From assembly GCA_963169355.1 (NCBI GenBank), contig CAUJCR010000012.1, forward strand, positions 62,001 to 126,000: 64,000 nt of DNA, given 5' to 3'. How positions within the stretch are numbered: position 1 is the stretch's first letter; every line of letters begins with the position of its first letter. The notes beneath the pieces were generated by a model. It saw only the letters and a list, made by a program, of their open reading frames with translations, was not told the DNA's origin and ran no database searches. Positions 1-64,000 of the stretch are shown here, piece after piece. The translations under genes and the position numbers were made by a program. Source of the DNA: Bacteroidota bacterium (GTDB lineage Bacteria > Bacteroidota > Bacteroidia > B-17B0 > Aurantibacillaceae).

Positions 1-1
1 T

Positions 2-2734
2 ATAAACCAATACGGTTGTCAAAGTGCACCAAGTTGTTATTATCTTCCTAATTGCTGCCCTACTGGCACCAATGTGATTAAATACGCTAACACAACCTAT
101 TCTACCTCTACTGTTTTAAACTCGGCATCGGGTACAAATAGCATTGCGCTTGGTGGAACCATTACTGTAAACTCGGGTGGTACATTATCCATTATTTCTA
201 AAAATGTATTGATGGAGCCTAATACCAAAATTATTTTAAATGGTACAGGACGAATTAATTTATTAAATAGTTATGTGCAAGGTTGTAATTATATGTGGGA
301 TGGTATTTATGCCAACACAACTAATACCGTAAATATTAGTAATAGCCGAGTAGAGGATGCCAAGCGAGTTGTTGTAGATTCATTAGGCACCGCTAGTTTA
401 AATATTATAAACAATTACCTCAATAAAAATTACATTGGTATTATTATAAAAGCCGCCAAATCATCCAGCTCTAGTGTTGTTATAAAAAACAATTTCTTTT
501 CTTGTAGCTCAATTCCTACTACAGGCTCGGTACCATATAAACCAATTATTACTAACTTAACTAATGCAGCTAGCCTTGGCGCATATAGTAGCACTACTTT
601 AAAAGCACCTTATAGTACACTACATTCAAATTGTGGTATATTTGCTATAACAGCATCACACACAGGGAAAGCAAACTCTGCTATTACTATAGGCGGAAAT
701 ACAGGGCAAGAAAACGTGTTTGATAAAATGCAAATAGGTATTTGGTCTTACGACTCAAAAACAAAAATTCAAAACAACGTTATTCAAAATATAAAAAGTA
801 GCATTGCGCCGTATGGTGGCGTAAACGCAGGCATTGTACTTTTGGGGCCTATATTTGGCACGGGTAATGGTAGTTATATGGAAGTAGGTGGAAGCTCTAC
901 GGCATATAAAAATACGTTTATAAATAATGATAATGGTATTTATAATATTGAGGAATCAGCTTTGTTAACTACATACAATACCTTTAGTGTACAGGGTACT
1001 GGAATTTATGTAAATGCTAATAATAATGGCAAAACAATAAACATTCGTAACAATAATTTTTATCAAAACAACTTGGGAGTTAAGTGTTATGCCAATGTTA
1101 ATGTAACCACCAGTATAAAAGATAATAATTTTAACAATACAGCATCGGCAGTTGGTACTTATTCCGATAATTTTGCTATACACTGTACAGAAGCTACCTT
1201 AGCCACTAATCCAAGTGCATATCCAGCTTTTGATATTGATAATAATAATATTAGTGGCTACTATAATGGTATTTATACGTCACAAACCTTGCTTCCTGTT
1301 ATTTATGACAATGAAATACATTTACGACAAGATAACACCACCGACCATTGGCAAAGTGGTATTAATGCCGCTAATACCAATAGCGCAACTATTAATAATA
1401 ATATTATAGATATGACAAGCTACAACCAATGGGCGTATTGGCAATTAGGTATTAACTTATCTACTAATCAAGTGCCTAAGGTGCAGTGTAACAGCATTAA
1501 TAATCTTAACATGGCTATAACAGCCAGTGGTAGTAATTTAACACCAGCCAACAATGGCATTATAGGAAATTATATGCAAAATGCCAACTATGGAGTTTGG
1601 CTAGTAAACAATGGTGAAATAGGCGACCAAGCTGGCAACACAGGTAGCAATAGCTCGGATAACGCTTGGGCTAGCTCTTGTAATTACTACACCTTTGCTC
1701 AAAACAGTAGTAACCTAAATAGCCATATTTTTTATACCCGTAGCCTAGGCTCTGGTTATGATTTACCAAATGCTAAAGCAGAATATGATTTTAGCTCTGG
1801 ATGTGTAAAAATGTTTGGTAATAACAGTTCAGCGGCTTCATCAGGCTCATGTAATGTAAATGCTGCTACACCATCTAATACCAAATTGAGTGGTGCTGCC
1901 TCATTAGCAAAACTTATGCAAACAGCCGAAGATATTGCGGGCGATTACAACCAAGTAACTAATTTTAGCATGGCTGCGGCTAGTAACCTTACCGCTACGG
2001 ATGATATGAATAATAATGAGGTTAACCGCAATGCTATACTGCGTAAACAATTACTGAGCAATATCATGCTACAACAAATAGATGTAAAAGATAGCAAAGC
2101 GCTGAATACTTTTATGAGCAAGGTGGCAACAGAAAACACTGGTTTATTATTTGCTATTGATAGCCTTATACACCATGCCGAAAAAGATAGTACAAAAATA
2201 GCCATTGCTAAACAAGCAAATGCGGTAATTACGCCTAATAATAAAGTAGAACAAAGCCAACAGACCTTTAATGAATTATATCTTACTTATTTAGCTCAAA
2301 ACAAAACAGCAACAAATGCCGATGTGTTAGCCTTAGAAAACCTAGCTACGCAATGCCCAATGTATTATGGCGTTTCGGTGTATCAAGCGCGCGCATTATT
2401 ATTTAATTTAAAACAACACGCTTATATTAGCACATGCGAAATGGTAGCGCCTAATAATACCTCAAAACGTATGGCTAATCAGTTATTAGGTCTTAGTAGT
2501 ACAAATTTGAATGTGTATCCTAATCCAGCCAATACCATACTATTTGTTAATACACCAGATGACACCACTATTAATATAAAATTATATGATGTAATGGGGC
2601 ATTTAGTGCTTGATAAAGCGGTAACAAGTAACGAAAAAATAGACATACAAAATTTATCAAACGGTATATATATTTATAAACTATACCACAACGAGCAGGA
2701 ATTAAAAGTTGGAAAATTAATTATAACTCATTAA
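2..2734 (+). CDS. Secreted parallel beta-helix protein with T9SS type A sorting domain (5' partial)
   Basis: The reading frame is open from base 2 with no stop, so the true start lies before the window; the GTG at 74 is only an internal candidate. The visible protein is rich in Asn, Ser, Thr and Gly with recurring I-x-N-N-x-F/I rungs (about residues 90-520), typical of right-handed beta-helix repeats. A more helical region follows. The last 75 or so residues form a T9SS type A domain: NVYPNPANT, then KLYDVMGHLV, then LSNGIYIYKLY. The protein should cross the outer membrane through the type IX system and be anchored to or released at the surface. The substrate or partner is unknown; adhesin or glycan-binding roles are inference. 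Confidence 0.9.
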   Translation: MNQYGCQSAPSCYYLPNCCPTGTNVIKYANTTYSTSTVLNSASGTNSIALGGTITVNSGGTLSIISKNVLMEPNTKIILNGTGRINLLNSYVQGCNYMWDGIYANTTNTVNISNSRVEDAKRVVVDSLGTASLNIINNYLNKNYIGIIIKAAKSSSSSVVIKNNFFSCSSIPTTGSVPYKPIITNLTNAASLGAYSSTTLKAPYSTLHSNCGIFAITASHTGKANSAITIGGNTGQENVFDKMQIGIWSYDSKTKIQNNVIQNIKSSIAPYGGVNAGIVLLGPIFGTGNGSYMEVGGSSTAYKNTFINNDNGIYNIEESALLTTYNTFSVQGTGIYVNANNNGKTINIRNNNFYQNNLGVKCYANVNVTTSIKDNNFNNTASAVGTYSDNFAIHCTEATLATNPSAYPAFDIDNNNISGYYNGIYTSQTLLPVIYDNEIHLRQDNTTDHWQSGINAANTNSATINNNIIDMTSYNQWAYWQLGINLSTNQVPKVQCNSINNLNMAITASGSNLTPANNGIIGNYMQNANYGVWLVNNGEIGDQAGNTGSNSSDNAWASSCNYYTFAQNSSNLNSHIFYTRSLGSGYDLPNAKAEYDFSSGCVKMFGNNSSAASSGSCNVNAATPSNTKLSGAASLAKLMQTAEDIAGDYNQVTNFSMAAASNLTATDDMNNNEVNRNAILRKQLLSNIMLQQIDVKDSKALNTFMSKVATENTGLLFAIDSLIHHAEKDSTKIAIAKQANAVITPNNKVEQSQQTFNELYLTYLAQNKTATNADVLALENLATQCPMYYGVSVYQARALLFNLKQHAYISTCEMVAPNNTSKRMANQLLGLSSTNLNVYPNPANTILFVNTPDDTTINIKLYDVMGHLVLDKAVTSNEKIDIQNLSNGIYIYKLYHNEQELKVGKLIITH

Positions 2735-2740
2735 TTTTAT

Positions 2741-2775
2741 AAGGGAAAGCACATCGCTTTCCCTTTATTATTTTT
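2741..2775 (+). terminator. Intrinsic terminator after the beta-helix gene
   Basis: A perfect 10-bp stem (AAGGGAAAGC at 2741-2750 with GCTTTCCCTT at 2756-2765) closes a 5-nt loop and is followed by a T-rich tract. It lies 6 bases after the stop codon and ends just before the ATG at 2778, so the next gene is probably expressed largely by read-through or from a promoter inside the upstream gene. Confidence 0.85.
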
Positions 2776-2777
2776 CT

Positions 2778-4091
2778 ATGTTTAGGCGTCTCGCATATTT
2801 ATTTATCTATTTATTCTTTAATTCATCAAATTATGCTCAGGTTAATCTAGTTCCTAATCCGAGTTTTGAGGATTTAATAGGGAATAATTGCTTTACTCAA
2901 ATGCTTGTGACCACTCCCTCAACAGCAAACAACTATTTAAAGAATTGGTACGCTCCTGTTAATATAACTTCAGATTATTATAATATTTGTGCGAACCTTG
3001 ATCCAGGGAATCCTCCTCCTGGTCCAAGCACTATACCGCTTCATTGTTTCGGATATCAATATCCTAATACTGGAAATGCTTATGTTGGTATTTGTATTTA
3101 TGATAAAGTAATAACCACAGATACAGCTCACATGTATGTAGAATACGTTTCAGTAAAATTAAAAAAAACACTTATTAAAAACCGATGTTATTATGGTGAA
3201 TTTTATGCAAACCTAGCCGAAGTAAGTGGCTTAATATCAAATCAGCTTGGATTATATCTCACGCAAAATACATTTACAACAACTATTGGTAGTTTTACAA
3301 ATTCAATTCAACCACAAATACAATGGGACACTACACAATTTTTTACAGATACTTTAAACTGGGTAAAAATATCAGGCTACTTTTTAGCGCAGGGTGGAGA
3401 AGAGCATTTAACCATTGGTAATTTTAAAGATGGTGTGATTACTAGAAAAATCCAGTCGAATTTCACTTATACTACTCCTATAAATTGTGGCTCACATGGT
3501 ATATTTCTTAGTTCCTACGTTTACATCGACGACGTTGCTTTATATGAACTGCCAAGCCCACAGATACAAAACACAGCTATTACTATTTGTCCTCATTCGG
3601 ATAGTTTAGTGTTAGGAGATACTGCTCGTGTGCATAGCCGCTACCAATGGTATGCCAATGGCGTTGCCATTGATACCACCAGTTTTATAAAAGTAAAACC
3701 AAACCAAACTACCACCTACGTGTTGCAAACTACCCAGTGCGCCGTTACTACCCAAAGCATTGTAGTTACCTACAGCAGCAACTGCGAGCCGTTGCAAGTA
3801 GTAGAGCCAATCATTCCAAATGTGTTTACACCCAACGCTGATAGCATTAACGATGTGTGGCGCTTTAGTCTTGGTAAAGGCAACACCTTAAATGACATAG
3901 CCATTTTTAACCGTTGGGGTAATGTGATATACCAAAAAGAAAATACCTTAGCGCAAAGCATAGTGTGGTGGGATGGTAGAACCAACAGCGGCGAAGAAAC
4001 CAGCAGTGGTGTTTATTATTTTGTGTTGCGCTACACCGATGCTAATGGCGAGGAGCATCGTAAGAATGGTTATGTTACGTTGATGAGGTAA
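2778..4091 (+). CDS. Secreted protein with gliding-motility-associated (T9SS type B) C-terminal domain
   Basis: This 437-residue protein starts at ATG 2778 with a signal peptide (hydrophobic residues 6-18, then NYAQ). Residues 24-260 form a beta-rich module opening with VPNPSFEDL and containing GYQYPNTGNAY, a pattern shared with the protein encoded at 14336-15325. An Ig-like segment follows (DTARVHSRYQWYANG). The last 90 residues are the CHU_C type B sorting domain: IPNVFTPNADSINDVW, IFNRWGNVIYQ, WDGRTNSGEETSSGVYYFVL. Such proteins are T9SS cargo, often linked to gliding or adhesion. It is directly downstream of another T9SS cargo gene. The ligand is not predictable. Confidence 0.9.
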   Translation: MFRRLAYLFIYLFFNSSNYAQVNLVPNPSFEDLIGNNCFTQMLVTTPSTANNYLKNWYAPVNITSDYYNICANLDPGNPPPGPSTIPLHCFGYQYPNTGNAYVGICIYDKVITTDTAHMYVEYVSVKLKKTLIKNRCYYGEFYANLAEVSGLISNQLGLYLTQNTFTTTIGSFTNSIQPQIQWDTTQFFTDTLNWVKISGYFLAQGGEEHLTIGNFKDGVITRKIQSNFTYTTPINCGSHGIFLSSYVYIDDVALYELPSPQIQNTAITICPHSDSLVLGDTARVHSRYQWYANGVAIDTTSFIKVKPNQTTTYVLQTTQCAVTTQSIVVTYSSNCEPLQVVEPIIPNVFTPNADSINDVWRFSLGKGNTLNDIAIFNRWGNVIYQKENTLAQSIVWWDGRTNSGEETSSGVYYFVLRYTDANGEEHRKNGYVTLMR

Positions 4092-4092
4092 G

Positions 4093-4583
4093 TTTTTTAT
4101 AAAACTTTTTGTCTTGATACAAAAAGTTACAAAAAAATCAAGGCGCATAACCAGAATAGCATAGTGCGTAATCCAACACACAGGCTTTTGAGTGCGTGGA
4201 TTTTTATTTTTCGCAAATATAGCTGTGAGAAAATCGAAGGGCGGGCACGAGCGCTTCGTGGGATTTTAACCCGAAGTAGTTTGTAGGTTTCGTAGTGAAA
4301 GGTAAAATAAACAAAGGCATTGTGCAGCGCAGATTTAAGGACTGGAGAAATATTTATAATATTTTGAAGCCCGCAGAATCGAGCACGTACGATGACTGAA
4401 GTTTATTTTGACTTGTAATAGAAATCCTATAAACTACTTCGGGTTTATATCAGCGGTTTTGTTTGGCGAAGGAACGTGCGCTGAAAACAAAAATATCCTT
4501 CCGAAAAATAAAACGGTTTTGGATACTTTTGACGCCAAAAGTATCGTAAAAAGGTTTTTACTTTCTTTTCCTTGAAGCAAAAG
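4093..4583 (+). repeat. Dispersed composite repeat, copy A (interrupted by a MITE)
   Basis: This is one of three long copies (others at 5498-5881 and 14048-14310). It opens with hairpin H3 at 4103-4128 (stem AACTTTTTGT/ACAAAAAGTT, loop CTTGAT). A body follows, beginning CAGGCTTTTGAGTGCGTGGA and ending in a near-perfect palindrome H1 at 4522-4545 (GATACTTTTG...CAAAAGTATC). It finishes with a truncated H2 hairpin at 4562-4583, which directly abuts the stop codon of the ORF6N gene. Copy A differs from B and C by an extra block at 4268-4445. The copies share runs of dozens of identical bases, so spread was recent or has been homogenised. This repeat and the ORF6N gene account for all sequence between the genes here. 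Confidence 0.85.
4268..4445. mobile_element. 178-bp MITE-like element nested in repeat copy A
   Basis: The element starts AACCCGAAGTAGTTTGTAGG (4268-4287) and ends with the inverse of AACCCGAAGTAGTTTATAGG (4426-4445): 20-bp terminal inverted repeats with one mismatch. Copies B and C of the surrounding repeat lack it and read straight from GTGGGATTTT to ATCAGCGG, so the insertion is directly visible by comparison. It has no coding capacity. No clear target-site duplication is seen beyond T/A-rich flanks. A full-length transposase source is not in this window. Confidence 0.8.
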
Positions 4584-5099
4584 CTATCTCTCATTATAAC
4601 CTATTTTATTTCGCTTTTTTTGAGCTATTTCTTGTTTATCTTTTTGCAATAAGTAATTGATGGCTTCATACACATCATTAAACTGCTTATTGTAGGTGCT
4701 TTCAAGTTCTTTGAGTTTATCTGCAATTTCTTTATAGTTCAAGGCAAATTCTTTAAGGGAAATAAATGCTTCAACAATTGCAATGTTTACCTTGATTGCT
4801 TTATTACTTTTTAAAACACTAGCCAGCATAGTAACGCCATGTTCTGTAAAAGCATAAGGAGTAACGGTGGTGTTTCTTTTTGTTTGCACGGATGCGGTCG
4901 CAATTTTCGACCGCATATTTTCCCATTCTGTTATTGTAAGCCTAAACATAAATCGCTCTGGAAAACGCTCTATATTTCTCTTAACAGCCTCATTCAATCT
5001 TTTTGTTTGTACATCATAAAGTTCGGCTAAATCAAAGTCCAACATTATTTTTTGTCCTCTTATCTCATAAATCTTTGTTTGAATCACTTGTAAATGCAT
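4584..5099 (-). CDS. ORF6N domain-containing DNA-binding protein
   Basis: This 171-residue protein has the ORF6N signature near its N terminus: IYEIRGQKIMLDFDLAELYD, then TKRLNEAVKRNIERFPERFMF and YAFTEHGVTMLASVL (residues 12-115). A helical, probably coiled-coil tail (KEIADKLKELESTYNKQFN) follows. ORF6N is a phage-antirepressor-type DNA-binding domain, widespread as lone genes in Bacteroidota chromosomes; what this one binds is unknown. A TAATTTTG box (5130-5137, minus strand) is a plausible promoter -7 element. The gene is sandwiched between two H2-type repeat hairpins: its stop codon at 4584-4586 touches the hairpin ending at 4583, and another copy lies at 5199-5224. This suggests it was inserted into, or carried with, the repeat. 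Confidence 0.9.
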   Translation of the reverse strand: MHLQVIQTKIYEIRGQKIMLDFDLAELYDVQTKRLNEAVKRNIERFPERFMFRLTITEWENMRSKIATASVQTKRNTTVTPYAFTEHGVTMLASVLKSNKAIKVNIAIVEAFISLKEFALNYKEIADKLKELESTYNKQFNDVYEAINYLLQKDKQEIAQKKRNKIGYNER

Positions 5100-5195
5100 C
5101 TCTCTATAAATTAAATAGTTTCTCTAACACAAAATTAAATGAATTAAGTCTTGGTATTTGCTATGGATTGTAGCATTATCAAAATTTGGAGAAAA

Positions 5196-5291
5196 TACTT
5201 TCTTTTGTCTTGAAGCAAAAGAAACAAAAGTTAAAGTCTTTTATAAAACTTTTTGTCTTGATACAAAAAGTTACAAAAAAATCAAGGCGAA
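5196..5291 (+). repeat. Repeat fragment with hairpins H2 and H3
   Basis: Hairpin H2 (TTTCTTTTG...CAAAAGAAA, 5199-5224, loop containing CTTGA) is followed by H3 (AACTTTTTGT/ACAAAAAGTT, 5247-5272) and the tail TTACAAAAAAATCAAGGCG. The H3 block is almost identical to that at 4097-4144 in copy A. No gene is visible in this stretch; the reading frames here lie across repeat sequence. Confidence 0.75.
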
Positions 5292-5292
5292 T

Positions 5293-5461
5293 AACCCAAA
5301 ATATGTACAAGATAATCTATTCCGCCTCAAAATTTCTTCAAAACAGAACGCTTCGCCACTTTTTCTTTTTCAATATAGTGCGTACTATGCTTCAATCGTA
5401 AAAGTGTCTATTTTATTGAACTTTCGTTGCTCATAACGATTTCTAACACATAATTTGGGTT
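5293..5461. mobile_element. MITE-like element, family 2, copy 1 (169 bp)
   Basis: The ends are imperfect inverted repeats: AACCCAAAATATGT at 5293-5306 and, inverted, AACCCAAATTATGT at 5448-5461. The interior carries CGCTTCGCCACTTTTTCTTT, a small hairpin (ATAGT/ACTAT, 5375-5388) and CGTAAAAGT...CTATTTTATTGAACTT. The same order of blocks, with diverged sequence, occurs at 42256-42421. It is non-coding. Family membership rests on these two copies only. Confidence 0.55.
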
Positions 5462-5497
5462 TATAAAATTTCACTAAAATCTGCATATCATCAATCC

Positions 5498-5881
5498 GAT
5501 TGTTCGAAGCGCTTCGCGAACAGCCCGAACAATCTACGCACATTCCAACGCTTTTGATAATATTTGATTTTAACGTGAAATTTTAAAATGCCATGGTGCT
5601 AACCGGAATAGCTTAATGTAAAAAAACATACAACAACCCCACCCACAGGCTTTTGAGTGCGTGGACTTTTATTTTTCGCAGATATAGCTGTGAGAAAATC
5701 GAAGGGCGGACACGAGCGCTTTGTGGGATTTTTGAATCAGCGGTTTTGTTTGGCGAAGGAAAGTGCGCAGAAAACAAAAATATCCTTCCGAAAAATAAAA
5801 CGGTTTTGGATACTTTTGGCGCCAAAAGTATCGTAAAAGAAATTTATCTTTTACTTTCTTTTGCCTTAAAGCAAAAGAAAC
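5498..5881 (+). repeat. Dispersed composite repeat, copy B
   Basis: The copy opens with a large hairpin (GATTGTTCG 5498-5506 with CGAACAATC 5526-5534, enclosing the palindrome CGAAGCGCTTCG). The block ATTTTAAAATGCCATGGTGC and the repeat body (5646 onward) follow. It ends with the perfect 24-bp palindrome H1 at 5809-5832 (GATACTTTTGGC and its inverse) and hairpin H2 at 5855-5880 (TTTCTTTTGC/GCAAAAGAAA). This copy lacks the MITE of copy A. A reading frame across the body (MSAWTFIFRRYS...) is shared with copy C, but only because the DNA is repeated. Confidence 0.85.
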
Positions 5882-5894
5882 AAAACAAATTCAA

Positions 5895-6635
5895 TTAATA
5901 AACAAAACTCTGCACCTCGGGGCTTGGCTGAAAGTTTTGATTTTTAGTATAAAAATTAATTAACGAGGCATTAAATTTTTTGACGTAGGTGCTAAACTTT
6001 TTTATAGCATAACCATTTTGAAAAAACGGAAAAGGATCGTGTAACTGAATGAAAAAACGGTTTTTTACTACAATGGCTACTTCTTTCGAGGCAGTACCAT
6101 TCTCTTTGGCTGTCATAGCTTTTGATAGTGGTACAAAACCTAAGGAAGAATTATACACGCTTCCCTGCTCGGCTATTAAATAAAATGAGGCGCTACAAAC
6201 TATACTTGGTGATTGCACTAAATTACTATCTAAAAAAATACCTGTTAATTTTTGTTGTTTAACCGAATCGGAATAGGTGGAATAAAAAAAGTAAACAGGA
6301 CAAAAATTAAATTCTTTTAAATAAGCTCTTACAATAGCTTTATTATTTAAAAATGTTTCGCGCTCTACCTGTGTGGCTAAATCCATATTACCAGCTTGCT
6401 TTAACCGTTGTATGGTATTTACATTTGTTTTTAAGCGCACTAATAAAGCGCCTTTTTTTAAAGCGTTAATTTGTGCTTTAGCAACTGGTCCCGATAATTT
6501 TGAGAAATGTAAATAAGAAGAATCGGTTTTGTAATTATCTATTTTCGGTGTTAAAGAATTGTTTTCTTGCGAAAAACAAGTCATACACATACTAAAAAAT
6601 AGTATAGTGTATAAACTATTTAATTTCTGAACCAT
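5895..6635 (-). CDS. Conserved hypothetical secreted protein
   Basis: I do not recognise a domain in this 246-residue protein. It begins with a signal peptide ([21 protein letters not shown], cleavage probable after CFSQ). The mature part contains [20 protein letters not shown], then a mixed alpha/beta region with [12 protein letters not shown] and [21 protein letters not shown]. Its first 20 bases overlap the end of metG on the same strand, so it is probably translated from the metG transcript. Location is probably periplasmic or outer-membrane facing. Function is unknown. Confidence 0.8.
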
Positions 6636-8661
6636 TATTAAATCCAGTTTTAGTAGGGCTTATAAAACTTAACTCCCCTGCACTATTCGATGCCATTAAA
6701 ATCATACCCTGACTTTCAATACCCTTAATTTTACGAGGTGCTAAATTCACTAAAATACTTACTTGTTGCCCAATAATCGCTTCGGGTTTGTACCACTCGG
6801 CTATGCCGCTTACCACAGTGCGCACATCTATTCCTGTATCAATTTTTAGTTTTAATAGTTTATCTGTTTTAGGCACACGCTCGGCTTCTAAAATGGTTCC
6901 AGTACGAATATCCATTTTACTAAAATCATCAAAACTTGTTTCTGCTTTGGCTGGCGCAATACTTACTGTGGTAGCTAAGTTTAATTTTTTACTAGCCTCT
7001 AGTTTATCAATCTGCGCTTGTATCTCGGCGTCTTCTATTTTAGCAAACAATAATTCTTCTTTATTAATCTTATGTCCTGCTGCCATATTATTTGTTTGTT
7101 TAGCAGCATGCCATTTTAAGGCAGGCAGGTTGAGCATTGAAAATAATTTGCCCGATGTAAATGGAATAAATGGCTCGCAAACGATGGCTAAATTACAAGT
7201 AATTTGCAAAGCAATGTTCATAATGGTTTTTACACGTTGCTCATCAGTTTTAATTAATTTCCAAGGTTCAGTATCTGCCAGATATTTATTACCCAATCGG
7301 GCAAGGTTCATCATCTCAGATAGCGCCTCTCTAAATTTGAATTGTTCTAAGGCAGCAGCTATCTTATCAGGAAAAGTAGCCAACTGTTCAAGAATTAATA
7401 AATCGTCTTTAGTGTAAGTATCGGAGGCAGGAACAAGACCGTTATAATACTTATGTGTAAGCACTAAGGTACGATTTACAAAATTTCCTAAAATAGCTAC
7501 TAACTCACTATTGTTCTTAGTTTGAAAATCGGCCCAAGTAAAATCGTTGTCTTTAGTTTCAGGAGCGTTAGAACACAAGGTATAACGTAGCACATCTTGT
7601 TTGTCTTTAAAATCAATTAAATACTCATGCAACCACACTGCCCAATTTCGAGAGGTAGAAATTTTATCGCCCTCTAAATTTAAAAATTCATTAGCAGGCA
7701 CATTATCGGCTAAAATAAAATCGCCATGCTCCATCAACATCGCTGGAAAAATAATACAGTGAAACACAATATTATCTTTGCCAATAAAATGAATTAAACG
7801 GGTTTCTTTATCTTTCCAATATTTTTCCCAGTCGTTGGGTATTAACTCTTTTGTTGCCGATATATATCCAATTGGCGCATCAAACCACACATACAACACT
7901 TTACCTTCGGCATCTTTTACAGGCACTGGCACACCCCAATCTAAATCTCTCGTCATAGCACGAGGTTGTAATCCATCGCCACTATCCAACCAGCTTTTAC
8001 ATTGCCCAAACACATTGCTTTTCCAATCTTTATGCTCATCTAAGTAAGCCTGAATTTTTGGTTGCAATTTATCTAATGGCAAAAACCAATTTTTAGTTTT
8101 CTTTAAAATAGGCTTGCTACCACTTAATGTTGATTTTGGTTCAATTAATTCGGTGGCGCTTAAGGTGCTTCCACATTTTTCGCATTGGTCGCCATAAGCA
8201 CTAGGGTTAGCACATTTAGGGCAGGTTCCAGAAATATAACGGTCGGCTAAAAATTGTTTTGCTTCTTCATCATAATATTGTTCGGTAATTTCTTCGGTAA
8301 ACACGCCTTTATCATACAATACTTTAAAAAAATCGGAGGCAGTTTGATGATGTGTTTTACTTGAGGTGCGAGAATAAATATCAAAAGAAATACCAAATTC
8401 TTTAAACGCATCGCCCATTATTTTATGGTATTTATTTACCACATCTTGTGGTGTTACGCCTTCTTTTTTGGCTTTAATGGTAATGGGCACACCATGCTCA
8501 TCGCTACCACAAATAAATAAAATATCTTCTCCTTTGCTTCGTTTATATCTTACATAAATATCGGAGGGTAAATAACAGCCTGCTAAGTGCCCAATGTGTA
8601 CGGGACCATTAGCATACGGTAAGGCAGAAGTAACAAGAGTACGTTTATAATTAGTTGGCAT
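6616..8661 (-). CDS. metG: Methionyl-tRNA synthetase with C-terminal tRNA-binding domain
   Basis: The enzyme charges tRNA-Met with methionine in the cytoplasm. The ATG at 8661 ([20 protein letters not shown]) gives 681 residues, close to the E. coli enzyme; the frame extends 21 codons upstream but that stretch is unlike the family. HIGH is at residues 22-25, the Cys4 zinc knuckle CPKC...CEKC at 147-163, and the KMSKS-type loop is KISTS at 333-337. Residues from about 575 form the EMAPII/Trbp111-like tRNA-binding domain ([18 protein letters not shown]). The gene is divergent from the gene at 8741 and overlaps the following secreted-protein gene by 20 bases. Confidence 0.97.
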
Positions 8662-8740
8662 AGCGTTGGTTATATGACTAAAATGCTGTAAAATTGTGTA
8701 AAGATAACATTTAACTTTATTCATTAAAAATCAAAAATTA

Positions 8741-9436
8741 ATGGCTTTAAACACAAAAGAAGTTTGGAAACCCATCCCTTCCATAAAATCTAACGGTATT
8801 AAACGATACGCTGTGTCATCTAAGGGTAGATTAGCCACTTACGAAAAGGATATAAAAGCACTTTATATCTTAAAAACACATCTAAATAGCGGATTACCTA
8901 TGGTAACCGTTCACTTGGGCAAATCTTCTAAAGCGCTTTTTTGCCATAAAGCGGTAGCACTTACTTTTTTAAAGAAACCAAGTGCCAAACATAATCGTGT
9001 TATTCATCTTGATTATGACAAAACAAATAACCACGTATCAAATTTAAAATGGGTAACCTTAGCACAGTACTACGAACATTTTAAACAAAATCCCAATGTA
9101 ATAAAAGCCAATGCCCGAAAAATTTATAAGGGAGAATCGGCTCGTAAGCTCAATGAAAAAAAGGTTATTCAACTAAAAAAAGAAATTTGGAATCCAAAAC
9201 GTAAACTTACCTTAAAAAAACTAGCCGATAAATACCAAATTGCTGAGATGAATTTGTATCGTATTAAAAAAGGCGAATTATGGTTTCATATTCATGTGGA
9301 GGGCGAACCCATTCATCCAAAATATAAAAAGCAACTACAAAACATTGAGTATCATCAGCGATTAGAAAAAAAACAACAATCGAAACCGTCTAAAAAAACG
9401 ATAAGCACAACCACTGCAAAACGAAAGAAGAAATGA
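8741..9436 (+). CDS. NUMOD4/HNH homing-endonuclease-like protein
   Basis: The 231-residue protein has the layout of phage HNH homing endonucleases. A NUMOD4-like N terminus (EVWKPIPSIKSNGIKRYAVS...GRLAT, residues 7-33) comes first. An HNH_3-like core (RVIHLDYDKTNNHVSNLKWV) follows near 85-105. A helix-turn-helix (ARKLNEKKVIQLKKEIW, LADKYQIAEMNLYRIKKG, about 134-178) and a Lys-rich tail close it. The usual HH of the catalytic motif reads IH, so activity may be altered. Its stop overlaps the start of the LD-carboxypeptidase gene by ATGA, indicating co-translation. This stable coupling argues for a domesticated protein rather than an active homing gene; that is inference. Confidence 0.75.
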   Translation: MALNTKEVWKPIPSIKSNGIKRYAVSSKGRLATYEKDIKALYILKTHLNSGLPMVTVHLGKSSKALFCHKAVALTFLKKPSAKHNRVIHLDYDKTNNHVSNLKWVTLAQYYEHFKQNPNVIKANARKIYKGESARKLNEKKVIQLKKEIWNPKRKLTLKKLADKYQIAEMNLYRIKKGELWFHIHVEGEPIHPKYKKQLQNIEYHQRLEKKQQSKPSKKTISTTTAKRKKK

Positions 9437-10326
9437 TTTATCCGCCATTTTTAAATAAGGGTGATAAAGTTGCCATTATTGCTACCGCTCGTAAAATAAC
9501 ACCCGAAGAGGTTTATCCAGCTGCTTCATTATTAAAGAAAAGTGGCTTAGAAGTGGTATTGGGTAAAAATTTATTTGCCACACATCATCAATATGCTGGC
9601 ACCGATGAACAACGTGCAGAAGACTTACAATGGGCATTAAATCATAAAGAAATTAAAGCCATTATTATTGCACGTGGCGGCTATGGCACTGTAAGATTAA
9701 TGGAAAGCGTTGATTTTACTCAGTTTAAACAATATCCTAAATGGTTAGTTGGTTATAGCGATGTTACTGTATTACACAGCGCTATTCATAATATTGGGAT
9801 AATGACTTTACATGCCACAATGCCCATTAATTTTACTAAAAACAAAAAAGCCACTAAAAGTTTAATTAATGCCTTGTTTGGGAAACATCAACGAGTTGAT
9901 GTAGAAGAACATCACATGAATATAACAGGAAAAGCCACAGCACCATTAGTTGGTGGCAACCTTTCATTATTATACGCACTTAGCGGAACACCTTTTGATA
10001 TTGATACGAGAGATAAGATATTGTTTATTGAAGATTTAGATGAATATTTATATCACCTTGATAGAATGATGATGCAACTCAAACTATCTGGGAAACTAAG
10101 TTGCTTAAAAGGTTTATTAGTTGGTGGAATGACGGATATGAGAGATAACCCCATTCCTTTTGGTAAGCTACCCGAAGAAATTATTTTAGATGCTGTAAAA
10201 GATTACAACTATCCTGTATGTTTTGATGTACCAGCAGGACATATTAGCGAAAATTTAGCCCTGTATTTGGGTGGTAAAATCGAGCTAAAAGTAAAAGAGA
10301 GTTCGGCAAGTATTCAGTTTTTATAA
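9433..10326 (+). CDS. ldcA: LD-carboxypeptidase (S66 family, muramoyltetrapeptide carboxypeptidase)
   Basis: The enzyme removes the terminal D-Ala from murein tetrapeptides during peptidoglycan recycling. The 297 residues match the S66 family in length. The Ser-Glu-His triad is visible as Ser109 in VGYSDVT, Glu200 in LFIEDLDEY and His270 in PAGHISEN. The family motifs RGGYG (81-85) and LVGGNLSLL (172-180) are present. No signal peptide is seen, so a cytoplasmic location fits recycling. The start overlaps the preceding NUMOD4 gene by four bases and the next gene follows after 6 bases: a three-gene operon. Confidence 0.93.
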   Translation: MIYPPFLNKGDKVAIIATARKITPEEVYPAASLLKKSGLEVVLGKNLFATHHQYAGTDEQRAEDLQWALNHKEIKAIIIARGGYGTVRLMESVDFTQFKQYPKWLVGYSDVTVLHSAIHNIGIMTLHATMPINFTKNKKATKSLINALFGKHQRVDVEEHHMNITGKATAPLVGGNLSLLYALSGTPFDIDTRDKILFIEDLDEYLYHLDRMMMQLKLSGKLSCLKGLLVGGMTDMRDNPIPFGKLPEEIILDAVKDYNYPVCFDVPAGHISENLALYLGGKIELKVKESSASIQFL

Positions 10327-10332
10327 CAAAGT

Positions 10333-11127
10333 ATGTATTGCAAAACCAACGATAACTTAAACATATACTATGAAATACATGGTAATGAGCAGGCTTTTAA
10401 AACCATTGTGTTTTTAAATGGTTTATCGCAAACTACTTTAGCGTGGGTATTAACTGTTCCGTATTTTAAAGAGCAGTATAAAATTATACTTATTGATTTT
10501 ATATTTCAAGGGCAAAGTGATAAAACAGGTGAGTGGCGTAACTTCGATCAACATGCTCAAGATGTCGTTACTATTCTTAACCATTTAAAAATAGAGAGTG
10601 CTATTATAGCAGGTTTATCATACGGTAGTTTAGTAGCGCAACACCTAGCTGTTCATTTCCCTCAACGCCTCTCGCACCTAATTTTAATGGCTACCTTTGC
10701 GCACAAAACACCCTATTACGAAGCCATTGAGTTATCGTGGTGGCGAGCACTAGAGTTTGGAGGATATCCATTGATGTTAGATATTATGTTACCATCTGTA
10801 TTAAGCGAACAGTATTTTACCAATCCGCTTATTCCTATTGAGATGATGAAACAAGCACGCCAAGAATTAAATGAAGATAAACAAGCTCTTTTTAAATTAA
10901 TGCGCGCCACAAAAGAAAGAGGAGATTATAGAAGTGAACTAAAAAAAATAAAAACACCCACCTTAGTTATTCAAGGCGAAAAAGATGCGCTATTTCCTCC
11001 GCACATGGCTAAAGAAGTGGCTCAAGCCATTAGCGGTGCTCGATTAGAGATAATACCATTTGCAGGGCACACCCTCAATTTAGAAGCCGTGCCAGCGATG
11101 AGCCAACTTATTGCAAACTTTACTTGA
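10333..11127 (+). CDS. Alpha/beta-fold hydrolase
   Basis: This 264-residue protein shows a complete alpha/beta-hydrolase triad: nucleophile Ser96 in AGLSYGSLVA, Asp218 in VIQGEKDALFPP and His246 in PFAGHTLNLE. The oxyanion-hole region is FLNGLSQTT near residue 30. No signal peptide is seen, so it is probably cytoplasmic. It follows ldcA by 6 bases. The substrate (an ester, a lactone or similar) cannot be read from sequence. A 10-bp hairpin (11140-11162) lies just after the stop and may end the operon, although a U-tract on the plus strand is lacking. Confidence 0.88.
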   Translation: MYCKTNDNLNIYYEIHGNEQAFKTIVFLNGLSQTTLAWVLTVPYFKEQYKIILIDFIFQGQSDKTGEWRNFDQHAQDVVTILNHLKIESAIIAGLSYGSLVAQHLAVHFPQRLSHLILMATFAHKTPYYEAIELSWWRALEFGGYPLMLDIMLPSVLSEQYFTNPLIPIEMMKQARQELNEDKQALFKLMRATKERGDYRSELKKIKTPTLVIQGEKDALFPPHMAKEVAQAISGARLEIIPFAGHTLNLEAVPAMSQLIANFT

Positions 11128-11168
11128 AATATATCCTCATTTTAAGCAATAGTTGCTTAAAAAAATCG

Positions 11169-11215
11169 TAATTTTGAATAGCCATTTTACGCACCATTAC
11201 TTTTAAGAAATGGCT
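11169..11215 (+). promoter_or_regulatory. Promoter -7 box and leader inverted repeat for the 11248 gene
   Basis: TAATTTTG at 11169-11176 matches the Bacteroidota TAnnTTTG -7 element. Just downstream, AGCCATTT (11180-11187) and AAATGGCT (11208-11215) are perfect 8-bp inverted arms in the presumed leader. No clear TTTG is found 19 bases upstream of the box. Confidence 0.4.
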
Positions 11216-11247
11216 ACAAACAGTAAGAACTAAAATATTCGATTAAC

Positions 11248-11718
11248 ATGGAACATATCTGGATTTACACACTAAGCAAAGAGCTAAGCAAAGAACAGCT
11301 TACAGAGTTTAAAGCAATGTGTCAGAGTTTTGTGGAGGACTGGAAGGCGCACGAAGTGAGCCTTGTTGCCTCTTATGAATTGTACCAAGATAGAATTTTA
11401 ATTTTTAAAGTAGATGAAAGTAATTATGAGGCAAGTGGCTGTAGCTTAGATAGCAAAACGCGCTTTGTAAAACACCTAGAACATAAATTTGATATTGAAT
11501 TATTAAACCGATTATTGGTTGGATACATAGATGAAGCGAATAAACTACATATTGTAAAACACACTCAAATTCCTGAGTTATTGGCAAATCAAACCATTCA
11601 TCCAAATACACTGGTGCTAAATAATTCCATCACCTTTGCTTCTGAATTAGAGTCGAATTGGAAAGTGCCTTTATCAAGCACTTGGCTTTCAAAATTTTTA
11701 GTAGCTAAGTCGGCTTAG
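11248..11718 (+). CDS. Conserved Bacteroidota hypothetical protein
   Basis: This 156-residue soluble protein opens with MEHIWIYTLSKELSKEQLTEF, then SFVEDWKAHEVSLVASYELY and DRILIFKVDESNYEASGCSLD. It resembles a family of about 160 residues common in Bacteroidota that is often mislabelled 'ABC transporter ATPase'; no Walker motif or other ATPase feature is present, so that label should not be copied. No signal peptide or membrane segment is seen. It sits upstream of the ACMSD-like gene in the same direction with a 25-base gap. The function is unknown. Confidence 0.8.
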   Translation: MEHIWIYTLSKELSKEQLTEFKAMCQSFVEDWKAHEVSLVASYELYQDRILIFKVDESNYEASGCSLDSKTRFVKHLEHKFDIELLNRLLVGYIDEANKLHIVKHTQIPELLANQTIHPNTLVLNNSITFASELESNWKVPLSSTWLSKFLVAKSA

Positions 11719-11743
11719 ATTGTTGTACTTATTCTAATTGATT

Positions 11744-12733
11744 ATGTTTACAATAGACACACATACACACATTATACCCAAACATATTCCTGATTTTACA
11801 AAAAAATTTGGATACGGTCAATTCATTCAACTACATCATCATGTTGAAGGCAAAGCATGGATGATGCAAGGAGAAAAAAAATTTAGAGAAATTGAAGAAA
11901 ATTGTTGGAACCCAGAGGTAAGAATAAAAGACATGGCTAAACACCAAATTGATATGCAAGTTATTTGCACTATTCCGGTAATGTTTAGTTACGACGCCAA
12001 ACCAAAAGATGGATTAGAAATTTCTCAGTTTTTAAATGACGACATTGCTCAAATTATAAAACAATATCCTGATAAATTTATAGGTTTAGCCACTGTGCCC
12101 ATGCAAGATGTAGCACTTGCTGTACAAGAATTAGAAAGAAGCATGAAGTTGGGTTTTAGAGGTGTTCAAATTGGGAGCAACGTCAACAATATCAATTTAA
12201 GCGACCCGCAATTTTTTAAATTTTGGGAAACCTGCGAAAAATTAAATGCTTCTGTTTTAATTCATCCTTGGCAAATGATGGGACAAGAACACATGACAAA
12301 ATATTGGCTGCCTTGGCTCGTTGGTATGCCTGCAGAAATTAGTCGTGCTATTTGCTCCATGATTTTTGGTGGTGTATTTGAGAAATTTCCGAAACTTAAA
12401 GTATGCTTTGCTCATGGTGGCGGTTCGTTTTTACCTACCATTAGCCGAATAGAACACGGTTGGGAATGTCGCCCAGATTTAGTAGCTATTGATAACGAAT
12501 TTAACCCTAAAAAGTATTTAGGTAAATTTTGGGTAGATTCTCATGTGTGCGACCATAAAATGCTACAATATATTATTGATTTAATAGGTGCTGATAAAAT
12601 TATGCAAGGTTCTGATTATCCTTTCCCTCTTGGTGAGGCAGTTCCTGGAACGTTAGTAAGAGAAGCACCTTTATCTAACGACACCAAACAAGTTATATTA
12701 GGAACAGCTGCCAAGTCTTGGCTCTCTATTTAG
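11744..12733 (+). CDS. Amidohydrolase-family decarboxylase (ACMSD-like)
   Basis: The protein matches 2-amino-3-carboxymuconate-6-semialdehyde decarboxylase, which diverts the kynurenine/3-hydroxyanthranilate pathway away from NAD synthesis. The ATG at 11744 gives MFTIDTHTHIIP; a TTG two codons earlier is less likely. Metal ligands are visible: HTH near residues 7-9, His in VLIHPWQMMG, His in CFAHGGGSFLP and Asp in QGSDYPFPLGEA. The segments PMQDVALAVQELERSMKLGF and GVQIGSNVN are typical of the family. Other ACMSD-like decarboxylases (for example gamma-resorcylate-type) remain possible. No other kynurenine gene lies in the window. Confidence 0.85.
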   Translation: MFTIDTHTHIIPKHIPDFTKKFGYGQFIQLHHHVEGKAWMMQGEKKFREIEENCWNPEVRIKDMAKHQIDMQVICTIPVMFSYDAKPKDGLEISQFLNDDIAQIIKQYPDKFIGLATVPMQDVALAVQELERSMKLGFRGVQIGSNVNNINLSDPQFFKFWETCEKLNASVLIHPWQMMGQEHMTKYWLPWLVGMPAEISRAICSMIFGGVFEKFPKLKVCFAHGGGSFLPTISRIEHGWECRPDLVAIDNEFNPKKYLGKFWVDSHVCDHKMLQYIIDLIGADKIMQGSDYPFPLGEAVPGTLVREAPLSNDTKQVILGTAAKSWLSI

Positions 12734-12750
12734 ATTTTGAATACTGCAAT

Positions 12751-13212
12751 ATGACGCATTTTTCTGACCACCAACTGCAAATGCTTACCTCAGCGGAGGG
12801 AAAAACACTTAAAAAAGTGATGATTTATTTTTGGGTGAATCGTTTAAATCCCAATGCACAAATTGATTTAATTGATAATGTGGAGCTAGTGTTTACAGAC
12901 GATAGCACCTTAGTAATTACTTGTAATGATGAAAGCACAGGTATAGACATTTTAAGTAACTATAATTTTGAAGACGAAAAAAATCATTTAAAACAAGAGT
13001 TTGGCGGTAAAATTCAAATGATTCCAATTGATGCTTCAACAACAAAAATGTGGGTTGATGTAATCAACTCCACCATCGAGGCATTTGAGTTAAGCAGAGA
13101 AGATGAACAATTTTTAAATGATGCCCTCATCATTAACTTTGGAACCGAAAAACGCTCAATAGGAATAAGCCCAAATGATGGACTTATTATTGATTATTGG
13201 GAAGACATCTAA
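12751..13212 (+). CDS. Hypothetical protein
   Basis: I do not recognise this 153-residue protein. The ATG at 12751 (MTHFSDHQLQML) is preferred; the frame extends 11 codons upstream into the end of the ACMSD-like gene. It is acidic, without signal peptide or membrane segment, and has a beta-rich pattern (KVMIYFWVNRLN, VELVFTDDSTLVITC) ending IDYWEDI. It lies 17 bases after the ACMSD-like gene and is probably co-transcribed. Downstream comes repeat sequence. Confidence 0.7.
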   Translation: MTHFSDHQLQMLTSAEGKTLKKVMIYFWVNRLNPNAQIDLIDNVELVFTDDSTLVITCNDESTGIDILSNYNFEDEKNHLKQEFGGKIQMIPIDASTTKMWVDVINSTIEAFELSREDEQFLNDALIINFGTEKRSIGISPNDGLIIDYWEDI

Positions 13213-13236
13213 TTGACCTCGAAATAAAATTTTATT

Positions 13237-13414
13237 GATATTTTATGCACCAAAAGTATCATAAAAAATAGTTTCATCTGTTACTTTCTTTTGCCTTGAG
13301 GTAAAAGAAACAAAAGTTCAAAGCTCGCTAAAATCATCGTGGCATCAAACTGATTCTTTGAAAGCGCTTCGCGAACAGCCCGAACAATCTTCGCACATTC
13401 CAACACATTTGGTA
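13237..13414 (+). repeat. Partial composite repeat upstream of the toxin-antitoxin pair
   Basis: A decayed H1 arm (CACCAAAAGTATC) is followed by H2 (TTTCTTTTGC 13285-13294 with GTAAAAGAAA 13301-13310). Then comes the block AGCGCTTCGCGAACAGCCCG, AACAATCTTCGCACATTCCA, which matches 5508-5547 of copy B. The match stops near 13405. The remaining part of the repeat resumes at 14048, after the toxin gene. Confidence 0.75.
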
Positions 13415-13426
13415 TAAAAAACTCGT

Positions 13427-13457
13427 TTTGAAACAAAGGATAAAATGAGTAAATTTG
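13427..13457 (+). promoter_or_regulatory. Bacteroidota-type promoter of the toxin-antitoxin operon
   Basis: TTTG at 13427-13430, a 19-base spacer and TAAATTTG at 13450-13457 reproduce the TTTG-N19-TAnnTTTG promoter exactly. The antitoxin ATG follows at 13488, giving an expected leader of about 24 bases. Confidence 0.7.
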
Positions 13458-13487
13458 TTACAATACCACATCTTTTAAAACCGTATT

Positions 13488-13727
13488 ATGAAAGCAATTG
13501 CCATAAAAAAAGAAATGCATCATGCCATTGATATTATTGAGGATAAAGATTTCCTAAAAGCAATATATGTTTTATTAAATGATAAATCGAAAGAGTACGA
13601 TTATGATTTAACAGATGAAGACAAAGCGGAATTAGATGATTTAAAAAAACAAAATAAAGCTGGTAAATTAAAATCAGTGTCCTTAGCACAAATTAGAAAA
13701 AATGCTCATAGTAAAAGTGGAGCATGA
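13488..13727 (+). CDS. Type II antitoxin (ParD/RelB-like position)
   Basis: The product is 79 residues: an N-terminal segment (MKAIAIKKEMHHAIDIIEDK) followed by an acidic helix (YDLTDEDKAELDDLKKQNKA) and a basic end (SLAQIRKNAHSKSG). The central acidic, partly disordered toxin-binding stretch and the position immediately before a ParE/RelE-type toxin, with an ATGA overlap, identify it as the antitoxin. In such systems the antitoxin neutralises the toxin and the complex represses the shared promoter. A well-formed promoter lies at 13427-13457. The exact antitoxin family is not clear from sequence. Confidence 0.85.
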   Translation: MKAIAIKKEMHHAIDIIEDKDFLKAIYVLLNDKSKEYDYDLTDEDKAELDDLKKQNKAGKLKSVSLAQIRKNAHSKSGA

Positions 13728-14020
13728 AGTATCTTTTAGATATAAAAACATCGGCGGAGAAAGGTGTTTTAAACGCCTTTGATTATTACGAAGGAAAACA
13801 AAAAGGATTAAGCGACCGCTTTTTAGATTACTGGGAAACACATCTTAATCTGATTAAACAAGAGCCATTACTGTTTCAGAAAAAGTATAAAAATTTCAGA
13901 CAGGCATTAATAAAACCTTATCCTTATCACATTATTTACGAAGTTGAAGAAAATATAATTACCGTATATAAAGTTGTTTATGCGGGTAAAAGTTCTCGTA
14001 AACGTTATAATAAAAAGTAA
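13724..14020 (+). CDS. RelE/ParE-family toxin
   Basis: This 98-residue protein has the RelE/ParE fold pattern: alternating helix and strand with YYEGKQKGLSDRFLDYWETH, NFRQALIKPYPYHIIYEVEE and ITVYKVVYAGKSSRKRY. The motif P-Y-x-I-x-Y followed by the VY-x-x-K/H strand is typical of ParE. ParE proteins act on DNA gyrase and RelE proteins cut ribosome-bound mRNA; which applies here is not decidable. It overlaps the antitoxin gene by four bases. The pair lies between two halves of the composite repeat, an inserted module. Confidence 0.9.
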   Translation: MKYLLDIKTSAEKGVLNAFDYYEGKQKGLSDRFLDYWETHLNLIKQEPLLFQKKYKNFRQALIKPYPYHIIYEVEENIITVYKVVYAGKSSRKRYNKK

Positions 14021-14047
14021 TTTTATACAATTTACACTCCTGCGCAA

Positions 14048-14310
14048 CATTTTAAAATGCCATAGCGCTAACCGGAATAGTTTGATGTAATAAAATATAC
14101 AACAAACCCACCCACAGGCTTTTGAGTGCGTGGATTTTTATTTTTCGCAGATATAGCTGTGAGAAAATCGAAGGGTGGCAAGAGCGCTTCGTGGGATTTT
14201 TGAATCAGCGGTTTTGTTTGGCGGAGGAAAGTGCGCAGAAAACAAAAATATCCTTCCGAAAAATAAAACGGTTTTGGATACTTTTGCCGCCAAAAGTATC
14301 GTAAAAAAAT
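14048..14310 (+). repeat. Dispersed composite repeat, copy C
   Basis: The copy begins ACATTTTAAAATGCCATAGC and continues through the body (CAGGCTTTTGAGTGCGTGGA at about 14116) to H1 at 14277-14300 (GATACTTTTG, then CCGC, then CAAAAGTATC). It is nearly identical to copy B in the body, including the uninterrupted junction GTGGGATTTTTGAATCAGCG. The H2 hairpin is missing at this end. The gap between the toxin stop and the next gene is fully explained by this repeat. Confidence 0.85.
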
Positions 14311-14335
14311 CCTTCATTTCTTTTTCAAAAACTTT

Positions 14336-15325
14336 TTACCTAATTAATTGTATATAGTCCTTGTATGTTTTATCTTCTGTTTGGATGATGTAAAAATATG
14401 TACCATCATGGCATGGCTCACCGCTTGTAGTTCGCCCATCCCATTTTAAAATAGGATTATCTGTTTCATAAACTTTATTGCCCCAGCGGTTATATATTAC
14501 ACTATGAGCCTTTTCGAATACACTTAAATCAATATGCCAAATATCATTTACACCATCGTTATTAGGTGAAAAAATATTTGGAAAAACAGGATCTTTAAAG
14601 GGTAATTCTTTTATTGATACATCATCAATAAATATATAATCACTCGCTAAATTTATGCCAAACCAATATGAAGTATCACAATTACTCATTGTGTATTTAA
14701 TATGCACACTATCAGCAAAACATCCAATAACTGCATAATTTTCATTACCATTTGCTTTGTATTGCATAGTTATTTTTTGCCACCCTAATGAGTCTGTAAT
14801 ATAATTACTAGTATCATTAAGTGCATCTGGAACCAAATTGGTTAACCAAAGTGCATTTGTGTCGTTATATCTTTGGTTAAAAAATTTAACGCCAATTTCG
14901 CTTATACTACAAACATTATCTCTAGAAGAAACAAACATATCTATTTCATAAGTAACACCTTTTACTAAAGGTTGGTTTAGTTTGTTTTGAATATACTCAC
15001 GATAGTTTCTAACAAAAGGATCGCTAATAAAGAAAGCGGCCATATTCATTCCTGTTCTAGGATATTGATACCCTAATCCTACATTTGGTGGCTCAAGTGA
15101 ACCGAGTACACCATTTGGGCACCATAAATCACTACTACTTTTTATGGGATTACTCCATCCTTTACAACCACACCACTCAAAAACATCAAATCCTAAATTA
15201 GCAATATTACCAGCACAAGAATCAATTTGTTCAAAGCTACCATTAGTAATGTATTCTGTTTGTGCGTTTACCTTACAGCAAAGCATTACAAGTATATATA
15301 AAAAAATATATAAAGGTTTATTCAA
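14336..15325 (-). CDS. Secreted protein with gliding-motility-associated (T9SS type B) C-terminal domain
   Basis: This 329-residue protein has a signal peptide (LYIFLYILVMLCCKVNAQ) and an N-terminal module opening with YITNGSFEQIDSC and containing GLGYQYPRTGMNMAAF. That module resembles the one in the protein at 2778-4091, so the two are paralogues. The C terminus carries the type B sorting domain: FPNIFSPNNDGVNDIWHIDL, VIYNRWGNKVYE, WDGRTTSGEPCHDGTYFYII. It should be exported by T9SS to the cell surface. Several Cys residues in the N-terminal module (CGCKGW) suggest disulfides. Like its paralogue it lies next to a composite-repeat copy. Confidence 0.9.
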   Translation of the reverse strand: MNKPLYIFLYILVMLCCKVNAQTEYITNGSFEQIDSCAGNIANLGFDVFEWCGCKGWSNPIKSSSDLWCPNGVLGSLEPPNVGLGYQYPRTGMNMAAFFISDPFVRNYREYIQNKLNQPLVKGVTYEIDMFVSSRDNVCSISEIGVKFFNQRYNDTNALWLTNLVPDALNDTSNYITDSLGWQKITMQYKANGNENYAVIGCFADSVHIKYTMSNCDTSYWFGINLASDYIFIDDVSIKELPFKDPVFPNIFSPNNDGVNDIWHIDLSVFEKAHSVIYNRWGNKVYETDNPILKWDGRTTSGEPCHDGTYFYIIQTEDKTYKDYIQLIR

Positions 15326-15415
15326 TTAAGTAAGTTAATTAAAATATTTACTTTAATCTAAGATAGCAAATAAATTAATTACAAACAATGCTATGCAAGA
15401 GCTATAAATATACCC

Positions 15416-16606
15416 TTACTTTATAAGGCCTAACTCTTTTCCTACTTTTTCAAAGGCGGCTAAGGCTTTATCTAAATGTGCTTGTGTGTGCCCAGCCGAA
15501 AGCTGCACTCGAATACGTGCTTGGCCTTTGGCCACCACTGGATAAAAGAAACCAATCACATAAATACCTTCTTGCAATAATTTATCGGCAAATACTTGAG
15601 ATAATTTGGCATCATAAAGCATTACCGGCACAATAGCCGAATCGCCTTCTTTAAACTCCAAACCTATTTGCTTTAATCCTTTTTTAAAGTAATTGATATT
15701 CCACTCTAGTTTATCACGTAATTCGGTTGTTTCACTCAGCATATCAAACACCGCAATACTTGCACCTACAATACTTGGCGCTAACGAATTAGAAAATAAA
15801 TAAGGGCGTGAACGCTGACGAAGTATTTCAATAATTTCTTTTTTACCAGTTGTAAATCCGCCCATAGCACCACCTAAAGCTTTACCTAGTGTGCCTGTAA
15901 TAATATCCACACGCTTCATCACATTTTTTAACTCCACAGTTCCTCTTCCTGTTTTACCAATAAAACCAGTAGCGTGGCTCTCATCTACCATTACAAGGGC
16001 ATTATATTTTTCGGCTAAATCGCAAATTTTATCTAGTGGTGCTATAAAACCATCCATGCTAAACACACCATCGGTTACAATAATACGGTAGCGTTGCGCT
16101 TGTGCTTTTTTAAGTTGCTCTTCTAAATCTGCCATATCGCAATTTTTATAGCGATAGCGTTGTGCCTTGCACAATCTCACGCCATCTATAATAGAGGCAT
16201 GATTTAACTCATCAGAAATAATAGCATCTTCTTCGCTAAACAATGGTTCAAATACACCACCATTAGCATCAAAAGCAGCGGCGTATAAAATGGTATCTTC
16301 TTGCCCTAAAAAAGTGGCAATTTTTTGCTCTAATGTTTTATGAATATCCTGCGTTCCACAAATAAAACGCACCGAAGACATTCCATAACCATGCGTATCT
16401 AAGGCGTTTTTAGCTCCAGCAATTACTTTAGGATGAGAAGATAAACCCAAATAATTATTGGCACAAAAAATAATAACCTCTTTGCCATCGCTTACTTTTA
16501 CTGCCGCACCTTGTGGCGTAATAATGATGCGTTCTTTTTTAAATAAGCCATTTTGCTCTATTTCATTGAGTTGATCTTGAAGATGTTTTTGAAATTGACC
16601 GTACAT
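15416..16606 (-). CDS. kbl: Glycine C-acetyltransferase (2-amino-3-ketobutyrate CoA ligase)
   Basis: The enzyme interconverts glycine plus acetyl-CoA and 2-amino-3-ketobutyrate plus CoA, the second step of threonine catabolism through threonine dehydrogenase. The 396 residues fit the alpha-oxoamine synthase family. The PLP lysine is Lys242 in ITGTLGKALGGAMGG. Asp208 and His211 (MVDESHATGF) and His136 (ELNHASIIDG) are the cofactor-contacting residues. The N terminus CANNYLGLSSHP is typical. Serine palmitoyltransferase-type relatives are less likely given the strong Kbl match. Threonine dehydrogenase is not in the window. Confidence 0.94.
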   Translation of the reverse strand: MYGQFQKHLQDQLNEIEQNGLFKKERIIITPQGAAVKVSDGKEVIIFCANNYLGLSSHPKVIAGAKNALDTHGYGMSSVRFICGTQDIHKTLEQKIATFLGQEDTILYAAAFDANGGVFEPLFSEEDAIISDELNHASIIDGVRLCKAQRYRYKNCDMADLEEQLKKAQAQRYRIIVTDGVFSMDGFIAPLDKICDLAEKYNALVMVDESHATGFIGKTGRGTVELKNVMKRVDIITGTLGKALGGAMGGFTTGKKEIIEILRQRSRPYLFSNSLAPSIVGASIAVFDMLSETTELRDKLEWNINYFKKGLKQIGLEFKEGDSAIVPVMLYDAKLSQVFADKLLQEGIYVIGFFYPVVAKGQARIRVQLSAGHTQAHLDKALAAFEKVGKELGLIK

Positions 16607-16671
16607 AGTTATGTTGTTTTAAGTAACACAAAGTAACTTAAAAGATTGGATTTATAAAAATGAAATAAGAG

Positions 16672-17496
16672 CTATTTTTTACGGCGAGCAATGAACCAGT
16701 TATTTAATAACTGCTCGCGGTTATACTGCATGGCTTGGTTCGTTTCTAAATCTATCAGCTCGGCCTTCGATTCTTGTAAAATGGCTTGCCCGGCAGCGGT
16801 ATCCCACTCCATGGTAGGTCCAAAACGTGGATATTCATCGGCTACACCTTCGGCAACCCAACACATTTTAATACTGCTACCTGTTGTTACAATATCCACA
16901 TCATATTGCAAGGCTTTTAATTTTTCAATATGCTGATAAGTTTCGCTGCTCATGTGCGAACGACTTGCTACCACCACATATTTTTTTCGGGCGTGTTCAA
17001 TCGGTAATTTTTGCGCCAGTTGTATAAGTGCATCTAATGAAAAAGTGCTTTCCGAAAAATTAATTTTCTCAAAAATTTGGTTATCTATTTTATAAGCACC
17101 AAGATGTTTGGCGGCAAAGTATAACTGCTTAAGTACGGGCGAATAAATAACGCCAAGCGTGGGCAAATTGTTTTCTACCAAAGCAATATTTACTGTAAAC
17201 TCTCCATTACGTTTCACAAACTCCTTGGTGCCATCTAATGGATCCACAATCCACAATGTATTCCAATGTTTTCTTACCTCAAGGCTATCGTGTTTACCTT
17301 CTTCGCTTAGTACTGGAAATCCAAAGGGTTTTAAAATTTCTATAATTTTATCGCTTGCACGTTTGTCGGCTAAGGTAAGCGGCGATTTATCCTCTTTATA
17401 TTCCACCGAAAAATTAGTGTGATATATTTCTAAAATTTCTTTTCCTGCTAAAATAGAAGCTTTAATAGCCTGTTGTAAAAGATGAGAATAATTCAT
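16672..17496 (-). CDS. cysQ: 3'(2'),5'-bisphosphate nucleotidase
   Basis: The enzyme hydrolyses 3'-phosphoadenosine 5'-phosphate, the by-product of sulfate assimilation and sulfotransfer. In its 274 residues the inositol-monophosphatase-fold metal motifs are SEEG (64-67), DPLDGTKEF (85-93) and the C-terminal MEWDTAAGQAIL. The KEF ending of the second motif and the following VKRNGEFTVNIALVE fit CysQ better than SuhB. It ends 65 bases before the kbl start and begins 4 bases after feoB on the same strand, so it may be at the end of the feo transcript. No sulfate-assimilation genes are adjacent. Confidence 0.92.
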   Translation of the reverse strand: MNYSHLLQQAIKASILAGKEILEIYHTNFSVEYKEDKSPLTLADKRASDKIIEILKPFGFPVLSEEGKHDSLEVRKHWNTLWIVDPLDGTKEFVKRNGEFTVNIALVENNLPTLGVIYSPVLKQLYFAAKHLGAYKIDNQIFEKINFSESTFSLDALIQLAQKLPIEHARKKYVVVASRSHMSSETYQHIEKLKALQYDVDIVTTGSSIKMCWVAEGVADEYPRFGPTMEWDTAAGQAILQESKAELIDLETNQAMQYNREQLLNNWFIARRKK

Positions 17497-17500
17497 GCTA

Positions 17501-19531
17501 CTAACTTAAGATATTATAAACTAAAAGCGAAGAAAAATAAGCTAAGCCCGACATAAAGGCAAATTGTATGAATGGCCATTTCCAATGCTTAGTTTCGCGA
17601 TAGGTAGTGGCTAATGTACTCATACATTGCATGGCAAACACATAAAACAACATTAACGACCAACATACCGCCCAAGAATAAACGGGTTGCTGTGTTTGGT
17701 AATTTTTTTCTGACATTAATTTTTCTCTGAGCGTGGTTGTATTATCGGTATCACCCACACTGTAAATTGTAGCCATGGTTCCAACAAATACTTCGCGCGC
17801 TGCAAACGAAGTAATTAAGGCAATTCCTATTTTCCAATCGAAGCCAAGCGGTTTGATGATGGGTTCAATTTTTTGTCCTAACATTCCTGCATAGGAAGTT
17901 TCAAGTTTTTGAGCATTAAAATCTACTTGTAAAGCTTGTTTAATGCTATCATTTGTTTCTTGATTTAAAGCTAGGATTTCTTTTTGCTGAACTTCCTCAA
18001 ATTGGGTTGAACCATGCGAGGTTAAAAACCATAGAACGATAGAAATGGCTAGGATGATTTTTCCGGCATCAAATAAAAACACTTTTACCTTATCAAACAC
18101 AAGCATCATTACTGTTTGCCATTGTGGTTTTCGATATACTGGCAACTCCATAATAAAATAACTTTTTTCTTTAGCTTTTAATACATATTTAAAAACTAAA
18201 GCTGCTAAAAGCGCCGACATAAAACCCAACAAATACATTCCCATTAAAACCAAACCCTGATAATTAAAAAAACCTTTGGTAGATTTTCCTACAAACATCA
18301 TGCTGATTAGCAGTGTGTAAACAGGTAAACGAGCTGAACAACTTACCAATGGTGTTACTAAAATAGTAATGAGCCTATCCTTTTGGTTCATAATAGTTCG
18401 GGTGCTCATAATAGACGGTACAGCACAAGCCACGCTACTTATCATAGGTATAACCGATTTACCATTTAACCCAAAGCGGCGCATAATTTTATCTAAAATA
18501 AAACTAGCACGAGCCATGTAACCTGTATCTTCTAAAATGGCAATAAAAAAGAACAACAAAGCAATTTGCGGTATAAAAACAGCAATACCACTTATACCCG
18601 CCAAAATTCCGTTTACAATTAAATCGTTGAGTTTACCTGCTGGTAGTGCATTTGATACACTATTCATCATCCACACAAATCCTTCTTCAATCCAAGTCAT
18701 AGGATACTCGGCAATATAAAAAATAAACTGAAAAATAATTGCTAAAATGAATAAGAAGAAAACAAAACCAAATACCTTATGCGTAAAAAAAGCATCTAAG
18801 GTTTGAGAAATACTTTTCTTTAATTGTTCGGGTTGCTTTACACACTTAGCAATGATGTAATTTATTTTTGAGAAACGTTGTAAGTTATCAGTTAGCTCAA
18901 AGTCTTCTATGGCTTTTTTATCGGTGATTGTGTCTGCTAATTGGGCAGAGATAACCTCAAAATAATTATTAATGTTAGGAAAAGAGGATTGTAACTTTTC
19001 GAATTGATAAAAAATGGTATGAGATATTTTAGCCTCTAAAATTTGTGCTTTAAGTTCATCAATGCCTTGTTTAGTTCTTGAGTTAACAGATATAACAGAT
19101 ACATCCAATAGCTTTGACAAATCTTGATGATAAATAGAAATGTGATTTTTTTCGGCTTCATCAATCATATTAAGCACCAGCACACAAGGTATTTTTAAAT
19201 CAATAATTTGAGTAGCTAATAACAAATGACGTTTGAGGTTAGAAGCATCAGTAACAATTACCGCTACATCAATTTTCTCATCTTGGCTAATGAGCGCTTG
19301 GCAAGCTACTTTTTCATCAATAGATTTTGGAAATAAACTATAAGTGCCTGGCAAGTCGGTAACAGTTGCTTTATACAAGTTGGTTGTATAACTTCCGTAG
19401 TGTTTATCTACGGTAACACCTGCGTAGTTACCTGTTTTTTGCGAAAGACCAGTTAAGGCATTAAACAAAGTAGATTTCCCACTATTTGGATTCCCGACAA
19501 GCGCAATAGAGATATTTTTTAAAGAACTCAC
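17501..19531 (-). CDS. feoB: Ferrous iron transport protein B
   Basis: FeoB is the inner-membrane ferrous iron transporter. The 676-residue protein starts with a G domain: G1 GNPNSGKST (13-21), G3 DLPG (59-62) and G4 NMID (121-124). A helical spacer and the membrane domain follow, with the two Gate motifs visible (FIPQIALLFFFIAILEDTGY and MISSVACAVPSIMSTRTI). The C-terminal ITSFAAREVFVGT is also conserved. The N-terminal cytoplasmic part is shorter than in E. coli FeoB and no FeoA domain is fused, since feoA is a separate gene 8 bases upstream. Confidence 0.96.
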   Translation of the reverse strand: MSSLKNISIALVGNPNSGKSTLFNALTGLSQKTGNYAGVTVDKHYGSYTTNLYKATVTDLPGTYSLFPKSIDEKVACQALISQDEKIDVAVIVTDASNLKRHLLLATQIIDLKIPCVLVLNMIDEAEKNHISIYHQDLSKLLDVSVISVNSRTKQGIDELKAQILEAKISHTIFYQFEKLQSSFPNINNYFEVISAQLADTITDKKAIEDFELTDNLQRFSKINYIIAKCVKQPEQLKKSISQTLDAFFTHKVFGFVFFLFILAIIFQFIFYIAEYPMTWIEEGFVWMMNSVSNALPAGKLNDLIVNGILAGISGIAVFIPQIALLFFFIAILEDTGYMARASFILDKIMRRFGLNGKSVIPMISSVACAVPSIMSTRTIMNQKDRLITILVTPLVSCSARLPVYTLLISMMFVGKSTKGFFNYQGLVLMGMYLLGFMSALLAALVFKYVLKAKEKSYFIMELPVYRKPQWQTVMMLVFDKVKVFLFDAGKIILAISIVLWFLTSHGSTQFEEVQQKEILALNQETNDSIKQALQVDFNAQKLETSYAGMLGQKIEPIIKPLGFDWKIGIALITSFAAREVFVGTMATIYSVGDTDNTTTLREKLMSEKNYQTQQPVYSWAVCWSLMLFYVFAMQCMSTLATTYRETKHWKWPFIQFAFMSGLAYFSSLLVYNILS

Positions 19532-19539
19532 TACAATTG

Positions 19540-19773
19540 TTACTCCTCCTCTGTTTTATCAATTACAACCGTAGAAGCTTCTTGTTTTCTAAGACTGAGC
19601 TGATAGCTCGCAATTTCAATGGCTAATGGATCGCCCAATGGTGCAATATTGGTTAGTTTTACAGTTTCTCCAGGTAAACAGCCCATTTCTACCAGTTTTA
19701 ATGACAAAAAACTATCTGTAAAAGATTTAATAATAGCCTTTTGACCTATTTTTAAAGTATCTAGCGTTTGCAT
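19540..19773 (-). CDS. feoA: Ferrous iron transport protein A
   Basis: The product is a 77-residue SH3-like cytoplasmic protein that assists FeoB. Family features are ALTTLKIGQKAII-type opening (MQTLDTLKIGQKAIIKSF), the LKLVEMGCLPGETVKL turn and APLGDPLAIEIASYQLSLRK. It ends 8 bases before feoB, a classical feoAB operon. An inverted repeat (TTTTCTAA/TTAGAAAA) sits directly before its ATG and may be an operator or a leader hairpin controlling iron-dependent expression. Confidence 0.94.
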   Translation of the reverse strand: MQTLDTLKIGQKAIIKSFTDSFLSLKLVEMGCLPGETVKLTNIAPLGDPLAIEIASYQLSLRKQEASTVVIDKTEEE

Positions 19774-19797
19774 TTTCTAATCCGTAAAGTTAGAAAA
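19774..19797 (-). promoter_or_regulatory. Inverted repeat at the feoA start
   Basis: The arms TTTTCTAA and TTAGAAAA are separated by 9 bases and end at the feoA start codon. The minus-strand text between the arms is CTTTACGGA. It could bind an iron-responsive repressor or form a start-codon hairpin. It does not match the classical Fur consensus, so the regulator is not named. The rest of the gap (19798-19877) holds AT-rich sequence with a small GGTATAATACC palindrome. Confidence 0.4.
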
Positions 19798-19877
19798 ATT
19801 ATAGATAAATGACATACCCGAAATATGGTATAATACCGAATACAACTAAGTGGAGAACAAAACATAAATAAACTTCA

Positions 19878-19897
19878 TGCAGTTTTATTAAACTGCA
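19878..19897 (-). terminator. Terminator-like hairpin after the His/Cys-rich gene
   Basis: TGCAGTTT and AAACTGCA form an 8-bp stem with a 4-base loop, followed on the minus strand by the T-rich GAAGTTTATTTATG. It lies 30 bases after the stop of the gene at 19928-20158 and would separate it from feoA transcription. Confidence 0.55.
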
Positions 19898-19927
19898 CAA
19901 AGATTACTTTTAGAACTAGAATCAATT

Positions 19928-20158
19928 TTAGTGAGCATGTTCCTCAGCTGGAGTTGCTGCTTCTTGATCATGGTGCGCATCGTGCCCTTCAGCACAAGAT
20001 GTTTCACACTTTTCACCTTCTTTGCAACATCCATGATGACAGTCGCAAGTACTTACTAATAACAAGATGATAAATACAGTTACTAATGCTAAAATTAAAG
20101 GTACACGAAATGATACTTTTTTTGGTTCAGCTGAATGATTATCGTGATGTGCGCTCAT
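19928..20158 (-). CDS. Small His/Cys-rich single-pass membrane protein
   Basis: The 76-residue protein begins MSAHHDNHSAEPKK. One membrane helix follows (FRVPLILALVTVFIILLLVS, about residues 17-36). The tail is crowded with metal ligands: CDCHHGCCKEGEKCETSC, then several HH and H-x-H motifs to the C-terminal EEHAH. Six Cys and about a dozen His in so short a protein suggest metal binding. It lies upstream of feoAB on the same strand, separated by a hairpin. A role in iron or other metal handling is inference from composition and position. I do not recognise a named family. Confidence 0.75.
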   Translation of the reverse strand: MSAHHDNHSAEPKKVSFRVPLILALVTVFIILLLVSTCDCHHGCCKEGEKCETSCAEGHDAHHDQEAATPAEEHAH

Positions 20159-20213
20159 ACTTTGAATGATTAAATTTTTTTGTAAAAATAATTTATTTAT
20201 TGATTAAACAAAA

Positions 20214-21323
20214 CTATTGTTTTGAAAATTTTATGCTTTGTTGTTGGTTTGCAATCGATAAATTTAAAATGTACATCCCTCTGGCTAAGTCAGAAATATC
20301 TAAAGTGTGTTTATTCACAATTTGAGTATTATCGTGTAACACATGTTGCATAAGTACTTTGCCTTGTATATCGGTAATTTGAACACTAATTGCTTGGTTA
20401 TATTGCTGTGTAATTATATTTAACTCATTATTTGAAGGATTAGGAAATAGAGAGATAGCTAGTAAATTTTTTTCTTCTTCTTTTACACCTACCCAATAAC
20501 GTATTCTATCACGATAACGTGCTTGAGTAGGTACAAATGCTCCTGCAATGAGATTGCCTGTTACTTCATAAAAAGGTATTTTTTCGTTTAAAGTCAGCCA
20601 TTGATAGCTTCGCACATAATTAGGGAAACCCACTCTGTCAAAACCAGCAGGCAATGCATTAATTCGAATAGTATCTGTTGAATATTGAGTTGTAACCACT
20701 CTAATACACGAATCAGTACCATAAGGTGTGGTGATAGTTCCCCAGCCATCTACTTCGGTAATTCTGTATCCATGCTTTTTATAATTAAAAGGCACTACCG
20801 TAAGTGTAGGTGTAGTAAAAAAGAATGTGGAAGAATCTCTATCTAAATATTGCAATGGAAATTGGTATAGTTTATCCTCGTTAGATGAAGTGGCGGTAAT
20901 ACCCAAAGGAATCCCAGATATGGTTTGCCCTTGACCAACGGCATTAAACGAGCTTGTTCCATTTTTTTTATAAAAACTATAAATGTTTTTAAATGTAAGA
21001 TTATAAGTTCCTAATGGAATAGCTGGAATGGGCAATGAATCCATTGTTTTTTCGCCATATTTTCCAAAGAAAAATAAAGAATAAGGTGTAGCCGTTGAAG
21101 GAACAAATTTTCTTATCCCCTGCCCAGTTGAATCTAATGTGCTAAAGTCCCAAAAATAATTGGCGCCTGTAGCCGTATAATTACCTATACTCGAAAGTCT
21201 GGCAGAAGAATAACGACAGGTATCGCCACTCACAGGCATATTATTAGATGTGATGGTTATCTGTGCTGTTAAATTCCCTAACAAGAATAGGATAACACAG
21301 CTAAACAGTATTTTTTTAGTCAT
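20214..21323 (-). CDS. Secreted protein with T9SS type A sorting domain
   Basis: This 369-residue protein has a signal peptide (ILFSCVILFLLGNLTAQ) and a beta-rich body without a recognised catalytic motif (YFWDFSTLDSTGQGIRKFVP, GWGTITTPYGTDSCIRVV). The type A sorting domain is at the C terminus: SLFPNPSNNELNII, VQITDIQGKVLMQ, ISDLARGMYILNL. The central text resembles the widespread Bacteroidota secreted proteins of about 350 residues with a conserved GTITTPYG segment, of unknown function. It is on the same strand as the TPM-LemA cluster but 36 bases downstream of it. Confidence 0.85.
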   Translation of the reverse strand: MTKKILFSCVILFLLGNLTAQITITSNNMPVSGDTCRYSSARLSSIGNYTATGANYFWDFSTLDSTGQGIRKFVPSTATPYSLFFFGKYGEKTMDSLPIPAIPLGTYNLTFKNIYSFYKKNGTSSFNAVGQGQTISGIPLGITATSSNEDKLYQFPLQYLDRDSSTFFFTTPTLTVVPFNYKKHGYRITEVDGWGTITTPYGTDSCIRVVTTQYSTDTIRINALPAGFDRVGFPNYVRSYQWLTLNEKIPFYEVTGNLIAGAFVPTQARYRDRIRYWVGVKEEEKNLLAISLFPNPSNNELNIITQQYNQAISVQITDIQGKVLMQHVLHDNTQIVNKHTLDISDLARGMYILNLSIANQQQSIKFSKQ

Positions 21324-21359
21324 AATTTGGATTTATTGAAGAGTAAATATACAATTTTT

Positions 21360-22145
21360 TTACCAACTACCACCCGAACCCCCTCCGCCACCTCTTCCTC
21401 CACCAAAACCACCCCAAGACGAACCACCACCTGAATAGCTACCGCCATAACTACCAAAAGACGAACCACCTCCCCAATAGGTATAACCACCACCACCTCG
21501 ATAACCACCGCCGCCACTACTACCTCCAGAAATTTTAGCTAAAATATACAACACAATTAACACAAAAGCGATGAATAATAATGGGTGATTTTGAATTAAT
21601 GCTAAAAGTGAATTGCCCATTCGATTATCTTTCACATTGTACTCTCCTTTTGCAGCCATCATTAAGGCATGACAACCTGCCCTTAGTCCAGCCGAATAAT
21701 TTCCCTCCTTAAAAAACGGAATAATCTCTTTTTCCCTAATATGCATAGTTTGAATATCGGTAATAGCCCCCTCTAAGCCATATCCTACAGAGATAAATAA
21801 TCGTCTTTCGCCCTCATTACCTGTTGGTTTTATTAATATTACTACGCCATTATTTTTATCAGCCTGACCTACTCCCCATTCATTTAAAATTTTAGTAGCA
21901 TAGGTTGCGTCATCCATGTTTCCCAAATCATCAACAATTACCACGCAAATTTGGTTAGATGTTTCGTTACTAAAATTTTGTAACTCTCTCTCCAAGGTTT
22001 CTTGCTCTTGTGCCGATAAAAATTGAGGAAATTGCTTAGAAAGATTATTCACTAATCTTGGAGGCTTAGGCCTATCGGGTATTTGCGCTAATAATACACA
22101 AGGAATAAAACAAAGCGTAATAAATATATGTAAAATTCGATTCAA
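21360..22145 (-). CDS. TPM-domain protein with Gly-rich tail (YgcG family)
   Basis: The 261-residue protein has a signal peptide (ILHIFITLCFIPCVLLAQ). A TPM domain follows at about 35-165, marked by VVIVDDLGNMDDATYATKIL, NNGVVILIKPTGNEGERRLF, SVGYGLEGAITD and YSAGLRAGCHALM. There is one membrane helix (PLLFIAFVLIVLYILAKI) and a C-terminal tail of Gly, Ser, Tyr and Trp. This is the YgcG/TPM architecture, facing the periplasm and anchored in the membrane. It is the last gene of a LemA-TPM-TPM cluster. TPM proteins have been linked to photosystem or membrane-complex maintenance in other organisms; the role here is unknown. Confidence 0.9.
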   Translation of the reverse strand: MNRILHIFITLCFIPCVLLAQIPDRPKPPRLVNNLSKQFPQFLSAQEQETLERELQNFSNETSNQICVVIVDDLGNMDDATYATKILNEWGVGQADKNNGVVILIKPTGNEGERRLFISVGYGLEGAITDIQTMHIREKEIIPFFKEGNYSAGLRAGCHALMMAAKGEYNVKDNRMGNSLLALIQNHPLLFIAFVLIVLYILAKISGGSSGGGGYRGGGGYTYWGGGSSFGSYGGSYSGGGSSWGGFGGGRGGGGGSGGSW

Positions 22146-22161
22146 TTTAATTTAAATTTCG

Positions 22162-22599
22162 TTAACTAAAAGATACATTATCTGAGAGTTCATTTTTATC
22201 ATTTGAATGATAAGGAAAATATAATTTAAGTTTCTCTCCGCACATTTTCACAGAAGTTTCTAATCCCGAAACAATATCTCCCTTTTTAAAATAATCAATG
22301 GCGCATTGGGTTATTTCTCTCCAAAATTCATCATGAACCTTTAAATGGATTCCTTCATCTCCCCACACCGAAAATGTTTTAGACTTAATTGCTAAATAAA
22401 ATAAAATGGCATTTCTGTCCTTTGTTTGATGCATATTTAACTGCTCAAATTGCTTTTTGCAAGCCTCCAAGGCATCTCCCTTACAATATTTCGTAATATG
22501 AATTCTTATTTCGCCCGAGGTATTTAACTCCGCTGCTTTAATAGACGCAATAAGCCTTTCCTCGTCTTTAGTAGATATGAGTTTCTTATTAAAGAACAT
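22162..22599 (-). CDS. TPM-domain protein, short form
   Basis: This 145-residue protein lacks a signal peptide. The TPM-type core shows LIASIKAAELNTSGEIRIHI, then NAILFYLAIKSKTFSVWGDE, GIHLKVHDEFWREI and GLETSVKMCGEKL. It corresponds to the second, soluble TPM protein usual in LemA-TPM clusters. It lies 1 base after lemA and 16 bases before the membrane-anchored TPM gene, so the three form one operon. Confidence 0.88.
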   Translation of the reverse strand: MFFNKKLISTKDEERLIASIKAAELNTSGEIRIHITKYCKGDALEACKKQFEQLNMHQTKDRNAILFYLAIKSKTFSVWGDEGIHLKVHDEFWREITQCAIDYFKKGDIVSGLETSVKMCGEKLKLYFPYHSNDKNELSDNVSFS

Positions 22600-22600
22600 C

Positions 22601-23191
22601 TTATTTAATATTCATCTCTACCTTTGGAGCTTTTTCAGCACCAGCCTCAGCTTCAAAATAAGTGGCATCTTTATATCCCCACGCAAAAAATGTAGCAGGT
22701 ATCTTTTTAATTGAAGCGTTAAATACTTTTACAGCTTCGTTGTATTTCATGCGTTCATTAGAAATTCTGTTCTCACAGCCTTCTAATTCTACTCGTAACT
22801 CACTAAAAGCTTGGCTCGATTTAAGATTAGGATAGTTTTCGCTTACCATCAAAAGGCGCGATAAAGCAGAAGACAACTCACCTTGCGCTTGCTTAAATTG
22901 TTGCATGTTTTCAGCAGTCATATTACTTGGATCAATTGTTACTTGCGTAGCTTTAGCTCTTGCCTCTACAACTTGTGTAAGTGTTGATTTCTCGAAATTA
23001 GCTTCTGCTTCTACAGTTTTTACAATATTAGGAATTAAATCTAATCGGCGTTGGTACTGACTCTCAACCTGATGCCATTGCGAGGTTACTCCCTCACTTA
23101 AATCAACAAACTTATTGCGAGTACTACAACCATAACCCATAATTAATACTAAAAAGGCAACTATGCCACCGATAATAAATGTACGTTTCAT
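22601..23191 (-). CDS. LemA family protein
   Basis: The 196-residue protein starts with one membrane helix (FIIGGIVAFLVLIMGYGCST), followed by the LemA coiled-coil domain. Signatures include FVDLSEGVTSQWHQVESQYQ, RRLDLIPNIVKTVEAEANFE, ENYPNLKSSQAFSELRVELE and RISNERMKYNEAVKVFN. The membrane helix ends in a Cys, so lipid attachment is possible. LemA proteins are membrane-anchored scaffolds of poorly known role. It is the first gene of the LemA-TPM-TPM operon. Confidence 0.92.
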   Translation of the reverse strand: MKRTFIIGGIVAFLVLIMGYGCSTRNKFVDLSEGVTSQWHQVESQYQRRLDLIPNIVKTVEAEANFEKSTLTQVVEARAKATQVTIDPSNMTAENMQQFKQAQGELSSALSRLLMVSENYPNLKSSQAFSELRVELEGCENRISNERMKYNEAVKVFNASIKKIPATFFAWGYKDATYFEAEAGAEKAPKVEMNIK

Positions 23192-23257
23192 ACGTTTTAT
23201 AATTTAATAAAAATAATAATGTAAAGCTAAAAATAATTACCTTAGAAGCTACCTCTT

Positions 23258-24994
23258 TTGATTAAGAAATTAACATATTTTTTTTATTTCGTTTGTATTT
23301 GTTTCATCTCCACAAGAGCCCAAACAATATACACACTGTCTATTATTAATACCGATAGCGCAGATATTTTTAAAAAAGTGGATTTTAAGAAACAGTTTAC
23401 AGACGCTTATCTTATAGAGAAAGAATTAACTAGAGTTTACTTAAACTTACTGAACGAAGGTTATATTTCTGCTAACGTAGATAGTGTTATTAAAAATCAA
23501 GATACTTACAAAGCGTATTTATATATTGGAAAAAAATACACTTGGGTTAACCTACGCTACCAAGCCAAAGACCAAAGTGTCATTGGCAAAATTGGATACG
23601 GCGAACGCTTTTTTACAAATAGAACATTTAAATACTCGGAATTACATAAACTACTTGATAAAATTATTGTGTACTATGAAAATAACGGATACCCATTTGC
23701 CAATGTAAAACTCGATAGTGTTGAAATTATTGATAATAAAGTGTCAGCCAAAATTGACATTCAAAAAAACTTATTTATAAAACTAGATAGCCTTATAACC
23801 GAAGGAAGCGGCAAAGTAAATCATAAGTTTTTACAGCGTTATTTAGGCGTGAAGAATGGAATGGCGTACAATGCAGCAGCATATAAAGGAATTTCAAATA
23901 AAATTAAACAACTGCCATTTGTGGTTGAGAAAAAACCGCCATTTATGCAACTAACAGATAAACAAAATAAATTATACCTGTTTTTAGATAAAAAAACAGC
24001 TTCTCAGTTTGATGGTATTGTGGGTATTTTACCTGATGATAAAGGAAAAACAATTTTTACTGGCGACTTAAAAATAAAACTAGTAAACACCATTTTAAAA
24101 AGTGGAGAAACCTTTGATATGCAATGGCGACGCCTACAATCACAAACTCAAGATTTAAAAGTAAACATTATCTATCCATATATTGCAGGTTTACCCATTG
24201 GCGCAGATTACGCCATTAAATTATACAAAAAAGACACCACCTTTTTAGATGTGAATAACACCATTGGATTAAATTATTACTTTAAAGGATTAAATTATCT
24301 AAAAGTATTTTATAAGCAACGTAATGCCAATTTAATTTCAACAACTGGTTTGCAATTTGCCACAGTACTACCCGATTATGCCGATGTAACAACAAAAGCT
24401 TATGGTATTGGTGTTTTTATTGAGCAGTTAGACTACAAGTTTAATCCTAAAAAAGGCGTGAGTATTTCACTTCAAGGCTCGGTGGGCGATAGAACTATAA
24501 AACGAAACCCAAAAATAAATGACCAAGCCTATAATAACATTTCATTAAGAACTTCTCAGTATCAAACGGAAGGCATGGTGAGTGGATATATTAATCTTTA
24601 TAGAAATCATGTATTAAAATTAGCAACCCAATTTGGAAGCGTATTTGGTAATACTATTTATAAAAATGAATTATTTAGAATTGGAGGATTAAGAACACTA
24701 AGAGGTTTTGATGAAGAAAGTATTTACGCATCAACTTATGCCATTCCAACCATTGAATACCGGTTTTTATTTGAAAAAAATTCCAACATTTTTGTATTTG
24801 GAGAAAGTGCGTGGTACGAAAATAATAACGTTTCTGGTTACATAAACGATGTGCCTATAAGTGTAGGAGCAGGTATTAATTTTGAAACCAAAGCAGGTAT
24901 CTTTAATTTAAGCTACGCGTTGGGCAAACAGTTTTCTAATGGTTTTGATTTAAGAACTGGTAAAATTCACGCCGGATTAACCGCTTTATTTTAA
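23258..24994 (+). CDS. Omp85-family outer membrane protein (BamA/TamA-like)
   Basis: The 578-residue protein starts at a TTG (no ATG nearby) with a signal peptide (LTYFFYFVCICFISTRAQ). POTRA-like repeats follow (about 25-240: LNLLNEGYISANVDSVI, DKIIVYYENNGYPFANVKLD). The C-terminal barrel carries the Omp85 loop-6 motif LRGF at 481-484 in GGLRTLRGFDEES. Omp85 proteins insert or export proteins at the outer membrane. The protein is shorter than BamA and has about two or three POTRA units, more like TamA or FhaC-type relatives. It is divergent from lemA; the next gene follows within 60 bases. Confidence 0.88.
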   Translation: MIKKLTYFFYFVCICFISTRAQTIYTLSIINTDSADIFKKVDFKKQFTDAYLIEKELTRVYLNLLNEGYISANVDSVIKNQDTYKAYLYIGKKYTWVNLRYQAKDQSVIGKIGYGERFFTNRTFKYSELHKLLDKIIVYYENNGYPFANVKLDSVEIIDNKVSAKIDIQKNLFIKLDSLITEGSGKVNHKFLQRYLGVKNGMAYNAAAYKGISNKIKQLPFVVEKKPPFMQLTDKQNKLYLFLDKKTASQFDGIVGILPDDKGKTIFTGDLKIKLVNTILKSGETFDMQWRRLQSQTQDLKVNIIYPYIAGLPIGADYAIKLYKKDTTFLDVNNTIGLNYYFKGLNYLKVFYKQRNANLISTTGLQFATVLPDYADVTTKAYGIGVFIEQLDYKFNPKKGVSISLQGSVGDRTIKRNPKINDQAYNNISLRTSQYQTEGMVSGYINLYRNHVLKLATQFGSVFGNTIYKNELFRIGGLRTLRGFDEESIYASTYAIPTIEYRFLFEKNSNIFVFGESAWYENNNVSGYINDVPISVGAGINFETKAGIFNLSYALGKQFSNGFDLRTGKIHAGLTALF

Positions 24995-25047
24995 GAAAAT
25001 TGACAATTTTCAAAATTATTTTATTAAACTTGTTAAAATATTGTTTT

Positions 25048-28000
25048 GTGAAAAAGACGGGTAAAATCTTCTTTATATTGTTCTTATTAACTCAGGTGGC
25101 TTATTCACAAAAAATGAATTTGCAGAAATTCTCAGTTAAAGAAGGGCTAATACAATCTACCGTTAAACACATACAAAAAGGCGGTCATGGTGGCTTATGG
25201 TTAGGAACTAATAATGGTCTATCTAGATTCAACGGTAAAACTTTTGAGAACTTCACAACCAGTAATGGCTTACCATCTAATGATATTACCGCTTTATTAT
25301 TTGCAGATAAAGCCTTATATATTGGAACAAGAAAAGGGTTTTGCTCATTTAATGGAAACAAAATCGAGATACTTCCTATTTACAAAAACATTACAGGTAC
25401 TGTAGTTAAGTTACTAGAAAAAAATAATATACTACATGTATTAACTACCAAAGGATATTATAGATTAAACATTCTTGGTACATCGCCAATAATAGATTCT
25501 GTTGCGATTCCAAACATTATTGCTCAACAAATTAGAGATGCTGAATTTGACGAAGATGGAAACTTATGGATTGCTACAAGTCAAAAAGGCTTGTACCTAA
25601 TGGAACTTAATATCTGTACTAAAATTCCAAAATTCATCTTAATACAAAATGCAACTTCTTCTACTAGTATTAATAAAAAATTAATTCGTATTGTAAACTT
25701 TAATACCAGTAACTTACTAAAAGGTAATTCAATTTCATCCATAGAATTTGATAATCGTCATAATTTAATAATAAGCGATTCAGATAATGGAATAGCAGAA
25801 ATAAAATTTGATTACATAAATAATAATGGTATTCAGGCAAATTACATTCAGTTTAGTTCAACAGTTTCAGATTTCCATGCTCGTACGGTAAATATTTATA
25901 AAGACACAGAAGGTAATATATATTTAGCAACCGATGGATTTAATATTATTAAAATCCCTATTGATAAAAACACAGGCGAAAATGTTTATAACGAAGCCTT
26001 TATCATTCCTTCAAGAAACTCATTATGTTTTGCAGAAGATAATTTTCAAAATTTATGGATAGGAACACTAAATGATGGCTTAATATGTATGAGTACATCT
26101 TCATCATTAAGTTTTAATAAATCAACTGGATTGGGCGAAGAAAAAGTAGTTAGTGTATTTGTTTCGGGTGATAGTGCCATTTGGGTGGGCACTTATGGCG
26201 GTGGCGCATTTAGGTATAAACACAATGAATTCAAATCTTGTTTTTGGCCACAGGGGATAACTGAGTCAATCATCAAATCTATTACTGAAGATAATCAGCA
26301 AAATATCTGGTTAGGCACTATTGGCGGAGGAATAGATATAATTAATAAAAATGATTTCCAAAAAGAACTTAAAATATCAAAAGTTTTAAAAGAAAGAGAT
26401 GGGCTCACCTCCAATTATGTTTCATATTTATATAAAGACTCGAAAGGAGCTATTTGGGCTGGTTATTTATCCTCCTCTAAAATTGACAGAATAGTTTCAG
26501 TAAATGGAGAGTATAAAATCACTTCATTTACAATTAGCGATTTAGCAAAGTTTAATGTAACATGTATTACCGATGATAATGAAGGAAATATTTGGGTAAC
26601 ATCTAATGAAGGTGTATGGAGTTTAAATCCTAAAACAGGGCATGTTGATAATCAATTTGCAGTTTTTAAAAATATTCAAACCATTGCAAAAGATTGGAAT
26701 GGTAACATGTGGCTAGGGAGTTCGGATATTGGGGTTATTATTCTGAAAAATAAATTAAAAGCACGTTATTTTGAGCAAAATGCAACGAACGCTATTGAAA
26801 AAATAAATGCAGAAAATGGCATTTCTAGTAATTACATAAATACTATTTTATTTGACAAAGAATTTGCTTGGTTAATTACTAACAATGGCATTAATCAACT
26901 TAAGATTGATTATTATCTTAACAACATCAAAGAAATTAAATCCTTTCATAAAGGACAAAACTTTGCATCGTATGATAACAAACCTAACACAAGTGTATTT
27001 GATAAATCTCATGTATTATGGATTGGCTCCATTGAGGGATTAACACAATATAAAAATTTCTCAATAACCAATCATGAAAACAAACAACAACCTCAATTGT
27101 TTATCACATCGCTATTAATTGAAAATAAGAAAATAGATTGGACTGATGCAGATTTATTTACGTCGGGGGAATATTCTGGTATTAGCTTTAAAGGATTTTA
27201 TAACTGGCACAAAATACCGAATAATTTAGTATTAGATTATAAACACAGCAGTTTACAATTTAATTTAAGTACGGATAACATTGCTAATCAACAATCCATG
27301 AATTATACTTATAAACTCATTGGTTATGATAAAGACTGGAGTTCATTATTTGGATCGAATGAGATTACATATCGTAATTTACCCGCTGGAGATTATTCGC
27401 TAATTATAAAAACATCGGCTAGCAACGATTTTAGCGAAAAAAAAGAATATGTTTATTCCTTTAGTATTGTTCCCCCGTTTTGGAAAACTAAGTGGTTCTA
27501 CATTCTCATATCAATCATACTAATTGTTTCACTTTATGTATTTATTGTAAATAGAGAAAAAAGATTGAAACGCGAAAAAATGCGATTAGAACTATTAATA
27601 AAAGCTAGAACTTCGGAAATAGAAGCACAAAAACGAGAAATAGAATTACAAAATAGCTTAATACAAGGAATTAACAAAGACCTTACAGATAGTATTAAAT
27701 ACGCACAACGCATTCAACAAACCATCTTACCCGATTCGAGTGTCTTAGAAAAACATTTTGCTGATTACTGTGTTATGTATAAACCACGCAATATTGTAAG
27801 TGGCGATTATTATTGGTTTGCCGAACAAAATGATTTAGTATATGTAGCTGTAGTAGATTGCACAGGACACGGTGTTCCAGGAGCATTCATGTCATTAATT
27901 TCTAGTAGTATATTAACTGAATCGGTTAAAGAGCATATCAGCCAACACGATCCTGTAAAAATGCTTGAATATCTAAGACAGGAAATGAGTGCTAAACTAA

Positions 28001-28434
28001 ACCAACATAATAAAGGAACAGTAACCGACGGATTAGATATTGCCTTAATTTGTTTTAATAAACAAACTAAACAACTTGAATACGTTAATGCAAACAGACC
28101 GCTATATATAATTTCAAATGATGAATTAATTACCTTAACCTCCGAGAATATTACCATTGGCGGTGAAGGCGATATTAATACCGTTATTCCAACCAAGAAG
28201 ATGACTTTAAAAACTGGTGATTTATTATTTATGTTTACCGATGGTATTACCGACCAATTTGGTGGAGAACGTAATAAAAAATATAATCCAGCTCGTTTAA
28301 GACAATTTTTATTAATGCACAATCATTTGTCGTTAACACAACTAGAGTCTGGTTTAACAACCGAAATTACCGAGTGGCAAGGCAAATCAGAACAAACAGA
28401 TGACATCCTACTCATAGGATTAAAAATTGCATAA
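25048..28434 (+). CDS. Two-component-type beta-propeller sensor fused to SpoIIE phosphatase
   Basis: I chose the GTG at 25048 because it places KKTGKIFFILFLLTQVAYSQ as a signal peptide; a TTG at 25000 also exists. Residues 25-720 form the periplasmic propeller repeats seen in hybrid sensors (GGLWLGTNNGLSRFNG, NLWIGTLNDGL, IWVGTYGGGAFRY). A Y_Y_Y domain is at about 752-792 (YTYKLIGYDKDWSSL), a membrane helix at 815-835, and a coiled coil follows. The C-terminal 250 residues are a SpoIIE PP2C phosphatase: SGDYYWF, VVDCTGHGVPGAFMS and FTDGITDQFGG supply the metal-binding Asp residues. It probably turns an external signal into dephosphorylation of an anti-sigma-factor antagonist or similar. Confidence 0.93.
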   Translation: MKKTGKIFFILFLLTQVAYSQKMNLQKFSVKEGLIQSTVKHIQKGGHGGLWLGTNNGLSRFNGKTFENFTTSNGLPSNDITALLFADKALYIGTRKGFCSFNGNKIEILPIYKNITGTVVKLLEKNNILHVLTTKGYYRLNILGTSPIIDSVAIPNIIAQQIRDAEFDEDGNLWIATSQKGLYLMELNICTKIPKFILIQNATSSTSINKKLIRIVNFNTSNLLKGNSISSIEFDNRHNLIISDSDNGIAEIKFDYINNNGIQANYIQFSSTVSDFHARTVNIYKDTEGNIYLATDGFNIIKIPIDKNTGENVYNEAFIIPSRNSLCFAEDNFQNLWIGTLNDGLICMSTSSSLSFNKSTGLGEEKVVSVFVSGDSAIWVGTYGGGAFRYKHNEFKSCFWPQGITESIIKSITEDNQQNIWLGTIGGGIDIINKNDFQKELKISKVLKERDGLTSNYVSYLYKDSKGAIWAGYLSSSKIDRIVSVNGEYKITSFTISDLAKFNVTCITDDNEGNIWVTSNEGVWSLNPKTGHVDNQFAVFKNIQTIAKDWNGNMWLGSSDIGVIILKNKLKARYFEQNATNAIEKINAENGISSNYINTILFDKEFAWLITNNGINQLKIDYYLNNIKEIKSFHKGQNFASYDNKPNTSVFDKSHVLWIGSIEGLTQYKNFSITNHENKQQPQLFITSLLIENKKIDWTDADLFTSGEYSGISFKGFYNWHKIPNNLVLDYKHSSLQFNLSTDNIANQQSMNYTYKLIGYDKDWSSLFGSNEITYRNLPAGDYSLIIKTSASNDFSEKKEYVYSFSIVPPFWKTKWFYILISIILIVSLYVFIVNREKRLKREKMRLELLIKARTSEIEAQKREIELQNSLIQGINKDLTDSIKYAQRIQQTILPDSSVLEKHFADYCVMYKPRNIVSGDYYWFAEQNDLVYVAVVDCTGHGVPGAFMSLISSSILTESVKEHISQHDPVKMLEYLRQEMSAKLNQHNKGTVTDGLDIALICFNKQTKQLEYVNANRPLYIISNDELITLTSENITIGGEGDINTVIPTKKMTLKTGDLLFMFTDGITDQFGGERNKKYNPARLRQFLLMHNHLSLTQLESGLTTEITEWQGKSEQTDDILLIGLKIA

Positions 28435-28438
28435 GGCA

Positions 28439-30475
28439 ATGATTCATTTGAAGTCTATACCCTTTCTAAAAATTATATTACCCTACTTAGTTGGTTTATT
28501 AATTTGCATTAATACTGGAACATTTCATTCGTTACATCTCGTATTTACTTTAGTAGCCTTACTGTGGTTAATAGCATTTATAATTCAAAAAATAACAACA
28601 GCTCACAAAGCCAAAAAGATACTCTTCATTTTGCTTACTAATGCATTATTGTTTTTATCGGCATTTGAAAGTTGTTTTGTATATAATGCTCGTATAAACA
28701 TCAACCATTATACCAACTACCATTTATCGGGTTCGCAAGCTATTTTTGCTAGAGTAAATAACATTCCAGTAAAAGGCGAAAAAATTATTAAAGTACCTAT
28801 AGAAGTTTCTTGTATTCAATTTAATCAGGAATGGAAATACAGCCAAGGGCAAAGTTATGTATATATCAAAAACGAAAAGGCAATAATGCCAAATTTAGGA
28901 GAGGTGCTTTTCTTTAAAACAAATTTTAATATAATTAATCCCACTAAAAACCCAGGCGAGTTTGATTACAAGGCTTACCTCGAACGTCAAAATATTTTTA
29001 GTGTGGCTTATCCAACCGACACAATTATTAAAATTCAGGATGATAAATTCCAATATCGCCCCTCCGAAATAGGCGTTGTGATAAAATCTAAACTCATCGG
29101 TTTATTACGAACATGTGAACTGTCACAAGAAGCGTTTTCCATAGGTGCAGCTTTAATGTTGGGTTATGATGATGAAATTGAAAATGATATTTTGCAAAGT
29201 TTCTCTCACTCGGGCACACTTCATATTTTATCAGTATCGGGTATGCACACTGGTGTTTTGTACGCTATTCTCATTTGGGTTTTCTCGTTAATTGATAAAC
29301 ACGAACGTTATAAAAAAACAAGGTGCCTTGTCATCATTAGTTTTTTAATTTTATTTGTTTTAATTACAGGCGTATCGCCCTCTGTATTAAGAGCAGCGCT
29401 GATGTTGGCGCTGATGGTATTAGGACAAACATTTTATAAAAAAGGAAATTCTTATAATACTCTTTTATTTTCTGCATTCATTATTTTATTATATAATCCG
29501 TATCTCATCATTGATGTAGGCTTTCTGTTAAGCTATTTGGCAGTATTTGGCATCTTATATCTTTATCCTTTACTTTTTAATCGTTATCCTGTTCAGCAAC
29601 CAATTTTAAAATTTTTATGGTCTAGTGTACTTATTTCTTTTTCGGCAACTCTATTTACATTACCTATTTCATTATTTTATTTTCATCAGTTTCCTATTTG
29701 GTTTGTAGTTTCTAACATTATTATTATTCCCATCAGCACGGCGTTATTAGTTCTCACTATCTTGCTTGTAGCTCTATATAAACTCGTATTTATAAAAACA
29801 ATGTTAGTTGTTTTAATTAATTCATTAACATCGTTGATGTTATGGTTTACAAGATTAACTGACCATCCGAAATTTGGGTTTATTGATTTTATCCCTTTTT
29901 CAGCTATTGATTTTTTTCTTCTATCAGTTCTTATCTGTTTTATGTTAATAGCCTTTCAACTTAAAAGTTACAAATTTTTAATCGCCTCTGGCTGGATAGG
30001 TATTTTTTGGATTTTAAGCTCAATCATCTGTCATTATCAGCAATCGCAAGAAAAAGAACTCACGGTGTTTCATGTAAAACGAAAAACAGCTTACATTGTG
30101 CGTATAGGTCATCAGGTTTACGCATCACTCCATCAATTATCCGACAAAGAATTTCAACGCTATGTAAAACCTTATCTATTAGGCATCTCTAATTTAAGCA
30201 TCATACAAGCCAATGATAAAATAATAAGTATGCCTCACACCACTGTTACAAATAGCACTTGGATATCGCCTCCTAAAAATAGTAACTCAAGCATTATTAT
30301 TGTATCCAATAATCAGTTGCCAGAAATTAAGCACCTTCATCAAAATAAGATAACCATTATTGCAGATTGCACGAACAGTTATACCTTTGTAAAGAAATTA
30401 AAAAAACAATGTGCTCAGCTCCATATAGAGTGTTATGCTATTAACGAACAAGGAAGTATAAGTATAAAATTATAG
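28439..30475 (+). CDS. comEC: ComEC/Rec2 family DNA-uptake channel protein
   Basis: The 678-residue membrane protein starts at ATG 28439, 4 bases after the SpoIIE-sensor stop. An N-terminal pair of helices (LKIILPYLVGLLICINTG) is followed by a DUF4131-type soluble insert (NPTKNPGEFDYKAYLERQNI). The competence domain follows: IGAALMLGYDDEI, SGTLHILSVSGMHTGVLYAI, ITGVSPSVLRAALMLALMVL. At least eight membrane helices are visible. The C-terminal part lacks the HxHxDH metallo-beta-lactamase motif of full-length ComEC, as is common in Bacteroidota. It should carry single-stranded DNA across the inner membrane. Confidence 0.92.
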   Translation: MIHLKSIPFLKIILPYLVGLLICINTGTFHSLHLVFTLVALLWLIAFIIQKITTAHKAKKILFILLTNALLFLSAFESCFVYNARININHYTNYHLSGSQAIFARVNNIPVKGEKIIKVPIEVSCIQFNQEWKYSQGQSYVYIKNEKAIMPNLGEVLFFKTNFNIINPTKNPGEFDYKAYLERQNIFSVAYPTDTIIKIQDDKFQYRPSEIGVVIKSKLIGLLRTCELSQEAFSIGAALMLGYDDEIENDILQSFSHSGTLHILSVSGMHTGVLYAILIWVFSLIDKHERYKKTRCLVIISFLILFVLITGVSPSVLRAALMLALMVLGQTFYKKGNSYNTLLFSAFIILLYNPYLIIDVGFLLSYLAVFGILYLYPLLFNRYPVQQPILKFLWSSVLISFSATLFTLPISLFYFHQFPIWFVVSNIIIIPISTALLVLTILLVALYKLVFIKTMLVVLINSLTSLMLWFTRLTDHPKFGFIDFIPFSAIDFFLLSVLICFMLIAFQLKSYKFLIASGWIGIFWILSSIICHYQQSQEKELTVFHVKRKTAYIVRIGHQVYASLHQLSDKEFQRYVKPYLLGISNLSIIQANDKIISMPHTTVTNSTWISPPKNSNSSIIIVSNNQLPEIKHLHQNKITIIADCTNSYTFVKKLKKQCAQLHIECYAINEQGSISIKL

Positions 30476-30477
30476 TT

Positions 30478-31470
30478 ATGAAACTTAGAATTGGTGATAA
30501 AGTTAGATTTTTAGATGAAGTGGGTGAAGGCACCATTACGAGAATTAAGGACAAAGACACCGTATATGTAGAAATGAATGACGGCTTTGAAATTCCTTAT
30601 CCTGTTAAAAAACTTGTACCAGTACACACCGAGCTAATCTTAAATCCAGAGGTTGAAAACATTGAGTTAGAACTCGAAACCACACTGACTGATTGTGTTT
30701 ATTTTATTATAGAACCCGATCACAACATGCCTTTATTGGTAAGCGATTATAAATTTTATCTTTTCAATTCTTCGGCTTATAGCATGATGTTTACTTATAG
30801 TATTAAAGACGAAGCGCATTTTCAAACATTAAAGCAAGGGCAATTAGGCGCTTATCAAAAGGTACTTTTAAAGCAAGTTAAAAAAGATTTTTTTAAAGAA
30901 TTTGTAAAGCATAAAATTGAATGTTTATTTTTTAAAAACACTTATTACAAATCTCAGATACCTTTAGCCGAAGTTTTACATATTGATGAAAGAGTTCTAG
31001 CACAATCTAATTTATTAACGCATAATGAGTTTAAAAATCAAGTTATTGCATTTGTATTGAAAGATGATTTTTTAGATAAAAAACAAGTTATCCAAAATCT
31101 AACAACGGAGGATGTGATGCGACTGAAATCCATCAAGGAATTTAAACAACCTAAAAAAGTGTCGGCTGTAAAACAACAACTCAAAGATTTAAGTCGTGAA
31201 ATTGATTTACATATTGAGGAGTTAGTAGATTCGCATAAAGGCCTAACCAATTATGAAATTATGTCGATACAAATTCAGCGGTTTGAAAAAGAATTAGATT
31301 TTTGTATGGCTAACGGTTATAAGAAATTAATTGCCATACATGGCGTTGGAAACGGCAAACTAAAACAGGAAATTGTTGCCATTTTAAAAACCCATAGCCA
31401 GCTTGAGTTTTATGATGCCTCATATAAGGAATATGGATATGGCGCTACTGAAATTAGAATCCGTAGCTAA
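30478..31470 (+). CDS. DUF2027/Smr domain protein
   Basis: The 330-residue protein has an N-terminal SH3-like DUF2027 segment (MKLRIGDKVRFLDEVGEGTI...PYPVKKLVPV, residues 1-60). A middle DUF2027 region follows, then a C-terminal Smr domain (about 240-330) with REIDLHIEEL, YKKLIAIHGVGNGKLKQEI and YGYGATEIRI. The Smr domain (MutS2 C-terminal type) has nuclease or nucleic-acid-binding activity in characterised proteins; DHxHG-like DLHIEEL and HGVGNG motifs are present. No MutS part is fused. It is 2 bases downstream of comEC and so co-transcribed with it; a link to DNA processing is inference. Confidence 0.9.
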   Translation: MKLRIGDKVRFLDEVGEGTITRIKDKDTVYVEMNDGFEIPYPVKKLVPVHTELILNPEVENIELELETTLTDCVYFIIEPDHNMPLLVSDYKFYLFNSSAYSMMFTYSIKDEAHFQTLKQGQLGAYQKVLLKQVKKDFFKEFVKHKIECLFFKNTYYKSQIPLAEVLHIDERVLAQSNLLTHNEFKNQVIAFVLKDDFLDKKQVIQNLTTEDVMRLKSIKEFKQPKKVSAVKQQLKDLSREIDLHIEELVDSHKGLTNYEIMSIQIQRFEKELDFCMANGYKKLIAIHGVGNGKLKQEIVAILKTHSQLEFYDASYKEYGYGATEIRIRS

Positions 31471-31481
31471 ACGTATTGTAT

Positions 31482-33389
31482 TTATTCTTCACTATCACAA
31501 TGAAAACGGGGTTGCTTTTTAGCTTGAGGCTTTGTAACCTTCGCCCCTTTTTGTTTCTCGACAATGAGTTTTGCTATAATTCTTGCTCTTTCTTTTTGAA
31601 TGTCTGCTTGTAATTTTAAATCCTCCTCTTTATCGTAATATATTTGACCATCAATAATTGTTGTTTGAACTTTAGCATAAACGCTCATTGGATTATCCGT
31701 CCATAAAACCACATCACCCGATTTGCCTACTTTAATACTTCCTACTTTATCATCAATATGCAACATCTTAGCAGGGTTTATAGTTACTAATTTTAGTGCT
31801 TGAACCTCAGTAAGTTCGCCATATTTAATAGTTTTAGCAGCTTCTTGATTTAAACGACGTCCCATTTCAGCATCATCGCTATTAATAGCTGTATTTACAC
31901 CAGCTTTAGTTAGCATGGCCGCATTATATGGTAAAGCATCCATCACTTCTAATTTATAAGCCCACCAATCGGCAAAGGTTGAAGCGTTTGTTCCGTGCGC
32001 TTTAATTTTATCAGCTACCTTATAACCTTCTAAAACATGTGTAAAAGTATTTACTTTAAACTTCATACTATCTGCCACATGCAACAACATGTTTAACTCG
32101 CTTTGCACATAGCTATGGCAAGTAATATCACGTTTACCATCCATAATTTCTACCAAAGCATCTAATCCTAAATCTTTTTTAGGAGCCGTTAAATTTTCTT
32201 TAGCAATTTGCTTAGGTGATAGTTTAGAGAATGCTTCCATTTGTTGTTGATAAGCTTTGGCTCTTGTAAAATAATCGTAATACACCTGCTCCACACCCAT
32301 TCGGGTTTGCGGGAAGCGTTTAGTATCAGGATTAAGACCGTTAGAATGTTTTACGTTTTCACCCAAAGCAAATTTTATAAATGCAGGAGCTTTCTCGTAT
32401 TTTAATTCATCAGCGCCTTTACCCCAACGTAATTTTATTAAAACACTCTGTCCTCCAATAGGGTTTGCTGAACCATGTAACAACTGGGCTGTAGTAACAC
32501 CACCAGCTAGTTGACGATAGATATTTATATCCTCAGGATTCACCACATCACCCATTCTTGCCTCCGCACTACTTGCATTAGCCCATTCATTTACTCCATA
32601 TAAAGCAATGTGCGAATGTTCATCAATAATTCCAGGCGTTAAGTGTAAACCTTTGGCATTAATAATTTTTGCAAAGGCCGTTTTGGGTGCATCAATATTT
32701 GGTGCTATGCGAACTATTTTTCCATCTACAATATATACATCGTATTCTTTTAAAATTGAATCCGCTTCATTTGTCCAAATGGTTGCATCTTTAATTAAAA
32801 CAGCATCATAACGTTTCTTAAACTTACCCCAAAGGTCTTTTATTAAGCCTTCAGATTCTGGCAAAGGCTCGCCATAAGCGGTAAATGGATAATATACTTT
32901 TCCAATATCTATTTTATGGTTATGCTTAGGTTTAACTTTTACACTATCACTCGATATAAAAGTCATATTAAAATCCATCCATTCTCCATCGTTAGTTTGC
33001 CCCTTACCCGAAAAAGATTTTGATGACTCGGTATAATTTCCAGACAATCGCACTGAATTAATTGAATCTCTCATAAAACTAAGAGTAAGCAAATTATTTT
33101 TAAACGTAAGGTTTCCTTTTAATTTATTACTATCAGATACTATTACTAGTGCTTTATAGTGTTGTTGCTCGGGTAAGATATTTACTTTAAATTGTTCTTT
33201 ACCAAGACTTAATTGATAATTACCCGAGATATTTGGAGCACTTAAATCGCTGTAACTATGTTTTACACCATTACTCCATGTTTCGTAAATAATAGCGTCG
33301 TCTTCAAAAACAGATTTATTGCAAATAAAAAAATTAGCATACATGCCTGCTTTTAGACTTCCTATTTTATCTTGCACACCAATAAACAT
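31482..33389 (-). CDS. Amidohydrolase-family protein, 3' part (frameshifted from the 33413-34507 part)
   Basis: This frame encodes the second module of a two-module amidohydrolase. It carries the metal motif EHSHIALYG (HxH), GGVTTAQLLHGSANPIGGQS, ITCHSYVQSEL, FTHVLEGYKVADKIKAHG and INSDDAEMGRR, ending ALKLVTINPAKML...VGSIKVGKSGDVVLWT. Its apparent start MFIGVQDKIG is not a real N terminus: reading further upstream in the same frame gives ALKALTFNPAMFIGVQDKIGSLKAG, the usual inner junction of the family. A missing A in an A-tract (T-tract at 33422-33426 on the plus strand) separates it from the upstream part. If repaired, the protein is about 1,000 residues and periplasmic. Either a decayed gene or an assembly error. 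Confidence 0.85.
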   Translation of the reverse strand: MFIGVQDKIGSLKAGMYANFFICNKSVFEDDAIIYETWSNGVKHSYSDLSAPNISGNYQLSLGKEQFKVNILPEQQHYKALVIVSDSNKLKGNLTFKNNLLTLSFMRDSINSVRLSGNYTESSKSFSGKGQTNDGEWMDFNMTFISSDSVKVKPKHNHKIDIGKVYYPFTAYGEPLPESEGLIKDLWGKFKKRYDAVLIKDATIWTNEADSILKEYDVYIVDGKIVRIAPNIDAPKTAFAKIINAKGLHLTPGIIDEHSHIALYGVNEWANASSAEARMGDVVNPEDINIYRQLAGGVTTAQLLHGSANPIGGQSVLIKLRWGKGADELKYEKAPAFIKFALGENVKHSNGLNPDTKRFPQTRMGVEQVYYDYFTRAKAYQQQMEAFSKLSPKQIAKENLTAPKKDLGLDALVEIMDGKRDITCHSYVQSELNMLLHVADSMKFKVNTFTHVLEGYKVADKIKAHGTNASTFADWWAYKLEVMDALPYNAAMLTKAGVNTAINSDDAEMGRRLNQEAAKTIKYGELTEVQALKLVTINPAKMLHIDDKVGSIKVGKSGDVVLWTDNPMSVYAKVQTTIIDGQIYYDKEEDLKLQADIQKERARIIAKLIVEKQKGAKVTKPQAKKQPRFHCDSEE

Positions 33390-33412
33390 AGCTGGATTAA
33401 AGGTTAAAGCTT

Positions 33413-34507
33413 TTAAGGCTGTTTTTCTGACAAGCCATACTTTACCGCTTTGCGTATGTTATTTAAAAATTGTGATTTATCTTTTAAATCGGCACTGGTG
33501 ATACAAAATTGTACATAGTTTTTTTCTAATGTAGAAAGATTAGCTGGTGCCATTTCCCAATGTTTTAAATCCGTAAGCGATACTTGTTCGGCATCAAATG
33601 GATCTTCAACATCCATAGCTTCTGGGAAATTTACTGGTATAATAAATCGTGCGTAAGTGTTTTGTATGTCGTATAAACGTTGGTACTCATCGCCTGCTCC
33701 TTTAATAATATATTTTACTTTAAATTCATCACCAATTTGTTTAGCTTTAACAGCATTGTATTTATTACTCACCTCCATAATAGATGGTAATTCTTGCAAT
33801 TTATTAAAAGCATCAAGGCTCAAATTAAATTCCTTGTTAGGGTTTTTAGACTCGGCATACCATTTTGCATCATAATACGTTTGGCGCAACAAAGCCATGC
33901 TACCCATTAAAGAGGTAGGATATAACTGCGATGAACTACCTTTGTTAAACGAATAAAATCCTGCGGCTCTATCTTTTATAAAACTTTCGTTTTCTTTTTG
34001 GTTTGATAGATTAACTAAAACGCCACTTCCTCTCACAATACCATCTTTTGATGAAGTAAGCACAGCACCTATGCCTTGTTTTCTTAGCTCATCAGCTTGT
34101 TTTTCTTGATGTGTAAATACAGATTTTGCTTCTACATCACTTTTAATAGCTTGATTCCAAGCGTATGCACCTGTTTTTGGATTATCTCCCATATTCTCCT
34201 TTTTTACTGGAGGTATACCGTAATCGCTATACAAATCAATAAATGCTGGATAAATATGCTTGCCATCCAAATTTACTACAATTGCCTCTTTGGGTGCTTC
34301 TAAATTAGTACCCGCTTTTAAAACCTTGCCATCTTTAATAATTAAAGTGGCTTGATTTAGCACCTCATCGGTGCTTACATGCAGTGTACAATAGGTAAAC
34401 GCATAAGTAGTGTGTGTGTTATCAACAGCGCCATTGCTGGGTTTTGATATTTGAGAAATACCAACTTGAAACTGTAAAACAATTATAATGAAGAATAATA
34501 AACGCAT
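33413..34507 (-). CDS. Amidohydrolase-family protein, 5' part (truncated by frameshift)
   Basis: This is the N-terminal 364 residues of the two-module amidohydrolase: signal peptide (MRLLFFIIIVLQFQVGISQ), then a degenerate amidohydrolase module (LNQATLIIKDGKVLKAGTNL, HIYPAFIDLYSDYGIPPVKK). It lacks the HxH motif, as usual for the first module of this family. It stops at KAVKYGLSEKQP, where related proteins continue with ALKALTFNPA. One added A after GAAAAA would restore the frame (SEKTALKALTFNPA). No stop codons or other lesions interrupt either half, so the break is recent or is a sequencing/assembly slip. Confidence 0.85.
   Translation of the reverse strand: MRLLFFIIIVLQFQVGISQISKPSNGAVDNTHTTYAFTYCTLHVSTDEVLNQATLIIKDGKVLKAGTNLEAPKEAIVVNLDGKHIYPAFIDLYSDYGIPPVKKENMGDNPKTGAYAWNQAIKSDVEAKSVFTHQEKQADELRKQGIGAVLTSSKDGIVRGSGVLVNLSNQKENESFIKDRAAGFYSFNKGSSSQLYPTSLMGSMALLRQTYYDAKWYAESKNPNKEFNLSLDAFNKLQELPSIMEVSNKYNAVKAKQIGDEFKVKYIIKGAGDEYQRLYDIQNTYARFIIPVNFPEAMDVEDPFDAEQVSLTDLKHWEMAPANLSTLEKNYVQFCITSADLKDKSQFLNNIRKAVKYGLSEKQP
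33422..33426 (-). other. Frameshift site: homopolymer in the amidohydrolase gene
   Basis: The plus strand reads GTTTTTC, so the coding strand has five A residues. Six would join the two amidohydrolase frames into one. No X-XXY-YYZ slippery heptamer in the coding phase and no clear downstream stem support programmed frameshifting. Confidence 0.75.
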
Positions 34508-34575
34508 GAGGTATATTTTTATAACAAATATAAGGTAATTGCCCCTCGAATAAAATTTTGCTTTTGTATTTAATT

Positions 34576-34595
34576 AAACAGAAATTGTTAATTTT
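34576..34595 (+). repeat. 20-bp exact repeat, copy 1
   Basis: AAACAGAAATTGTTAATTTT occurs here and again at 37871-37890, where it overlaps the promoter of the cytochrome c gene. It contains the small inverted repeat AACA-n5-TGTT. Here it lies 69 bases upstream of the amidohydrolase start but in the opposite orientation. The remainder of the gap 34508-34665 shows nothing else. Confidence 0.45.
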
Positions 34596-34665
34596 TAGAT
34601 TAAAACAGTATTCATCAACTATTCGAGTAGTTTTAAATTACAACCAAGAGGTAACAAATGCTTGA

Positions 34666-35169
34666 TTACAATTTCTTTAAAAATTGGCGATGATTGACGG
34701 TAAATTCACGAGTTAATTTAGACAGTAGCTCATAGTCGTAGAAATATTTTTGTTGGTTTTTGCTTGAAATCATACAAGGCGTTGGTTTATTTTCAATAAT
34801 TTCAATTGTATTTTTGGTATTCCTACTCAACATAAAATAACATCTTTCTTTTTGTATTTGCCTTGACTTAATAATGGTATTAACCTCTAGTAAAGAAAGA
34901 GAGTTTATCAAAAACAAGAAACGATATTTGTCTTGATGTTTCACAAAATAATTGACACATGAAGAACAATTTAAGTTTGAAATGAGAATGATAGGTAATT
35001 CATCAGTAAGCATCTGTTTTGTTTCCATCTGTTCCAACTCATTATTAAATACAGAATGCAACATTGTATCGCAACGAGTTGTTACATCTATTTGCGAATA
35101 TATTGTGAAGCTAAAGAAAGATAGAAGTATAATGCTAATCCGTCTTAATCTTATATTTCCTAACTCCAT
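34666..35169 (-). CDS. Secreted CxxC protein of the GGLFGYKYV cassette
   Basis: The 167-residue protein has a signal peptide (ISIILLSFFSFTIYSQ, residues 11-26). After a helical stretch comes ELPIILISNLNCSSCVNYFV, a strand followed by C68-S-S-C71 at the start of a helix. That placement is typical of thioredoxin-like folds, although the rest is too divergent to name a family. Further Cys residues are at 33 and in RCYFML and TPCMISS. It is the last gene of a five-gene minus-strand cassette and overlaps the preceding gene by 35 bases. A redox or sensing role in the periplasm is inference. Confidence 0.7.
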   Translation of the reverse strand: MELGNIRLRRISIILLSFFSFTIYSQIDVTTRCDTMLHSVFNNELEQMETKQMLTDELPIILISNLNCSSCVNYFVKHQDKYRFLFLINSLSLLEVNTIIKSRQIQKERCYFMLSRNTKNTIEIIENKPTPCMISSKNQQKYFYDYELLSKLTREFTVNHRQFLKKL

Positions 35170-36334
35170 AACTTAGATTTTTTTCTTTAATCATTTTATT
35201 GATTTTAGAATTATAGTCTTTATCTAAATCAAATGATTTAGTTTCTATATTATCAATAAATGGAAAATAAACAATAGTAAACTCATTATTTCCATTATAA
35301 ACAATTCCATTCACGTTCCCAAAAAAGCCCTCGGCTAGTTCATGGTTATTGGTATAAGTTTGATTTGCTTCGTAAAAATTAGAGACAAGTGTAGAAGTGC
35401 TTAGTTCCCATTTATCGTGTACCTTTAACCAAATATCAAACAAACACTTGGGACTACTCGGTAATTTTATCATTACTAAAAGATGAGTGCTATCTAAAAG
35501 AAAAATCTTTTGAATTCTTTTTAATAAAACTTCATCTTTTTGAAGCATAGCATTAATCCCTTCCTTTGTATAATTATTTTGAGAGCGAATTTCATTCAAA
35601 TAAATTTGATTTGAATCTAAACGATTGGAGCAGATAGAATCTATCTTTGAGAAATTAGTGTCATAAAAATATATTTTATACTCAGTAGTCAAAGAATAAG
35701 CAATCAAACCATTGTAAATACTAAACCATTGGTGAATAAAATGGCTGAAAATAGCATTACTTTCATCCATTCTTTTTAAATCAGTTATCATCCGTTCTTT
35801 TAATAACAGCTTACCCCATAAATGCCTATGTGGTGAATCGGCAGGATGAAAATTATAATTTACATACAGGAAATATTCATTATTACTTAACTTTCTTATT
35901 TGATTAAAAGAATATTTATTAGTTATGGTAGAAGTATTAGTAATCTTATTTCCTAAAACCTCAAAAAGATAAATAAATTTATCAGTTAATAAGCTGATTG
36001 TACTATCAGCAACCGCAATAGAAAACACATTATCATGAATCAAGTTTTTGGTATGCTTAGAATTATCAATCTGTATCGAATCTATCAAGCCAGACACCTC
36101 ATTATATCTATAAATCTGACGATAATTTGTATGATTGTAATTATACTTTGTTATAAAATAGGTAATCCCCGAATTACATGTAGAAACAATAGCATTTACA
36201 CTACTTGTTTCATTCGACTTAATTTTTAAATTTTTATTTGAAAGTTCTATTATTTGATTCCCTTGTGATAATAGAATTATTGGTAGTAAAGTCATTACTA
36301 CCAATAATCTTCGACCACTATATATTAAAGCCAT
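35135..36334 (-). CDS. Secreted propeller-like hypothetical protein of the cassette
   Basis: This 399-residue protein has an N-terminal signal (LLVVMTLLPIILLSQGNQ). The body is Asn-, Ser- and Tyr-rich with repeated beta-strand pairs (GITYFITKYNYNHTNYRQIY, NVFSIAVADSTISLLTDKFI, NEYFLYVNYNFHPADSPHRH). This is compatible with the 6-bladed propellers found beside small secreted peptides in Bacteroidota. I cannot assign a catalytic or binding site. It overlaps the genes on both sides (17 bases upstream, 35 downstream), indicating translational coupling. Surface or periplasmic placement is inferred from the signal. Confidence 0.7.
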   Translation of the reverse strand: MALIYSGRRLLVVMTLLPIILLSQGNQIIELSNKNLKIKSNETSSVNAIVSTCNSGITYFITKYNYNHTNYRQIYRYNEVSGLIDSIQIDNSKHTKNLIHDNVFSIAVADSTISLLTDKFIYLFEVLGNKITNTSTITNKYSFNQIRKLSNNEYFLYVNYNFHPADSPHRHLWGKLLLKERMITDLKRMDESNAIFSHFIHQWFSIYNGLIAYSLTTEYKIYFYDTNFSKIDSICSNRLDSNQIYLNEIRSQNNYTKEGINAMLQKDEVLLKRIQKIFLLDSTHLLVMIKLPSSPKCLFDIWLKVHDKWELSTSTLVSNFYEANQTYTNNHELAEGFFGNVNGIVYNGNNEFTIVYFPFIDNIETKSFDLDKDYNSKINKMIKEKNLSYGVRKYKIKTD

Positions 36335-36767
36335 ACTCCTTCGCTTCTTCGCGGTTTAAAATCTTATACTCTAATTTATTTTCTTCCAAGTTGTAATCGT
36401 ACAATACAAGAAAATTATTATTGTAAATAAAATTACCTTTTTGAATTTCATCTCTAGAATTTTGAATTTTCTCAAATACTAGGATTTCAACCTCATTTAA
36501 TTCATCATTTGAAAGTTCAGTTTCAAATGCTTGAGCATTTTTCCATTTACAACTAGTCATACCAGGATCTGAACAGGCTAATATGGCATTAAAGCCTCCA
36601 TTTCCATTACTAGTTATTGTAGCATCAACATATTTGTAACCAAACAATCCGCCATTACTTTTTGTAATAGTTGTGTATGTCGGAGTTGATAATAATTCAG
36701 CATCTGGGTTAATTGCAAATCCTTTGATTGTAGAAAGGCAAATTGCAGAAATAATTAATGTTCTCAT
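36318..36767 (-). CDS. Small secreted protein, GGLFGYKYV family, paralogue 2
   Basis: The 149-residue protein has a short signal (LIISAICLSTIKGFA). It contains GGLFGYKYV at residues 39-47, CSDPGMTSCK (Cys65 and Cys73, C-x7-C), NFIYNNNFLVLYDYNLEENK and the C-terminal REEAKEYGF. Each of these has a counterpart in the product of 36785-37195, so the genes arose by tandem duplication. It is 17 bases downstream of that gene and overlaps the propeller-like gene. I know no family with this motif set; gene order recalls Bacteroidota small-peptide/propeller clusters. Confidence 0.75.
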   Translation of the reverse strand: MRTLIISAICLSTIKGFAINPDAELLSTPTYTTITKSNGGLFGYKYVDATITSNGNGGFNAILACSDPGMTSCKWKNAQAFETELSNDELNEVEILVFEKIQNSRDEIQKGNFIYNNNFLVLYDYNLEENKLEYKILNREEAKEYGFNI

Positions 36768-36784
36768 CTTTTTTTATTTGTTTA

Positions 36785-37195
36785 TTAGATTAATCCTTTA
36801 TCATTCGCTTCCTCTATTAAATAAATAGAGTATTCTAACTTGTCAGTTTCCAAATTATATTTATAAATAACAAAAAAAGTGTTATCAAATATAAACTTAC
36901 CATTTAATTTTGATTCTGTAATGTTTCTAATTACAGTTTCATCAATAATATTTAGTGTTTCAAGAGAAATATCTATACTAATATCTTTATATGTTATCTT
37001 AGCTCCAGAAGAATATCTGCATTTTGTCCACCCTGGATCAGTACAAGTAAGAAATACTTGTCCATTATTCATTGAAGTCTGCTCTACATATTTATATCCA
37101 AACAAACCTCCTTTAGATTTAGTAACATAAACCTCGTGTGAATAGCAACTCGCAGTTATAAATAAGCAAATTGCAAACGCTGTAATTTTTTTCAT
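36785..37195 (-). CDS. Small secreted protein, GGLFGYKYV family, paralogue 1
   Basis: The 136-residue protein starts with a signal (MKKITAFAICLFITASCYSH). Then come GGLFGYKYV (29-37), CTDPGWTKCR (Cys51 and Cys59), KFIFDNTFFVIYKYNLETDK and IEEANDKGL at the end. The order and spacing match its tandem paralogue. The two Cys probably form a disulfide after export. A TAACTTTG box 25 bases upstream of the start suggests it is the first gene of a transcript. Function unknown. Confidence 0.75.
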   Translation of the reverse strand: MKKITAFAICLFITASCYSHEVYVTKSKGGLFGYKYVEQTSMNNGQVFLTCTDPGWTKCRYSSGAKITYKDISIDISLETLNIIDETVIRNITESKLNGKFIFDNTFFVIYKYNLETDKLEYSIYLIEEANDKGLI

Positions 37196-37219
37196 ATTTA
37201 TTTTATTTTAAGATTTCTG

Positions 37220-37227
37220 CAAAGTTA
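37220..37227 (-). promoter_or_regulatory. -7 promoter box before the GGLFGYKYV genes
   Basis: On the minus strand this reads TAACTTTG, a match to TAnnTTTG, 25 bases before the ATG at 37195. A second ACTTTG lies a few bases upstream. It would place transcription of the secreted-protein genes under their own promoter, separate from the HTH gene. Confidence 0.4.
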
Positions 37228-37251
37228 TTGCAAAGTAAATGAAATTATTTT

Positions 37252-37491
37252 TCAGTCTATTTTTTTTATATATTTATATTCAAAATATTCCTTCTCATCG
37301 TAATAATATATCTTTCTTTTCCTACAATATCTAATTGGAGCACCTAACTCCTTCATTAAATTCAATATATTAATTATTTGTCTTTCAGAAATATTCAACT
37401 TTAATGATAAACCATGAGTTGTACAAGCGATTTTATTCTGTATGAGGTAATCTATATATTGTATGCGTTTTAACTGATTAATTATTGACAT
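37252..37491 (-). CDS. Small helix-turn-helix DNA-binding protein
   Basis: The 79-residue protein is a single winged-HTH-like unit: QLKRIQYIDYLIQNKIACTT, then HGLSLKLNISERQIINILNL (the recognition helix region), MKELGAPIRYCRKRKIYYY and a short tail. It resembles the HTH_11-type small regulators that accompany secreted peptide clusters in Bacteroidota. It lies 57 bases upstream of the first GGLFGYKYV gene on the same strand and directly downstream of the structured element at 37598-37749. It is the obvious candidate regulator of the cassette; the target is not known. Confidence 0.8.
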   Translation of the reverse strand: MSIINQLKRIQYIDYLIQNKIACTTHGLSLKLNISERQIINILNLMKELGAPIRYCRKRKIYYYDEKEYFEYKYIKKID

Positions 37492-37597
37492 AACGAGAGA
37501 TAAATTAATTTATAATTAAATAATCGAATGATTAAAGAATATAAACTTGTTTCTATTTTATCTATTTCGTCCCTTAATAGAATTAAAAAAATAAATT

Positions 37598-37749
37598 GGC
37601 GTGGGACAATTACCAACTTGCACAGGAGGGAGTCGAAGCCCTAGAAGCAGAGTAAAGCAAAGCCCACGCCTTGGCGTGAGCGTTTGTTTCTTCTCTCTGC
37701 TTCATTTAATTATTCGACTTTTACCTGTGCAGGATTAGCAAACGCTAAT
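37598..37749. ncRNA. Candidate structured RNA or leader element
   Basis: Five nested stems form one long arm at 37617-37733. P1 is TGCACAGG/CCTGTGCA (37619-37626 with 37724-37731). P2 is AGTCGA/TCGACT (37631-37636, 37714-37719). P3 is GAAGCAGAG/CTCTGCTTC (37644-37652, 37695-37703). P4 is CAAAGC with a bulged partner (37658-37663, 37680-37686). P5 is CACGC/GCGTG with loop CTTG (37665-37678). A second hairpin, ATTAGC-AAAC-GCTAAT, follows at 37734-37749. On the minus strand GGCGTGGG (37663-37670) could instead pair with CCCACGCC (37598-37605), directly before AATTTATTTTTTT. No protein gene lies in 37492-37912. Strand and identity are unresolved. Confidence 0.4.
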
Positions 37750-37870
37750 GTTATATGTTTTCTATATTATTTCTTCATAAAAAGTATCGAAATTTTAATT
37801 ATTATATTCTGTTTAATAAAATATTGGTTACCTACAAATTTATAGAAATATTGTTAAGTAAGCGTTATAT

Positions 37871-37891
37871 AAACAGAAATTGTTAATTTTG
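37871..37891 (+). promoter_or_regulatory. Promoter region of the cytochrome c gene with 20-bp repeat copy 2
   Basis: AAACAGAAATTGTTAATTTT (37871-37890) is identical to 34576-34595. Its end forms TAATTTTG (37884-37891), a match to the TAnnTTTG -7 box, 22 bases before the ATG at 37913. The inverted AACA-n5-TGTT sits just upstream of the box, where an operator could lie. Confidence 0.45.
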
Positions 37892-37912
37892 AGAAAATTA
37901 TAAAAAATTACT

Positions 37913-38518
37913 ATGGCTACAGGAATGTTTCATACACACATGTTATTTGTGGTATTATTTACCTTTATTTATTTATTAAAAACTATTTTATTATTAAGCG
38001 ACAAAAAAGAAATTTTAAACAACTTTAAAAAGAAAACAAAGGTGTTTGAAATGGTGGTGAGCTTTGGCTTTTTAGCTACAGGTGTTTACTTACTAGTTAA
38101 ACTTCCAGAAATCAATCAGTTTATGATTTTAAAAATTGTATTGGTACTTGCATCAATACCAGTAGCTATTATTGGTTATAAGAAAGAAAATAAAATTATG
38201 GCTACCCTTTCGTTTTTCTTAATCATCGTGTCTTTTTCATTAGCCTACAAAGCTAATGACGCTAAAGCTGGAGAGCAAATTGCAAGCACAGATGGCAAAG
38301 AAATTTTTGAAACTAAATGTGCATCTTGTCATGGTGCTGATGGCAAACTTGGCTTAGGTGGCGCCAAAGATTTATCGGCTACTACCCTTGCCCAACCAGA
38401 AATAGTTAAGATAATTACAAATGGTAAAAACACCATGGCTTCATACCGAGGTGTTTTAACTGATGAGCAAATTACTGCCGTTACAGCTTATATCGAAAAT
38501 GATTTAAAAGGAAAATAA
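37913..38518 (+). CDS. Membrane-anchored cytochrome c (SirB-like membrane domain fused to class I cytochrome)
   Basis: The 201-residue protein has four membrane helices in its first 112 residues (HMLFVVLFTFIYLLKTILLL; VVSFGFLATGVYLLVKL; ILKIVLVLASIPVAIIGY; ATLSFFLIIVSFSLAY). A periplasmic cytochrome c domain follows with heme motif CASCH (136-140) and the probable axial Met175 in NTMASYRG. The membrane part resembles SirB2-type domains. It should pass electrons at the outer face of the inner membrane; partners are not visible here. It is followed after 2 bases by hflX, so both may be co-transcribed. Confidence 0.85.
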   Translation: MATGMFHTHMLFVVLFTFIYLLKTILLLSDKKEILNNFKKKTKVFEMVVSFGFLATGVYLLVKLPEINQFMILKIVLVLASIPVAIIGYKKENKIMATLSFFLIIVSFSLAYKANDAKAGEQIASTDGKEIFETKCASCHGADGKLGLGGAKDLSATTLAQPEIVKIITNGKNTMASYRGVLTDEQITAVTAYIENDLKGK

Positions 38519-38520
38519 AC

Positions 38521-39720
38521 TTGAAATCGGCACCACAACCTACTCAACTTATTACACCAAAAGCTGTTTTAATTGGTATTATTAATAAACAGCAAAACGA
38601 ATCTTTAGCAAAAGAGTATTTAGATGAATTAGCTTTTTTGGCACTCACCTACGGTGTAGATACGTCAAAAGTATTTACCCAAAAACTTGATAAACCAGAT
38701 AAAGCTACCTTTATTGGAAAGGGTAAGTTACAAGAGATTAAGCAGTACATTCAAGATAACAACATTAGTGTGGTTATTTTTGATGATGAGTTATCGCCCT
38801 CTCAACAACGCAATTTAGAAAAAGAAATTGGCAAGAAAATACTAGACCGCACAACTCTTATCCTCGAAATATTTTCGCAAAGAGCACAAACGGCTCATGC
38901 CAAAACACAAGTACAGTTGGCGCAATACCAATATCTATTACCTCGGTTAACAGGTATGTGGACTCACTTAGAGCGACAACGTGGTGGCACTGGTACACGT
39001 GGTGGAGCGGGTGAAAAAGAAATTGAAACCGATAGACGAATTACTCGTGATAAAATTGCGCAACTTAAAGAGGAGTTAAAAGTTATAGATAAACAAATGG
39101 CTACACAGCGCAAAAACAGAGGCGAGTTTGTGCGAGTGGCTTTGGTGGGTTATACCAATGTTGGTAAATCTACCATTATGAATTTAATTAGTAAAAGCGA
39201 AGTGTTTGCCGAAAATAAATTATTTGCCACCTTAGATACAACTGTTAGAAAAGTAACCATTGATAATTTATTTTTTCTTTTAACCGATACCGTAGGCTTT
39301 ATTCGTAAGTTACCTACCCAGCTTATCGAAAGTTTTAAAAGCACCTTAGATGAAGTACGCGAAGCAGATGTACTCATTCATGTGGTGGATATTTCTCATC
39401 CTAATTTCGAAGACCATATACACGTTGTAAGACAAACACTTCAAGACATAGGCGCAGGAGATAAAAAAACCATCTTAGTGTTTAATAAAGTAGATGCGTT
39501 TAAATTTGTAAAAAAAGAGGAAGATGACTTAACGCCTATAACTCGCGAGAATATGTCTTTAGAGGAATTAAAAAAATCGTGGATGAGCAACTTAAATGAA
39601 ACGCCATTGTTTATTAGTGCTCAGAAGAAAGAAAACATCACTGATTTTAAAAAAACAGTTTACGACATTGTAAAAGAAATACATATCAAACGGTTTCCGT
39701 ATAATAATTTATTTTATTAA
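38521..39720 (+). CDS. hflX: GTPase HflX
   Basis: HflX is a ribosome-associated GTPase that splits or rescues stalled ribosomes under stress. The TTG at 38521 is the only suitable start and gives 399 residues. The N-terminal HflX domain (KATFIGKGKLQEI, FDDELSPSQQRNLE) is followed by the glycine-rich segment GGTGTRGGAGE (155-165). The G domain has G1 GYTNVGKST (210-218), G3 DTVGF (256-260) and G4 NKVD (322-325). The start lies 2 bases after the cytochrome c stop. Confidence 0.95.
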   Translation: MKSAPQPTQLITPKAVLIGIINKQQNESLAKEYLDELAFLALTYGVDTSKVFTQKLDKPDKATFIGKGKLQEIKQYIQDNNISVVIFDDELSPSQQRNLEKEIGKKILDRTTLILEIFSQRAQTAHAKTQVQLAQYQYLLPRLTGMWTHLERQRGGTGTRGGAGEKEIETDRRITRDKIAQLKEELKVIDKQMATQRKNRGEFVRVALVGYTNVGKSTIMNLISKSEVFAENKLFATLDTTVRKVTIDNLFFLLTDTVGFIRKLPTQLIESFKSTLDEVREADVLIHVVDISHPNFEDHIHVVRQTLQDIGAGDKKTILVFNKVDAFKFVKKEEDDLTPITRENMSLEELKKSWMSNLNETPLFISAQKKENITDFKKTVYDIVKEIHIKRFPYNNLFY

Positions 39721-39737
39721 AACTCATTATCAATCCA

Positions 39738-40280
39738 TTGTTGCGATTTTTAATTATCATATTTTTAGGTGCGACCATTTCACTAAGTGCGCAAGATGAT
39801 TATGTATTAAAACCACCTAGAGATTACAACCTTCATCCTGCAAAGGTTGCCACTTTTATAGAGTTAGGCGGTAATGGCGGGTTATATTCATTAAACATTG
39901 ACCGAATTTATTATTATAAAGAACAACTAAAATTAAGTGCTCGCCTAGGCTTTGCACCAATGTTTAATGGCATATATATTGAACAAGCTTATGTTGCCGA
40001 ACATAATTTTATACTCTTTAAAAATCCTCATCACCTCGAAGTTGGGCTTGGAGCTACTCTTGAACGATTATATAACGAAAAGCCAAATCAACCCAACCAA
40101 TATTTTTGGGAGAACTTAGTTTTTGGTGTTACAAGATGTGGATATCGTTACCAAAAACTAGACGATGGTTTTTTTTTAAGAGCAGCCATTACACCTATAA
40201 TAATAAGTCATGATGCTTTAGGTTGGCACCCCAACTATTTTAGGTTTTGGGCAGGTGTGAGTGTTGGTGTAAGTTTTTAA
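39738..40280 (+). CDS. Hypothetical outer-membrane-type protein
   Basis: The 180-residue protein starts at TTG (39738 or 39741) with a signal peptide (LIIIFLGATISLSAQ). The rest alternates amphipathic strands (VATFIELGGNGGLYSLNIDR, HHLEVGLGATLERL, FRFWAGVSVGVSF) and ends in Phe, a pattern of small outer-membrane beta-barrels. I do not recognise a named family. It follows hflX by 17 bases and precedes the convergent marR gene by 15 bases. Confidence 0.75.
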   Translation: MLRFLIIIFLGATISLSAQDDYVLKPPRDYNLHPAKVATFIELGGNGGLYSLNIDRIYYYKEQLKLSARLGFAPMFNGIYIEQAYVAEHNFILFKNPHHLEVGLGATLERLYNEKPNQPNQYFWENLVFGVTRCGYRYQKLDDGFFLRAAITPIIISHDALGWHPNYFRFWAGVSVGVSF

Positions 40281-40295
40281 CTCAAATTATTGTTT

Positions 40296-40901
40296 TTATT
40301 CTTGTAACACATGATCTGGGCAATCAACTCTCAACTCAGTCTCAGTAAGATTACTTTTTAAAAGTTTACAATAATGATTTCCTTCATTAAACTGATAATT
40401 AGAACAAGTAAAGCACATGCGTTGGATAGTAATAACTCCTGATTTATTTAAATCAAAGATTAATTTAAGTAGCCCATTAAGCATTATAGATTTTTGTTCT
40501 TTTGACAATTGCTCAAGCGGTTGTTCTATTGAAGTAGTAAATAAAGATGCTTTTCTAGCAATTTTTTTTCCTTCGACGGTAAGAGAAATTGAATAACTTC
40601 TCGTGTCTATGGTATCAACTTCCTTAGTCACTAAGTCTTTGGAAAGTAGCACTTTTACACTATCACTAATAGTGGCTTTAGTCATATTAAATTCATCGGA
40701 CAAATAACCAATTTTACATTTTTCTTGCGTATGAAAATAAATAAAAATCAAAATTTGAATTTGAATAGGACTTAATGCTGTTTCTTTGCTTTCATTCCAT
40801 AATAAAACCCGAAATGCCTCCGAAATTCGTTCTAAAGCCACTACAATGCGACTTTCTACTCTTTGATTTTGTTCATTTAAGTTGAAAGATGAATATTTCA
40901 T
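40296..40901 (-). CDS. MarR-family regulator with a four-cysteine C-terminal motif
   Basis: The 201-residue protein has a winged-helix MarR domain (LSPIQIQILIFIYFHTQEKC, IGYLSDEFNMTKATISDSVK, EVDTIDTRSYSISLT). An unusual C-terminal extension follows: MCFTCSNYQFNEGNHYCKLL then RVDCPDH, with Cys163, 166, 178 and 194. Four Cys in this spacing suggest an Fe-S cluster or zinc site, so the regulator may sense redox, NO or sulfur species; that is inference. It starts 1 base after a DUF2024 gene. The palindrome TTAGGAWTCCTAA near three neighbouring units is the likely operator. Confidence 0.85.
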   Translation of the reverse strand: MKYSSFNLNEQNQRVESRIVVALERISEAFRVLLWNESKETALSPIQIQILIFIYFHTQEKCKIGYLSDEFNMTKATISDSVKVLLSKDLVTKEVDTIDTRSYSISLTVEGKKIARKASLFTTSIEQPLEQLSKEQKSIMLNGLLKLIFDLNKSGVITIQRMCFTCSNYQFNEGNHYCKLLKSNLTETELRVDCPDHVLQE

Positions 40902-41165
40902 TTAATTACAATTTTCCATTTCAATAATAAAGTAGCCTTTGCGCTTTATTTCTATTTCCCAATCTGTTTTAACTACTTCAATGTGACAAAACCTGCACTC
41001 TTTCGAGGTTAATGGTTGTCCTTCTTGTCCTTTAGTTTTTAAATAATCTTTACCGTATCCGTATATTACAGTTGTATCTTTAATTTCTTGTGGAACAATA
41101 ATATCAAAGTGCATAATATTACCATCTTTCTTTATTACATAGGTATCCCAAACTGCTACCTTCAT
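40902..41165 (-). CDS. DUF2024 family protein (marR-linked)
   Basis: From the ATG at 41165 (MKVAVWDTYVIKKDGNIMHF) the product is 87 residues, the usual DUF2024 length. It carries IIVPQEIKDTTVIYGYGKDY, GQPLTSKECRFCHIE and the end GYFIIEMENC. The frame continues upstream to ATG 41258, adding a hydrophobic stretch (LITTLITIIAMIVSNY) that would make it membrane-anchored. The conserved start and the short distance from the promoter to 41258 favour the shorter form. The CRFCH motif could bind metal or heme-like ligands. The gene is directly upstream of marR. Confidence 0.8.
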   Translation of the reverse strand: MKVAVWDTYVIKKDGNIMHFDIIVPQEIKDTTVIYGYGKDYLKTKGQEGQPLTSKECRFCHIEVVKTDWEIEIKRKGYFIIEMENCN

Positions 41166-41273
41166 TTTTAATTCGTTTTTAATGTTAGACTGCATCTTAT
41201 AATTAGAAACTATCATAGCTATAATAGTTATTAATGTTGTTATTAGTTTCATAAACATGAAGATTTAGCTTTA

Positions 41274-41291
41274 CAAAGATAGGAATCCTAA
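41274..41291 (-). promoter_or_regulatory. Operator 1 over the promoter of the DUF2024-marR unit
   Basis: The plus-strand palindrome ATAGGAATCCTAA (41279-41291) overlaps a minus-strand TATCTTTG -7 box (41274-41281). A TTGC lies 19 bases upstream of the box. Binding here would block transcription of the DUF2024-marR pair, consistent with autoregulation. Confidence 0.55.
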
Positions 41292-41309
41292 CCTTGCAAG
41301 GCAACTATT

Positions 41310-41594
41310 TTAAATTTTATTTACTGAAGATTCAAAGCCCCAATGTTTAAAAATGGAAAAACCTTTCTGCTTTATATCATCTTCAATTGCTTTTGTAGCT
41401 ACTTCCAAATGACAAAACACACATTCATCTGCGCTTATTAAATTCGTAGCATTAATTTTTTCGGATTTTAGAAATGAATTAGCAAATTCATAAATTTTCT
41501 CTAAATCATTGAAATGTGACGGAACAAGTATATCAAATTTAAGTAGGGTTCCATCTTCTTTCTTAAAAACTGTGTCATAAACTGAAATTTCCAT
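41310..41594 (-). CDS. DUF2024 family protein, second copy
   Basis: This 94-residue protein aligns end to end with the product of 40902-41165: MEISVYDTVFKKEDGTLLKF, ILVPSHFNDLEKIYEFANSF, LISADECVFCHLEVA and GFSIF. CVFCH replaces CRFCH. The two are diverged paralogues under what appears to be one regulator. No signal peptide is seen. Function unknown; association with a Cys-rich MarR protein and a CxxC redox protein points to thiol or metal stress (inference). Confidence 0.82.
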   Translation of the reverse strand: MEISVYDTVFKKEDGTLLKFDILVPSHFNDLEKIYEFANSFLKSEKINATNLISADECVFCHLEVATKAIEDDIKQKGFSIFKHWGFESSVNKI

Positions 41595-41630
41595 AGCTGT
41601 TATTTATTTTATTTTGTGAGATAATAAGAA

Positions 41631-41646
41631 AATGCTAGTTAGCATT
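41631..41646 (-). promoter_or_regulatory. Palindrome upstream of the second DUF2024 gene
   Basis: AATGCTA and TAGCATT are perfect 7-bp arms with a 2-base centre, 37 bases before the ATG at 41594. On the minus strand a TATAATG string immediately precedes it. It may be a second type of operator. The rest of 41647-41787 shows no gene. Confidence 0.35.
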
Positions 41647-41787
41647 ATAATACACATATACATTACGAAGTAGATTTCATTATAGTTATCCTATTTATTA
41701 CAAACTAATCTCAGAACCGTAATTGTCAAGAAACATAGTTGAATAAATAAATGTCTCATTTTTAAATTTAAAGGATTGTGTGAATAA

Positions 41788-41820
41788 GTTAGGAATCGCT
41801 TTCAATTTAGGATTCCTAAC
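41788..41820. promoter_or_regulatory. Operator 2: double TTAGGAWTC palindrome
   Basis: GTTAGGAATC (41788-41797) and GATTCCTAAC (41811-41820) form perfect 10-bp inverted arms. The right half itself contains the full palindrome TTAGGATTCCTAA (41807-41819). It lies 20 bases after the stop of the redox protein gene and about 195 bases upstream of the second DUF2024 gene. A terminator is possible, but the same motif at the two other promoters favours a regulatory site. Confidence 0.5.
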
Positions 41821-41839
41821 TTTTAAGGAGAAAAAATTT

Positions 41840-42073
41840 TTAACCTTTCACGTCAGCCATCGAGGCTCCAAAATTAATATGAAGAACATTTCCGTTGGGA
41901 GTTAACAACGCTGGTACAGATTTTACACCCGCTCTTTCTGCTTCTACAATTCTACTACGATTTTCACCAATGTGTACGATTTCAACATTAGTAGCTCCAA
42001 TAAGATTAACGATGTCTTGTTCTGCACTTACGCATACTGGACAGCCTGCATGATAGAAAATTGATTTTGTCAT
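41840..42073 (-). CDS. Thioredoxin/glutaredoxin-like small redox protein
   Basis: From ATG 42073 the product is 77 residues: MTKSIFYHAGCPVCVSAEQD with C11-P-V-C14, then VEIVHIGENRSRIVEAERAG, VKSVPALLTPNG (cis-Pro loop VPAL) and ending ASMADVKG. These are the active-site and cis-Pro elements of the glutaredoxin/thioredoxin fold. A longer frame from GTG 42112 is rejected because it would begin upstream of the expected transcription start. It carries operator 3 at its promoter and is probably controlled by the four-Cys MarR protein. A thiol-disulfide exchange role in the cytoplasm is likely. Confidence 0.85.
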   Translation of the reverse strand: MTKSIFYHAGCPVCVSAEQDIVNLIGATNVEIVHIGENRSRIVEAERAGVKSVPALLTPNGNVLHINFGASMADVKG

Positions 42074-42114
42074 TTTTTTATGTTTTATATTGTTTTTTGG
42101 CATTATTGCCACTA

Positions 42115-42136
42115 CAAATATAGTAAGGATTCCTAA
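42115..42136 (-). promoter_or_regulatory. Promoter and operator 3 of the redox protein gene
   Basis: The minus-strand -7 box TATATTTG (42115-42122) is preceded by the palindrome TAAGGATTCCTAA (42124-42136), one base away. The operator thus lies between -33 and -7, the same placement as at 41274-41291. The ATG at 42073 gives a leader of about 35 bases. Confidence 0.6.
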
Positions 42137-42255
42137 CTATTAAAAATTATTTTATAAAAAATATGGTCTTAAGCTTGTATTTTTCTGATAATCAATAAAA
42201 TAATTTTATTAGTCATATAAGTTTCATATAGCTCAGGGTCAAATTTGTAATTAAA

Positions 42256-42421
42256 TCCAAATTATGCATTAGCAATTCTATTACGAGCTAAAATCCCTGC
42301 AAAATATGAAGCTTCGCAACTTTTTCTCAATCACCGTAGCAGTGGCTACGCTTCATTCGTAAAAGTTCATATTTTATTGGACTTTTACTATCATTACTAA
42401 TTTCTAATGCACAATCTGGGA
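42256..42421. mobile_element. MITE-like element, family 2, copy 2 (166 bp)
   Basis: The ends are long imperfect inverted repeats: TCCAAATTATGCATTAG (42256-42272) and, inverted, TCCCAGATTGTGCATTAG (42404-42421). The interior has AGCTTCGCAACTTTTTCTCA, the hairpin CGTAGC/GCTACG (42335-42350) and CGTAAAAGTTCATATTTTATT, in the same order as 5293-5461. The apical hairpin pairs with different bases in the two copies. No gene is present in 42137-42552; outside this element the stretch is plain AT-rich sequence. Confidence 0.55.
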
Positions 42422-42552
42422 TAAAAAAGTTATCGATTAGCTAAGATATGATATCAATTCAAAGGCACATTATTCGCTATATCTTACAATTTAAAGTCAA
42501 TAAATCTACGTAAAAAATTAAGTTCTCAATTCCCTCCTACAACACGAGAAAA

Positions 42553-43248
42553 TTAAAACTCAAATTTATATCCTATTCCTTTAATGGTTTTAATATAGTC
42601 TTCGCCTAGTTTTTCTCGAAGCTTCCTAATATGTACGTCTATGGTTCTATCTCCTACCACTACTTCATCGCCCCATACTTGTTCTAATATAAATTCACGA
42701 GTAAATACTTTTCCGGGTTTACTAGCAAGTAACAACAATAACTTAAACTCCTTTTTAGGAAAATTTATTTCTATCCCATCTTTATATACTGAATGTCTTT
42801 CTCTGTCTATCTTAATGTTCCCTAAATCAATCTCAGAAGTTGGTTTTGGTGATGTTGTATTTCTTCTTAAAAGTGCTTTTATTCTACTTACAAAAACTCT
42901 TGGTTTAATTGGTTTTGTAATATAATCATCGGCACCCACTTCAAAGCCAGCTATTTGAGAATAATCTTCATTTCTAGCACTTAAAAATGCAATAACACAT
43001 TGTTGTAAGTTCTCGTGCTCTCTAATCTCCCTGCAAGTTTCAATACCATCTTTTTCTGGCATCATCACATCTAGCACAATTAAATTCGGTATTTCTTTCT
43101 TAGCTATCTTGAGCGCATCATTTCCATTAGTTGCTGTAAATACTTGAAAGCCTTCTTTGGATAAATTATAACTTAAAAAATCTAAGATGTCTTGTTCATC
43201 ATCTACTAATAAAATTTTATATAGATTATTTTCAATATTCATATTCAA
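42553..43248 (-). CDS. PhoB-like OmpR-family response regulator
   Basis: The 231-residue protein has an intact receiver: acidic pair Asp16-Asp17 (LLVDDEQD), phosphoacceptor Asp60 (LIVLDVMMPEKDG), Ser90 and Lys112 (YITKPI). The winged-helix output domain follows (about 135-231: FPKKEFKLLLLLASKPGKVF, VVVGDRTIDVHIRKLREKLG, TIKGIGYKFEF). Together these mark a phosphorylation-activated transcription factor of the PhoB/OmpR family. No histidine kinase is adjacent. It is divergent from the TonB receptor gene. It may control that gene and itself through the 43249-43407 region; a phosphate role is suggested by family resemblance only. Confidence 0.92.
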   Translation of the reverse strand: MNMNIENNLYKILLVDDEQDILDFLSYNLSKEGFQVFTATNGNDALKIAKKEIPNLIVLDVMMPEKDGIETCREIREHENLQQCVIAFLSARNEDYSQIAGFEVGADDYITKPIKPRVFVSRIKALLRRNTTSPKPTSEIDLGNIKIDRERHSVYKDGIEINFPKKEFKLLLLLASKPGKVFTREFILEQVWGDEVVVGDRTIDVHIRKLREKLGEDYIKTIKGIGYKFEF

Positions 43249-43323
43249 TAAATCAATGCTACAAAGTTACTTGATAGTAGATACACTAATGTTAAGTAAA
43301 TATTAAATTATACCATAAATAGT

Positions 43324-43348
43324 GAATCAAAATTAATATTTAATTAAT
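43324..43348 (+). promoter_or_regulatory. Shared upstream motif, copy 1 (before the TonB receptor)
   Basis: GAATCAAAATTA is followed by ATATTTAATTAAT. The same two blocks, with three extra bases between them, occur at 46338-46365 before the T9SS protein gene. It lies between the divergent regulator and receptor genes. It could be the binding site of the PhoB-like regulator. Confidence 0.4.
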
Positions 43349-43407
43349 TATTAGATGATTTTAAAGTGAAATTATGGTTGTTGTTTTGTGGAAAAACTAA
43401 TCAAGTT

Positions 43408-46308
43408 ATGAACACAAAATTAATTATCATATCACTACTTGCTTTTTCAAATTTAATTATAGCACAAAACGGCAGTATCACTGGAAAAGTGGTTGATTCA
43501 AAAACAGGTGAAGTATTACCAGGAGCCACAATATTAATTGAGGGAACAACAAAAGGAGTGTTGAGTGATTTTGAAGGAATCTACGCTATAAAGGGTTTGT
43601 TACCAGGAAAATATACCCTTATTTCTAGCTTTATAACATACGATAACAAGAAGAATATTGATGTTATTGTTAAAGCAAACGAAGTAACAGAATTTAATAT
43701 TGGCTTAGACCCATCAAGTTCTCAACAATTAACGGAGGTTGTTGTTCAAGCAGAAATGAATAAAGAAAATACAAATGCCATTTTATTTATGCAAAAAAAT
43801 AATGCAAGTGTCAGTGATGGTATTTCATCAGAAAGTATCAAAAAAACACCCGATAGAACAACAAGTGATGTTATAAAAAGAATCAGTGGTGCTACAATAC
43901 AAGACAATAAATTCGCCATTATTAGAGGAATGAGTGATAGATATAACACCGCTTATATAAATGGTGTTCCTTTACCTAGTTCAGAAAGTGATAAGAAAGC
44001 TTTTTCTTTTGATATTTTTCCATCTAATCTATTAGATAATATTATGATTATTAAAACAGCCACCCCTGATTTACCTGGCGATTTTGCAGGTGGTGTTATT
44101 CAAATTAATACGAAAGGTATTCCAAACAAAAACATGCAAAGTATCTCAATTGGGGCTGGTTATAATACACAAACAACATTTAAAGATATTAAAACCTATA
44201 AAGGAGGAAAAACTGATTGGCTTGGCATTGATGATGGAACAAGAGCGTTACCGAGTTCTCTTCCAACAACGAAAGATTTTTCACAAGATAAACTAGAGCA
44301 GATTAATTATGCTAAAATATTAAATTATGATTGGAGTTTACAAACTCAAAAAGCAATTCCTAACTTAAACCTACAATACTCATTAGCAAATGTAGGTAAG
44401 GTATTTAAAAGGAAAGCAGGGAGTATATTAGCAATCAACTATAACAATAACACAAATACAACATTTACAACTAGAAGAGATTTTTCGGAACAGGGCGAAA
44501 ATTATGAAATTATCAAGAATAGTGATTATCAAGACACCACATATACTAATAGCATTTTAGCAAGCGCACTTTGGAATTTAGCTTACAAACTAAATGACAA
44601 TAATCAAATTAGTTTAAAAAATCTATATAGCATAAATTCAGAAGATAAAGTAATAACCCGAAAGGGAGCATTAGATATAGGTAATAATAAATGGGAAAAG
44701 TCAAGTGCAAGATGGTTTACTCAAAATAAAATTTATTCGGGTCAATTAAATGGAGAACATAATATTGAAATTGCAAAAATCAAATTAAACTGGGTGGCAG
44801 GATATAGCCATATAAAAAGAGAGATGCCTAACTTAAGAGTAATGCGTTATACAAAAAGTTCAATCGAACAAAATGTAGAGGCTGATTCAACGCCTTACAC
44901 AGCAAACATTTTTACTAGTAACTCAACTTCAACTAGTAATGGTGGAACTATGTTATTTACAAAAACAGATGAGAGTATAAAAAGTATAAAATATGACTTA
45001 TCAAAAAACATTAAAATTAGTAAAACACAACATGAGTTAAAGTTAGGAGGAAATCATATTTACAGAGACAGAGCATTTACTGCAAGACTATTAGGTTATG
45101 GAATGTACAGAAAAAATTCATCATTAACCCCTAATACCAATTTACTATTGTTAGATGAATCAGAAATTTTTTCTCAATCGAACATGGGAATTATTGACGG
45201 ACCAGGTGTAAAAGACGGCGGTTTTTTATTAGTAGAAGCCACAACACCTAAAGATAGCTACCAAGCATCTTCGTTATTAAACGCAGGCTATTTATCAATT
45301 GACTCAAAATTCTTTGACCGTTTAAGATTTATATATGGCGCAAGAATTGAATCTTATAATCAAAAAATTACCTACTTTTTAAAACCTGATGAAGCAACTA
45401 CAAATGACACCACTGTAATAGACATCTTACCCTCAATTAATGCAGTATATAGCATAACAGAAAAAACAAATCTTAGATTATCCTACTACAGAACAGTATC
45501 TAGACCAGAGTTTAGGGAATTAGTACCATTTACATTTGTAGATTTTTCTAATGGATTTAGTATTGATGGGAATCCAACATTAATAAGAGGAAAGGTAGAT
45601 AACTACGATATAAGAGGTGAATGGTTTCCAGGCGTTGGGCAATTGGTTTCAATATCTGGCTTTTACAAACGAATTACTAATGCAACAGAAATGGCTGTGA
45701 ATGCAGCTTCACAAATTAAGAGTTTAACTTATGTAAACGTTCCATTAGTAGAAAACATAGGACTTGAATTAGAATATCGCATTAAATTAAGTAGTCTCTT
45801 TAAAAATGATTCATTAAACATCATTAAAAACACCTCATTCTTCTCAAATTTTGCCTATATACATTCTAAAGTAGATGTAAGTAAAATTAATGGTTCTGGT
45901 GCCTCCACTCGTCCACTTCAAGGCCAATCTCCCTACATTATTAATACAGGAATACAGTATTTGGATAATGAGAACGGATGGGGAGTTAGCTTATCCTATA
46001 ATGTAATTGGAAGAAGAATAGTAATTGTTGGTTCCACTGCAGAGCCCGACTTTTATGAAGCTCCAAGACATGTATTAGACTTACAATTATCTAAAACTAT
46101 CAAACAGAAATTTGAGATAAAACTAAACCTACGAGATATCTTGGCACAAAGACAAATTTGGTATCAAGACATTAATAAAAATGGAAAGCTTGATAAAAAT
46201 GCTGAAAAAGAAAGTCAAAACCTCACACATTCAAGCAATATAGACAATGTAATGTTTAATACAAAACTAGCACCTACTATATCTTTATCGTTATCCTACA
46301 AATTTTAG
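43408..46308 (+). CDS. TonB-dependent outer membrane receptor with carboxypeptidase-like N-terminal domain
   Basis: From ATG 43408 (MNTKLIIISLLAFSNLIIAQ, a signal peptide) the protein has 966 residues; the frame's earlier GTG is unlikely. Residues 22-105 are a CarboxypepD_reg-like domain (GSITGKVVDSKTGEVLPGAT, GTTKGVLSDFEGIYAIKGL). A plug follows (TPDRTTSDVIKRISGATIQD, IIRGMSDRYNTAYINGVPLP, FAGGVIQINTKG), then a 22-strand barrel ending SLSLSYKF. It imports a nutrient or siderophore across the outer membrane with TonB energy. The neighbouring response regulator and T9SS protein, with a shared upstream motif, suggest a co-regulated uptake unit; the ligand is unknown. Confidence 0.92.
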   Translation: MNTKLIIISLLAFSNLIIAQNGSITGKVVDSKTGEVLPGATILIEGTTKGVLSDFEGIYAIKGLLPGKYTLISSFITYDNKKNIDVIVKANEVTEFNIGLDPSSSQQLTEVVVQAEMNKENTNAILFMQKNNASVSDGISSESIKKTPDRTTSDVIKRISGATIQDNKFAIIRGMSDRYNTAYINGVPLPSSESDKKAFSFDIFPSNLLDNIMIIKTATPDLPGDFAGGVIQINTKGIPNKNMQSISIGAGYNTQTTFKDIKTYKGGKTDWLGIDDGTRALPSSLPTTKDFSQDKLEQINYAKILNYDWSLQTQKAIPNLNLQYSLANVGKVFKRKAGSILAINYNNNTNTTFTTRRDFSEQGENYEIIKNSDYQDTTYTNSILASALWNLAYKLNDNNQISLKNLYSINSEDKVITRKGALDIGNNKWEKSSARWFTQNKIYSGQLNGEHNIEIAKIKLNWVAGYSHIKREMPNLRVMRYTKSSIEQNVEADSTPYTANIFTSNSTSTSNGGTMLFTKTDESIKSIKYDLSKNIKISKTQHELKLGGNHIYRDRAFTARLLGYGMYRKNSSLTPNTNLLLLDESEIFSQSNMGIIDGPGVKDGGFLLVEATTPKDSYQASSLLNAGYLSIDSKFFDRLRFIYGARIESYNQKITYFLKPDEATTNDTTVIDILPSINAVYSITEKTNLRLSYYRTVSRPEFRELVPFTFVDFSNGFSIDGNPTLIRGKVDNYDIRGEWFPGVGQLVSISGFYKRITNATEMAVNAASQIKSLTYVNVPLVENIGLELEYRIKLSSLFKNDSLNIIKNTSFFSNFAYIHSKVDVSKINGSGASTRPLQGQSPYIINTGIQYLDNENGWGVSLSYNVIGRRIVIVGSTAEPDFYEAPRHVLDLQLSKTIKQKFEIKLNLRDILAQRQIWYQDINKNGKLDKNAEKESQNLTHSSNIDNVMFNTKLAPTISLSLSYKF

Positions 46309-46337
46309 CAAATCACAACATCATTAAATTTTAAAGC

Positions 46338-46427
46338 GAATCGAAATTATTAATATTCAATTAATATAATTATAAATTTTACATAAGATTTATTTAATGT
46401 TCAAGAAAGATTGCTGAAATAATTTTG
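46338..46427 (+). promoter_or_regulatory. Shared upstream motif, copy 2, and -7 box of the T9SS protein gene
   Basis: GAATCGAAATTA, TTA and ATATTCAATTAAT (46338-46365) repeat the motif seen at 43324-43348. A TAATTTTG -7 box is at 46420-46427, 25 bases before the ATG at 46452. This indicates a separate but similarly regulated promoter for the downstream gene. Confidence 0.45.
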
Positions 46428-46451
46428 TGGCAATAAAAAACAAAAAATATC

Positions 46452-48179
46452 ATGAAAAAAACTTATTTATCTGCGGCTTTACTTGCCAGCTCATTTTTAA
46501 CCGCACAGTCGCCATTTACATGGGATGTTACAACATACAAAGGCGCATTTCCAGTAACTGACAATACACCAGCAACAGATTGGACTTCTGGTTGGGCAAA
46601 TTGGGATCCCGAAAACACCGTTTATGCTGCTCCTACATCAACCATTACTGGAGATATTTCAACTAATACTTCGATAAGTGGTGTTGTGTATCTAGACGGT
46701 ATTGTGCATGTTAAGAACAATGCCATACTTACCATTGCGCCAGGCACAATTATTAGATGTAAATCAAATGATGTAAGCTTAAATCCTGGAACGCTCGTAA
46801 TCACAAAAGGCTCTAAAATTAATGCACAAGGCACAGCATCACAACCCATCGTTTTTACATCAAACAATTCAGTTAATGATGGTCGTAATCCTGGCGATTG
46901 GGGAGGGATTATCTTATTAGGGGATGCTGTAATAAATACAGGAGGCGTTTCTACTAATCCAAATGTAAGCAGAATTGAAGGTTTTGCAACAAATGACCCA
47001 TTAAGATATTATGGAGGTACAAATGACGCTGATGATTCAGGAATTTTATCTTATGTTAGAATTGAATTTGCAGGAGTTGCATTAGACCCATTACAATCAA
47101 ACTCAGAAATTAATGGTTTAACGCTAGGAGGAGTTGGTTCTGGTACACAGATTGACCATGTGCAAGTTTCATTTTGTGGCGATGATGCCTTTGAATGGTT
47201 TGGCGGGACAGTTGATGCAAAATATTTAATTGCATACAGAACAATTGATGATGATTTTGATACTGATTATGGATATAGAGGACGCGTACAATTTGGCTTA
47301 GGTGTTAAAGATCCTAATCTTTGGGATGCCATCTCAGGTGGTGCAAGTAACGGAATAGAATCGGATAACAATGGCACCTCTCCATATTTAGCACTACCAC
47401 TAACAAAACCTGTATTTTCTAATTTTACTTTTATAGGTGCTAAAGGAGATGGATCGGTGTACGGTTCGGGGAGTTTACCCGTTGGTGAAGCACACGAAGC
47501 AGCGGCGCACATACGTCGTAACTCTTCACATTCAATATTTAATTCACTTATTTTAGGTTACGAAAAAGGATTACGTTTACAAAATGCTGTAACGCAAGAT
47601 AATTTTAATGCTCCATCAAACGCTGATTCGGTTGCTGTAATTGCAAATGTTAACATTACATCTGAAATCCCTTCTACTTATATAACCGAATCGGCTACTG
47701 TTTTTAATCAAAGTTGGTATCATAACTATTCCGTTTCAAATAACATTGATACAGTTACTACAATTGCTCAGATTAATTTTGTAAATGCTTTTGTGCCTCT
47801 AGGGTCAACACCAGACTATCGCCTTTCTGCCACTTCGGCAGCAGCAACTGGCGCATCATTTACGCATCCAGCATTTGTTGGTGGTTTCACAGGCATTGAA
47901 GATAACATCCATCTAATTAAAAATTCCTTTAATGTATTTCCTAATCCAACCTCAGAAAGTACTACTCTAACATTTGATATTAAAGAAGAAAGTAAGGTTA
48001 CAATTGCCTTATATGATATACTAGGCAACTTAGTTGATTTAATCTCAAACAACGATTCATTTGAAAAAGGACATCATTCTATGAAAGTTAGTACTTCTCA
48101 TTTATTAAGTGGGGTTTACTTTATTTCAATTGAATTAAACAACACAAAAGAAACCAAAAAAGTAATTATTAATCATTAA
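46452..48179 (+). CDS. Secreted protein with T9SS type A sorting domain, partner of the TonB receptor
   Basis: The 575-residue protein has a signal peptide (YLSAALLASSFLTAQ). Its body is beta-helix-like: GVVYLDGIVHVKNNAILTIA, PGTIIRC, GSKINAQGTASQPIVFTSNN, GDWGGIILLGDAVINTGG, and later YVRIEFAGVALDP and GDDAFEWFGGTVDAKYLIAY. The type A sorting domain closes it: NSFNVFPNPTSES, IALYDILGNLVDL, LLSGVYFISIEL. Similar proteins are often paired with TonB receptors in Bacteroidota. Probably a surface protein working with the receptor; the substrate is not known. A strong terminator follows. Confidence 0.88.
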   Translation: MKKTYLSAALLASSFLTAQSPFTWDVTTYKGAFPVTDNTPATDWTSGWANWDPENTVYAAPTSTITGDISTNTSISGVVYLDGIVHVKNNAILTIAPGTIIRCKSNDVSLNPGTLVITKGSKINAQGTASQPIVFTSNNSVNDGRNPGDWGGIILLGDAVINTGGVSTNPNVSRIEGFATNDPLRYYGGTNDADDSGILSYVRIEFAGVALDPLQSNSEINGLTLGGVGSGTQIDHVQVSFCGDDAFEWFGGTVDAKYLIAYRTIDDDFDTDYGYRGRVQFGLGVKDPNLWDAISGGASNGIESDNNGTSPYLALPLTKPVFSNFTFIGAKGDGSVYGSGSLPVGEAHEAAAHIRRNSSHSIFNSLILGYEKGLRLQNAVTQDNFNAPSNADSVAVIANVNITSEIPSTYITESATVFNQSWYHNYSVSNNIDTVTTIAQINFVNAFVPLGSTPDYRLSATSAAATGASFTHPAFVGGFTGIEDNIHLIKNSFNVFPNPTSESTTLTFDIKEESKVTIALYDILGNLVDLISNNDSFEKGHHSMKVSTSHLLSGVYFISIELNNTKETKKVIINH

Positions 48180-48192
48180 TTCAATTTTACTT

Positions 48193-48221
48193 AAAGGTGC
48201 AAACATTGAGTTTGCACCTTT
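48193..48221 (+). terminator. Intrinsic terminator abutting the atypical regulator gene
   Basis: AAAGGTGCAAAC (48193-48204) and GTTTGCACCTTT (48210-48221) form a perfect 12-bp stem with a 5-base loop, followed by ATATTTATGG. The ATG of the next gene is at 48228, only 6 bases after the stem, leaving no room for a promoter between them. The next gene must be reached by read-through. Confidence 0.85.
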
Positions 48222-48227
48222 ATATTT

Positions 48228-48920
48228 ATGGAAAATACATTCCACATAGTTCTAGTTTCAAATCAAAAAACATTTGCTAAAAATGTAGTTCCCATCTTAG
48301 AAGAAGATAAAAATAAAATTTCAATTATCAGTTCAGAAAAAGCTCTTTACACCCTACTTAACAGAGGAAAGGTTGATCTGATATTGATAGAACTTGACTT
48401 CAAACCAAAAGATGGGATTACGCTAACTGGTGAGATAAAAAATTATAAAAAATTTAAATCACCACATATCATGTTATACTCTAACAAACTGGATGATTAT
48501 ATACAAATTATTGCATATAACTCAGGTGTTGATGATTTTATATCATCAAATATAAACCCAGCATTATTGAAAGCTCGTATCTCATCCATTAAAAATCGAT
48601 TAACTAAAATTTATACAAGCACGAAACGCACACCAATAGAATCAAATTTCTATGTTGATAAAGAGCAATATTTAATTCATACTTCCAAAGGGAAAATAAG
48701 CTTACCGAAAAAAGAATTTGAATTAATTAATTTAATGTACAAGAACAACAAAAAAGTATTTACTAGGAAAGAATTTACAATGCTAATTTGGAATCTGAAT
48801 GAACCTACTAAAAGCAGAAGAATTGATACTCATATTAGGAATATTCGTAAAGTTCTTGGAAAAGAGGTTATAAAAACCATCAAAGGAAAAGGCTATAGCA
48901 TTAATAATGAAATGCTATAA
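48228..48920 (+). CDS. OmpR-family regulator with a degenerate receiver domain (Glu at the phosphoacceptor position)
   Basis: The 230-residue protein keeps the response-regulator layout but lacks the phosphorylation residues. The acidic pair is Ser-Asn (VLVSNQKT), the phosphoacceptor position is Glu55 (LILIELDFKPKDG), and the conserved Lys is Ser107 (FISSNINP). The winged helix is intact (LPKKEFELINLMYKNNKKVF, SRRIDTHIRNIRKVLGKEVI, TIKGKGYSI) and close to that of the regulator at 42553. It probably acts without phosphorylation, perhaps in a locked form, at sites overlapping those of its relative. It sits directly behind the terminator of the T9SS gene. Confidence 0.88.
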   Translation: MENTFHIVLVSNQKTFAKNVVPILEEDKNKISIISSEKALYTLLNRGKVDLILIELDFKPKDGITLTGEIKNYKKFKSPHIMLYSNKLDDYIQIIAYNSGVDDFISSNINPALLKARISSIKNRLTKIYTSTKRTPIESNFYVDKEQYLIHTSKGKISLPKKEFELINLMYKNNKKVFTRKEFTMLIWNLNEPTKSRRIDTHIRNIRKVLGKEVIKTIKGKGYSINNEML

Positions 48921-48921
48921 C

Positions 48922-49896
48922 TTAATGTTGCAGTGGGCGTTTTTTAATCATCCCTCCTTTAGTATCCTTGATACTATTCATCACCACAAAGGCATTTGGA
49001 TCAATTTTTAAAATCTCTGTATTCAATTTATTAAGTTCTAATCTTGTAATAACTGTAAAGATAATATCAATATCGGTTCCTTCACCACGTTTACCATATC
49101 CACGTTTACCTGCATAAACAGTTACCCCACGTCCCATATCCTCAATAATCATTTGTCTAATCTCTTCACTATGTGATGAAATAATGGTAACACCTGTATA
49201 TTCTTCGATACCCTGTATTACAAAATCTAATGTTTTGGATGCCGCTAAGTAAGTAATCATGGAATAGAGAGCAGCTTCAATAGAAAGGAAATAGGCAGCA
49301 GTAGAGAAAATGATAATATTAATTCCAATAATAACATCTCCCATAGTTACCCCAAACTTACGGCTTAGAAATATAGCTAATACTTCCGTTCCGTCTAACA
49401 CAGCTCCACCTCGTACTGATAATCCAATACCAGAACCAAGGAAGAATCCACCAAAAACAGCTACTAATAATTTGTCATGGGTAATTTCCGGAAATTCAAT
49501 AAACGTAATACTTAAAGCTAATCCCGCTATACTAATAATGGTTTTTATAGCAAATTGTTTATCTACCACCTTAAATGCAAGCAACACAAATGGTACGTTT
49601 ACTAATACGAGCAGGATAGATAAAGGAGCATTTAATAAATCAGCTAATAAAAGTGAAATACCCGTAGCACCACCATCAATAAAATGACTTGGCAATAAAA
49701 AACTTTCTAATCCAAAAGCAGCTGATGCAATGCCAAGCGCTATTAAAAAGATATCGCGTAATAAACGATGAAACGAAACCCTTAAAGAAACAAAGCCCTT
49801 TGCAATATAATACGGGGTATAATTCTTGTGTTTATTGGTTTTATTCTTATAGTTTAAAACCAAATAAATAACTGCTTTCTCAAAAAATTTCCTCAT
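48922..49896 (-). CDS. YitT family membrane protein
   Basis: The 324-residue protein has five or six membrane helices (LLRDIFLIALGIASAAFGLE; LSILLVLVNVPFVLLAFKVV; TIISIAGLALSITFI; LLVAVFGGFFLGSGIGLSVR; VIIGINIIIFSTAAYFLSIE). A soluble DUF2179 domain lies at the C terminus (ITYLAASKTLDFVIQGIEEY, GVTVYAGKRGYGKRGEGTDI, ILKIDPNAFVVMNSIKDTKG). GGATGISLLLADL and GGAVLDGTEVLAIFLSRKFG are family motifs. The function of YitT proteins is not established; transport has been proposed. It is convergent with the atypical regulator gene, 1 base apart. Confidence 0.92.
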   Translation of the reverse strand: MRKFFEKAVIYLVLNYKNKTNKHKNYTPYYIAKGFVSLRVSFHRLLRDIFLIALGIASAAFGLESFLLPSHFIDGGATGISLLLADLLNAPLSILLVLVNVPFVLLAFKVVDKQFAIKTIISIAGLALSITFIEFPEITHDKLLVAVFGGFFLGSGIGLSVRGGAVLDGTEVLAIFLSRKFGVTMGDVIIGINIIIFSTAAYFLSIEAALYSMITYLAASKTLDFVIQGIEEYTGVTIISSHSEEIRQMIIEDMGRGVTVYAGKRGYGKRGEGTDIDIIFTVITRLELNKLNTEILKIDPNAFVVMNSIKDTKGGMIKKRPLQH

Positions 49897-49947
49897 ACTT
49901 ATTTATTTGTTTTAATCTAGTTTTTAAAGACTAGAAACTCAATATAC

Positions 49948-50484
49948 CTATTTATCTCGGTATATGACTAAATTAATAATTCCTAATGCTGGCGTACTAT
50001 TATCCGTAAGCGACACCACAAAAGGTTTACGTTCTCCTTCAAAACAATTATATACTACAAATCCCTTGTCTTCAGTTGGGTTAGGTAGTTTTTGCTCATA
50101 ATAACGTTTTAAATCATTAAATATATCCGTACTTAAATCTATATCTGTACAATTAATTTGAATTTCTACTTCATCCAAACTGTCATTTTGTAAATTATAG
50201 GTTACCGAATAATTAGTAACACTATCTATTTTAAATTCAAAATATAAATAATTCGTATCTCTTTCAGTAGGTACTGCTTGTTCTTTTTTAATAATAGAAT
50301 CTGTTCTACTATTTAAATTTAATCCTCTAATTACACCATCTTTGGTTTTAATAATGTCATCTAACACCACATTATATCCTGGAAACACTCTTTGTTTCTT
50401 GGGTTGCTCTATTGGTTGTGTATTATTACACGCCCATAAAAACAGTGTAATGACAACTAAACTATAATAAATAATTTTATGCAT
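49948..50484 (-). CDS. Hypothetical lipoprotein
   Basis: The 178-residue protein has a lipoprotein signal: YSLVVITLFLWACNNTQP with lipobox LWAC, Cys at residue 19. The mature part is beta-rich (VFPGYNVVLDDIIKTKDGVI, NYLYFEFKIDSVTNYSVTYN, FVVSLTDNSTPALGIINLVI). No known domain is recognised. It lies 3 bases after lysS on the same strand and may be co-transcribed. Outer-membrane or periplasmic location inferred from the lipobox. Confidence 0.8.
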   Translation of the reverse strand: MHKIIYYSLVVITLFLWACNNTQPIEQPKKQRVFPGYNVVLDDIIKTKDGVIRGLNLNSRTDSIIKKEQAVPTERDTNYLYFEFKIDSVTNYSVTYNLQNDSLDEVEIQINCTDIDLSTDIFNDLKRYYEQKLPNPTEDKGFVVYNCFEGERKPFVVSLTDNSTPALGIINLVIYRDK

Positions 50485-50487
50485 AAA

Positions 50488-52029
50488 TTATTTTTCTAAC
50501 TCCTCGCTAGTTACGGTTTGTACTTCTGGTCTCATTTGTGGAAATAATAATACATCTTGAATAGATGGCTGATTGGTTAACAACATACACAATCTATCAA
50601 TTCCAAATCCAATACCCGATGTAGGAGGCATACCATATTCTAAGGCACGTAAGAAATCATAATCAATAAACATAGCCTCATCATCGCCTCGTTCCATAAG
50701 CCTTACTTGTTCTTCAAATCGTTCACGCTGATCAATAGGATCATTTAATTCAGAATAAGCATTAGCTATTTCTTTTCCATTTATCATCAATTCAAAACGC
50801 TCTACCAAACCTTGTTTATCTCTGTGTTTTTTGGTAAGTGGACTCATCTCAACTGGATAATCGGTAATAAATGTAGGCTGTATATAATTTGATTCACACT
50901 TTTCACCAAATATAGTATCAATTAGCTTTGCTTTACCCATTGAGTTATCAATCTCTAGATGTAGCTTTTTACAAACCTCACGTAATTGAGTTTCATCCAT
51001 ATTACTCACATCAATGCCAGTATGCTCTTTAATAGCATCATAAATAGTAACTCGTTTAAATGGCGGCGTGAAATTAATTAACTTATCTCCTACCGGAATT
51101 TCGGCTGTACCATGTAAATCTAGTGCAATTTTTTCGAGTAGTTTTTCGGTAGTGTTCATCATCCAAAAATAATCGCGATAGGCTACATAAAACTCTAAAA
51201 CCGTAAACTCAGGATTATGCGTTCTATCCATTCCTTCATTTCTGAAATTACGACTGAACTCATACACCCAATCAAATCCCCCCACTATCAATCGTTTTAA
51301 ATATAACTCGTTAGCAATACGTAAATACAACGGAATATCTAAAGCATTGTGATGTGTGAGAAACGGGCGCGCAGCTGCTCCACCCGGAATAGTTTGTAAA
51401 ACTGGCGTATCAACTTCTAATGCGCCATTATTGTTTAAAAAATCTCTAATAGATGAAATAATTTTGGAGCGTTGCTCAAATGTTTTCTTAACTTTTGGAT
51501 TAATGATTAAATCTACATAACGCTGACGATAACGAAACTCTGGATCAGACACCTCATCAAAGGCATTACCTTCAGCATCTGTTTTTACAACTGGCAAAGG
51601 CTTTAATGATTTACTTAACAACTTAAAAGAAGTAACATGTATAGAGATTTCACCTGTTTTAGTAGTAAACACATAACCCTCTACGCCAATAATGTCGCCT
51701 AAATCAATTAATTTTTTCCATACAACATCATACAATGTTTTATCTTCTCCTGCACATATATCATCTCTACGAACATAAATTTGAATTCGCTCTGTACTAT
51801 CTTGAATTAATGCAAAAGCTGCCTTGCCCATATCTCGTACACTCATAATACGACCAGCAATGCTTATATCTTTATAGTTAAGCTTATCTCTTTCGTAGTT
51901 TTCTTTAATATCCTCGGCTGTTACATTTACTTTAAATTCAGCTGCTGGATATGGATCAATCCCTAGTTTTCTTAACTCCTCTAACTTTTCGCGTCTTAAT
52001 ATTTCTTGTTCGCTTAACTCTTGAAACAT
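50488..52029 (-). CDS. lysS: Lysyl-tRNA synthetase, class II
   Basis: The enzyme charges tRNA-Lys. Its 513 residues match the family. The N-terminal OB fold (about 50-150) binds the anticodon (ISIAGRIMSVRDMGKAAFAL). Class II motifs are visible: motif 1 around LEVDTPVLQTIPGGAAARPF, motif 2 FSRNFRNEGMDRTHNPEF, and motif 3 PPTSGIGFGIDRLCMLL near the C terminus. The end LLFPQMRPEVQTV is typical. The gene is divergent from 52172 and upstream of a lipoprotein gene. Confidence 0.97.
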   Translation of the reverse strand: MFQELSEQEILRREKLEELRKLGIDPYPAAEFKVNVTAEDIKENYERDKLNYKDISIAGRIMSVRDMGKAAFALIQDSTERIQIYVRRDDICAGEDKTLYDVVWKKLIDLGDIIGVEGYVFTTKTGEISIHVTSFKLLSKSLKPLPVVKTDAEGNAFDEVSDPEFRYRQRYVDLIINPKVKKTFEQRSKIISSIRDFLNNNGALEVDTPVLQTIPGGAAARPFLTHHNALDIPLYLRIANELYLKRLIVGGFDWVYEFSRNFRNEGMDRTHNPEFTVLEFYVAYRDYFWMMNTTEKLLEKIALDLHGTAEIPVGDKLINFTPPFKRVTIYDAIKEHTGIDVSNMDETQLREVCKKLHLEIDNSMGKAKLIDTIFGEKCESNYIQPTFITDYPVEMSPLTKKHRDKQGLVERFELMINGKEIANAYSELNDPIDQRERFEEQVRLMERGDDEAMFIDYDFLRALEYGMPPTSGIGFGIDRLCMLLTNQPSIQDVLLFPQMRPEVQTVTSEELEK

Positions 52030-52171
52030 AATCTCTATTTAAATAAAATTTTTCCCGAAGTTAATTATTTAAGCCTAGCAATATAACCCAAAACAAGCCT
52101 AACTTTTCACATTTTATTAAAAGATAGACCATAAATAAGTGTAATTTTTAAAAATAGAACTATTTTTGAAT

Positions 52172-53161
52172 ATGCGATTTTTAACCTCTTTCTCATTCTA
52201 TTTGCTTTTAGGGTTTTGTATAACCTATATTAACCCCGCATTTGCTCAAGAAAATGAGAAAGAAATGCCACAAACCGAAGCCTCAGATGAACAAGATCTA
52301 TATGTGCCAGACAAAGGGTTCCATTTAGGCGTTATTATTGGAGCTTATTGGGCTAATAGAAATACCGCTTATTTATACGATGGGTATGGTTACGACATTT
52401 ACGGACAACGAAATTCATTTGTTAATAGTGTATTGCGCGACCAGATTGTGAATGTTTATGGCGGCGGTAATGGCGGTGTAGATTATATAGCTCAATTACT
52501 TAATGTAAACCCTGGCGATTGGACGTTTACAGAAAGTGATATGCCCGTAAATTTAAGATATACTACTACTTACGTTGTTGGGCTTAACACCCGATATAGG
52601 ATTGACAAAAAATCAGCCATACTTTTAAATATAAATGGCACAAAACTAAATGTAAATGGTAAATTTACGATTACCGCATTAAACACCACTGGTGCTGGAA
52701 ATGGCTTAGGTAATGGATTTAACAACACGCCTCGCATTAATCAATTTGCTATTGTTGGATCCGAACAACGTTTGATGTTTCAATTTGGATATCAACGCTT
52801 GTTGGGTAAAAACAAACGTCTTAACTTCTTAGTAGAAGCAGGTATGAATATTATCATGTCAAAAGCTCAAAAAAACCAAGCCGTATTTACGAGTGATTTT
52901 AATGGTGGCGCCAATAATTTTACAATTGATTTAATGAATGTATATCGCCAATCACAATATTACTACTACAGTGCAAAATATTTTACTGGTGTAGGCATTG
53001 GTGCTTTTGCTGGCTTGGGTATTAATTTTAATATCAATCCTAAATATAGCATTCAACTTTTATATAATCCTTCCTACGACCGCATTACCTTAGGCTATGC
53101 CCCAACTTTTAAACTTCAAAATGCTTGCGGATTTAGAGTTTATTATAATCTAAGCTATTAA
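52172..53161 (+). CDS. Outer-membrane beta-barrel-type hypothetical protein
   Basis: From ATG 52172 the protein has 329 residues; a TTG two codons upstream is less likely. It has a signal peptide (FSFYLLLGFCITYINPAFAQ) and an acidic linker (ENEKEMPQTEASDEQDL). Alternating strands follow (FHLGVIIGAYWANRNTAYLY, VNLRYTTTYVVGLNTRYRID, YFTGVGIGAFAGLGINFNIN), ending FRVYYNLSY. This fits an 8-12-stranded barrel. The function is unknown. It is upstream of the MacAB-like operon but separated by a promoter-like box. Confidence 0.78.
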   Translation: MRFLTSFSFYLLLGFCITYINPAFAQENEKEMPQTEASDEQDLYVPDKGFHLGVIIGAYWANRNTAYLYDGYGYDIYGQRNSFVNSVLRDQIVNVYGGGNGGVDYIAQLLNVNPGDWTFTESDMPVNLRYTTTYVVGLNTRYRIDKKSAILLNINGTKLNVNGKFTITALNTTGAGNGLGNGFNNTPRINQFAIVGSEQRLMFQFGYQRLLGKNKRLNFLVEAGMNIIMSKAQKNQAVFTSDFNGGANNFTIDLMNVYRQSQYYYYSAKYFTGVGIGAFAGLGINFNINPKYSIQLLYNPSYDRITLGYAPTFKLQNACGFRVYYNLSY

Positions 53162-53200
53162 TAAAGGTTAAACGACTTATTTTACGTTATAAGTGGTAAT

Positions 53201-53208
53201 TATATTTG
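53201..53208 (+). promoter_or_regulatory. -7 promoter box of the MacAB-like operon
   Basis: TATATTTG matches TAnnTTTG, 23 bases before the GTG start at 53232. No clear TTTG stands 19 bases upstream, so the -33 element is weak or different. Confidence 0.4.
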
Positions 53209-53231
53209 AGTTTATATGATTACTTTTAGGC

Positions 53232-53894
53232 GTGATTAAATTACATCAAATTCGAAAATCTTACCAACTAAATAATACCTCTTTTGAGGTGTTAAAAGGA
53301 ATTGATTTGCAGATTAATGAGGGCGAGTTTGTTTCCATTATGGGCTCTTCTGGATCGGGAAAATCCACGCTCTTAAATATATTAGGTATTTTAGATAACT
53401 ATGATAGTGGTAGTTACTACTTAGATAATCTTTTAGTAAAAGATTTATCCCAAACCAAGGCTGCCCAATTACGAAATCAATTTTTAGGTTTTGTTTTTCA
53501 ATCATTTAATTTATTATCTTTTAAAAATGCTATGGAAAATGTGGCGCTTCCGCTGTATTATCAAAAAGTATCGCGCAAAGAGAGAAATAAAAAAGCTCTC
53601 GAATATTTAGATAAAGTAGGTTTAAAAGAATGGGCTAACCACCTACCTAGCGAAATGAGTGGAGGACAAAAACAGCGTGTAGCCATTGCTAGAGCATTAA
53701 TAGGAAACCCAAAGGTAATTTTTGCCGATGAGCCAACAGGTGCTTTAGATTCTAAAACCTCGATAGAAGTGATGGATATTTTTAAAGACATTAATCAGCA
53801 AGGAAAAACCATTGTATTAGTAACCCACGAAAATGATATTGCCGAAATGACACATCGCACCATTAGATTAAAAGATGGATTAATTGTTTCGTAA
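53232..53894 (+). CDS. ABC transporter ATP-binding protein (MacB/LolD type)
   Basis: The 220-residue ATPase starts at GTG 53232 ([20 protein letters not shown]). It has Walker [10 protein letters not shown] (38-46), Q-loop FVFQ (87-90), signature MSGGQ (142-146) and Walker [13 protein letters not shown] (162-173). The LNxxGxL pattern after Walker A ([14 protein letters not shown]) is typical of MacB/LolD. It should energise the two FtsX-type permeases that follow. The operon order ATPase-permease-permease-adaptor indicates a mechanotransmission-type exporter. Confidence 0.94.
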
Positions 53895-53906
53895 AACTAT
53901 TGTATC

Positions 53907-55136
53907 ATGTTTGACCTAGATAAATGGCAAGAAATATTAGGAACTATTAAAAAAAATAAGCTCCGAACTTTTTTAACCGCATTTAGTGTGGCTTGGGGAA
54001 TTTTTATCCTTATTGTACTTCTTGCCACAGGTCAGGGTTTACGAAACGGCGCACAAGCACAATTTGGAAACGATGCTGCTAACAGTATCTGGATAGATGG
54101 TGGTGAGACTAGCATGGCGTATGACGGCTACAAAACAGGTAGAAAAATTCAGTTAAAAAACTCTGATTTTTATTATGTGAAAAATAATATTGAGGGTGTT
54201 GAGTACGCCTCGGCTGTTTATAACGGCCGAGCAGGCATGACGCTTTCCTATAAAAATGAGCGAGCAGGTTACACAGTTCGTTCTTGTGCTCCCGATCATA
54301 ATTTATTAGAGAAAGCCAAAATTGTAAAAGGTCGTTTTATTAATCAAAATGATTTTAATGAATATAGAAAAGTATGTGTAATAGGAATACCTGTTGAAGA
54401 AACACTTTTTAAAGGCGAAGAATCGTTAGGTAAATTTATTGATATATCGGGAACAAAATTTGAAGTTGTAGGTGTTTTTTCAGACCCTGGAAAAGGCGAT
54501 AATGATAGGGCTTATATTCCATTACTGACTGCGCAACGTATTTATAACGGACAAGATAAAATTGGGATGATGTGGATAAGTACAGGAACCGTTAGTGCAG
54601 AATATAGCGAACAGATGGAGCAAAACATTAGGCAATACCTAGCTAAAAAACATCATTTTAATCCTGATGATATGAATGCGATAGGCATCTTTAATAATAA
54701 TATTGAGTATTGGCGAATCATGAACATGCTTGACGGGGTATCTTGGTTTGTATTCATTATTGGGGTATTTACTTTAATTGCTGGTGTTGTAGGCGTAAGT
54801 AATATCATGATGATTGTAGTAAAAGAACGCACTAAAGAAATTGGCGTTCGAAAAGCATTGGGCGCCACACCTTGGTCGGTTATTTCTTTAATATTACAAG
54901 AATCGGTTTTTATAACATTTATAGCTGGATACATCGGCTTAATTCTTGGTGTAGGAACTATTGAGTTAGTTAAATACTTTAAACTAGAAGGTGATTTTTT
55001 TAAAAACCCAGAGGTAGATATTTCTGTAGCCGTTACAGCGGTTATATTAATTATTATTGCTGGTGCCTTAGCTGGATTTTTTCCTGCTCTAAGAGCATCA
55101 AGAGTTGAACCCATTGTTGCATTAAGAGAAGAATGA
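53907..55136 (+). CDS. MacB-like ABC transporter permease 1
   Basis: The 409-residue protein has an N-terminal membrane helix (KLRTFLTAFSVAWGIFILIV), then a periplasmic MacB core domain (about 45-270) and a C-terminal FtsX block of three helices: WFVFIIGVFTLIAGVVGVSN, VISLILQESVFITFIAGYIG and a final AVTAVILIIIAGALAGFFPA. The cytoplasmic coupling text VVKERTKEIGVRKALGATP is intact. It begins 12 bases after the ATPase gene and overlaps the second permease by four bases. The pair probably forms a heterodimer. Confidence 0.92.
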   Translation: MFDLDKWQEILGTIKKNKLRTFLTAFSVAWGIFILIVLLATGQGLRNGAQAQFGNDAANSIWIDGGETSMAYDGYKTGRKIQLKNSDFYYVKNNIEGVEYASAVYNGRAGMTLSYKNERAGYTVRSCAPDHNLLEKAKIVKGRFINQNDFNEYRKVCVIGIPVEETLFKGEESLGKFIDISGTKFEVVGVFSDPGKGDNDRAYIPLLTAQRIYNGQDKIGMMWISTGTVSAEYSEQMEQNIRQYLAKKHHFNPDDMNAIGIFNNNIEYWRIMNMLDGVSWFVFIIGVFTLIAGVVGVSNIMMIVVKERTKEIGVRKALGATPWSVISLILQESVFITFIAGYIGLILGVGTIELVKYFKLEGDFFKNPEVDISVAVTAVILIIIAGALAGFFPALRASRVEPIVALREE

Positions 55137-56389
55137 TGATTTTTGAGAAAGATAATTGGCAAGAAATTTTTGCAACTATTCGTAAAAATAAACTACGAAC
55201 CTTTTTAACGATGTTGGGCGTGTTTTGGGGAATTTTTATGTTGGTAATTATGTTGGGGGCAGGTAATGGCCTACGTCATGGTATATTACGTGAGTTTGGA
55301 GGTAGTGCTACAAATAGTTTTTTTGTGTGGGCGCAACAAACAACAAAGGCTTATAAAGGTATGAAACCAAATAGAGTTTTTAATTATAAAACAAATGATA
55401 TTAAAGCCATAGAACAGTTACCTGAAGTAGCAGTGGTTTCTCCAATAAACCAGTTAGGTGGGCACGAAGGTACTAATAATGTAATAAGAGGATTAAAAAC
55501 AGCAGCTTGCGAAATACAGGCTTGCTATCCTAATATTTCAGAAATTTCGGAAATAAGAATTGATAAAGGACGATTTATAAACGCTTTAGATATAAAAGAA
55601 AAACGCAAAGTATGTGTCATTGGACCTCGTGTTGCCGAACTGTTATTTAAAAAAGATGAAGATGTTATTGGAGAATATATTAAAATAAATGGCGTGTATT
55701 TTAAAGTGGTAGGATTGACACAAATAGCCATTGGTGGACAAGAAGGCAGAGAACAATCTCAACGAATAAACATTCCTTTTTCTACATTTCAAAATGCGTT
55801 TAATTATGGCGATGTAGTTGGCTGGTTTGCCATTAAATCTAAAGAAGATGTGCCTGCCGAAGTTTCAGAACAACGAGTTGTAGAACTTTTAAAAGAACGT
55901 CATAAAATTGCTCCTGATGATTTAAAAGCCATAGGGCATTGGAACATGGCAACAGAGTATAACAAACTCACTGGTCTTTTTTCAGCCATAGAAATTTTAG
56001 TTTGGATTGTGGGTATTGGAACCTTACTAGCTGGGGTAATTGGCATTAGTAACATTATGCTTATTGTTGTAAAAGAACGCACAAAAGAAATTGGTGTAAA
56101 AAGAGCCTTAGGTGCGGTACCTGCACAAGTAATTGGTCAAATTGTATTAGAAGCCATTTTCCTAACCTCTATTTCTGGGTACTTTGGTTTAGTGTTTGGA
56201 ATAGGTATTTTAGAAGGCTTAGATAAAGCAATTGGTAATTCTGGAGGCTTATTTACAAACCCTACGGTTGATTTATCTGTTGCCATAAAAGCGTTAATAG
56301 TATTAATAATTAGTGGTGCTTTGGCTGGATTATTACCGGCCAGTAAAGCAGTAGCTATTAAACCCGTAGAAGCATTAAGAACAGAATAA
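55133..56389 (+). CDS. MacB-like ABC transporter permease 2
   Basis: The 418-residue paralogue of the preceding permease has the same layout: N-terminal helix (KLRTFLTMLGVFWGIFMLVI), periplasmic core, FtsX helices (EILVWIVGIGTLLAGVIGIS, AIFLTSISGYFGLVFGIGIL, ALIVLIISGALAGLLPA) and VVKERTKEIGVKRALGAVP. Its start overlaps the stop of permease 1 (ATGA). Two distinct permeases with one ATPase suggest a heterodimer with one nucleotide-binding subunit used twice. The exported substrate is not predictable. Confidence 0.92.
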   Translation: MMIFEKDNWQEIFATIRKNKLRTFLTMLGVFWGIFMLVIMLGAGNGLRHGILREFGGSATNSFFVWAQQTTKAYKGMKPNRVFNYKTNDIKAIEQLPEVAVVSPINQLGGHEGTNNVIRGLKTAACEIQACYPNISEISEIRIDKGRFINALDIKEKRKVCVIGPRVAELLFKKDEDVIGEYIKINGVYFKVVGLTQIAIGGQEGREQSQRINIPFSTFQNAFNYGDVVGWFAIKSKEDVPAEVSEQRVVELLKERHKIAPDDLKAIGHWNMATEYNKLTGLFSAIEILVWIVGIGTLLAGVIGISNIMLIVVKERTKEIGVKRALGAVPAQVIGQIVLEAIFLTSISGYFGLVFGIGILEGLDKAIGNSGGLFTNPTVDLSVAIKALIVLIISGALAGLLPASKAVAIKPVEALRTE

Positions 56390-56411
56390 TAAATTTTTAA
56401 CTCAAATAAAA

Positions 56412-57515
56412 ATGATAAAACAAACAATTAAAATTACGTTCCTCATCTTATTTATTGGATTAGTGATTTGGACATTTTACTTTTTATATAATAAATCGCA
56501 AAAACCTCCAGAGGTGTATAAAACCATCACACCATTTGATACAACCATTATTAAAAAAACGGTAGCCACAGGTTCGGTAACACCACGTAAAGAAATTAAT
56601 GTAAAGCCACAAGTTAGTGGCATTATAGAAAAACTATACATAGTTGCAGGGCAAGAAATAAAGCAAGGCGATATTATTGCGAAGGTTAAAATTATTCCTA
56701 ATATGCTAAACCTAGCCAATGCCGAGAACAGAATTAGCACAGCGCAGGTTAATTTTGATAATGCAAAATTAGATTACGATCGTAATAAAACATTATTCGA
56801 CCAAAATGTGATTTCAAAAGCAGATATGCAGGTGTATGATATGAAATTGAATGCAGCTAAAGTTGAATTAGAATCGGCTCAAAATCAATTACAGATTATT
56901 AAAGAAGGTGCTTCAAAATCATCGGGCTCTGCTAGTAATACATTTGTAAAGGCAACTATTACAGGTATGGTATTAGATGTGCCAGTTAAAGAAGGCGGGC
57001 AGGTAATTGAAAGCAATACCTTTAACGAAGGCACAACAATAGCTGTAGTTGCTAATATGGGCGAAATGATTTTTGAAGGGAAATTAGATGAAAGTGAAGT
57101 GGGAAAAATTAAAGAAAACATGGATATTGTATTAACAATAGGTGCTATTGATAAAGAAAGTTTCACTGCCAAATTAGAATATATAGCACCTAAAGGTGTT
57201 ACTGAAAATGGTGCTATTCAGTTTTTAATAAGAGCTGCCATAGATAAAACAAACGTATCATTTTTAAGAGCAGGTTATAGCGCTAATGCCGATATTATTC
57301 TTGATAAAAAAGAAAAGGTAATGGCAATTCCTGAAAGTGTTTTACTGTTTGACAAAGAAAAACCTTATGTAGAAGTAGAAACCAAAAAACAAGTATTTGA
57401 AAAACGTTATATTAAAACAGGCTTGTCTGATGGCTTAAATATTGAAGTTTTAGAAGGTTTACAAAAAACCGACCAAGTTAAAACGCCACAGTTAGAAGAA
57501 TTAAAAGGTTCTTAA
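56412..57515 (+). CDS. Periplasmic adaptor (membrane fusion) protein, MacA/HlyD type
   Basis: The 367-residue protein has one N-terminal membrane helix (ITFLILFIGLVIWTFYFLYN). A lipoyl-like half (VKPQVSGIIEKLYIVAGQEI, KQGDIIAKVKI), a helical hairpin (about 95-160: RISTAQVNFDNAKLDYDRNK) and the second lipoyl half (TGMVLDVPVKEGGQVIES) follow. Beta-barrel and membrane-proximal domains end it. It links the inner-membrane permeases to an outer-membrane channel. It follows permease 2 by 22 bases and ends the operon; no TolC-type gene is present here. Confidence 0.93.
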   Translation: MIKQTIKITFLILFIGLVIWTFYFLYNKSQKPPEVYKTITPFDTTIIKKTVATGSVTPRKEINVKPQVSGIIEKLYIVAGQEIKQGDIIAKVKIIPNMLNLANAENRISTAQVNFDNAKLDYDRNKTLFDQNVISKADMQVYDMKLNAAKVELESAQNQLQIIKEGASKSSGSASNTFVKATITGMVLDVPVKEGGQVIESNTFNEGTTIAVVANMGEMIFEGKLDESEVGKIKENMDIVLTIGAIDKESFTAKLEYIAPKGVTENGAIQFLIRAAIDKTNVSFLRAGYSANADIILDKKEKVMAIPESVLLFDKEKPYVEVETKKQVFEKRYIKTGLSDGLNIEVLEGLQKTDQVKTPQLEELKGS

Positions 57516-57519
57516 TAGA

Positions 57520-58146
57520 TTAAAATTTGGCTTGTATTCCAATTCCAATATTAACGCCACCGCCTACTAAATCTAATGCGTCATCTAGTTTTGTAAAGGT
57601 ATTTTGAAAATCCATATCTCTATAAGCGCAATGAACGTATGCTAAATTAAGATACATACCCACATATTTTCCGAAATAAAAACGGGGTTGTAAATGGATG
57701 TCATACATCAATCCTCCTCCTTTAGCCTGCGAAACATAAGCATCTCGCGCATCCCAATTTAAGTGCGAGTATCCAATATTAAATCCCGCCAACATATCCA
57801 CATACTTTGATCTCACAAAATGCGCATTAACTAATACCGAACCATCTACAGAGGTAACTGATGGCTTTGTATTAGTAACCGAATCTGTTTCTGTAAAATA
57901 ATCGGAGTATTGAACTTTCGCTCCCACTCCCAACCAATTTAAAACACCATACTCATAATGTAAGCTAAATATTTTATTAGCCGCTGCCTCTTTTTTAGAG
58001 GTGGGTTGAGAGGCAATTTTTGAAGTATAACTATAGATTCCTAAATCTGCTCCCAATGCAACTACATTTTTCCCTTTCTCAAAACTTCGTTGAGCATGAG
58101 AAATAAAAGCGAAACAAACGAATAAAGTAATAAGGTGTTTTGTCAT
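57520..58146 (-). CDS. Outer-membrane beta-barrel protein
   Basis: The 208-residue protein has a signal peptide (HLITLFVCFAFISHAQ) and alternating strands (NVVALGADLGIYSYTSKIAS, WLGVGAKVQYSDYFTETDSV, DMLAGFNIGYSHLNWDARDA, GGGVNIGIGIQAKF) ending in Phe. This is the pattern of a small outer-membrane barrel of 8-10 strands. It converges on the adaptor gene, 4 bases apart. No specific ligand is suggested. Confidence 0.8.
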   Translation of the reverse strand: MTKHLITLFVCFAFISHAQRSFEKGKNVVALGADLGIYSYTSKIASQPTSKKEAAANKIFSLHYEYGVLNWLGVGAKVQYSDYFTETDSVTNTKPSVTSVDGSVLVNAHFVRSKYVDMLAGFNIGYSHLNWDARDAYVSQAKGGGLMYDIHLQPRFYFGKYVGMYLNLAYVHCAYRDMDFQNTFTKLDDALDLVGGGVNIGIGIQAKF

Positions 58147-58264
58147 AGTTTGATTTTTACATAAAGGTAATGCAATTTTATAGATTGCAAAAAAATTATT
58201 TTTCTCTTAATCACAAAAGAATACTAAAATAAATTAGTAATATTGATTTATCAATTTAAATTTA

Positions 58265-58705
58265 ATGTCCTCACACATTGTTAAAATAGCAAAGGATGAA
58301 ATCACCATTCAGCGTATCATTCAGTTGCGTTATGAGGTGCTGCGTAAGCCTTGGCAAAAACCAATAGATACCGCTAGCGACGAACTTGAACAAACGGCTA
58401 TGAACGCATTTATTGAACAAGATGGAGATATTATAGCTTGTGGAAGATTACAAGATAACGGACAAGGCACTGGGCAAATTCGCTTTATGGCAGTAAGCGA
58501 AACGCAGCAAGGCAAAGGCTTAGGAAAATTAATTTTACAAAAGCTAGAACAAGAAGCCCAACAGATTGGTTTAACTAAAATAGAACTTCAAGCCAGAGAA
58601 AATGCCGTTAAATTTTATGCAGCTAATGGTTATACTATAAAAGAAAAAAGTTTTGTGCTTTGGGATATCATTCAGCACTACTTAATGTTTAAGATGATAC
58701 ATTAA
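58265..58705 (+). CDS. GNAT-family N-acetyltransferase
   Basis: This 146-residue protein shows the acetyl-CoA-binding signature QQGKGLGKLIL (Q/R-x-x-G-x-G/A) preceded by the strand GQIRFMAV. It is followed by LTKIELQARENAVKFYAANG, the usual C-terminal strand-helix pair. The N-terminal IQLRYEVLRKPWQKP resembles ElaA-type proteins. Acetyl transfer to an amine is expected; the acceptor is unknown. Its last 17 bases overlap the convergent GT9 gene. Confidence 0.9.
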   Translation: MSSHIVKIAKDEITIQRIIQLRYEVLRKPWQKPIDTASDELEQTAMNAFIEQDGDIIACGRLQDNGQGTGQIRFMAVSETQQGKGLGKLILQKLEQEAQQIGLTKIELQARENAVKFYAANGYTIKEKSFVLWDIIQHYLMFKMIH

Positions 58706-59723
58706 CTTTTAAGAAATGAATTAATTCTTTAAGCACATTATCTACCGATATATCACGAATACATTTAAAATCAGGGCAATCATTTGGGCTTTTTACACGT
58801 TGCTGATTAGCTCCAATCCACGAACTACACGGCGCACAAGATAAGTTAAGCGATTGAACATGATGTTTGCTATGCAGCCAATTATAACCATACTGTATAG
58901 GATTTGAAGCGCCCCAAATTGTAAACGTTGGCTTATTAAATAACACTGCTATATGCATTAGTCCGCTATCTAGTCCTACATAAGCTTGCGCATGATACAA
59001 TAAGTTCATTACTTCGCTTAAGTTTGTTTTACCAATTAATGAGATTACGTGCTGAAATTTTTGTTCACTAATAGCATGATGCAAGTTAGTCTCTGATTGA
59101 TCGCCTAATACAACAATTGTTGTGTTAGAAATTTGATGAAATAATTTCAACCAATTTTCAAATGGCCAATTTTTAAATGGTGCTTTATTGTTTGCCGAAC
59201 TAGGTTGAACAACTATATAACGCTGTGGCAACTGATACTGTTGAATAGATTGAGGATTAAACCTCACGTTAAAATCTAAATCCTGTAAAGTAGCTTCGGG
59301 TTGATATAAATGTAGGTGCTGTAGCGCATCATGAATACCCGTTTTTGGCTTTACAAGATGAACAGCTTTAGATGTTTTATGTAATTCCAAATCTTTATAA
59401 TTCGAATATAATTTCTTGCCCATCAATTTAGACACTAAAAAATGTGAGCGACTAAAAGCAAAATGATTTAAAAAAACAAAGTCGTATTTTTTATAATGAC
59501 TTAAAGCGTATAAAAACAAAGTTGATTTATGTAGTGCTACTTTTTTGAAATCAAACAAATGAACATTCTCAAACATTGCTTCACATTGATAAGGCGAAGT
59601 AAAAAGTCCAGTTACTAAGAACCCATCTTTTTTCAAGGCGTTAATAAGTGGTACTAATAAAATTGCATCGCCAACTCCTGCCGATATAAATACTAAAGCA
59701 TGTTTGTGCTTACTTAAACTCAT
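58689..59723 (-). CDS. Glycosyltransferase family 9 (heptosyltransferase-like) protein
   Basis: The 344-residue protein has the GT-B/GT9 layout. The N-terminal segment HALVFISAGVGDAILLVPLI contains the G-x-GD-x-I/L motif. The C-terminal half has YIVVQPSSANNKAPFKNWPF, TIVVLGDQSE and YVGLDSGLMHIAVLFNKPTF (donor-binding DSG-xx-H). ADP-heptose-type transferases build lipopolysaccharide core; the actual sugar here is unknown. A Cys cluster near the end (LSCAPCSSW, CPDFKCI) is typical of the family. It overlaps the FkbM gene start region by four bases, so both are translated together. Confidence 0.9.
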   Translation of the reverse strand: MSLSKHKHALVFISAGVGDAILLVPLINALKKDGFLVTGLFTSPYQCEAMFENVHLFDFKKVALHKSTLFLYALSHYKKYDFVFLNHFAFSRSHFLVSKLMGKKLYSNYKDLELHKTSKAVHLVKPKTGIHDALQHLHLYQPEATLQDLDFNVRFNPQSIQQYQLPQRYIVVQPSSANNKAPFKNWPFENWLKLFHQISNTTIVVLGDQSETNLHHAISEQKFQHVISLIGKTNLSEVMNLLYHAQAYVGLDSGLMHIAVLFNKPTFTIWGASNPIQYGYNWLHSKHHVQSLNLSCAPCSSWIGANQQRVKSPNDCPDFKCIRDISVDNVLKELIHFLKVNVSS

Positions 59724-60562
59724 TTAGCTTCTTCTAAAATTGTTTTATTTATTTTCTCAATAGACGAAATACTCGTATTTGATTGATGAATAAAAATATA
59801 ATTATTTATGTAATTGATATTTCCAAAATAAGATATATGATTGGTTAAATGTGTTTTATCCTCATAAGAAAGCAATTGCATGGCCTTTTTTGAGAAGTAA
59901 TAACAGCGGTAGCCTTGTTGTTTAAAATCTGTAAACACAAGTTCTATATCCATGTTTTGATGATGCCTTTGCTCTATTTCAATAATTAAAGTGGGATGAT
60001 GTTGAGCAATGTAATTGGCAGCGCCTTTTAATACGGAAAGTTCATGTCCTTCTACATCAATTTTAATAAGATCGGGTTTAAGAACCTGTTGTGTTACAAA
60101 ATTATCTAGGCTATCTGTTTTAACTTTATATATAATAGCTTCGGTTTCATTATCTTCTTTACGATTAACCTCCAATGAACTTAAACAATTATCAAGCACT
60201 CCATTAATTAATGGAATTTTAAATTGAAATTCGCCTTTTTTATCAGATAATACCAATGGCAAAACATGGCTCTGAGGAAAAATATGTTTTAACTGATAAT
60301 TCAATTTTTGCTCAGGCTCAAACAAATAAATTTGATTTGCTGGAATGTATTTTTCCGCATACAATGCATATTCTCCCTTATTAGCGCCAATATCAAAAAA
60401 AATAGAGTTTTTATTTAATAAGAACTCTAAAAGTAATAACTCGGCATCAAACTCTGAGTTTGACAATGATTTCCAATTAAGCAATTGGTAATGCTTAAAC
60501 ACTCTATCTTTTATAAAACGAGGAAAAACAACGAGCAATATATTTTTTAAAATTTGACGCAA
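59720..60562 (-). CDS. FkbM-family methyltransferase
   Basis: The 280-residue protein has the SAM-binding motif FFDIGANKGEYALYAEKY (about 53-70), the acidic strand IYLFEPEQ, and the FkbM motif KTDSLDNFV...PDLIKIDVEGHELSVLKGAA. It lacks a signal or membrane segment. FkbM proteins O-methylate sugars or polyketides; next to a GT9 gene and a flippase, a surface glycan is the likely acceptor (inference). It is the first gene of a two-gene minus-strand unit divergent from the flippase. Confidence 0.9.
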   Translation of the reverse strand: MRQILKNILLVVFPRFIKDRVFKHYQLLNWKSLSNSEFDAELLLLEFLLNKNSIFFDIGANKGEYALYAEKYIPANQIYLFEPEQKLNYQLKHIFPQSHVLPLVLSDKKGEFQFKIPLINGVLDNCLSSLEVNRKEDNETEAIIYKVKTDSLDNFVTQQVLKPDLIKIDVEGHELSVLKGAANYIAQHHPTLIIEIEQRHHQNMDIELVFTDFKQQGYRCYYFSKKAMQLLSYEDKTHLTNHISYFGNINYINNYIFIHQSNTSISSIEKINKTILEEAK

Positions 60563-60667
60563 TGCTTAAATGATTTTATTTGGGATACAATATAAAGCTA
60601 ATTTTGCGGTTATATAACAAGTCCACAAAAATTTCATATTTTTAGCCAACCAATCTATTAATAAGCC

Positions 60668-61918
60668 TTGCTCAAAAACATCATATCCACTTTATTTACT
60701 AAAGGCGTAGTGGCTATTATTAACCTTTTAATACTACTAATAAGTAGTAAACAATTAGGAGGCGATGGAAGAGGCTATGTAAGTTTAATTATTTTAAACA
60801 TTGCTATTATTCAAATTATAACAGAGATTTATACTGGTTCGGCAACTGTTTATTTTATATCCAAACAACCTTTTCGTCAGTTATATCGCTTTGGAACCTT
60901 TTGGGCATTACTATGTACTTTAATGATTGTGGGGGTAATGTATTTGCTATATATTTTCTTTGATATTGGCGTTGGTGGTTTTTGGTTGCATTTATTATTA
61001 CTCTCATTTTTAATTATACAACATTCCTTTCACATGGTAGTAATTTTAGCCAAAGAAAAAATTAAGTTGTATAATTTCTTAAATCTACTTCAACCACTTT
61101 TATTGCTGCTCGTACTATTGTTATTCTTCTTTGGTTTTCAAAATAAAAACTTCATAAGTTATATTTATGCTTTGTATCTTTCTTTTGGTATTGCAATTTC
61201 TATATCATCTATTCAATTATTTAAAATTTACCAATCAACCGCTCAAGACACAAGGGAAGAGTTTAATCCAAAAAAAATAATCGAAAATGGATTTTACAAT
61301 CAATTAGCCAACCTATCACATATATTAAGCAACCGTTACAATTTTTATTTGTTAGGCAATACCGTTTTAGTTGGTGTATATTCAAGCGCTACCTCACTTA
61401 TCGAATCTTTATGGATTATTAGTGGAAGTGCTTCACCCATTATTTTAGCACACATAGCTAATGAAAAAGATCCCGAAAACAATGCAAGACTTACCTTAGC
61501 CTATGCCAAAATATGTTTTCTTTTAAGCTTTTTATGTGTGATATGCCTTTATTTTATTCCTCGTGATTTTTTTGTGTTTCTACTTGGACAAGATTTCATT
61601 CATATAAAAACCGTTATGCTGTATCTCTCGCCAGGTGTGCTATGTATAAGTTTTGCAACCATCATTAGCCATTATTATTCTGGATTAGGAAAACAAAAAA
61701 TACTATTAATGGCTAATAGTACGGGATTTTTAGTTACCATTTGTTTAAGTAAATATCTAATCTCTAAAGACCAACTCTTAGGGGCTTCCTATACCGCCAC
61801 CCTTTCTTATGCTACAACTACTATCGTTTTAGTTTGTGTTTTTGTATGGCAAAATAAATTTAAGATTACCGACTTTCTTAATCTTAAACAAGATATAGCG
61901 CTCTTAAAGAAGCATTAG
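60668..61918 (+). CDS. Polysaccharide flippase (Wzx/oligosaccharide-translocase type)
   Basis: The 416-residue protein starts at TTG 60668 (MLKNIISTLFTKGVVAIINL) and has about 12 membrane helices, with few charged residues in the helices. KGVVAIINLLILLISSKQLG and GRGYVSLIILNIAIIQII are the N-terminal pattern of the MATE/MVF oligosaccharide flippases. It should move lipid-linked sugar units across the inner membrane. The divergent GT9 and FkbM genes support a surface-glycan locus. The gap 61919-62154 that follows shows only a small palindrome (GAGCTACTAGCTC, 62065-62077). Confidence 0.87.
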   Translation: MLKNIISTLFTKGVVAIINLLILLISSKQLGGDGRGYVSLIILNIAIIQIITEIYTGSATVYFISKQPFRQLYRFGTFWALLCTLMIVGVMYLLYIFFDIGVGGFWLHLLLLSFLIIQHSFHMVVILAKEKIKLYNFLNLLQPLLLLLVLLLFFFGFQNKNFISYIYALYLSFGIAISISSIQLFKIYQSTAQDTREEFNPKKIIENGFYNQLANLSHILSNRYNFYLLGNTVLVGVYSSATSLIESLWIISGSASPIILAHIANEKDPENNARLTLAYAKICFLLSFLCVICLYFIPRDFFVFLLGQDFIHIKTVMLYLSPGVLCISFATIISHYYSGLGKQKILLMANSTGFLVTICLSKYLISKDQLLGASYTATLSYATTTIVLVCVFVWQNKFKITDFLNLKQDIALLKKH

Positions 61919-62154
61919 GCTTATATCACTCAACACATCTACCCTTTCAATCTTTAAATTAAGGTGTTCAAGAATTTGTTGTCCTTAAAAATAACCTTTT
62001 TAAGTTTAACATCGTATAAGAATATACCAACTATAAAAAGAATAGAAATCATGTAGTCATAAGTGAGCTACTAGCTCAAATAAACAAAACATAAATTATA
62101 ACCTAAAATATAAAAAAATGAAACAAAGTATTAACTCTTCAAAACCTATTCGTC

Positions 62155-64000
62155 ATGAAAACTTATTTACTAACCGCTGTTGTAATGGCTGCATTCAGTT
62201 GCACAACAGCTATTGGGCAACCCGCCAACTCCGCCTCTCCGATTGACAGTCTTGCTCAATTTAACCAAAAACAATGGACTAATTTTTATTGGTCTCAACA
62301 TTCTTCTCCAAGTGGATTAGCTGAATTTTTGAATGCTCATCAAAGAGATTACATCCGCGAAACATTTTTTCCTACACAACGTTCATCAGCTCAAAACCTT
62401 GTTCCACAACAAGCTTGTACAAATATCGATTTCGAAAATGGTGATTTAACTGGTTGGCAACGTTCGAGTGGTTATAACCCAGGTTACAACGCACTAGGTT
62501 GTTGCCAAAGTGCTGGTGGTGCTCAAACTATTATGACAGGCGCTGGAACCGACCCTTGCGCTGGTTTTCCTGTGGTAGCACCCGGTGGTAATTTTTCGTT
62601 ACGACTTGGCAACAATGGTTCTGGTGGTTTAGCCGATAGAATTGAACAAACATTTATGGTTACTCCAGCTAATGCTAATTTTACTTACAAATATGCGGTG
62701 GTACTAGAAGACCCAGGTCATGCCACAAGCGATCAACCCAGTTTTCAAATTGACATGGTGGATTCAACAAACACACCTATCCCTTGTACGTTTTACAATG
62801 TAGCGGCTGGTCAAAACATACCTGGTTTTATAAATTCTACTACTTGTAATAATGTGGTATATAAACCATGGTCGAGCGTAAGTGTTGATTTAACCAACTA
62901 CATTGGACAAAATGTTACCATTCGCTTCACCACTTACGACTGTGCGCTTGGCGGACATTATGGTTATGCTTATATTGATGGAAGTTGTTTAGATTTTAAT
63001 ATAACTCAAGATGCAAACTTATGCCAAGGTAACACTATACAACTTACAGCACCTATTGGCTTTGCTTCTTATAATTGGACGCTACCAAATGGAGCTTCAG
63101 CAACCGGACAAGTTTTAACAACAGGCATACCAGGTGTTTATACAGTAACCTTAACTACTATTACTGGTTGCCCTGGTCCAACACTTACTTACTCATTAAC
63201 TCAATACCCAAAACCAACAGCTAGCTTTTTACCAATACAAACTACTGCTTGTACACATAGTCTTACATTCGTTAATACAAGCACCGTAAGTAGTGGTAGT
63301 ATTGTAATGAGTAATTGGAATATGGGTGATGGCAATACATCTAATAACTTAAACAGCTTTAACAATTACACTAACGATGGCACTTATAATGTGCAACTTA
63401 TTAGTACAAGTAATATGGGTTGTAGAGATACAGTTACAATACCAATTACTATTTTACCATTACCAGTTGTAACATTTACAGCTAATGCCGTTTGTTTACA
63501 TAACTCCACTTCGTTTCTTAACACCACCACCGTGAATAATGGCTTTGTAACCAATTCTGTTTGGCAATTTGGCGATGGTTCAAGCTCATCTTTAGCTCAG
63601 CCTACACATACTTATGCTAATGCGGGTTCTTTTCCAGTAACATTAATTGTAACTACTAACTCAAATTGCGTGAATAGCACAACTCAAAATGTTATCGTAC
63701 ATCCTTTGCCAATTGCTAATTTTACAAGCAACGAACCTTGTTTAAATCAAGCCACACAGTTTAATAATTTAAGTACGATTGCTACAGGTAGCATCATCAA
63801 GTATCGTTGGGATTTTGAAAATGACGGTATTATAGACGACTCCACCGCTAACCCTAGCCATCTTTATCCAAGTGCAGGCACACAACAATCTAGATTACAA
63901 GCTATATCTAACAATAATTGTAGTAACCAAAATCTTGGAAATGTAATTGTGCACTATAATCCAACAGCTAATTTTCAAGTGCCTTCAACTTGTATTCCTA
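62155..64000 (+). CDS. Large secreted PKD-repeat protein (3' partial)
   Basis: The frame from ATG 62155 is open to the window end (615 codons). A signal peptide (MKTYLLTAVVMAAFSCTTAI) is followed by an N-terminal region with CTNIDFENGDLTGWQRSSGY, a jelly-roll-like module (IEQTFMVTPANANFTYKYAV, YIDGSCLDFNIT). Ig/PKD repeats begin near residue 345: NWNMGDGNTSN...GTYNVQL, then VWQFGDGSSSSLAQPTHTYA and YRWDFENDGIIDDSTANPSH. W-x-F-GDG-x(n)-H-x-Y is the PKD signature. Such proteins usually end in a T9SS type B domain, which would lie beyond the window. Likely a surface adhesin or gliding-related protein. Confidence 0.93.
   Translation, partial: MKTYLLTAVVMAAFSCTTAIGQPANSASPIDSLAQFNQKQWTNFYWSQHSSPSGLAEFLNAHQRDYIRETFFPTQRSSAQNLVPQQACTNIDFENGDLTGWQRSSGYNPGYNALGCCQSAGGAQTIMTGAGTDPCAGFPVVAPGGNFSLRLGNNGSGGLADRIEQTFMVTPANANFTYKYAVVLEDPGHATSDQPSFQIDMVDSTNTPIPCTFYNVAAGQNIPGFINSTTCNNVVYKPWSSVSVDLTNYIGQNVTIRFTTYDCALGGHYGYAYIDGSCLDFNITQDANLCQGNTIQLTAPIGFASYNWTLPNGASATGQVLTTGIPGVYTVTLTTITGCPGPTLTYSLTQYPKPTASFLPIQTTACTHSLTFVNTSTVSSGSIVMSNWNMGDGNTSNNLNSFNNYTNDGTYNVQLISTSNMGCRDTVTIPITILPLPVVTFTANAVCLHNSTSFLNTTTVNNGFVTNSVWQFGDGSSSSLAQPTHTYANAGSFPVTLIVTTNSNCVNSTTQNVIVHPLPIANFTSNEPCLNQATQFNNLSTIATGSIIKYRWDFENDGIIDDSTANPSHLYPSAGTQQSRLQAISNNNCSNQNLGNVIVHYNPTANFQVPSTCIP

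Follow-up and report, generated by a model that had tools for sequence, protein, structure and literature searches.

Taken together, our results argue that a 178-bp block at positions 4268-4445 of the window (the whole 64,000-nucleotide stretch of DNA that was analysed) is very probably a non-autonomous hairpin MITE belonging to the type that IS1380-family DDE transposases mobilise. As described in the initial annotation, the block is bounded by 20-bp terminal inverted repeats with one mismatch in 20, and end comparison places AACCCGAAGTAGTTTGTAGG at 4268-4287 on the plus strand and AACCCGAAGTAGTTTATAGG, as the minus-strand reading, at 4426-4445. The same annotation had seen no transposase in the element, and we likewise detected no coding sequence (zero ORFs of at least 80 aa). 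With its terminal inverted repeats, target duplication and empty site, with no transposase gene, and with a length below the MITE bound of ~600 bp, the block shows features by which MITEs are recognised. The boundaries 4268-4445 take in two target-duplication bases on each side, namely the outer AA/TT. Because the exact 5-bp duplications of the relatives described below include several that are neither TTTAA nor TTAAA, we set the border of the element at CC...GG, and the hairpin MITE proper, here called type C, is thus a 174-bp element at 4270-4443 on the plus strand. In a survey of duplications, the left copy of the target duplication reads TTTAA (4265-4269) and the right copy TTTAT (4444-4448), one mismatch apart.

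The element interrupts a dispersed repeat, the two halves of which were delimited by repeat search at 4170-4267 (left; G000:C12:66170-66267) and 4449-4551 (right; G000:C12:66449-66551), both on the plus strand. Repeat search and junction alignment identified two further plus-strand copies in the window, at 5590-5840 and 14059-14306, in which the block is missing, as previously reported, and the empty junction GGGATTTTTGAATCAGCGG reads through unbroken; the left flank of the window element shares 92% identity with these two copies and the right flank 94-97%. Junction-spanning copies that are empty number ten in the host's own genome, one in the sister species G018 and two in a second sister species, G008, with the own-genome and G018 junctions near-identical and the G008 copies more diverged. 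Aligning the empty sites, a check that the initial annotation had proposed for finding a target duplication, showed that TTTAA/TTTAT is absent as a duplication from the empty site. These 13 empty copies, together with the one-mismatch 5-bp duplication, establish that the block inserted into a dispersed repeat that was already there and is not the remainder of a deletion elsewhere, as had been claimed for it. It is highly improbable that the block is instead ancestral to the repeat and was precisely deleted from the empty copies: all four genome copies do share one site of the repeat, as an ancestral module would, but most copies lack the block (ten own copies empty versus four filled, where the initial annotation had noted that an ancestral block would be found in most), the two diverged G008 copies are empty like the near-identical own-genome and G018 ones, the near-duplication is present at the filled site and not at the empty one, and homologues of the element lie at unrelated sites elsewhere. 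Deletion in the empty copies was therefore ruled out by the empty own-genome and sister-species copies and the target duplication.

Four copies of the inserted element are present in the host genome (G000; 3.2 Mb, 61 contigs), two of them full (on C12 and C3) and two partly matched by DNA search (C12:182899 and C55:15270), and all four occupy one and the same junction in the dispersed repeat. Since the two full copies have identical junction bases, elements that are 97.8% identical and flanks that are 93.5-95.5% identical, they show that the element inserted once and was then multiplied as its host repeat was duplicated, rather than by repeated transposition. Type C is accordingly seen at a single target site only, copied with the host repeat, whereas its dispersed homologues bear other ends, and the mobility of type C as such rests on one event. 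Taken by itself, the window element is nothing unusual: a MITE that inserted once and became fixed within a repeat.

The repeat into which the element inserted is modular, in that blocks 1-77 and 187-251 of it (numbered along the copy at 5590-5840) are also found alone as partial matches in the host genome, the latter block containing the palindrome GATACTTTTGGCGCCAAAAGTATC. A gene for an ORF6N-domain protein, a phage-type regulator (4584-5099, minus strand), separates the filled copy from the first empty one. A degraded MITE with type-B ends, at 5293-5461 of the window, recurs at the same spot of a wider composite repeat at several loci (L031, L049, L237 and L238), with flanks like CAAGGC... 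and AAAATTTCA; this wider repeat appears to have taken up two different MITEs.

Homologues of the window element, ~65-75% identical to it, were found in four other genomes, all of genus g2 of the same family (G020, G035, G053 and G056; 100 genomes searched, host included), and those of G035 and G020 occupy many unrelated sites. These homologues, type A, have the ends AACCGTAAATAGACAGT, are mostly ~178-180 bp long and carry 5-bp target duplications of the TTTAA type; they share with the window element the core GCGCAG...GAGGACTG...GAAGACCGCAG...GAGCA and differ from it in their ends. A covariance model matched 11 elements in G020 and 13 in G035, the strongest at E values of 1e-49 to 2e-51. In the host genome it matched five elements, and three further families of the class yielded single matches. 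In the window, the model recognised two related hairpin MITEs on the minus strand that have type-B ends: the degraded element at 5293-5461 (AACCCAAATTATG...; E 4e-13) and one at 42254-42422 (E 4e-10), which shares 96% identity across 168 bp with a further type-B element (locus L230). Type-B ends are defined by AACCCARATTATGCATTAG, which gave 125 end matches in the host genome compared with 7 for a reversed control pattern. The type-C ends of the window element, AACCCGAAGTAGTTTRTAGG / CCCGAAGTAGTTTRTAGG, form a third set separate from both, being alike at ~12 of 20 positions to type A and at ~14 of 20 to type B when compared by eye. Among elements with both ends read, exact 5-bp duplications were seen at 12 of 18 elements of type A and at 14 of 22 of type B (the type-B count includes a full insertion sequence in G109), and the duplications other than TTTAA/TTAAA include TTCAA, TTTAC, TGAAA and TTTAT. 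Two copies of a different MITE in the host genome (G000:C6:202556-202741 and G000:C28:83708-83892) combine type-A ends and exact TTTAA duplications with an unrelated core. Hairpin MITEs of this kind are also found in other families of the class (L244 in G210 and L245 in G265); their ends read AACCCGGATTATGCATTAG or AACCCGGAATATGCAGTAG, and their 5-bp duplications are exact.

The IS1380 hypothesis was drawn first from these ends and duplications and then tested. In the congener G008, an intact 438-aa IS1380-family transposase gene lies between perfect 17-bp inverted copies of AACCGTAAATAGACAGT, at the second of which the contig ends; its product scores 256 bits against NCBIfam NF033539 (cut-off 180). 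In G109, a 437-aa IS1380 gene, the product of which is 48% identical to the G008 transposase, lies between type-B ends AACCCARATTATGCATTAG and is flanked by an exact TTCAA duplication. NCBIfam assigns both intact genes to the IS1380 family. The host genome itself holds an IS1380 remnant (PF13701 match) ~100 bp inside an upstream end, AACCGTAAACAGACAGT, that is a one-mismatch copy of AACCGTAAATAGACAGT. This remnant (G000:C47, L101 ~2127-2158) breaks off within the gene, at the end of a type-B MITE. Thus, the search proposed in the initial annotation for a transposase gene flanked by the same ends yielded IS1380 at the A and B ends of the relatives but none at type-C ends. Among 87 genomes of the family, no IS1380 transposase with type-C ends was found, the only matches outside the own genome being single chance ones, and the other IS1380 loci of the family have no type-C ends. 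Exact 17-bp matching of type-C ends against the genomes of 84,980 species returned 13 stretches, of which none had a credible partner end, and a search for plasmid relatives of the element returned none. Ends shared with an IS1380 transposon were consequently seen for types A and B and not for type C. Type-A and type-B MITEs resemble the insertion sequences found over no more than the terminal 17-30 bp and are therefore not simple deletion derivatives of them.

The initial annotation had stated that the element must be moved in trans. That the relatives are dispersed and share their ends with IS1380-family insertion sequences speaks for this and makes movement in trans our best inference for the window element, judging from the sequences; no transposase with exact type-C ends was found to match. 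IS1380-type transposons bearing the ends of the relatives are the likely enzyme source for this kind of element. For the type-C ends we infer a cognate IS1380 transposase, and cross-mobilisation of type C by the type-A or type-B enzymes is possible. In our model, an IS1380-type transposase supplied in trans would bind both CCCGAAGTAGTTTRTAGG ends, excise the element and join it, once, at a TTTGA/TTTAA-like 5-bp target; the filled repeat would then have been duplicated as a unit, giving rise to the four same-site copies in the host genome.

The full 178 nt fold into a single hairpin, an imperfect palindrome with an RNA folding energy of -69.3 kcal/mol compared with -32.9 +/- 3.8 kcal/mol for shuffled controls (z -9.65), and the DNA fold gives a z of -8.8. 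The 51-nt arms are 78% complementary, so that pairing reaches beyond the 20-bp ends. In an alignment of 12 hairpin sequences, standard pairs make up 96.8% of pair cells, and compensating changes on both sides are seen at 30 of the 65 pairs, a number that exceeds all 500 shuffles and far exceeds slid versions of the alignment, although these covariation counts are inflated by the relatedness of the rows. The great stability of the hairpin and its compensating changes are also what would be expected if the block were a structured RNA gene or a regulatory RNA hairpin and not the relic of a transposon. We consider this very unlikely, because no Rfam family matched at gathering level (sub-threshold matches were at chance level only), because the relatives carry insertion-sequence ends and target duplications at scattered sites, and because arm pairing is maintained in palindromic MITEs without an RNA role. 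We make no claim of an RNA function: full-length self-complementarity is conserved across the relatives, and it may have persisted by selection or by arm-to-arm copying that keeps the arms matched.

GTAG tetranucleotides inside the element, together with two Y1_Tnp genes in the genome, might likewise suggest a palindrome of the REP type, mobilised by a RAYT (Y1 HUH) enzyme. REPs, however, are 20-40 bp long, bear the tag GTAG or CGTC at one of their ends and are tied to a Y1 gene (PMC3733652), while the element studied here is 178 bp long, has a DDE-type 5-bp target duplication and has no match on the Y1-bearing contigs (C7 and C42). On these three counts, length, duplication and absence from the Y1 contigs, we rejected a REP/RAYT origin, which is extremely improbable.

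The host genome also contains a full-length hybrid hairpin MITE (C55:15142-15310; L252) with a type-B left end and core and a type-C right end, and the dispersed repeat adjoins only its type-C side. This single case is consistent with recombination of a B element with the C element, and such recombination could be one route for the swapping of ends. Given that the window element and the g2 homologues share their core and not their ends, and that the hybrid fits, we speculate, tentatively and as a possibility that we rate as rather doubtful, that a class-wide superfamily of hairpin MITEs swaps its outer ~20 bases, keeps its core and uses different IS1380 transposases in turn. Full-length hairpin MITEs, some of which reach dozens of copies in a genome, are tied by their ends and duplications to specific IS1380 subtypes, and the pairing of a shared core with different ends makes it possible to test in nature how non-autonomous elements keep up with their transposases.

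Two points are modestly new here: in this bacterial class, full-length hairpin MITEs are linked to IS1380, and ends have diverged on a shared core. In the titles and abstracts of open papers, a partial coverage that is not proof of absence, we found no account of hairpin MITEs linked to IS1380 in this class, and IS1380 is unmentioned in a review of prokaryotic MITEs (PMC10969869). IS1380 insertion sequences (PF13701, NF033539) have the same 17-19 bp inverted ends (AACCGTAAATAGACAGT or AACCCARATTATGCATTAG) as the homologues, and 5-bp target duplications are common to the homologues and to IS1380 elements of the same bacterial family. For IS1247, an IS1380 element, 16/13-bp ends and a duplication of 5 bp are on record (PMC3281130); the window element likewise shows a 5-bp AT-rich target duplication, but differs in having no coding sequence and in type-C ends that match no insertion sequence found. 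Cardinium MITECca01, which comes from the same phylum if the window belongs to the Bacteroidota, as its gene content and relatives indicate, is also a MITE tied to a parental insertion sequence, ISCca4 (PMC9769881), a likeness by description. Hairpin MITEs in general have several bacterial examples. ERIC-like long palindromes are one, and Coxiella QMITE2 (PMC10969869) is another that, like the window element, is short, AT-rich and gene-free, forms a strong stem-loop and has terminal inverted repeats and direct repeats. Compared with such hairpin MITEs, the element described here and its relatives stand apart in pairing over their full length, in core motifs conserved across genera and in their link to IS1380.

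Follow-up and report, generated by a model that had tools for sequence, protein, structure and literature searches.

A conserved family of PhoB paralogues with degenerate receivers at apparent phosphate-scavenging loci of Bacteroidota

We characterized a PhoB paralogue, here called RR2, that is encoded in the window (the whole 64-kb stretch of DNA analysed) and that belongs, as judged by sequence comparison, to a wider clade of PhoB paralogues in phosphate-scavenging loci. Alignments indicate that the traits common to the family are the loss of the second acidic pocket residue together with a rewritten activation loop. Our leading reading, to which we give a little less than even weight, is that RR2 is a PhoB-induced, non-phosphorylatable and probably non-activating paralogue whose activity is set by its amount and which likely acts as a feedback antagonist. 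Pseudo-receiver regulators are already known as a kind, and RR2 is a real, conserved and well-placed example of them. The features of the locus are collected in Table 1.

Table 1. Features of the RR2 locus in the window
Feature	Coordinates	Strand	Remarks
PhoB-like response regulator, canonical DD-D-S-K	42553..43248	-	divergent, front of locus
Pho-box-like 11-bp direct repeat upstream of phoB	43288..43307	-	best match in 64-kb window, 25.2 bits
Pho-box-like repeat upstream of TonB receptor	43332..43351	+	second-best, 15.5
TonB-dependent receptor	43366..46308	+	signal peptide suggests true start near 43408
Weaker Pho-box-like repeat upstream of T9 gene	46349..46368	+	third-best, 12.5
T9, surface protein that carries a type IX secretion tail and weakly resembles a beta-helix	46452..48179	+	
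Terminator-like hairpin, 13-bp perfect stem	48192..48222	+	12 nt past T9 stop, 5 nt before RR2 start
RR2, pseudo-receiver PhoB paralogue, 230 aa, ATG start	48228..48920	+	Glu55 codon 48390-48392
RR2 receiver domain, residues 6-124	48243..48599	+	pocket degenerate (S11 N12 E55 S85 S107); α4-β5-α5 face conserved
RR2 winged-helix DNA-binding domain, residues 142-226	48651..48905	+	activation loop rewritten

RR2 consists of a receiver followed by a winged-helix Trans_reg_C domain, the domain order of the OmpR/PhoB subfamily (Pfam E-values of 3.1e-10 for Response_reg and 2.9e-16 for Trans_reg_C). The AlphaFold model has a mean pLDDT of 85 and its predicted receiver matched receiver folds at 1.4-2 Å. 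RR2 is a pseudo-receiver protein in that the receiver fold is recognised in both sequence and model, residues of the catalytic set of five are missing and the acceptor is not Asp. In the alignment, S11, N12, E55, S85 and S107 of RR2 stand opposite D16, D17, D60, S90 and K112 of the PhoB-like neighbour, and every residue change listed by the first-pass annotation (Glu55, SN for DD, Ser107 for Lys) was correct. The DNA-binding domain had also been called close to that of the neighbour; the quoted motifs are indeed present, but "close" is generous for 39% identity (receivers: 23%). With 85.3 bits against the curated NCBIfam cut-off of 296.2, RR2 falls outside the PhoB orthologues. PhoB is the best NCBIfam family for the neighbour, yet its 225.9 bits are likewise below the cut-off. 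For one pair (window versus G018), dN/dS was 0.15 over the RR2 gene, 0.16 for the receiver and 0.06 for the DNA-binding domain, and the gene is thus under purifying selection.

On the plus strand the TonB-dependent receptor gene is followed by T9 and then by RR2 as the last of three genes. The earlier description of a PhoB-type twin with a dead pocket at a PhoB/TonB-receptor locus is supported. PhoB, TonB receptor and FII-like surface protein follow one another as in loci of the PUSIV type (PMC8115612, Table 1), represented in F. johnsoniae by Fjoh_0543 (PhoR), 0544 (PhoB), 0545 (TBDT) and 0546 (FII, beta-helix-like), where the phoBR-TBDT-FII cluster is induced by low phosphate (PMC8115612). 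The main text of that paper names no second regulator for PUSIV and leaves Fjoh_0547 and 0548 unmentioned. A PhoR-like kinase gene adjoins the orthologous phoB in G024, a genome from another genus of the same family; in the window's genome it is located elsewhere (66% identity). The structure model of T9 (pLDDT 76) gave weak beta-helix matches only, e.g. to tailspikes and a pectate lyase. These predicted matches fit the pectin-lyase-like annotation of FII, although homology is not thereby proven, and T9 resembles F. johnsoniae FII in position and predicted fold. In one genome (L040:8554-11940) the T9 protein is fused or extended to 1128 aa.

Orthologues carrying Glu at the acceptor position were found in 17 other genomes of the window's genus and in G024. 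Glu55 and Asn12 are invariant in all 19 Glu-type members (the window's and 18 orthologues of 43-86% identity), although only 25 of the 119 receiver columns are invariant, and positions 85 and 107 hold Ser or Thr in 19/19. The first-pass annotation had proposed to check the conservation of Glu55: with Glu kept in 18/18 orthologues and a dN/dS of 0.15, a local mutation or a pseudogene was rejected. RR2s with checked residues are present in at least 60 of the 87 family genomes searched, namely in at least 18/20 of g1 (the window's genus), 32/40 of g2, 6/8 of g8 and four of g5-g7, and 11 further RR2s came from Flavobacteriales/Vicingaceae (Flavo) records. Wherever a locus combines a TonB receptor with two regulators, one of these is canonical and the other degenerate. 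In the Flavo loci uncut by contig ends, RR2 and phoB flank the receptor/surface pair, one on each side.

The second pocket acid is absent from 71/71 distinct RR2s and none of them retains both acids, a count that is partly circular for L150-L183, where RR2 was told from PhoB by the pocket itself. The pocket is canonical in all 43 PhoBs compared alongside. The acceptor residue is Asn in 31, Asp in 20, Glu in 19 and His in one RR2. Four loci present under two names each were counted once, and L184 (LTDSK, without TonB-receptor/T9 neighbours) was excluded from the counts. L060 (SD-D-S-K, on a long branch within the RR2 clade of a quick tree) was left out of both the careful tree and the final counts; if included, the second acid is lost in 71/72.

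For the careful tree, the near-duplicates L037, L043, L045 and L057 were removed and 6 of 30 g2 RR2s were added. All 43 RR2 rows fell on one side of a branch with support 100/98 (L060 left out), and the clade that they form is attached on the PhoB side. The Glu type forms one clade (99/95) whose sister is the g2 Asn type (96/96). Since Glu is confined to one clade with an Asn-type sister inside a wider RR2 branch, it represents a single late state within a pseudo-receiver family that is older. L056 (DSDTK) and L061b (DDDTK) lie just outside the RR2 clade and were not counted as RR2; the loops of both near relatives are already altered, with the pocket of L061b intact and that of L056 reading DS-D-T-K. 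At L061:2790-3476 (minus strand), a PhoB paralogue with intact pocket and altered activation loop adjoins phoBR and may represent an early RR2 stage.

In E. coli PhoB, the mutations W184R, G185R, V190M and D192G abolish activation (PMC3973317). The corresponding loop positions are invariant as W, G, V and D in 43/43 Bacteroidota PhoBs. In the RR2s, W184 is kept in 71/71, G185 and V190 are each lost in 71/71 and D192 is lost in 69/71, with the V190M change itself found in four of them. Mainly because of these losses, at positions whose mutation abolishes activation by E. coli PhoB, we favour an antagonist. This argument transfers findings on E. coli PhoB and sigma-70 to Bacteroidota, where the contact with RNA polymerase may differ, so that an altered loop may signify an altered partner. 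The DNA-binding residues R193, H198 and R203 are kept in 71/71 RR2s. At the base-contact position of Arg201, 43/43 PhoBs and the 11 Flavo RR2s have Lys, whereas the remaining 60 RR2s have Asn; in addition, the 32 g2 RR2s carry Tyr at position 200. Owing to these two positions, RR2 could possibly read other sites.

Helix α1 of receivers docks kinases. When PhoB and RR2 of the same genome were compared, α1 was 5-17% identical across groups versus 35-59% for the α4-β5-α5 dimer face. Within the Glu clade, whole-receiver identity was 61%; it rose to 90% in α4 and 79% in α4-β5-α5 and fell to 41% in α1. Judging from these comparisons, the kinase-docking helix of RR2 has diverged while the predicted dimer face is conserved. 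Ser or Thr occupies the coupling position in 71/71 RR2s, and 70/71 retain the aromatic residue at K-3; both coupling residues are kept in only 47% of pseudo-receivers according to a review (PMC12632262).

An 11-bp direct repeat lies upstream of the g2 RR2 genes (TTTAATATTAAATTAACA) and shares its 7+4+7 layout with known PhoB/PhoP sites (PMC4832192). We built a repeat matrix from 28/30 g2 RR2 sites, i.e. from another genus than the window's, and scanned both strands of the window; matches at g2 RR2 promoters are circular because the matrix was trained on them, whereas those at phoB and in other groups are not. The score of the minus-strand site at 43288 (25.2 bits) was reached by 0/60 shuffled windows. 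A maximum of at least 15.5 occurred in 12/60 shuffles, and the TonB-receptor and T9 repeats are thus not individually significant in the window. The region 43249-43365 is the divergent phoB/TonB-receptor intergenic region and carries repeats on both strands. A further repeat-like match (11.0) at 47531-47550 on the plus strand lies within the T9 gene and is either a possible internal RR2 promoter or chance. A scan for sigma-70-type promoters yielded 23 matches versus 31.2 in shuffles and hence no excess.

Using the simple repeat form TTAAY-N6-TTAAY, matches were found upstream of phoB in 13/13 cases in g1/g6, 24/26 in g2, 7/7 in Flavo, 1/1 in g7 and 0/5 in g8, compared with 26/373 upstream of other ORFs as a control. 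In g8, 5/6 phoB promoters reached a matrix score of 12. Upstream of RR2, the simple form is present in 24/32 cases in g2, 10/11 in Flavobacteriales/Vicingaceae and 1/3 in g5/g7, but in 0/17 in g1/g6 and 0/6 in g8, where RR2 thus has no Pho box of its own in this form. A matrix score of 12 was reached by 0/26 TonB-receptor promoters and 0/31 T9 promoters of g2. The receptor promoter of g1 relatives shows four half-sites with an 11-bp period (TTAATA, GTAATA, TTGACA, CTTAAC), and searching the genus for the g1 TonB-receptor box pattern returned mostly the same locus and few other matches.

The terminator-like hairpin is present in 17/19 Glu-type loci; of the other two, L049 is cut by a contig end with the 3' part visible and L048 is rearranged. 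It starts 11-20 nt after the T9 stop where measurable and ends 5-15 nt before the RR2 start in 15/17 loci (L044: 54 nt, L045: 46 nt). Relatives differ by compensatory changes in the stem, e.g. A-T/G-C, G-C/A-T and T-A/C-G between the window and L036. Stem pairs were lined up from the loop outward because MAFFT aligned the window's hairpin rows out of register. In exact searches the stem matched this locus alone, once per genome, in 7 of the 20 genus genomes and in the genome that contains the window. Read-through past the hairpin would be the simplest route to RR2 mRNA in the window's clade. In L048 (G014), upstream of 9998, RR2 is preceded by the start of a TonB-receptor gene instead of T9, by rearrangement or assembly error.

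From these features we infer the following mechanism. A duplication of PhoB would have given rise to RR2, which would form part of the phosphate-starvation locus in which it is located. Lacking the residues that hold Mg2+ and take phosphate, its receiver would need no kinase and would escape phosphorylation, so that RR2 activity would be set by the quantity made. Under low phosphate, phosphorylated PhoB would bind at the repeats and drive expression of the receptor and the surface protein, as well as that of RR2, either directly or through leakage. In some lineages this would occur via RR2's own Pho box; in the window's lineage, RR2 would result from read-through past a terminator ending the PhoB-driven TonB-receptor/T9 operon. 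The receiver would be retained as a dimerisation module; the DNA-binding helix keeps most PhoB contact residues, but the loop by which PhoB recruits RNA polymerase is replaced. By sitting on Pho boxes or pairing with PhoB, yet failing to activate, RR2 would then cap the Pho response as a feedback limiter. Competition of RR2 with PhoB is plausible, and RR2 as a brake is our best guess. The most far-reaching form of the proposal is a dedicated dominant-negative PhoB built into the phosphate locus of two or more Bacteroidota groups, induced by PhoB, blind to phosphorylation, dead for activation and dosed by a private Pho box or by leakage through the terminator adjoining its start codon so as to cap the starvation response; this we put forward as a possibility about which we have considerable doubt.

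RitR of Streptococcus is a redox sensor with a linker Cys. It was the best solved Foldseek match of RR2 (5u8m) and likewise combines an Asp-less receiver with a PhoB-type DNA-binding domain; the titles of the RitR structure entries returned name redox sensing and Cys128 mutants. Unlike RitR, the window's RR2 has no Cys in its 230-aa translation, and RitR-like redox sensing was rejected for this reason. The dimers of WhiI and BldM (Streptomyces) are of the NarL type. Here, an atypical regulator alters gene choice by heterodimerising with its partner (PMC12632262), although the targets, unlike those expected for RR2, are developmental genes. CmrT of the Clostridioides difficile CmrRST system is likewise an OmpR-type pseudo-receiver protein encoded alongside a canonical regulator (PMC12548384, PMC12632262). 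CmrR, the canonical partner, autoactivates the operon, and CmrT forms homodimers as well as heterodimers in pull-downs (PMC12548384, PMC12632262). In contrast to RR2 at its phosphate locus, CmrT controls motility and colony form, and a common origin of CmrR and CmrT through duplication is doubted by the authors of that work (PMC12548384), whereas the RR2 clade is attached to the PhoB side of its tree. ChxR (Chlamydia) and HP1043 (Helicobacter) are also OmpR/PhoB-type regulators with degenerate receivers and are described as working without phosphorylation. ChxR shares with the window's RR2 a Glu at the phosphorylation site (PMC4395418), while HP1043, unlike RR2 with its tie to PhoB and a transport operon, is described as an orphan regulator.

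CmrT provides a precedent for the main competing explanation, in which RR2 is a constitutively active second-tier activator that is made by PhoB and drives a sub-regulon, perhaps its own operon, by contacting the polymerase in another way, as in the cascade proposed to run from CmrR to CmrT (PMC12632262, PMC12548384). The expression logic would be the same as for an antagonist, with the same Pho-box-like repeats and operon position, and the K to N change at recognition-helix position 201 in 60/71 RR2s would fit new sites. We nevertheless consider such an activator unlikely, given that essentially every RR2 has replacements at the residues required for activation by E. coli PhoB and that no second conserved motif was recognised by eye beside the Pho-box-like repeat in g1 TonB-receptor promoters. 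A decaying duplicate without function would explain the loss of catalytic residues but is highly improbable in view of the dN/dS of 0.15, the retention in at least 60/87 family genomes and the invariant residues.

Two further explanations centre on the pocket itself. RR2 might be switched by a ligand or protein partner in a rebuilt pocket (Asn12-Glu55-Ser/Thr85-Ser/Thr107), as the constancy of all four positions in 19/19 Glu-type members could suggest. Pocket chemistry, however, varies by lineage (g2 combines an Asn acceptor with Phe, g8 an Asp acceptor with Leu) at an unchanged locus, and the Cys of RitR has no counterpart in the window's RR2, which makes a switch of this kind improbable. The first-pass annotation had called Glu55 phosphomimetic-like and RR2 a possibly locked twin; on this reading, Glu55 would lock RR2 in the active state. 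An exchange of Asp for Glu can partly activate receivers (PMC12632262), and both the invariance of Glu in its own clade and the retained Ser/Thr and aromatic coupling residues would be compatible with such a lock. As the key to the family it did not hold up: the sister clades carry Asn, Asp or His at the acceptor, and phosphomimicry was rejected as a family-defining trait on that basis. The conserved, charge-reading Lys is moreover replaced by Ser or Thr in 19/19 Glu types, exchange of Asp for Glu alone is often insufficient, with PhoB named among the cases (PMC4395418), and changing the Glu of ChxR to Asp or Ala left DNA binding unabolished (PMC4395418). We thus regard a Glu55 lock as very doubtful; phosphomimicry may bias the branch that carries Glu, but the family as a whole cannot be explained by it.

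The control and roles of pseudo-receivers are described as open in a 2025 review (PMC12632262). The 71 distinct RR2s provide a natural series for this problem, with the partner regulator adjoining in most and with candidate binding sites; within it, the acceptor, the pocket, the kinase and dimer faces and the activation loop changed at different times. No pseudo-receiver at a PhoB locus of Bacteroidota was found in searches of an open-access library. If RR2 limits PhoB, it would constitute a feedback brake on phosphate scavenging in many Bacteroidota that is unreported in the literature found. Such a brake, if true, would matter for models of phosphorus turnover by Bacteroidota.
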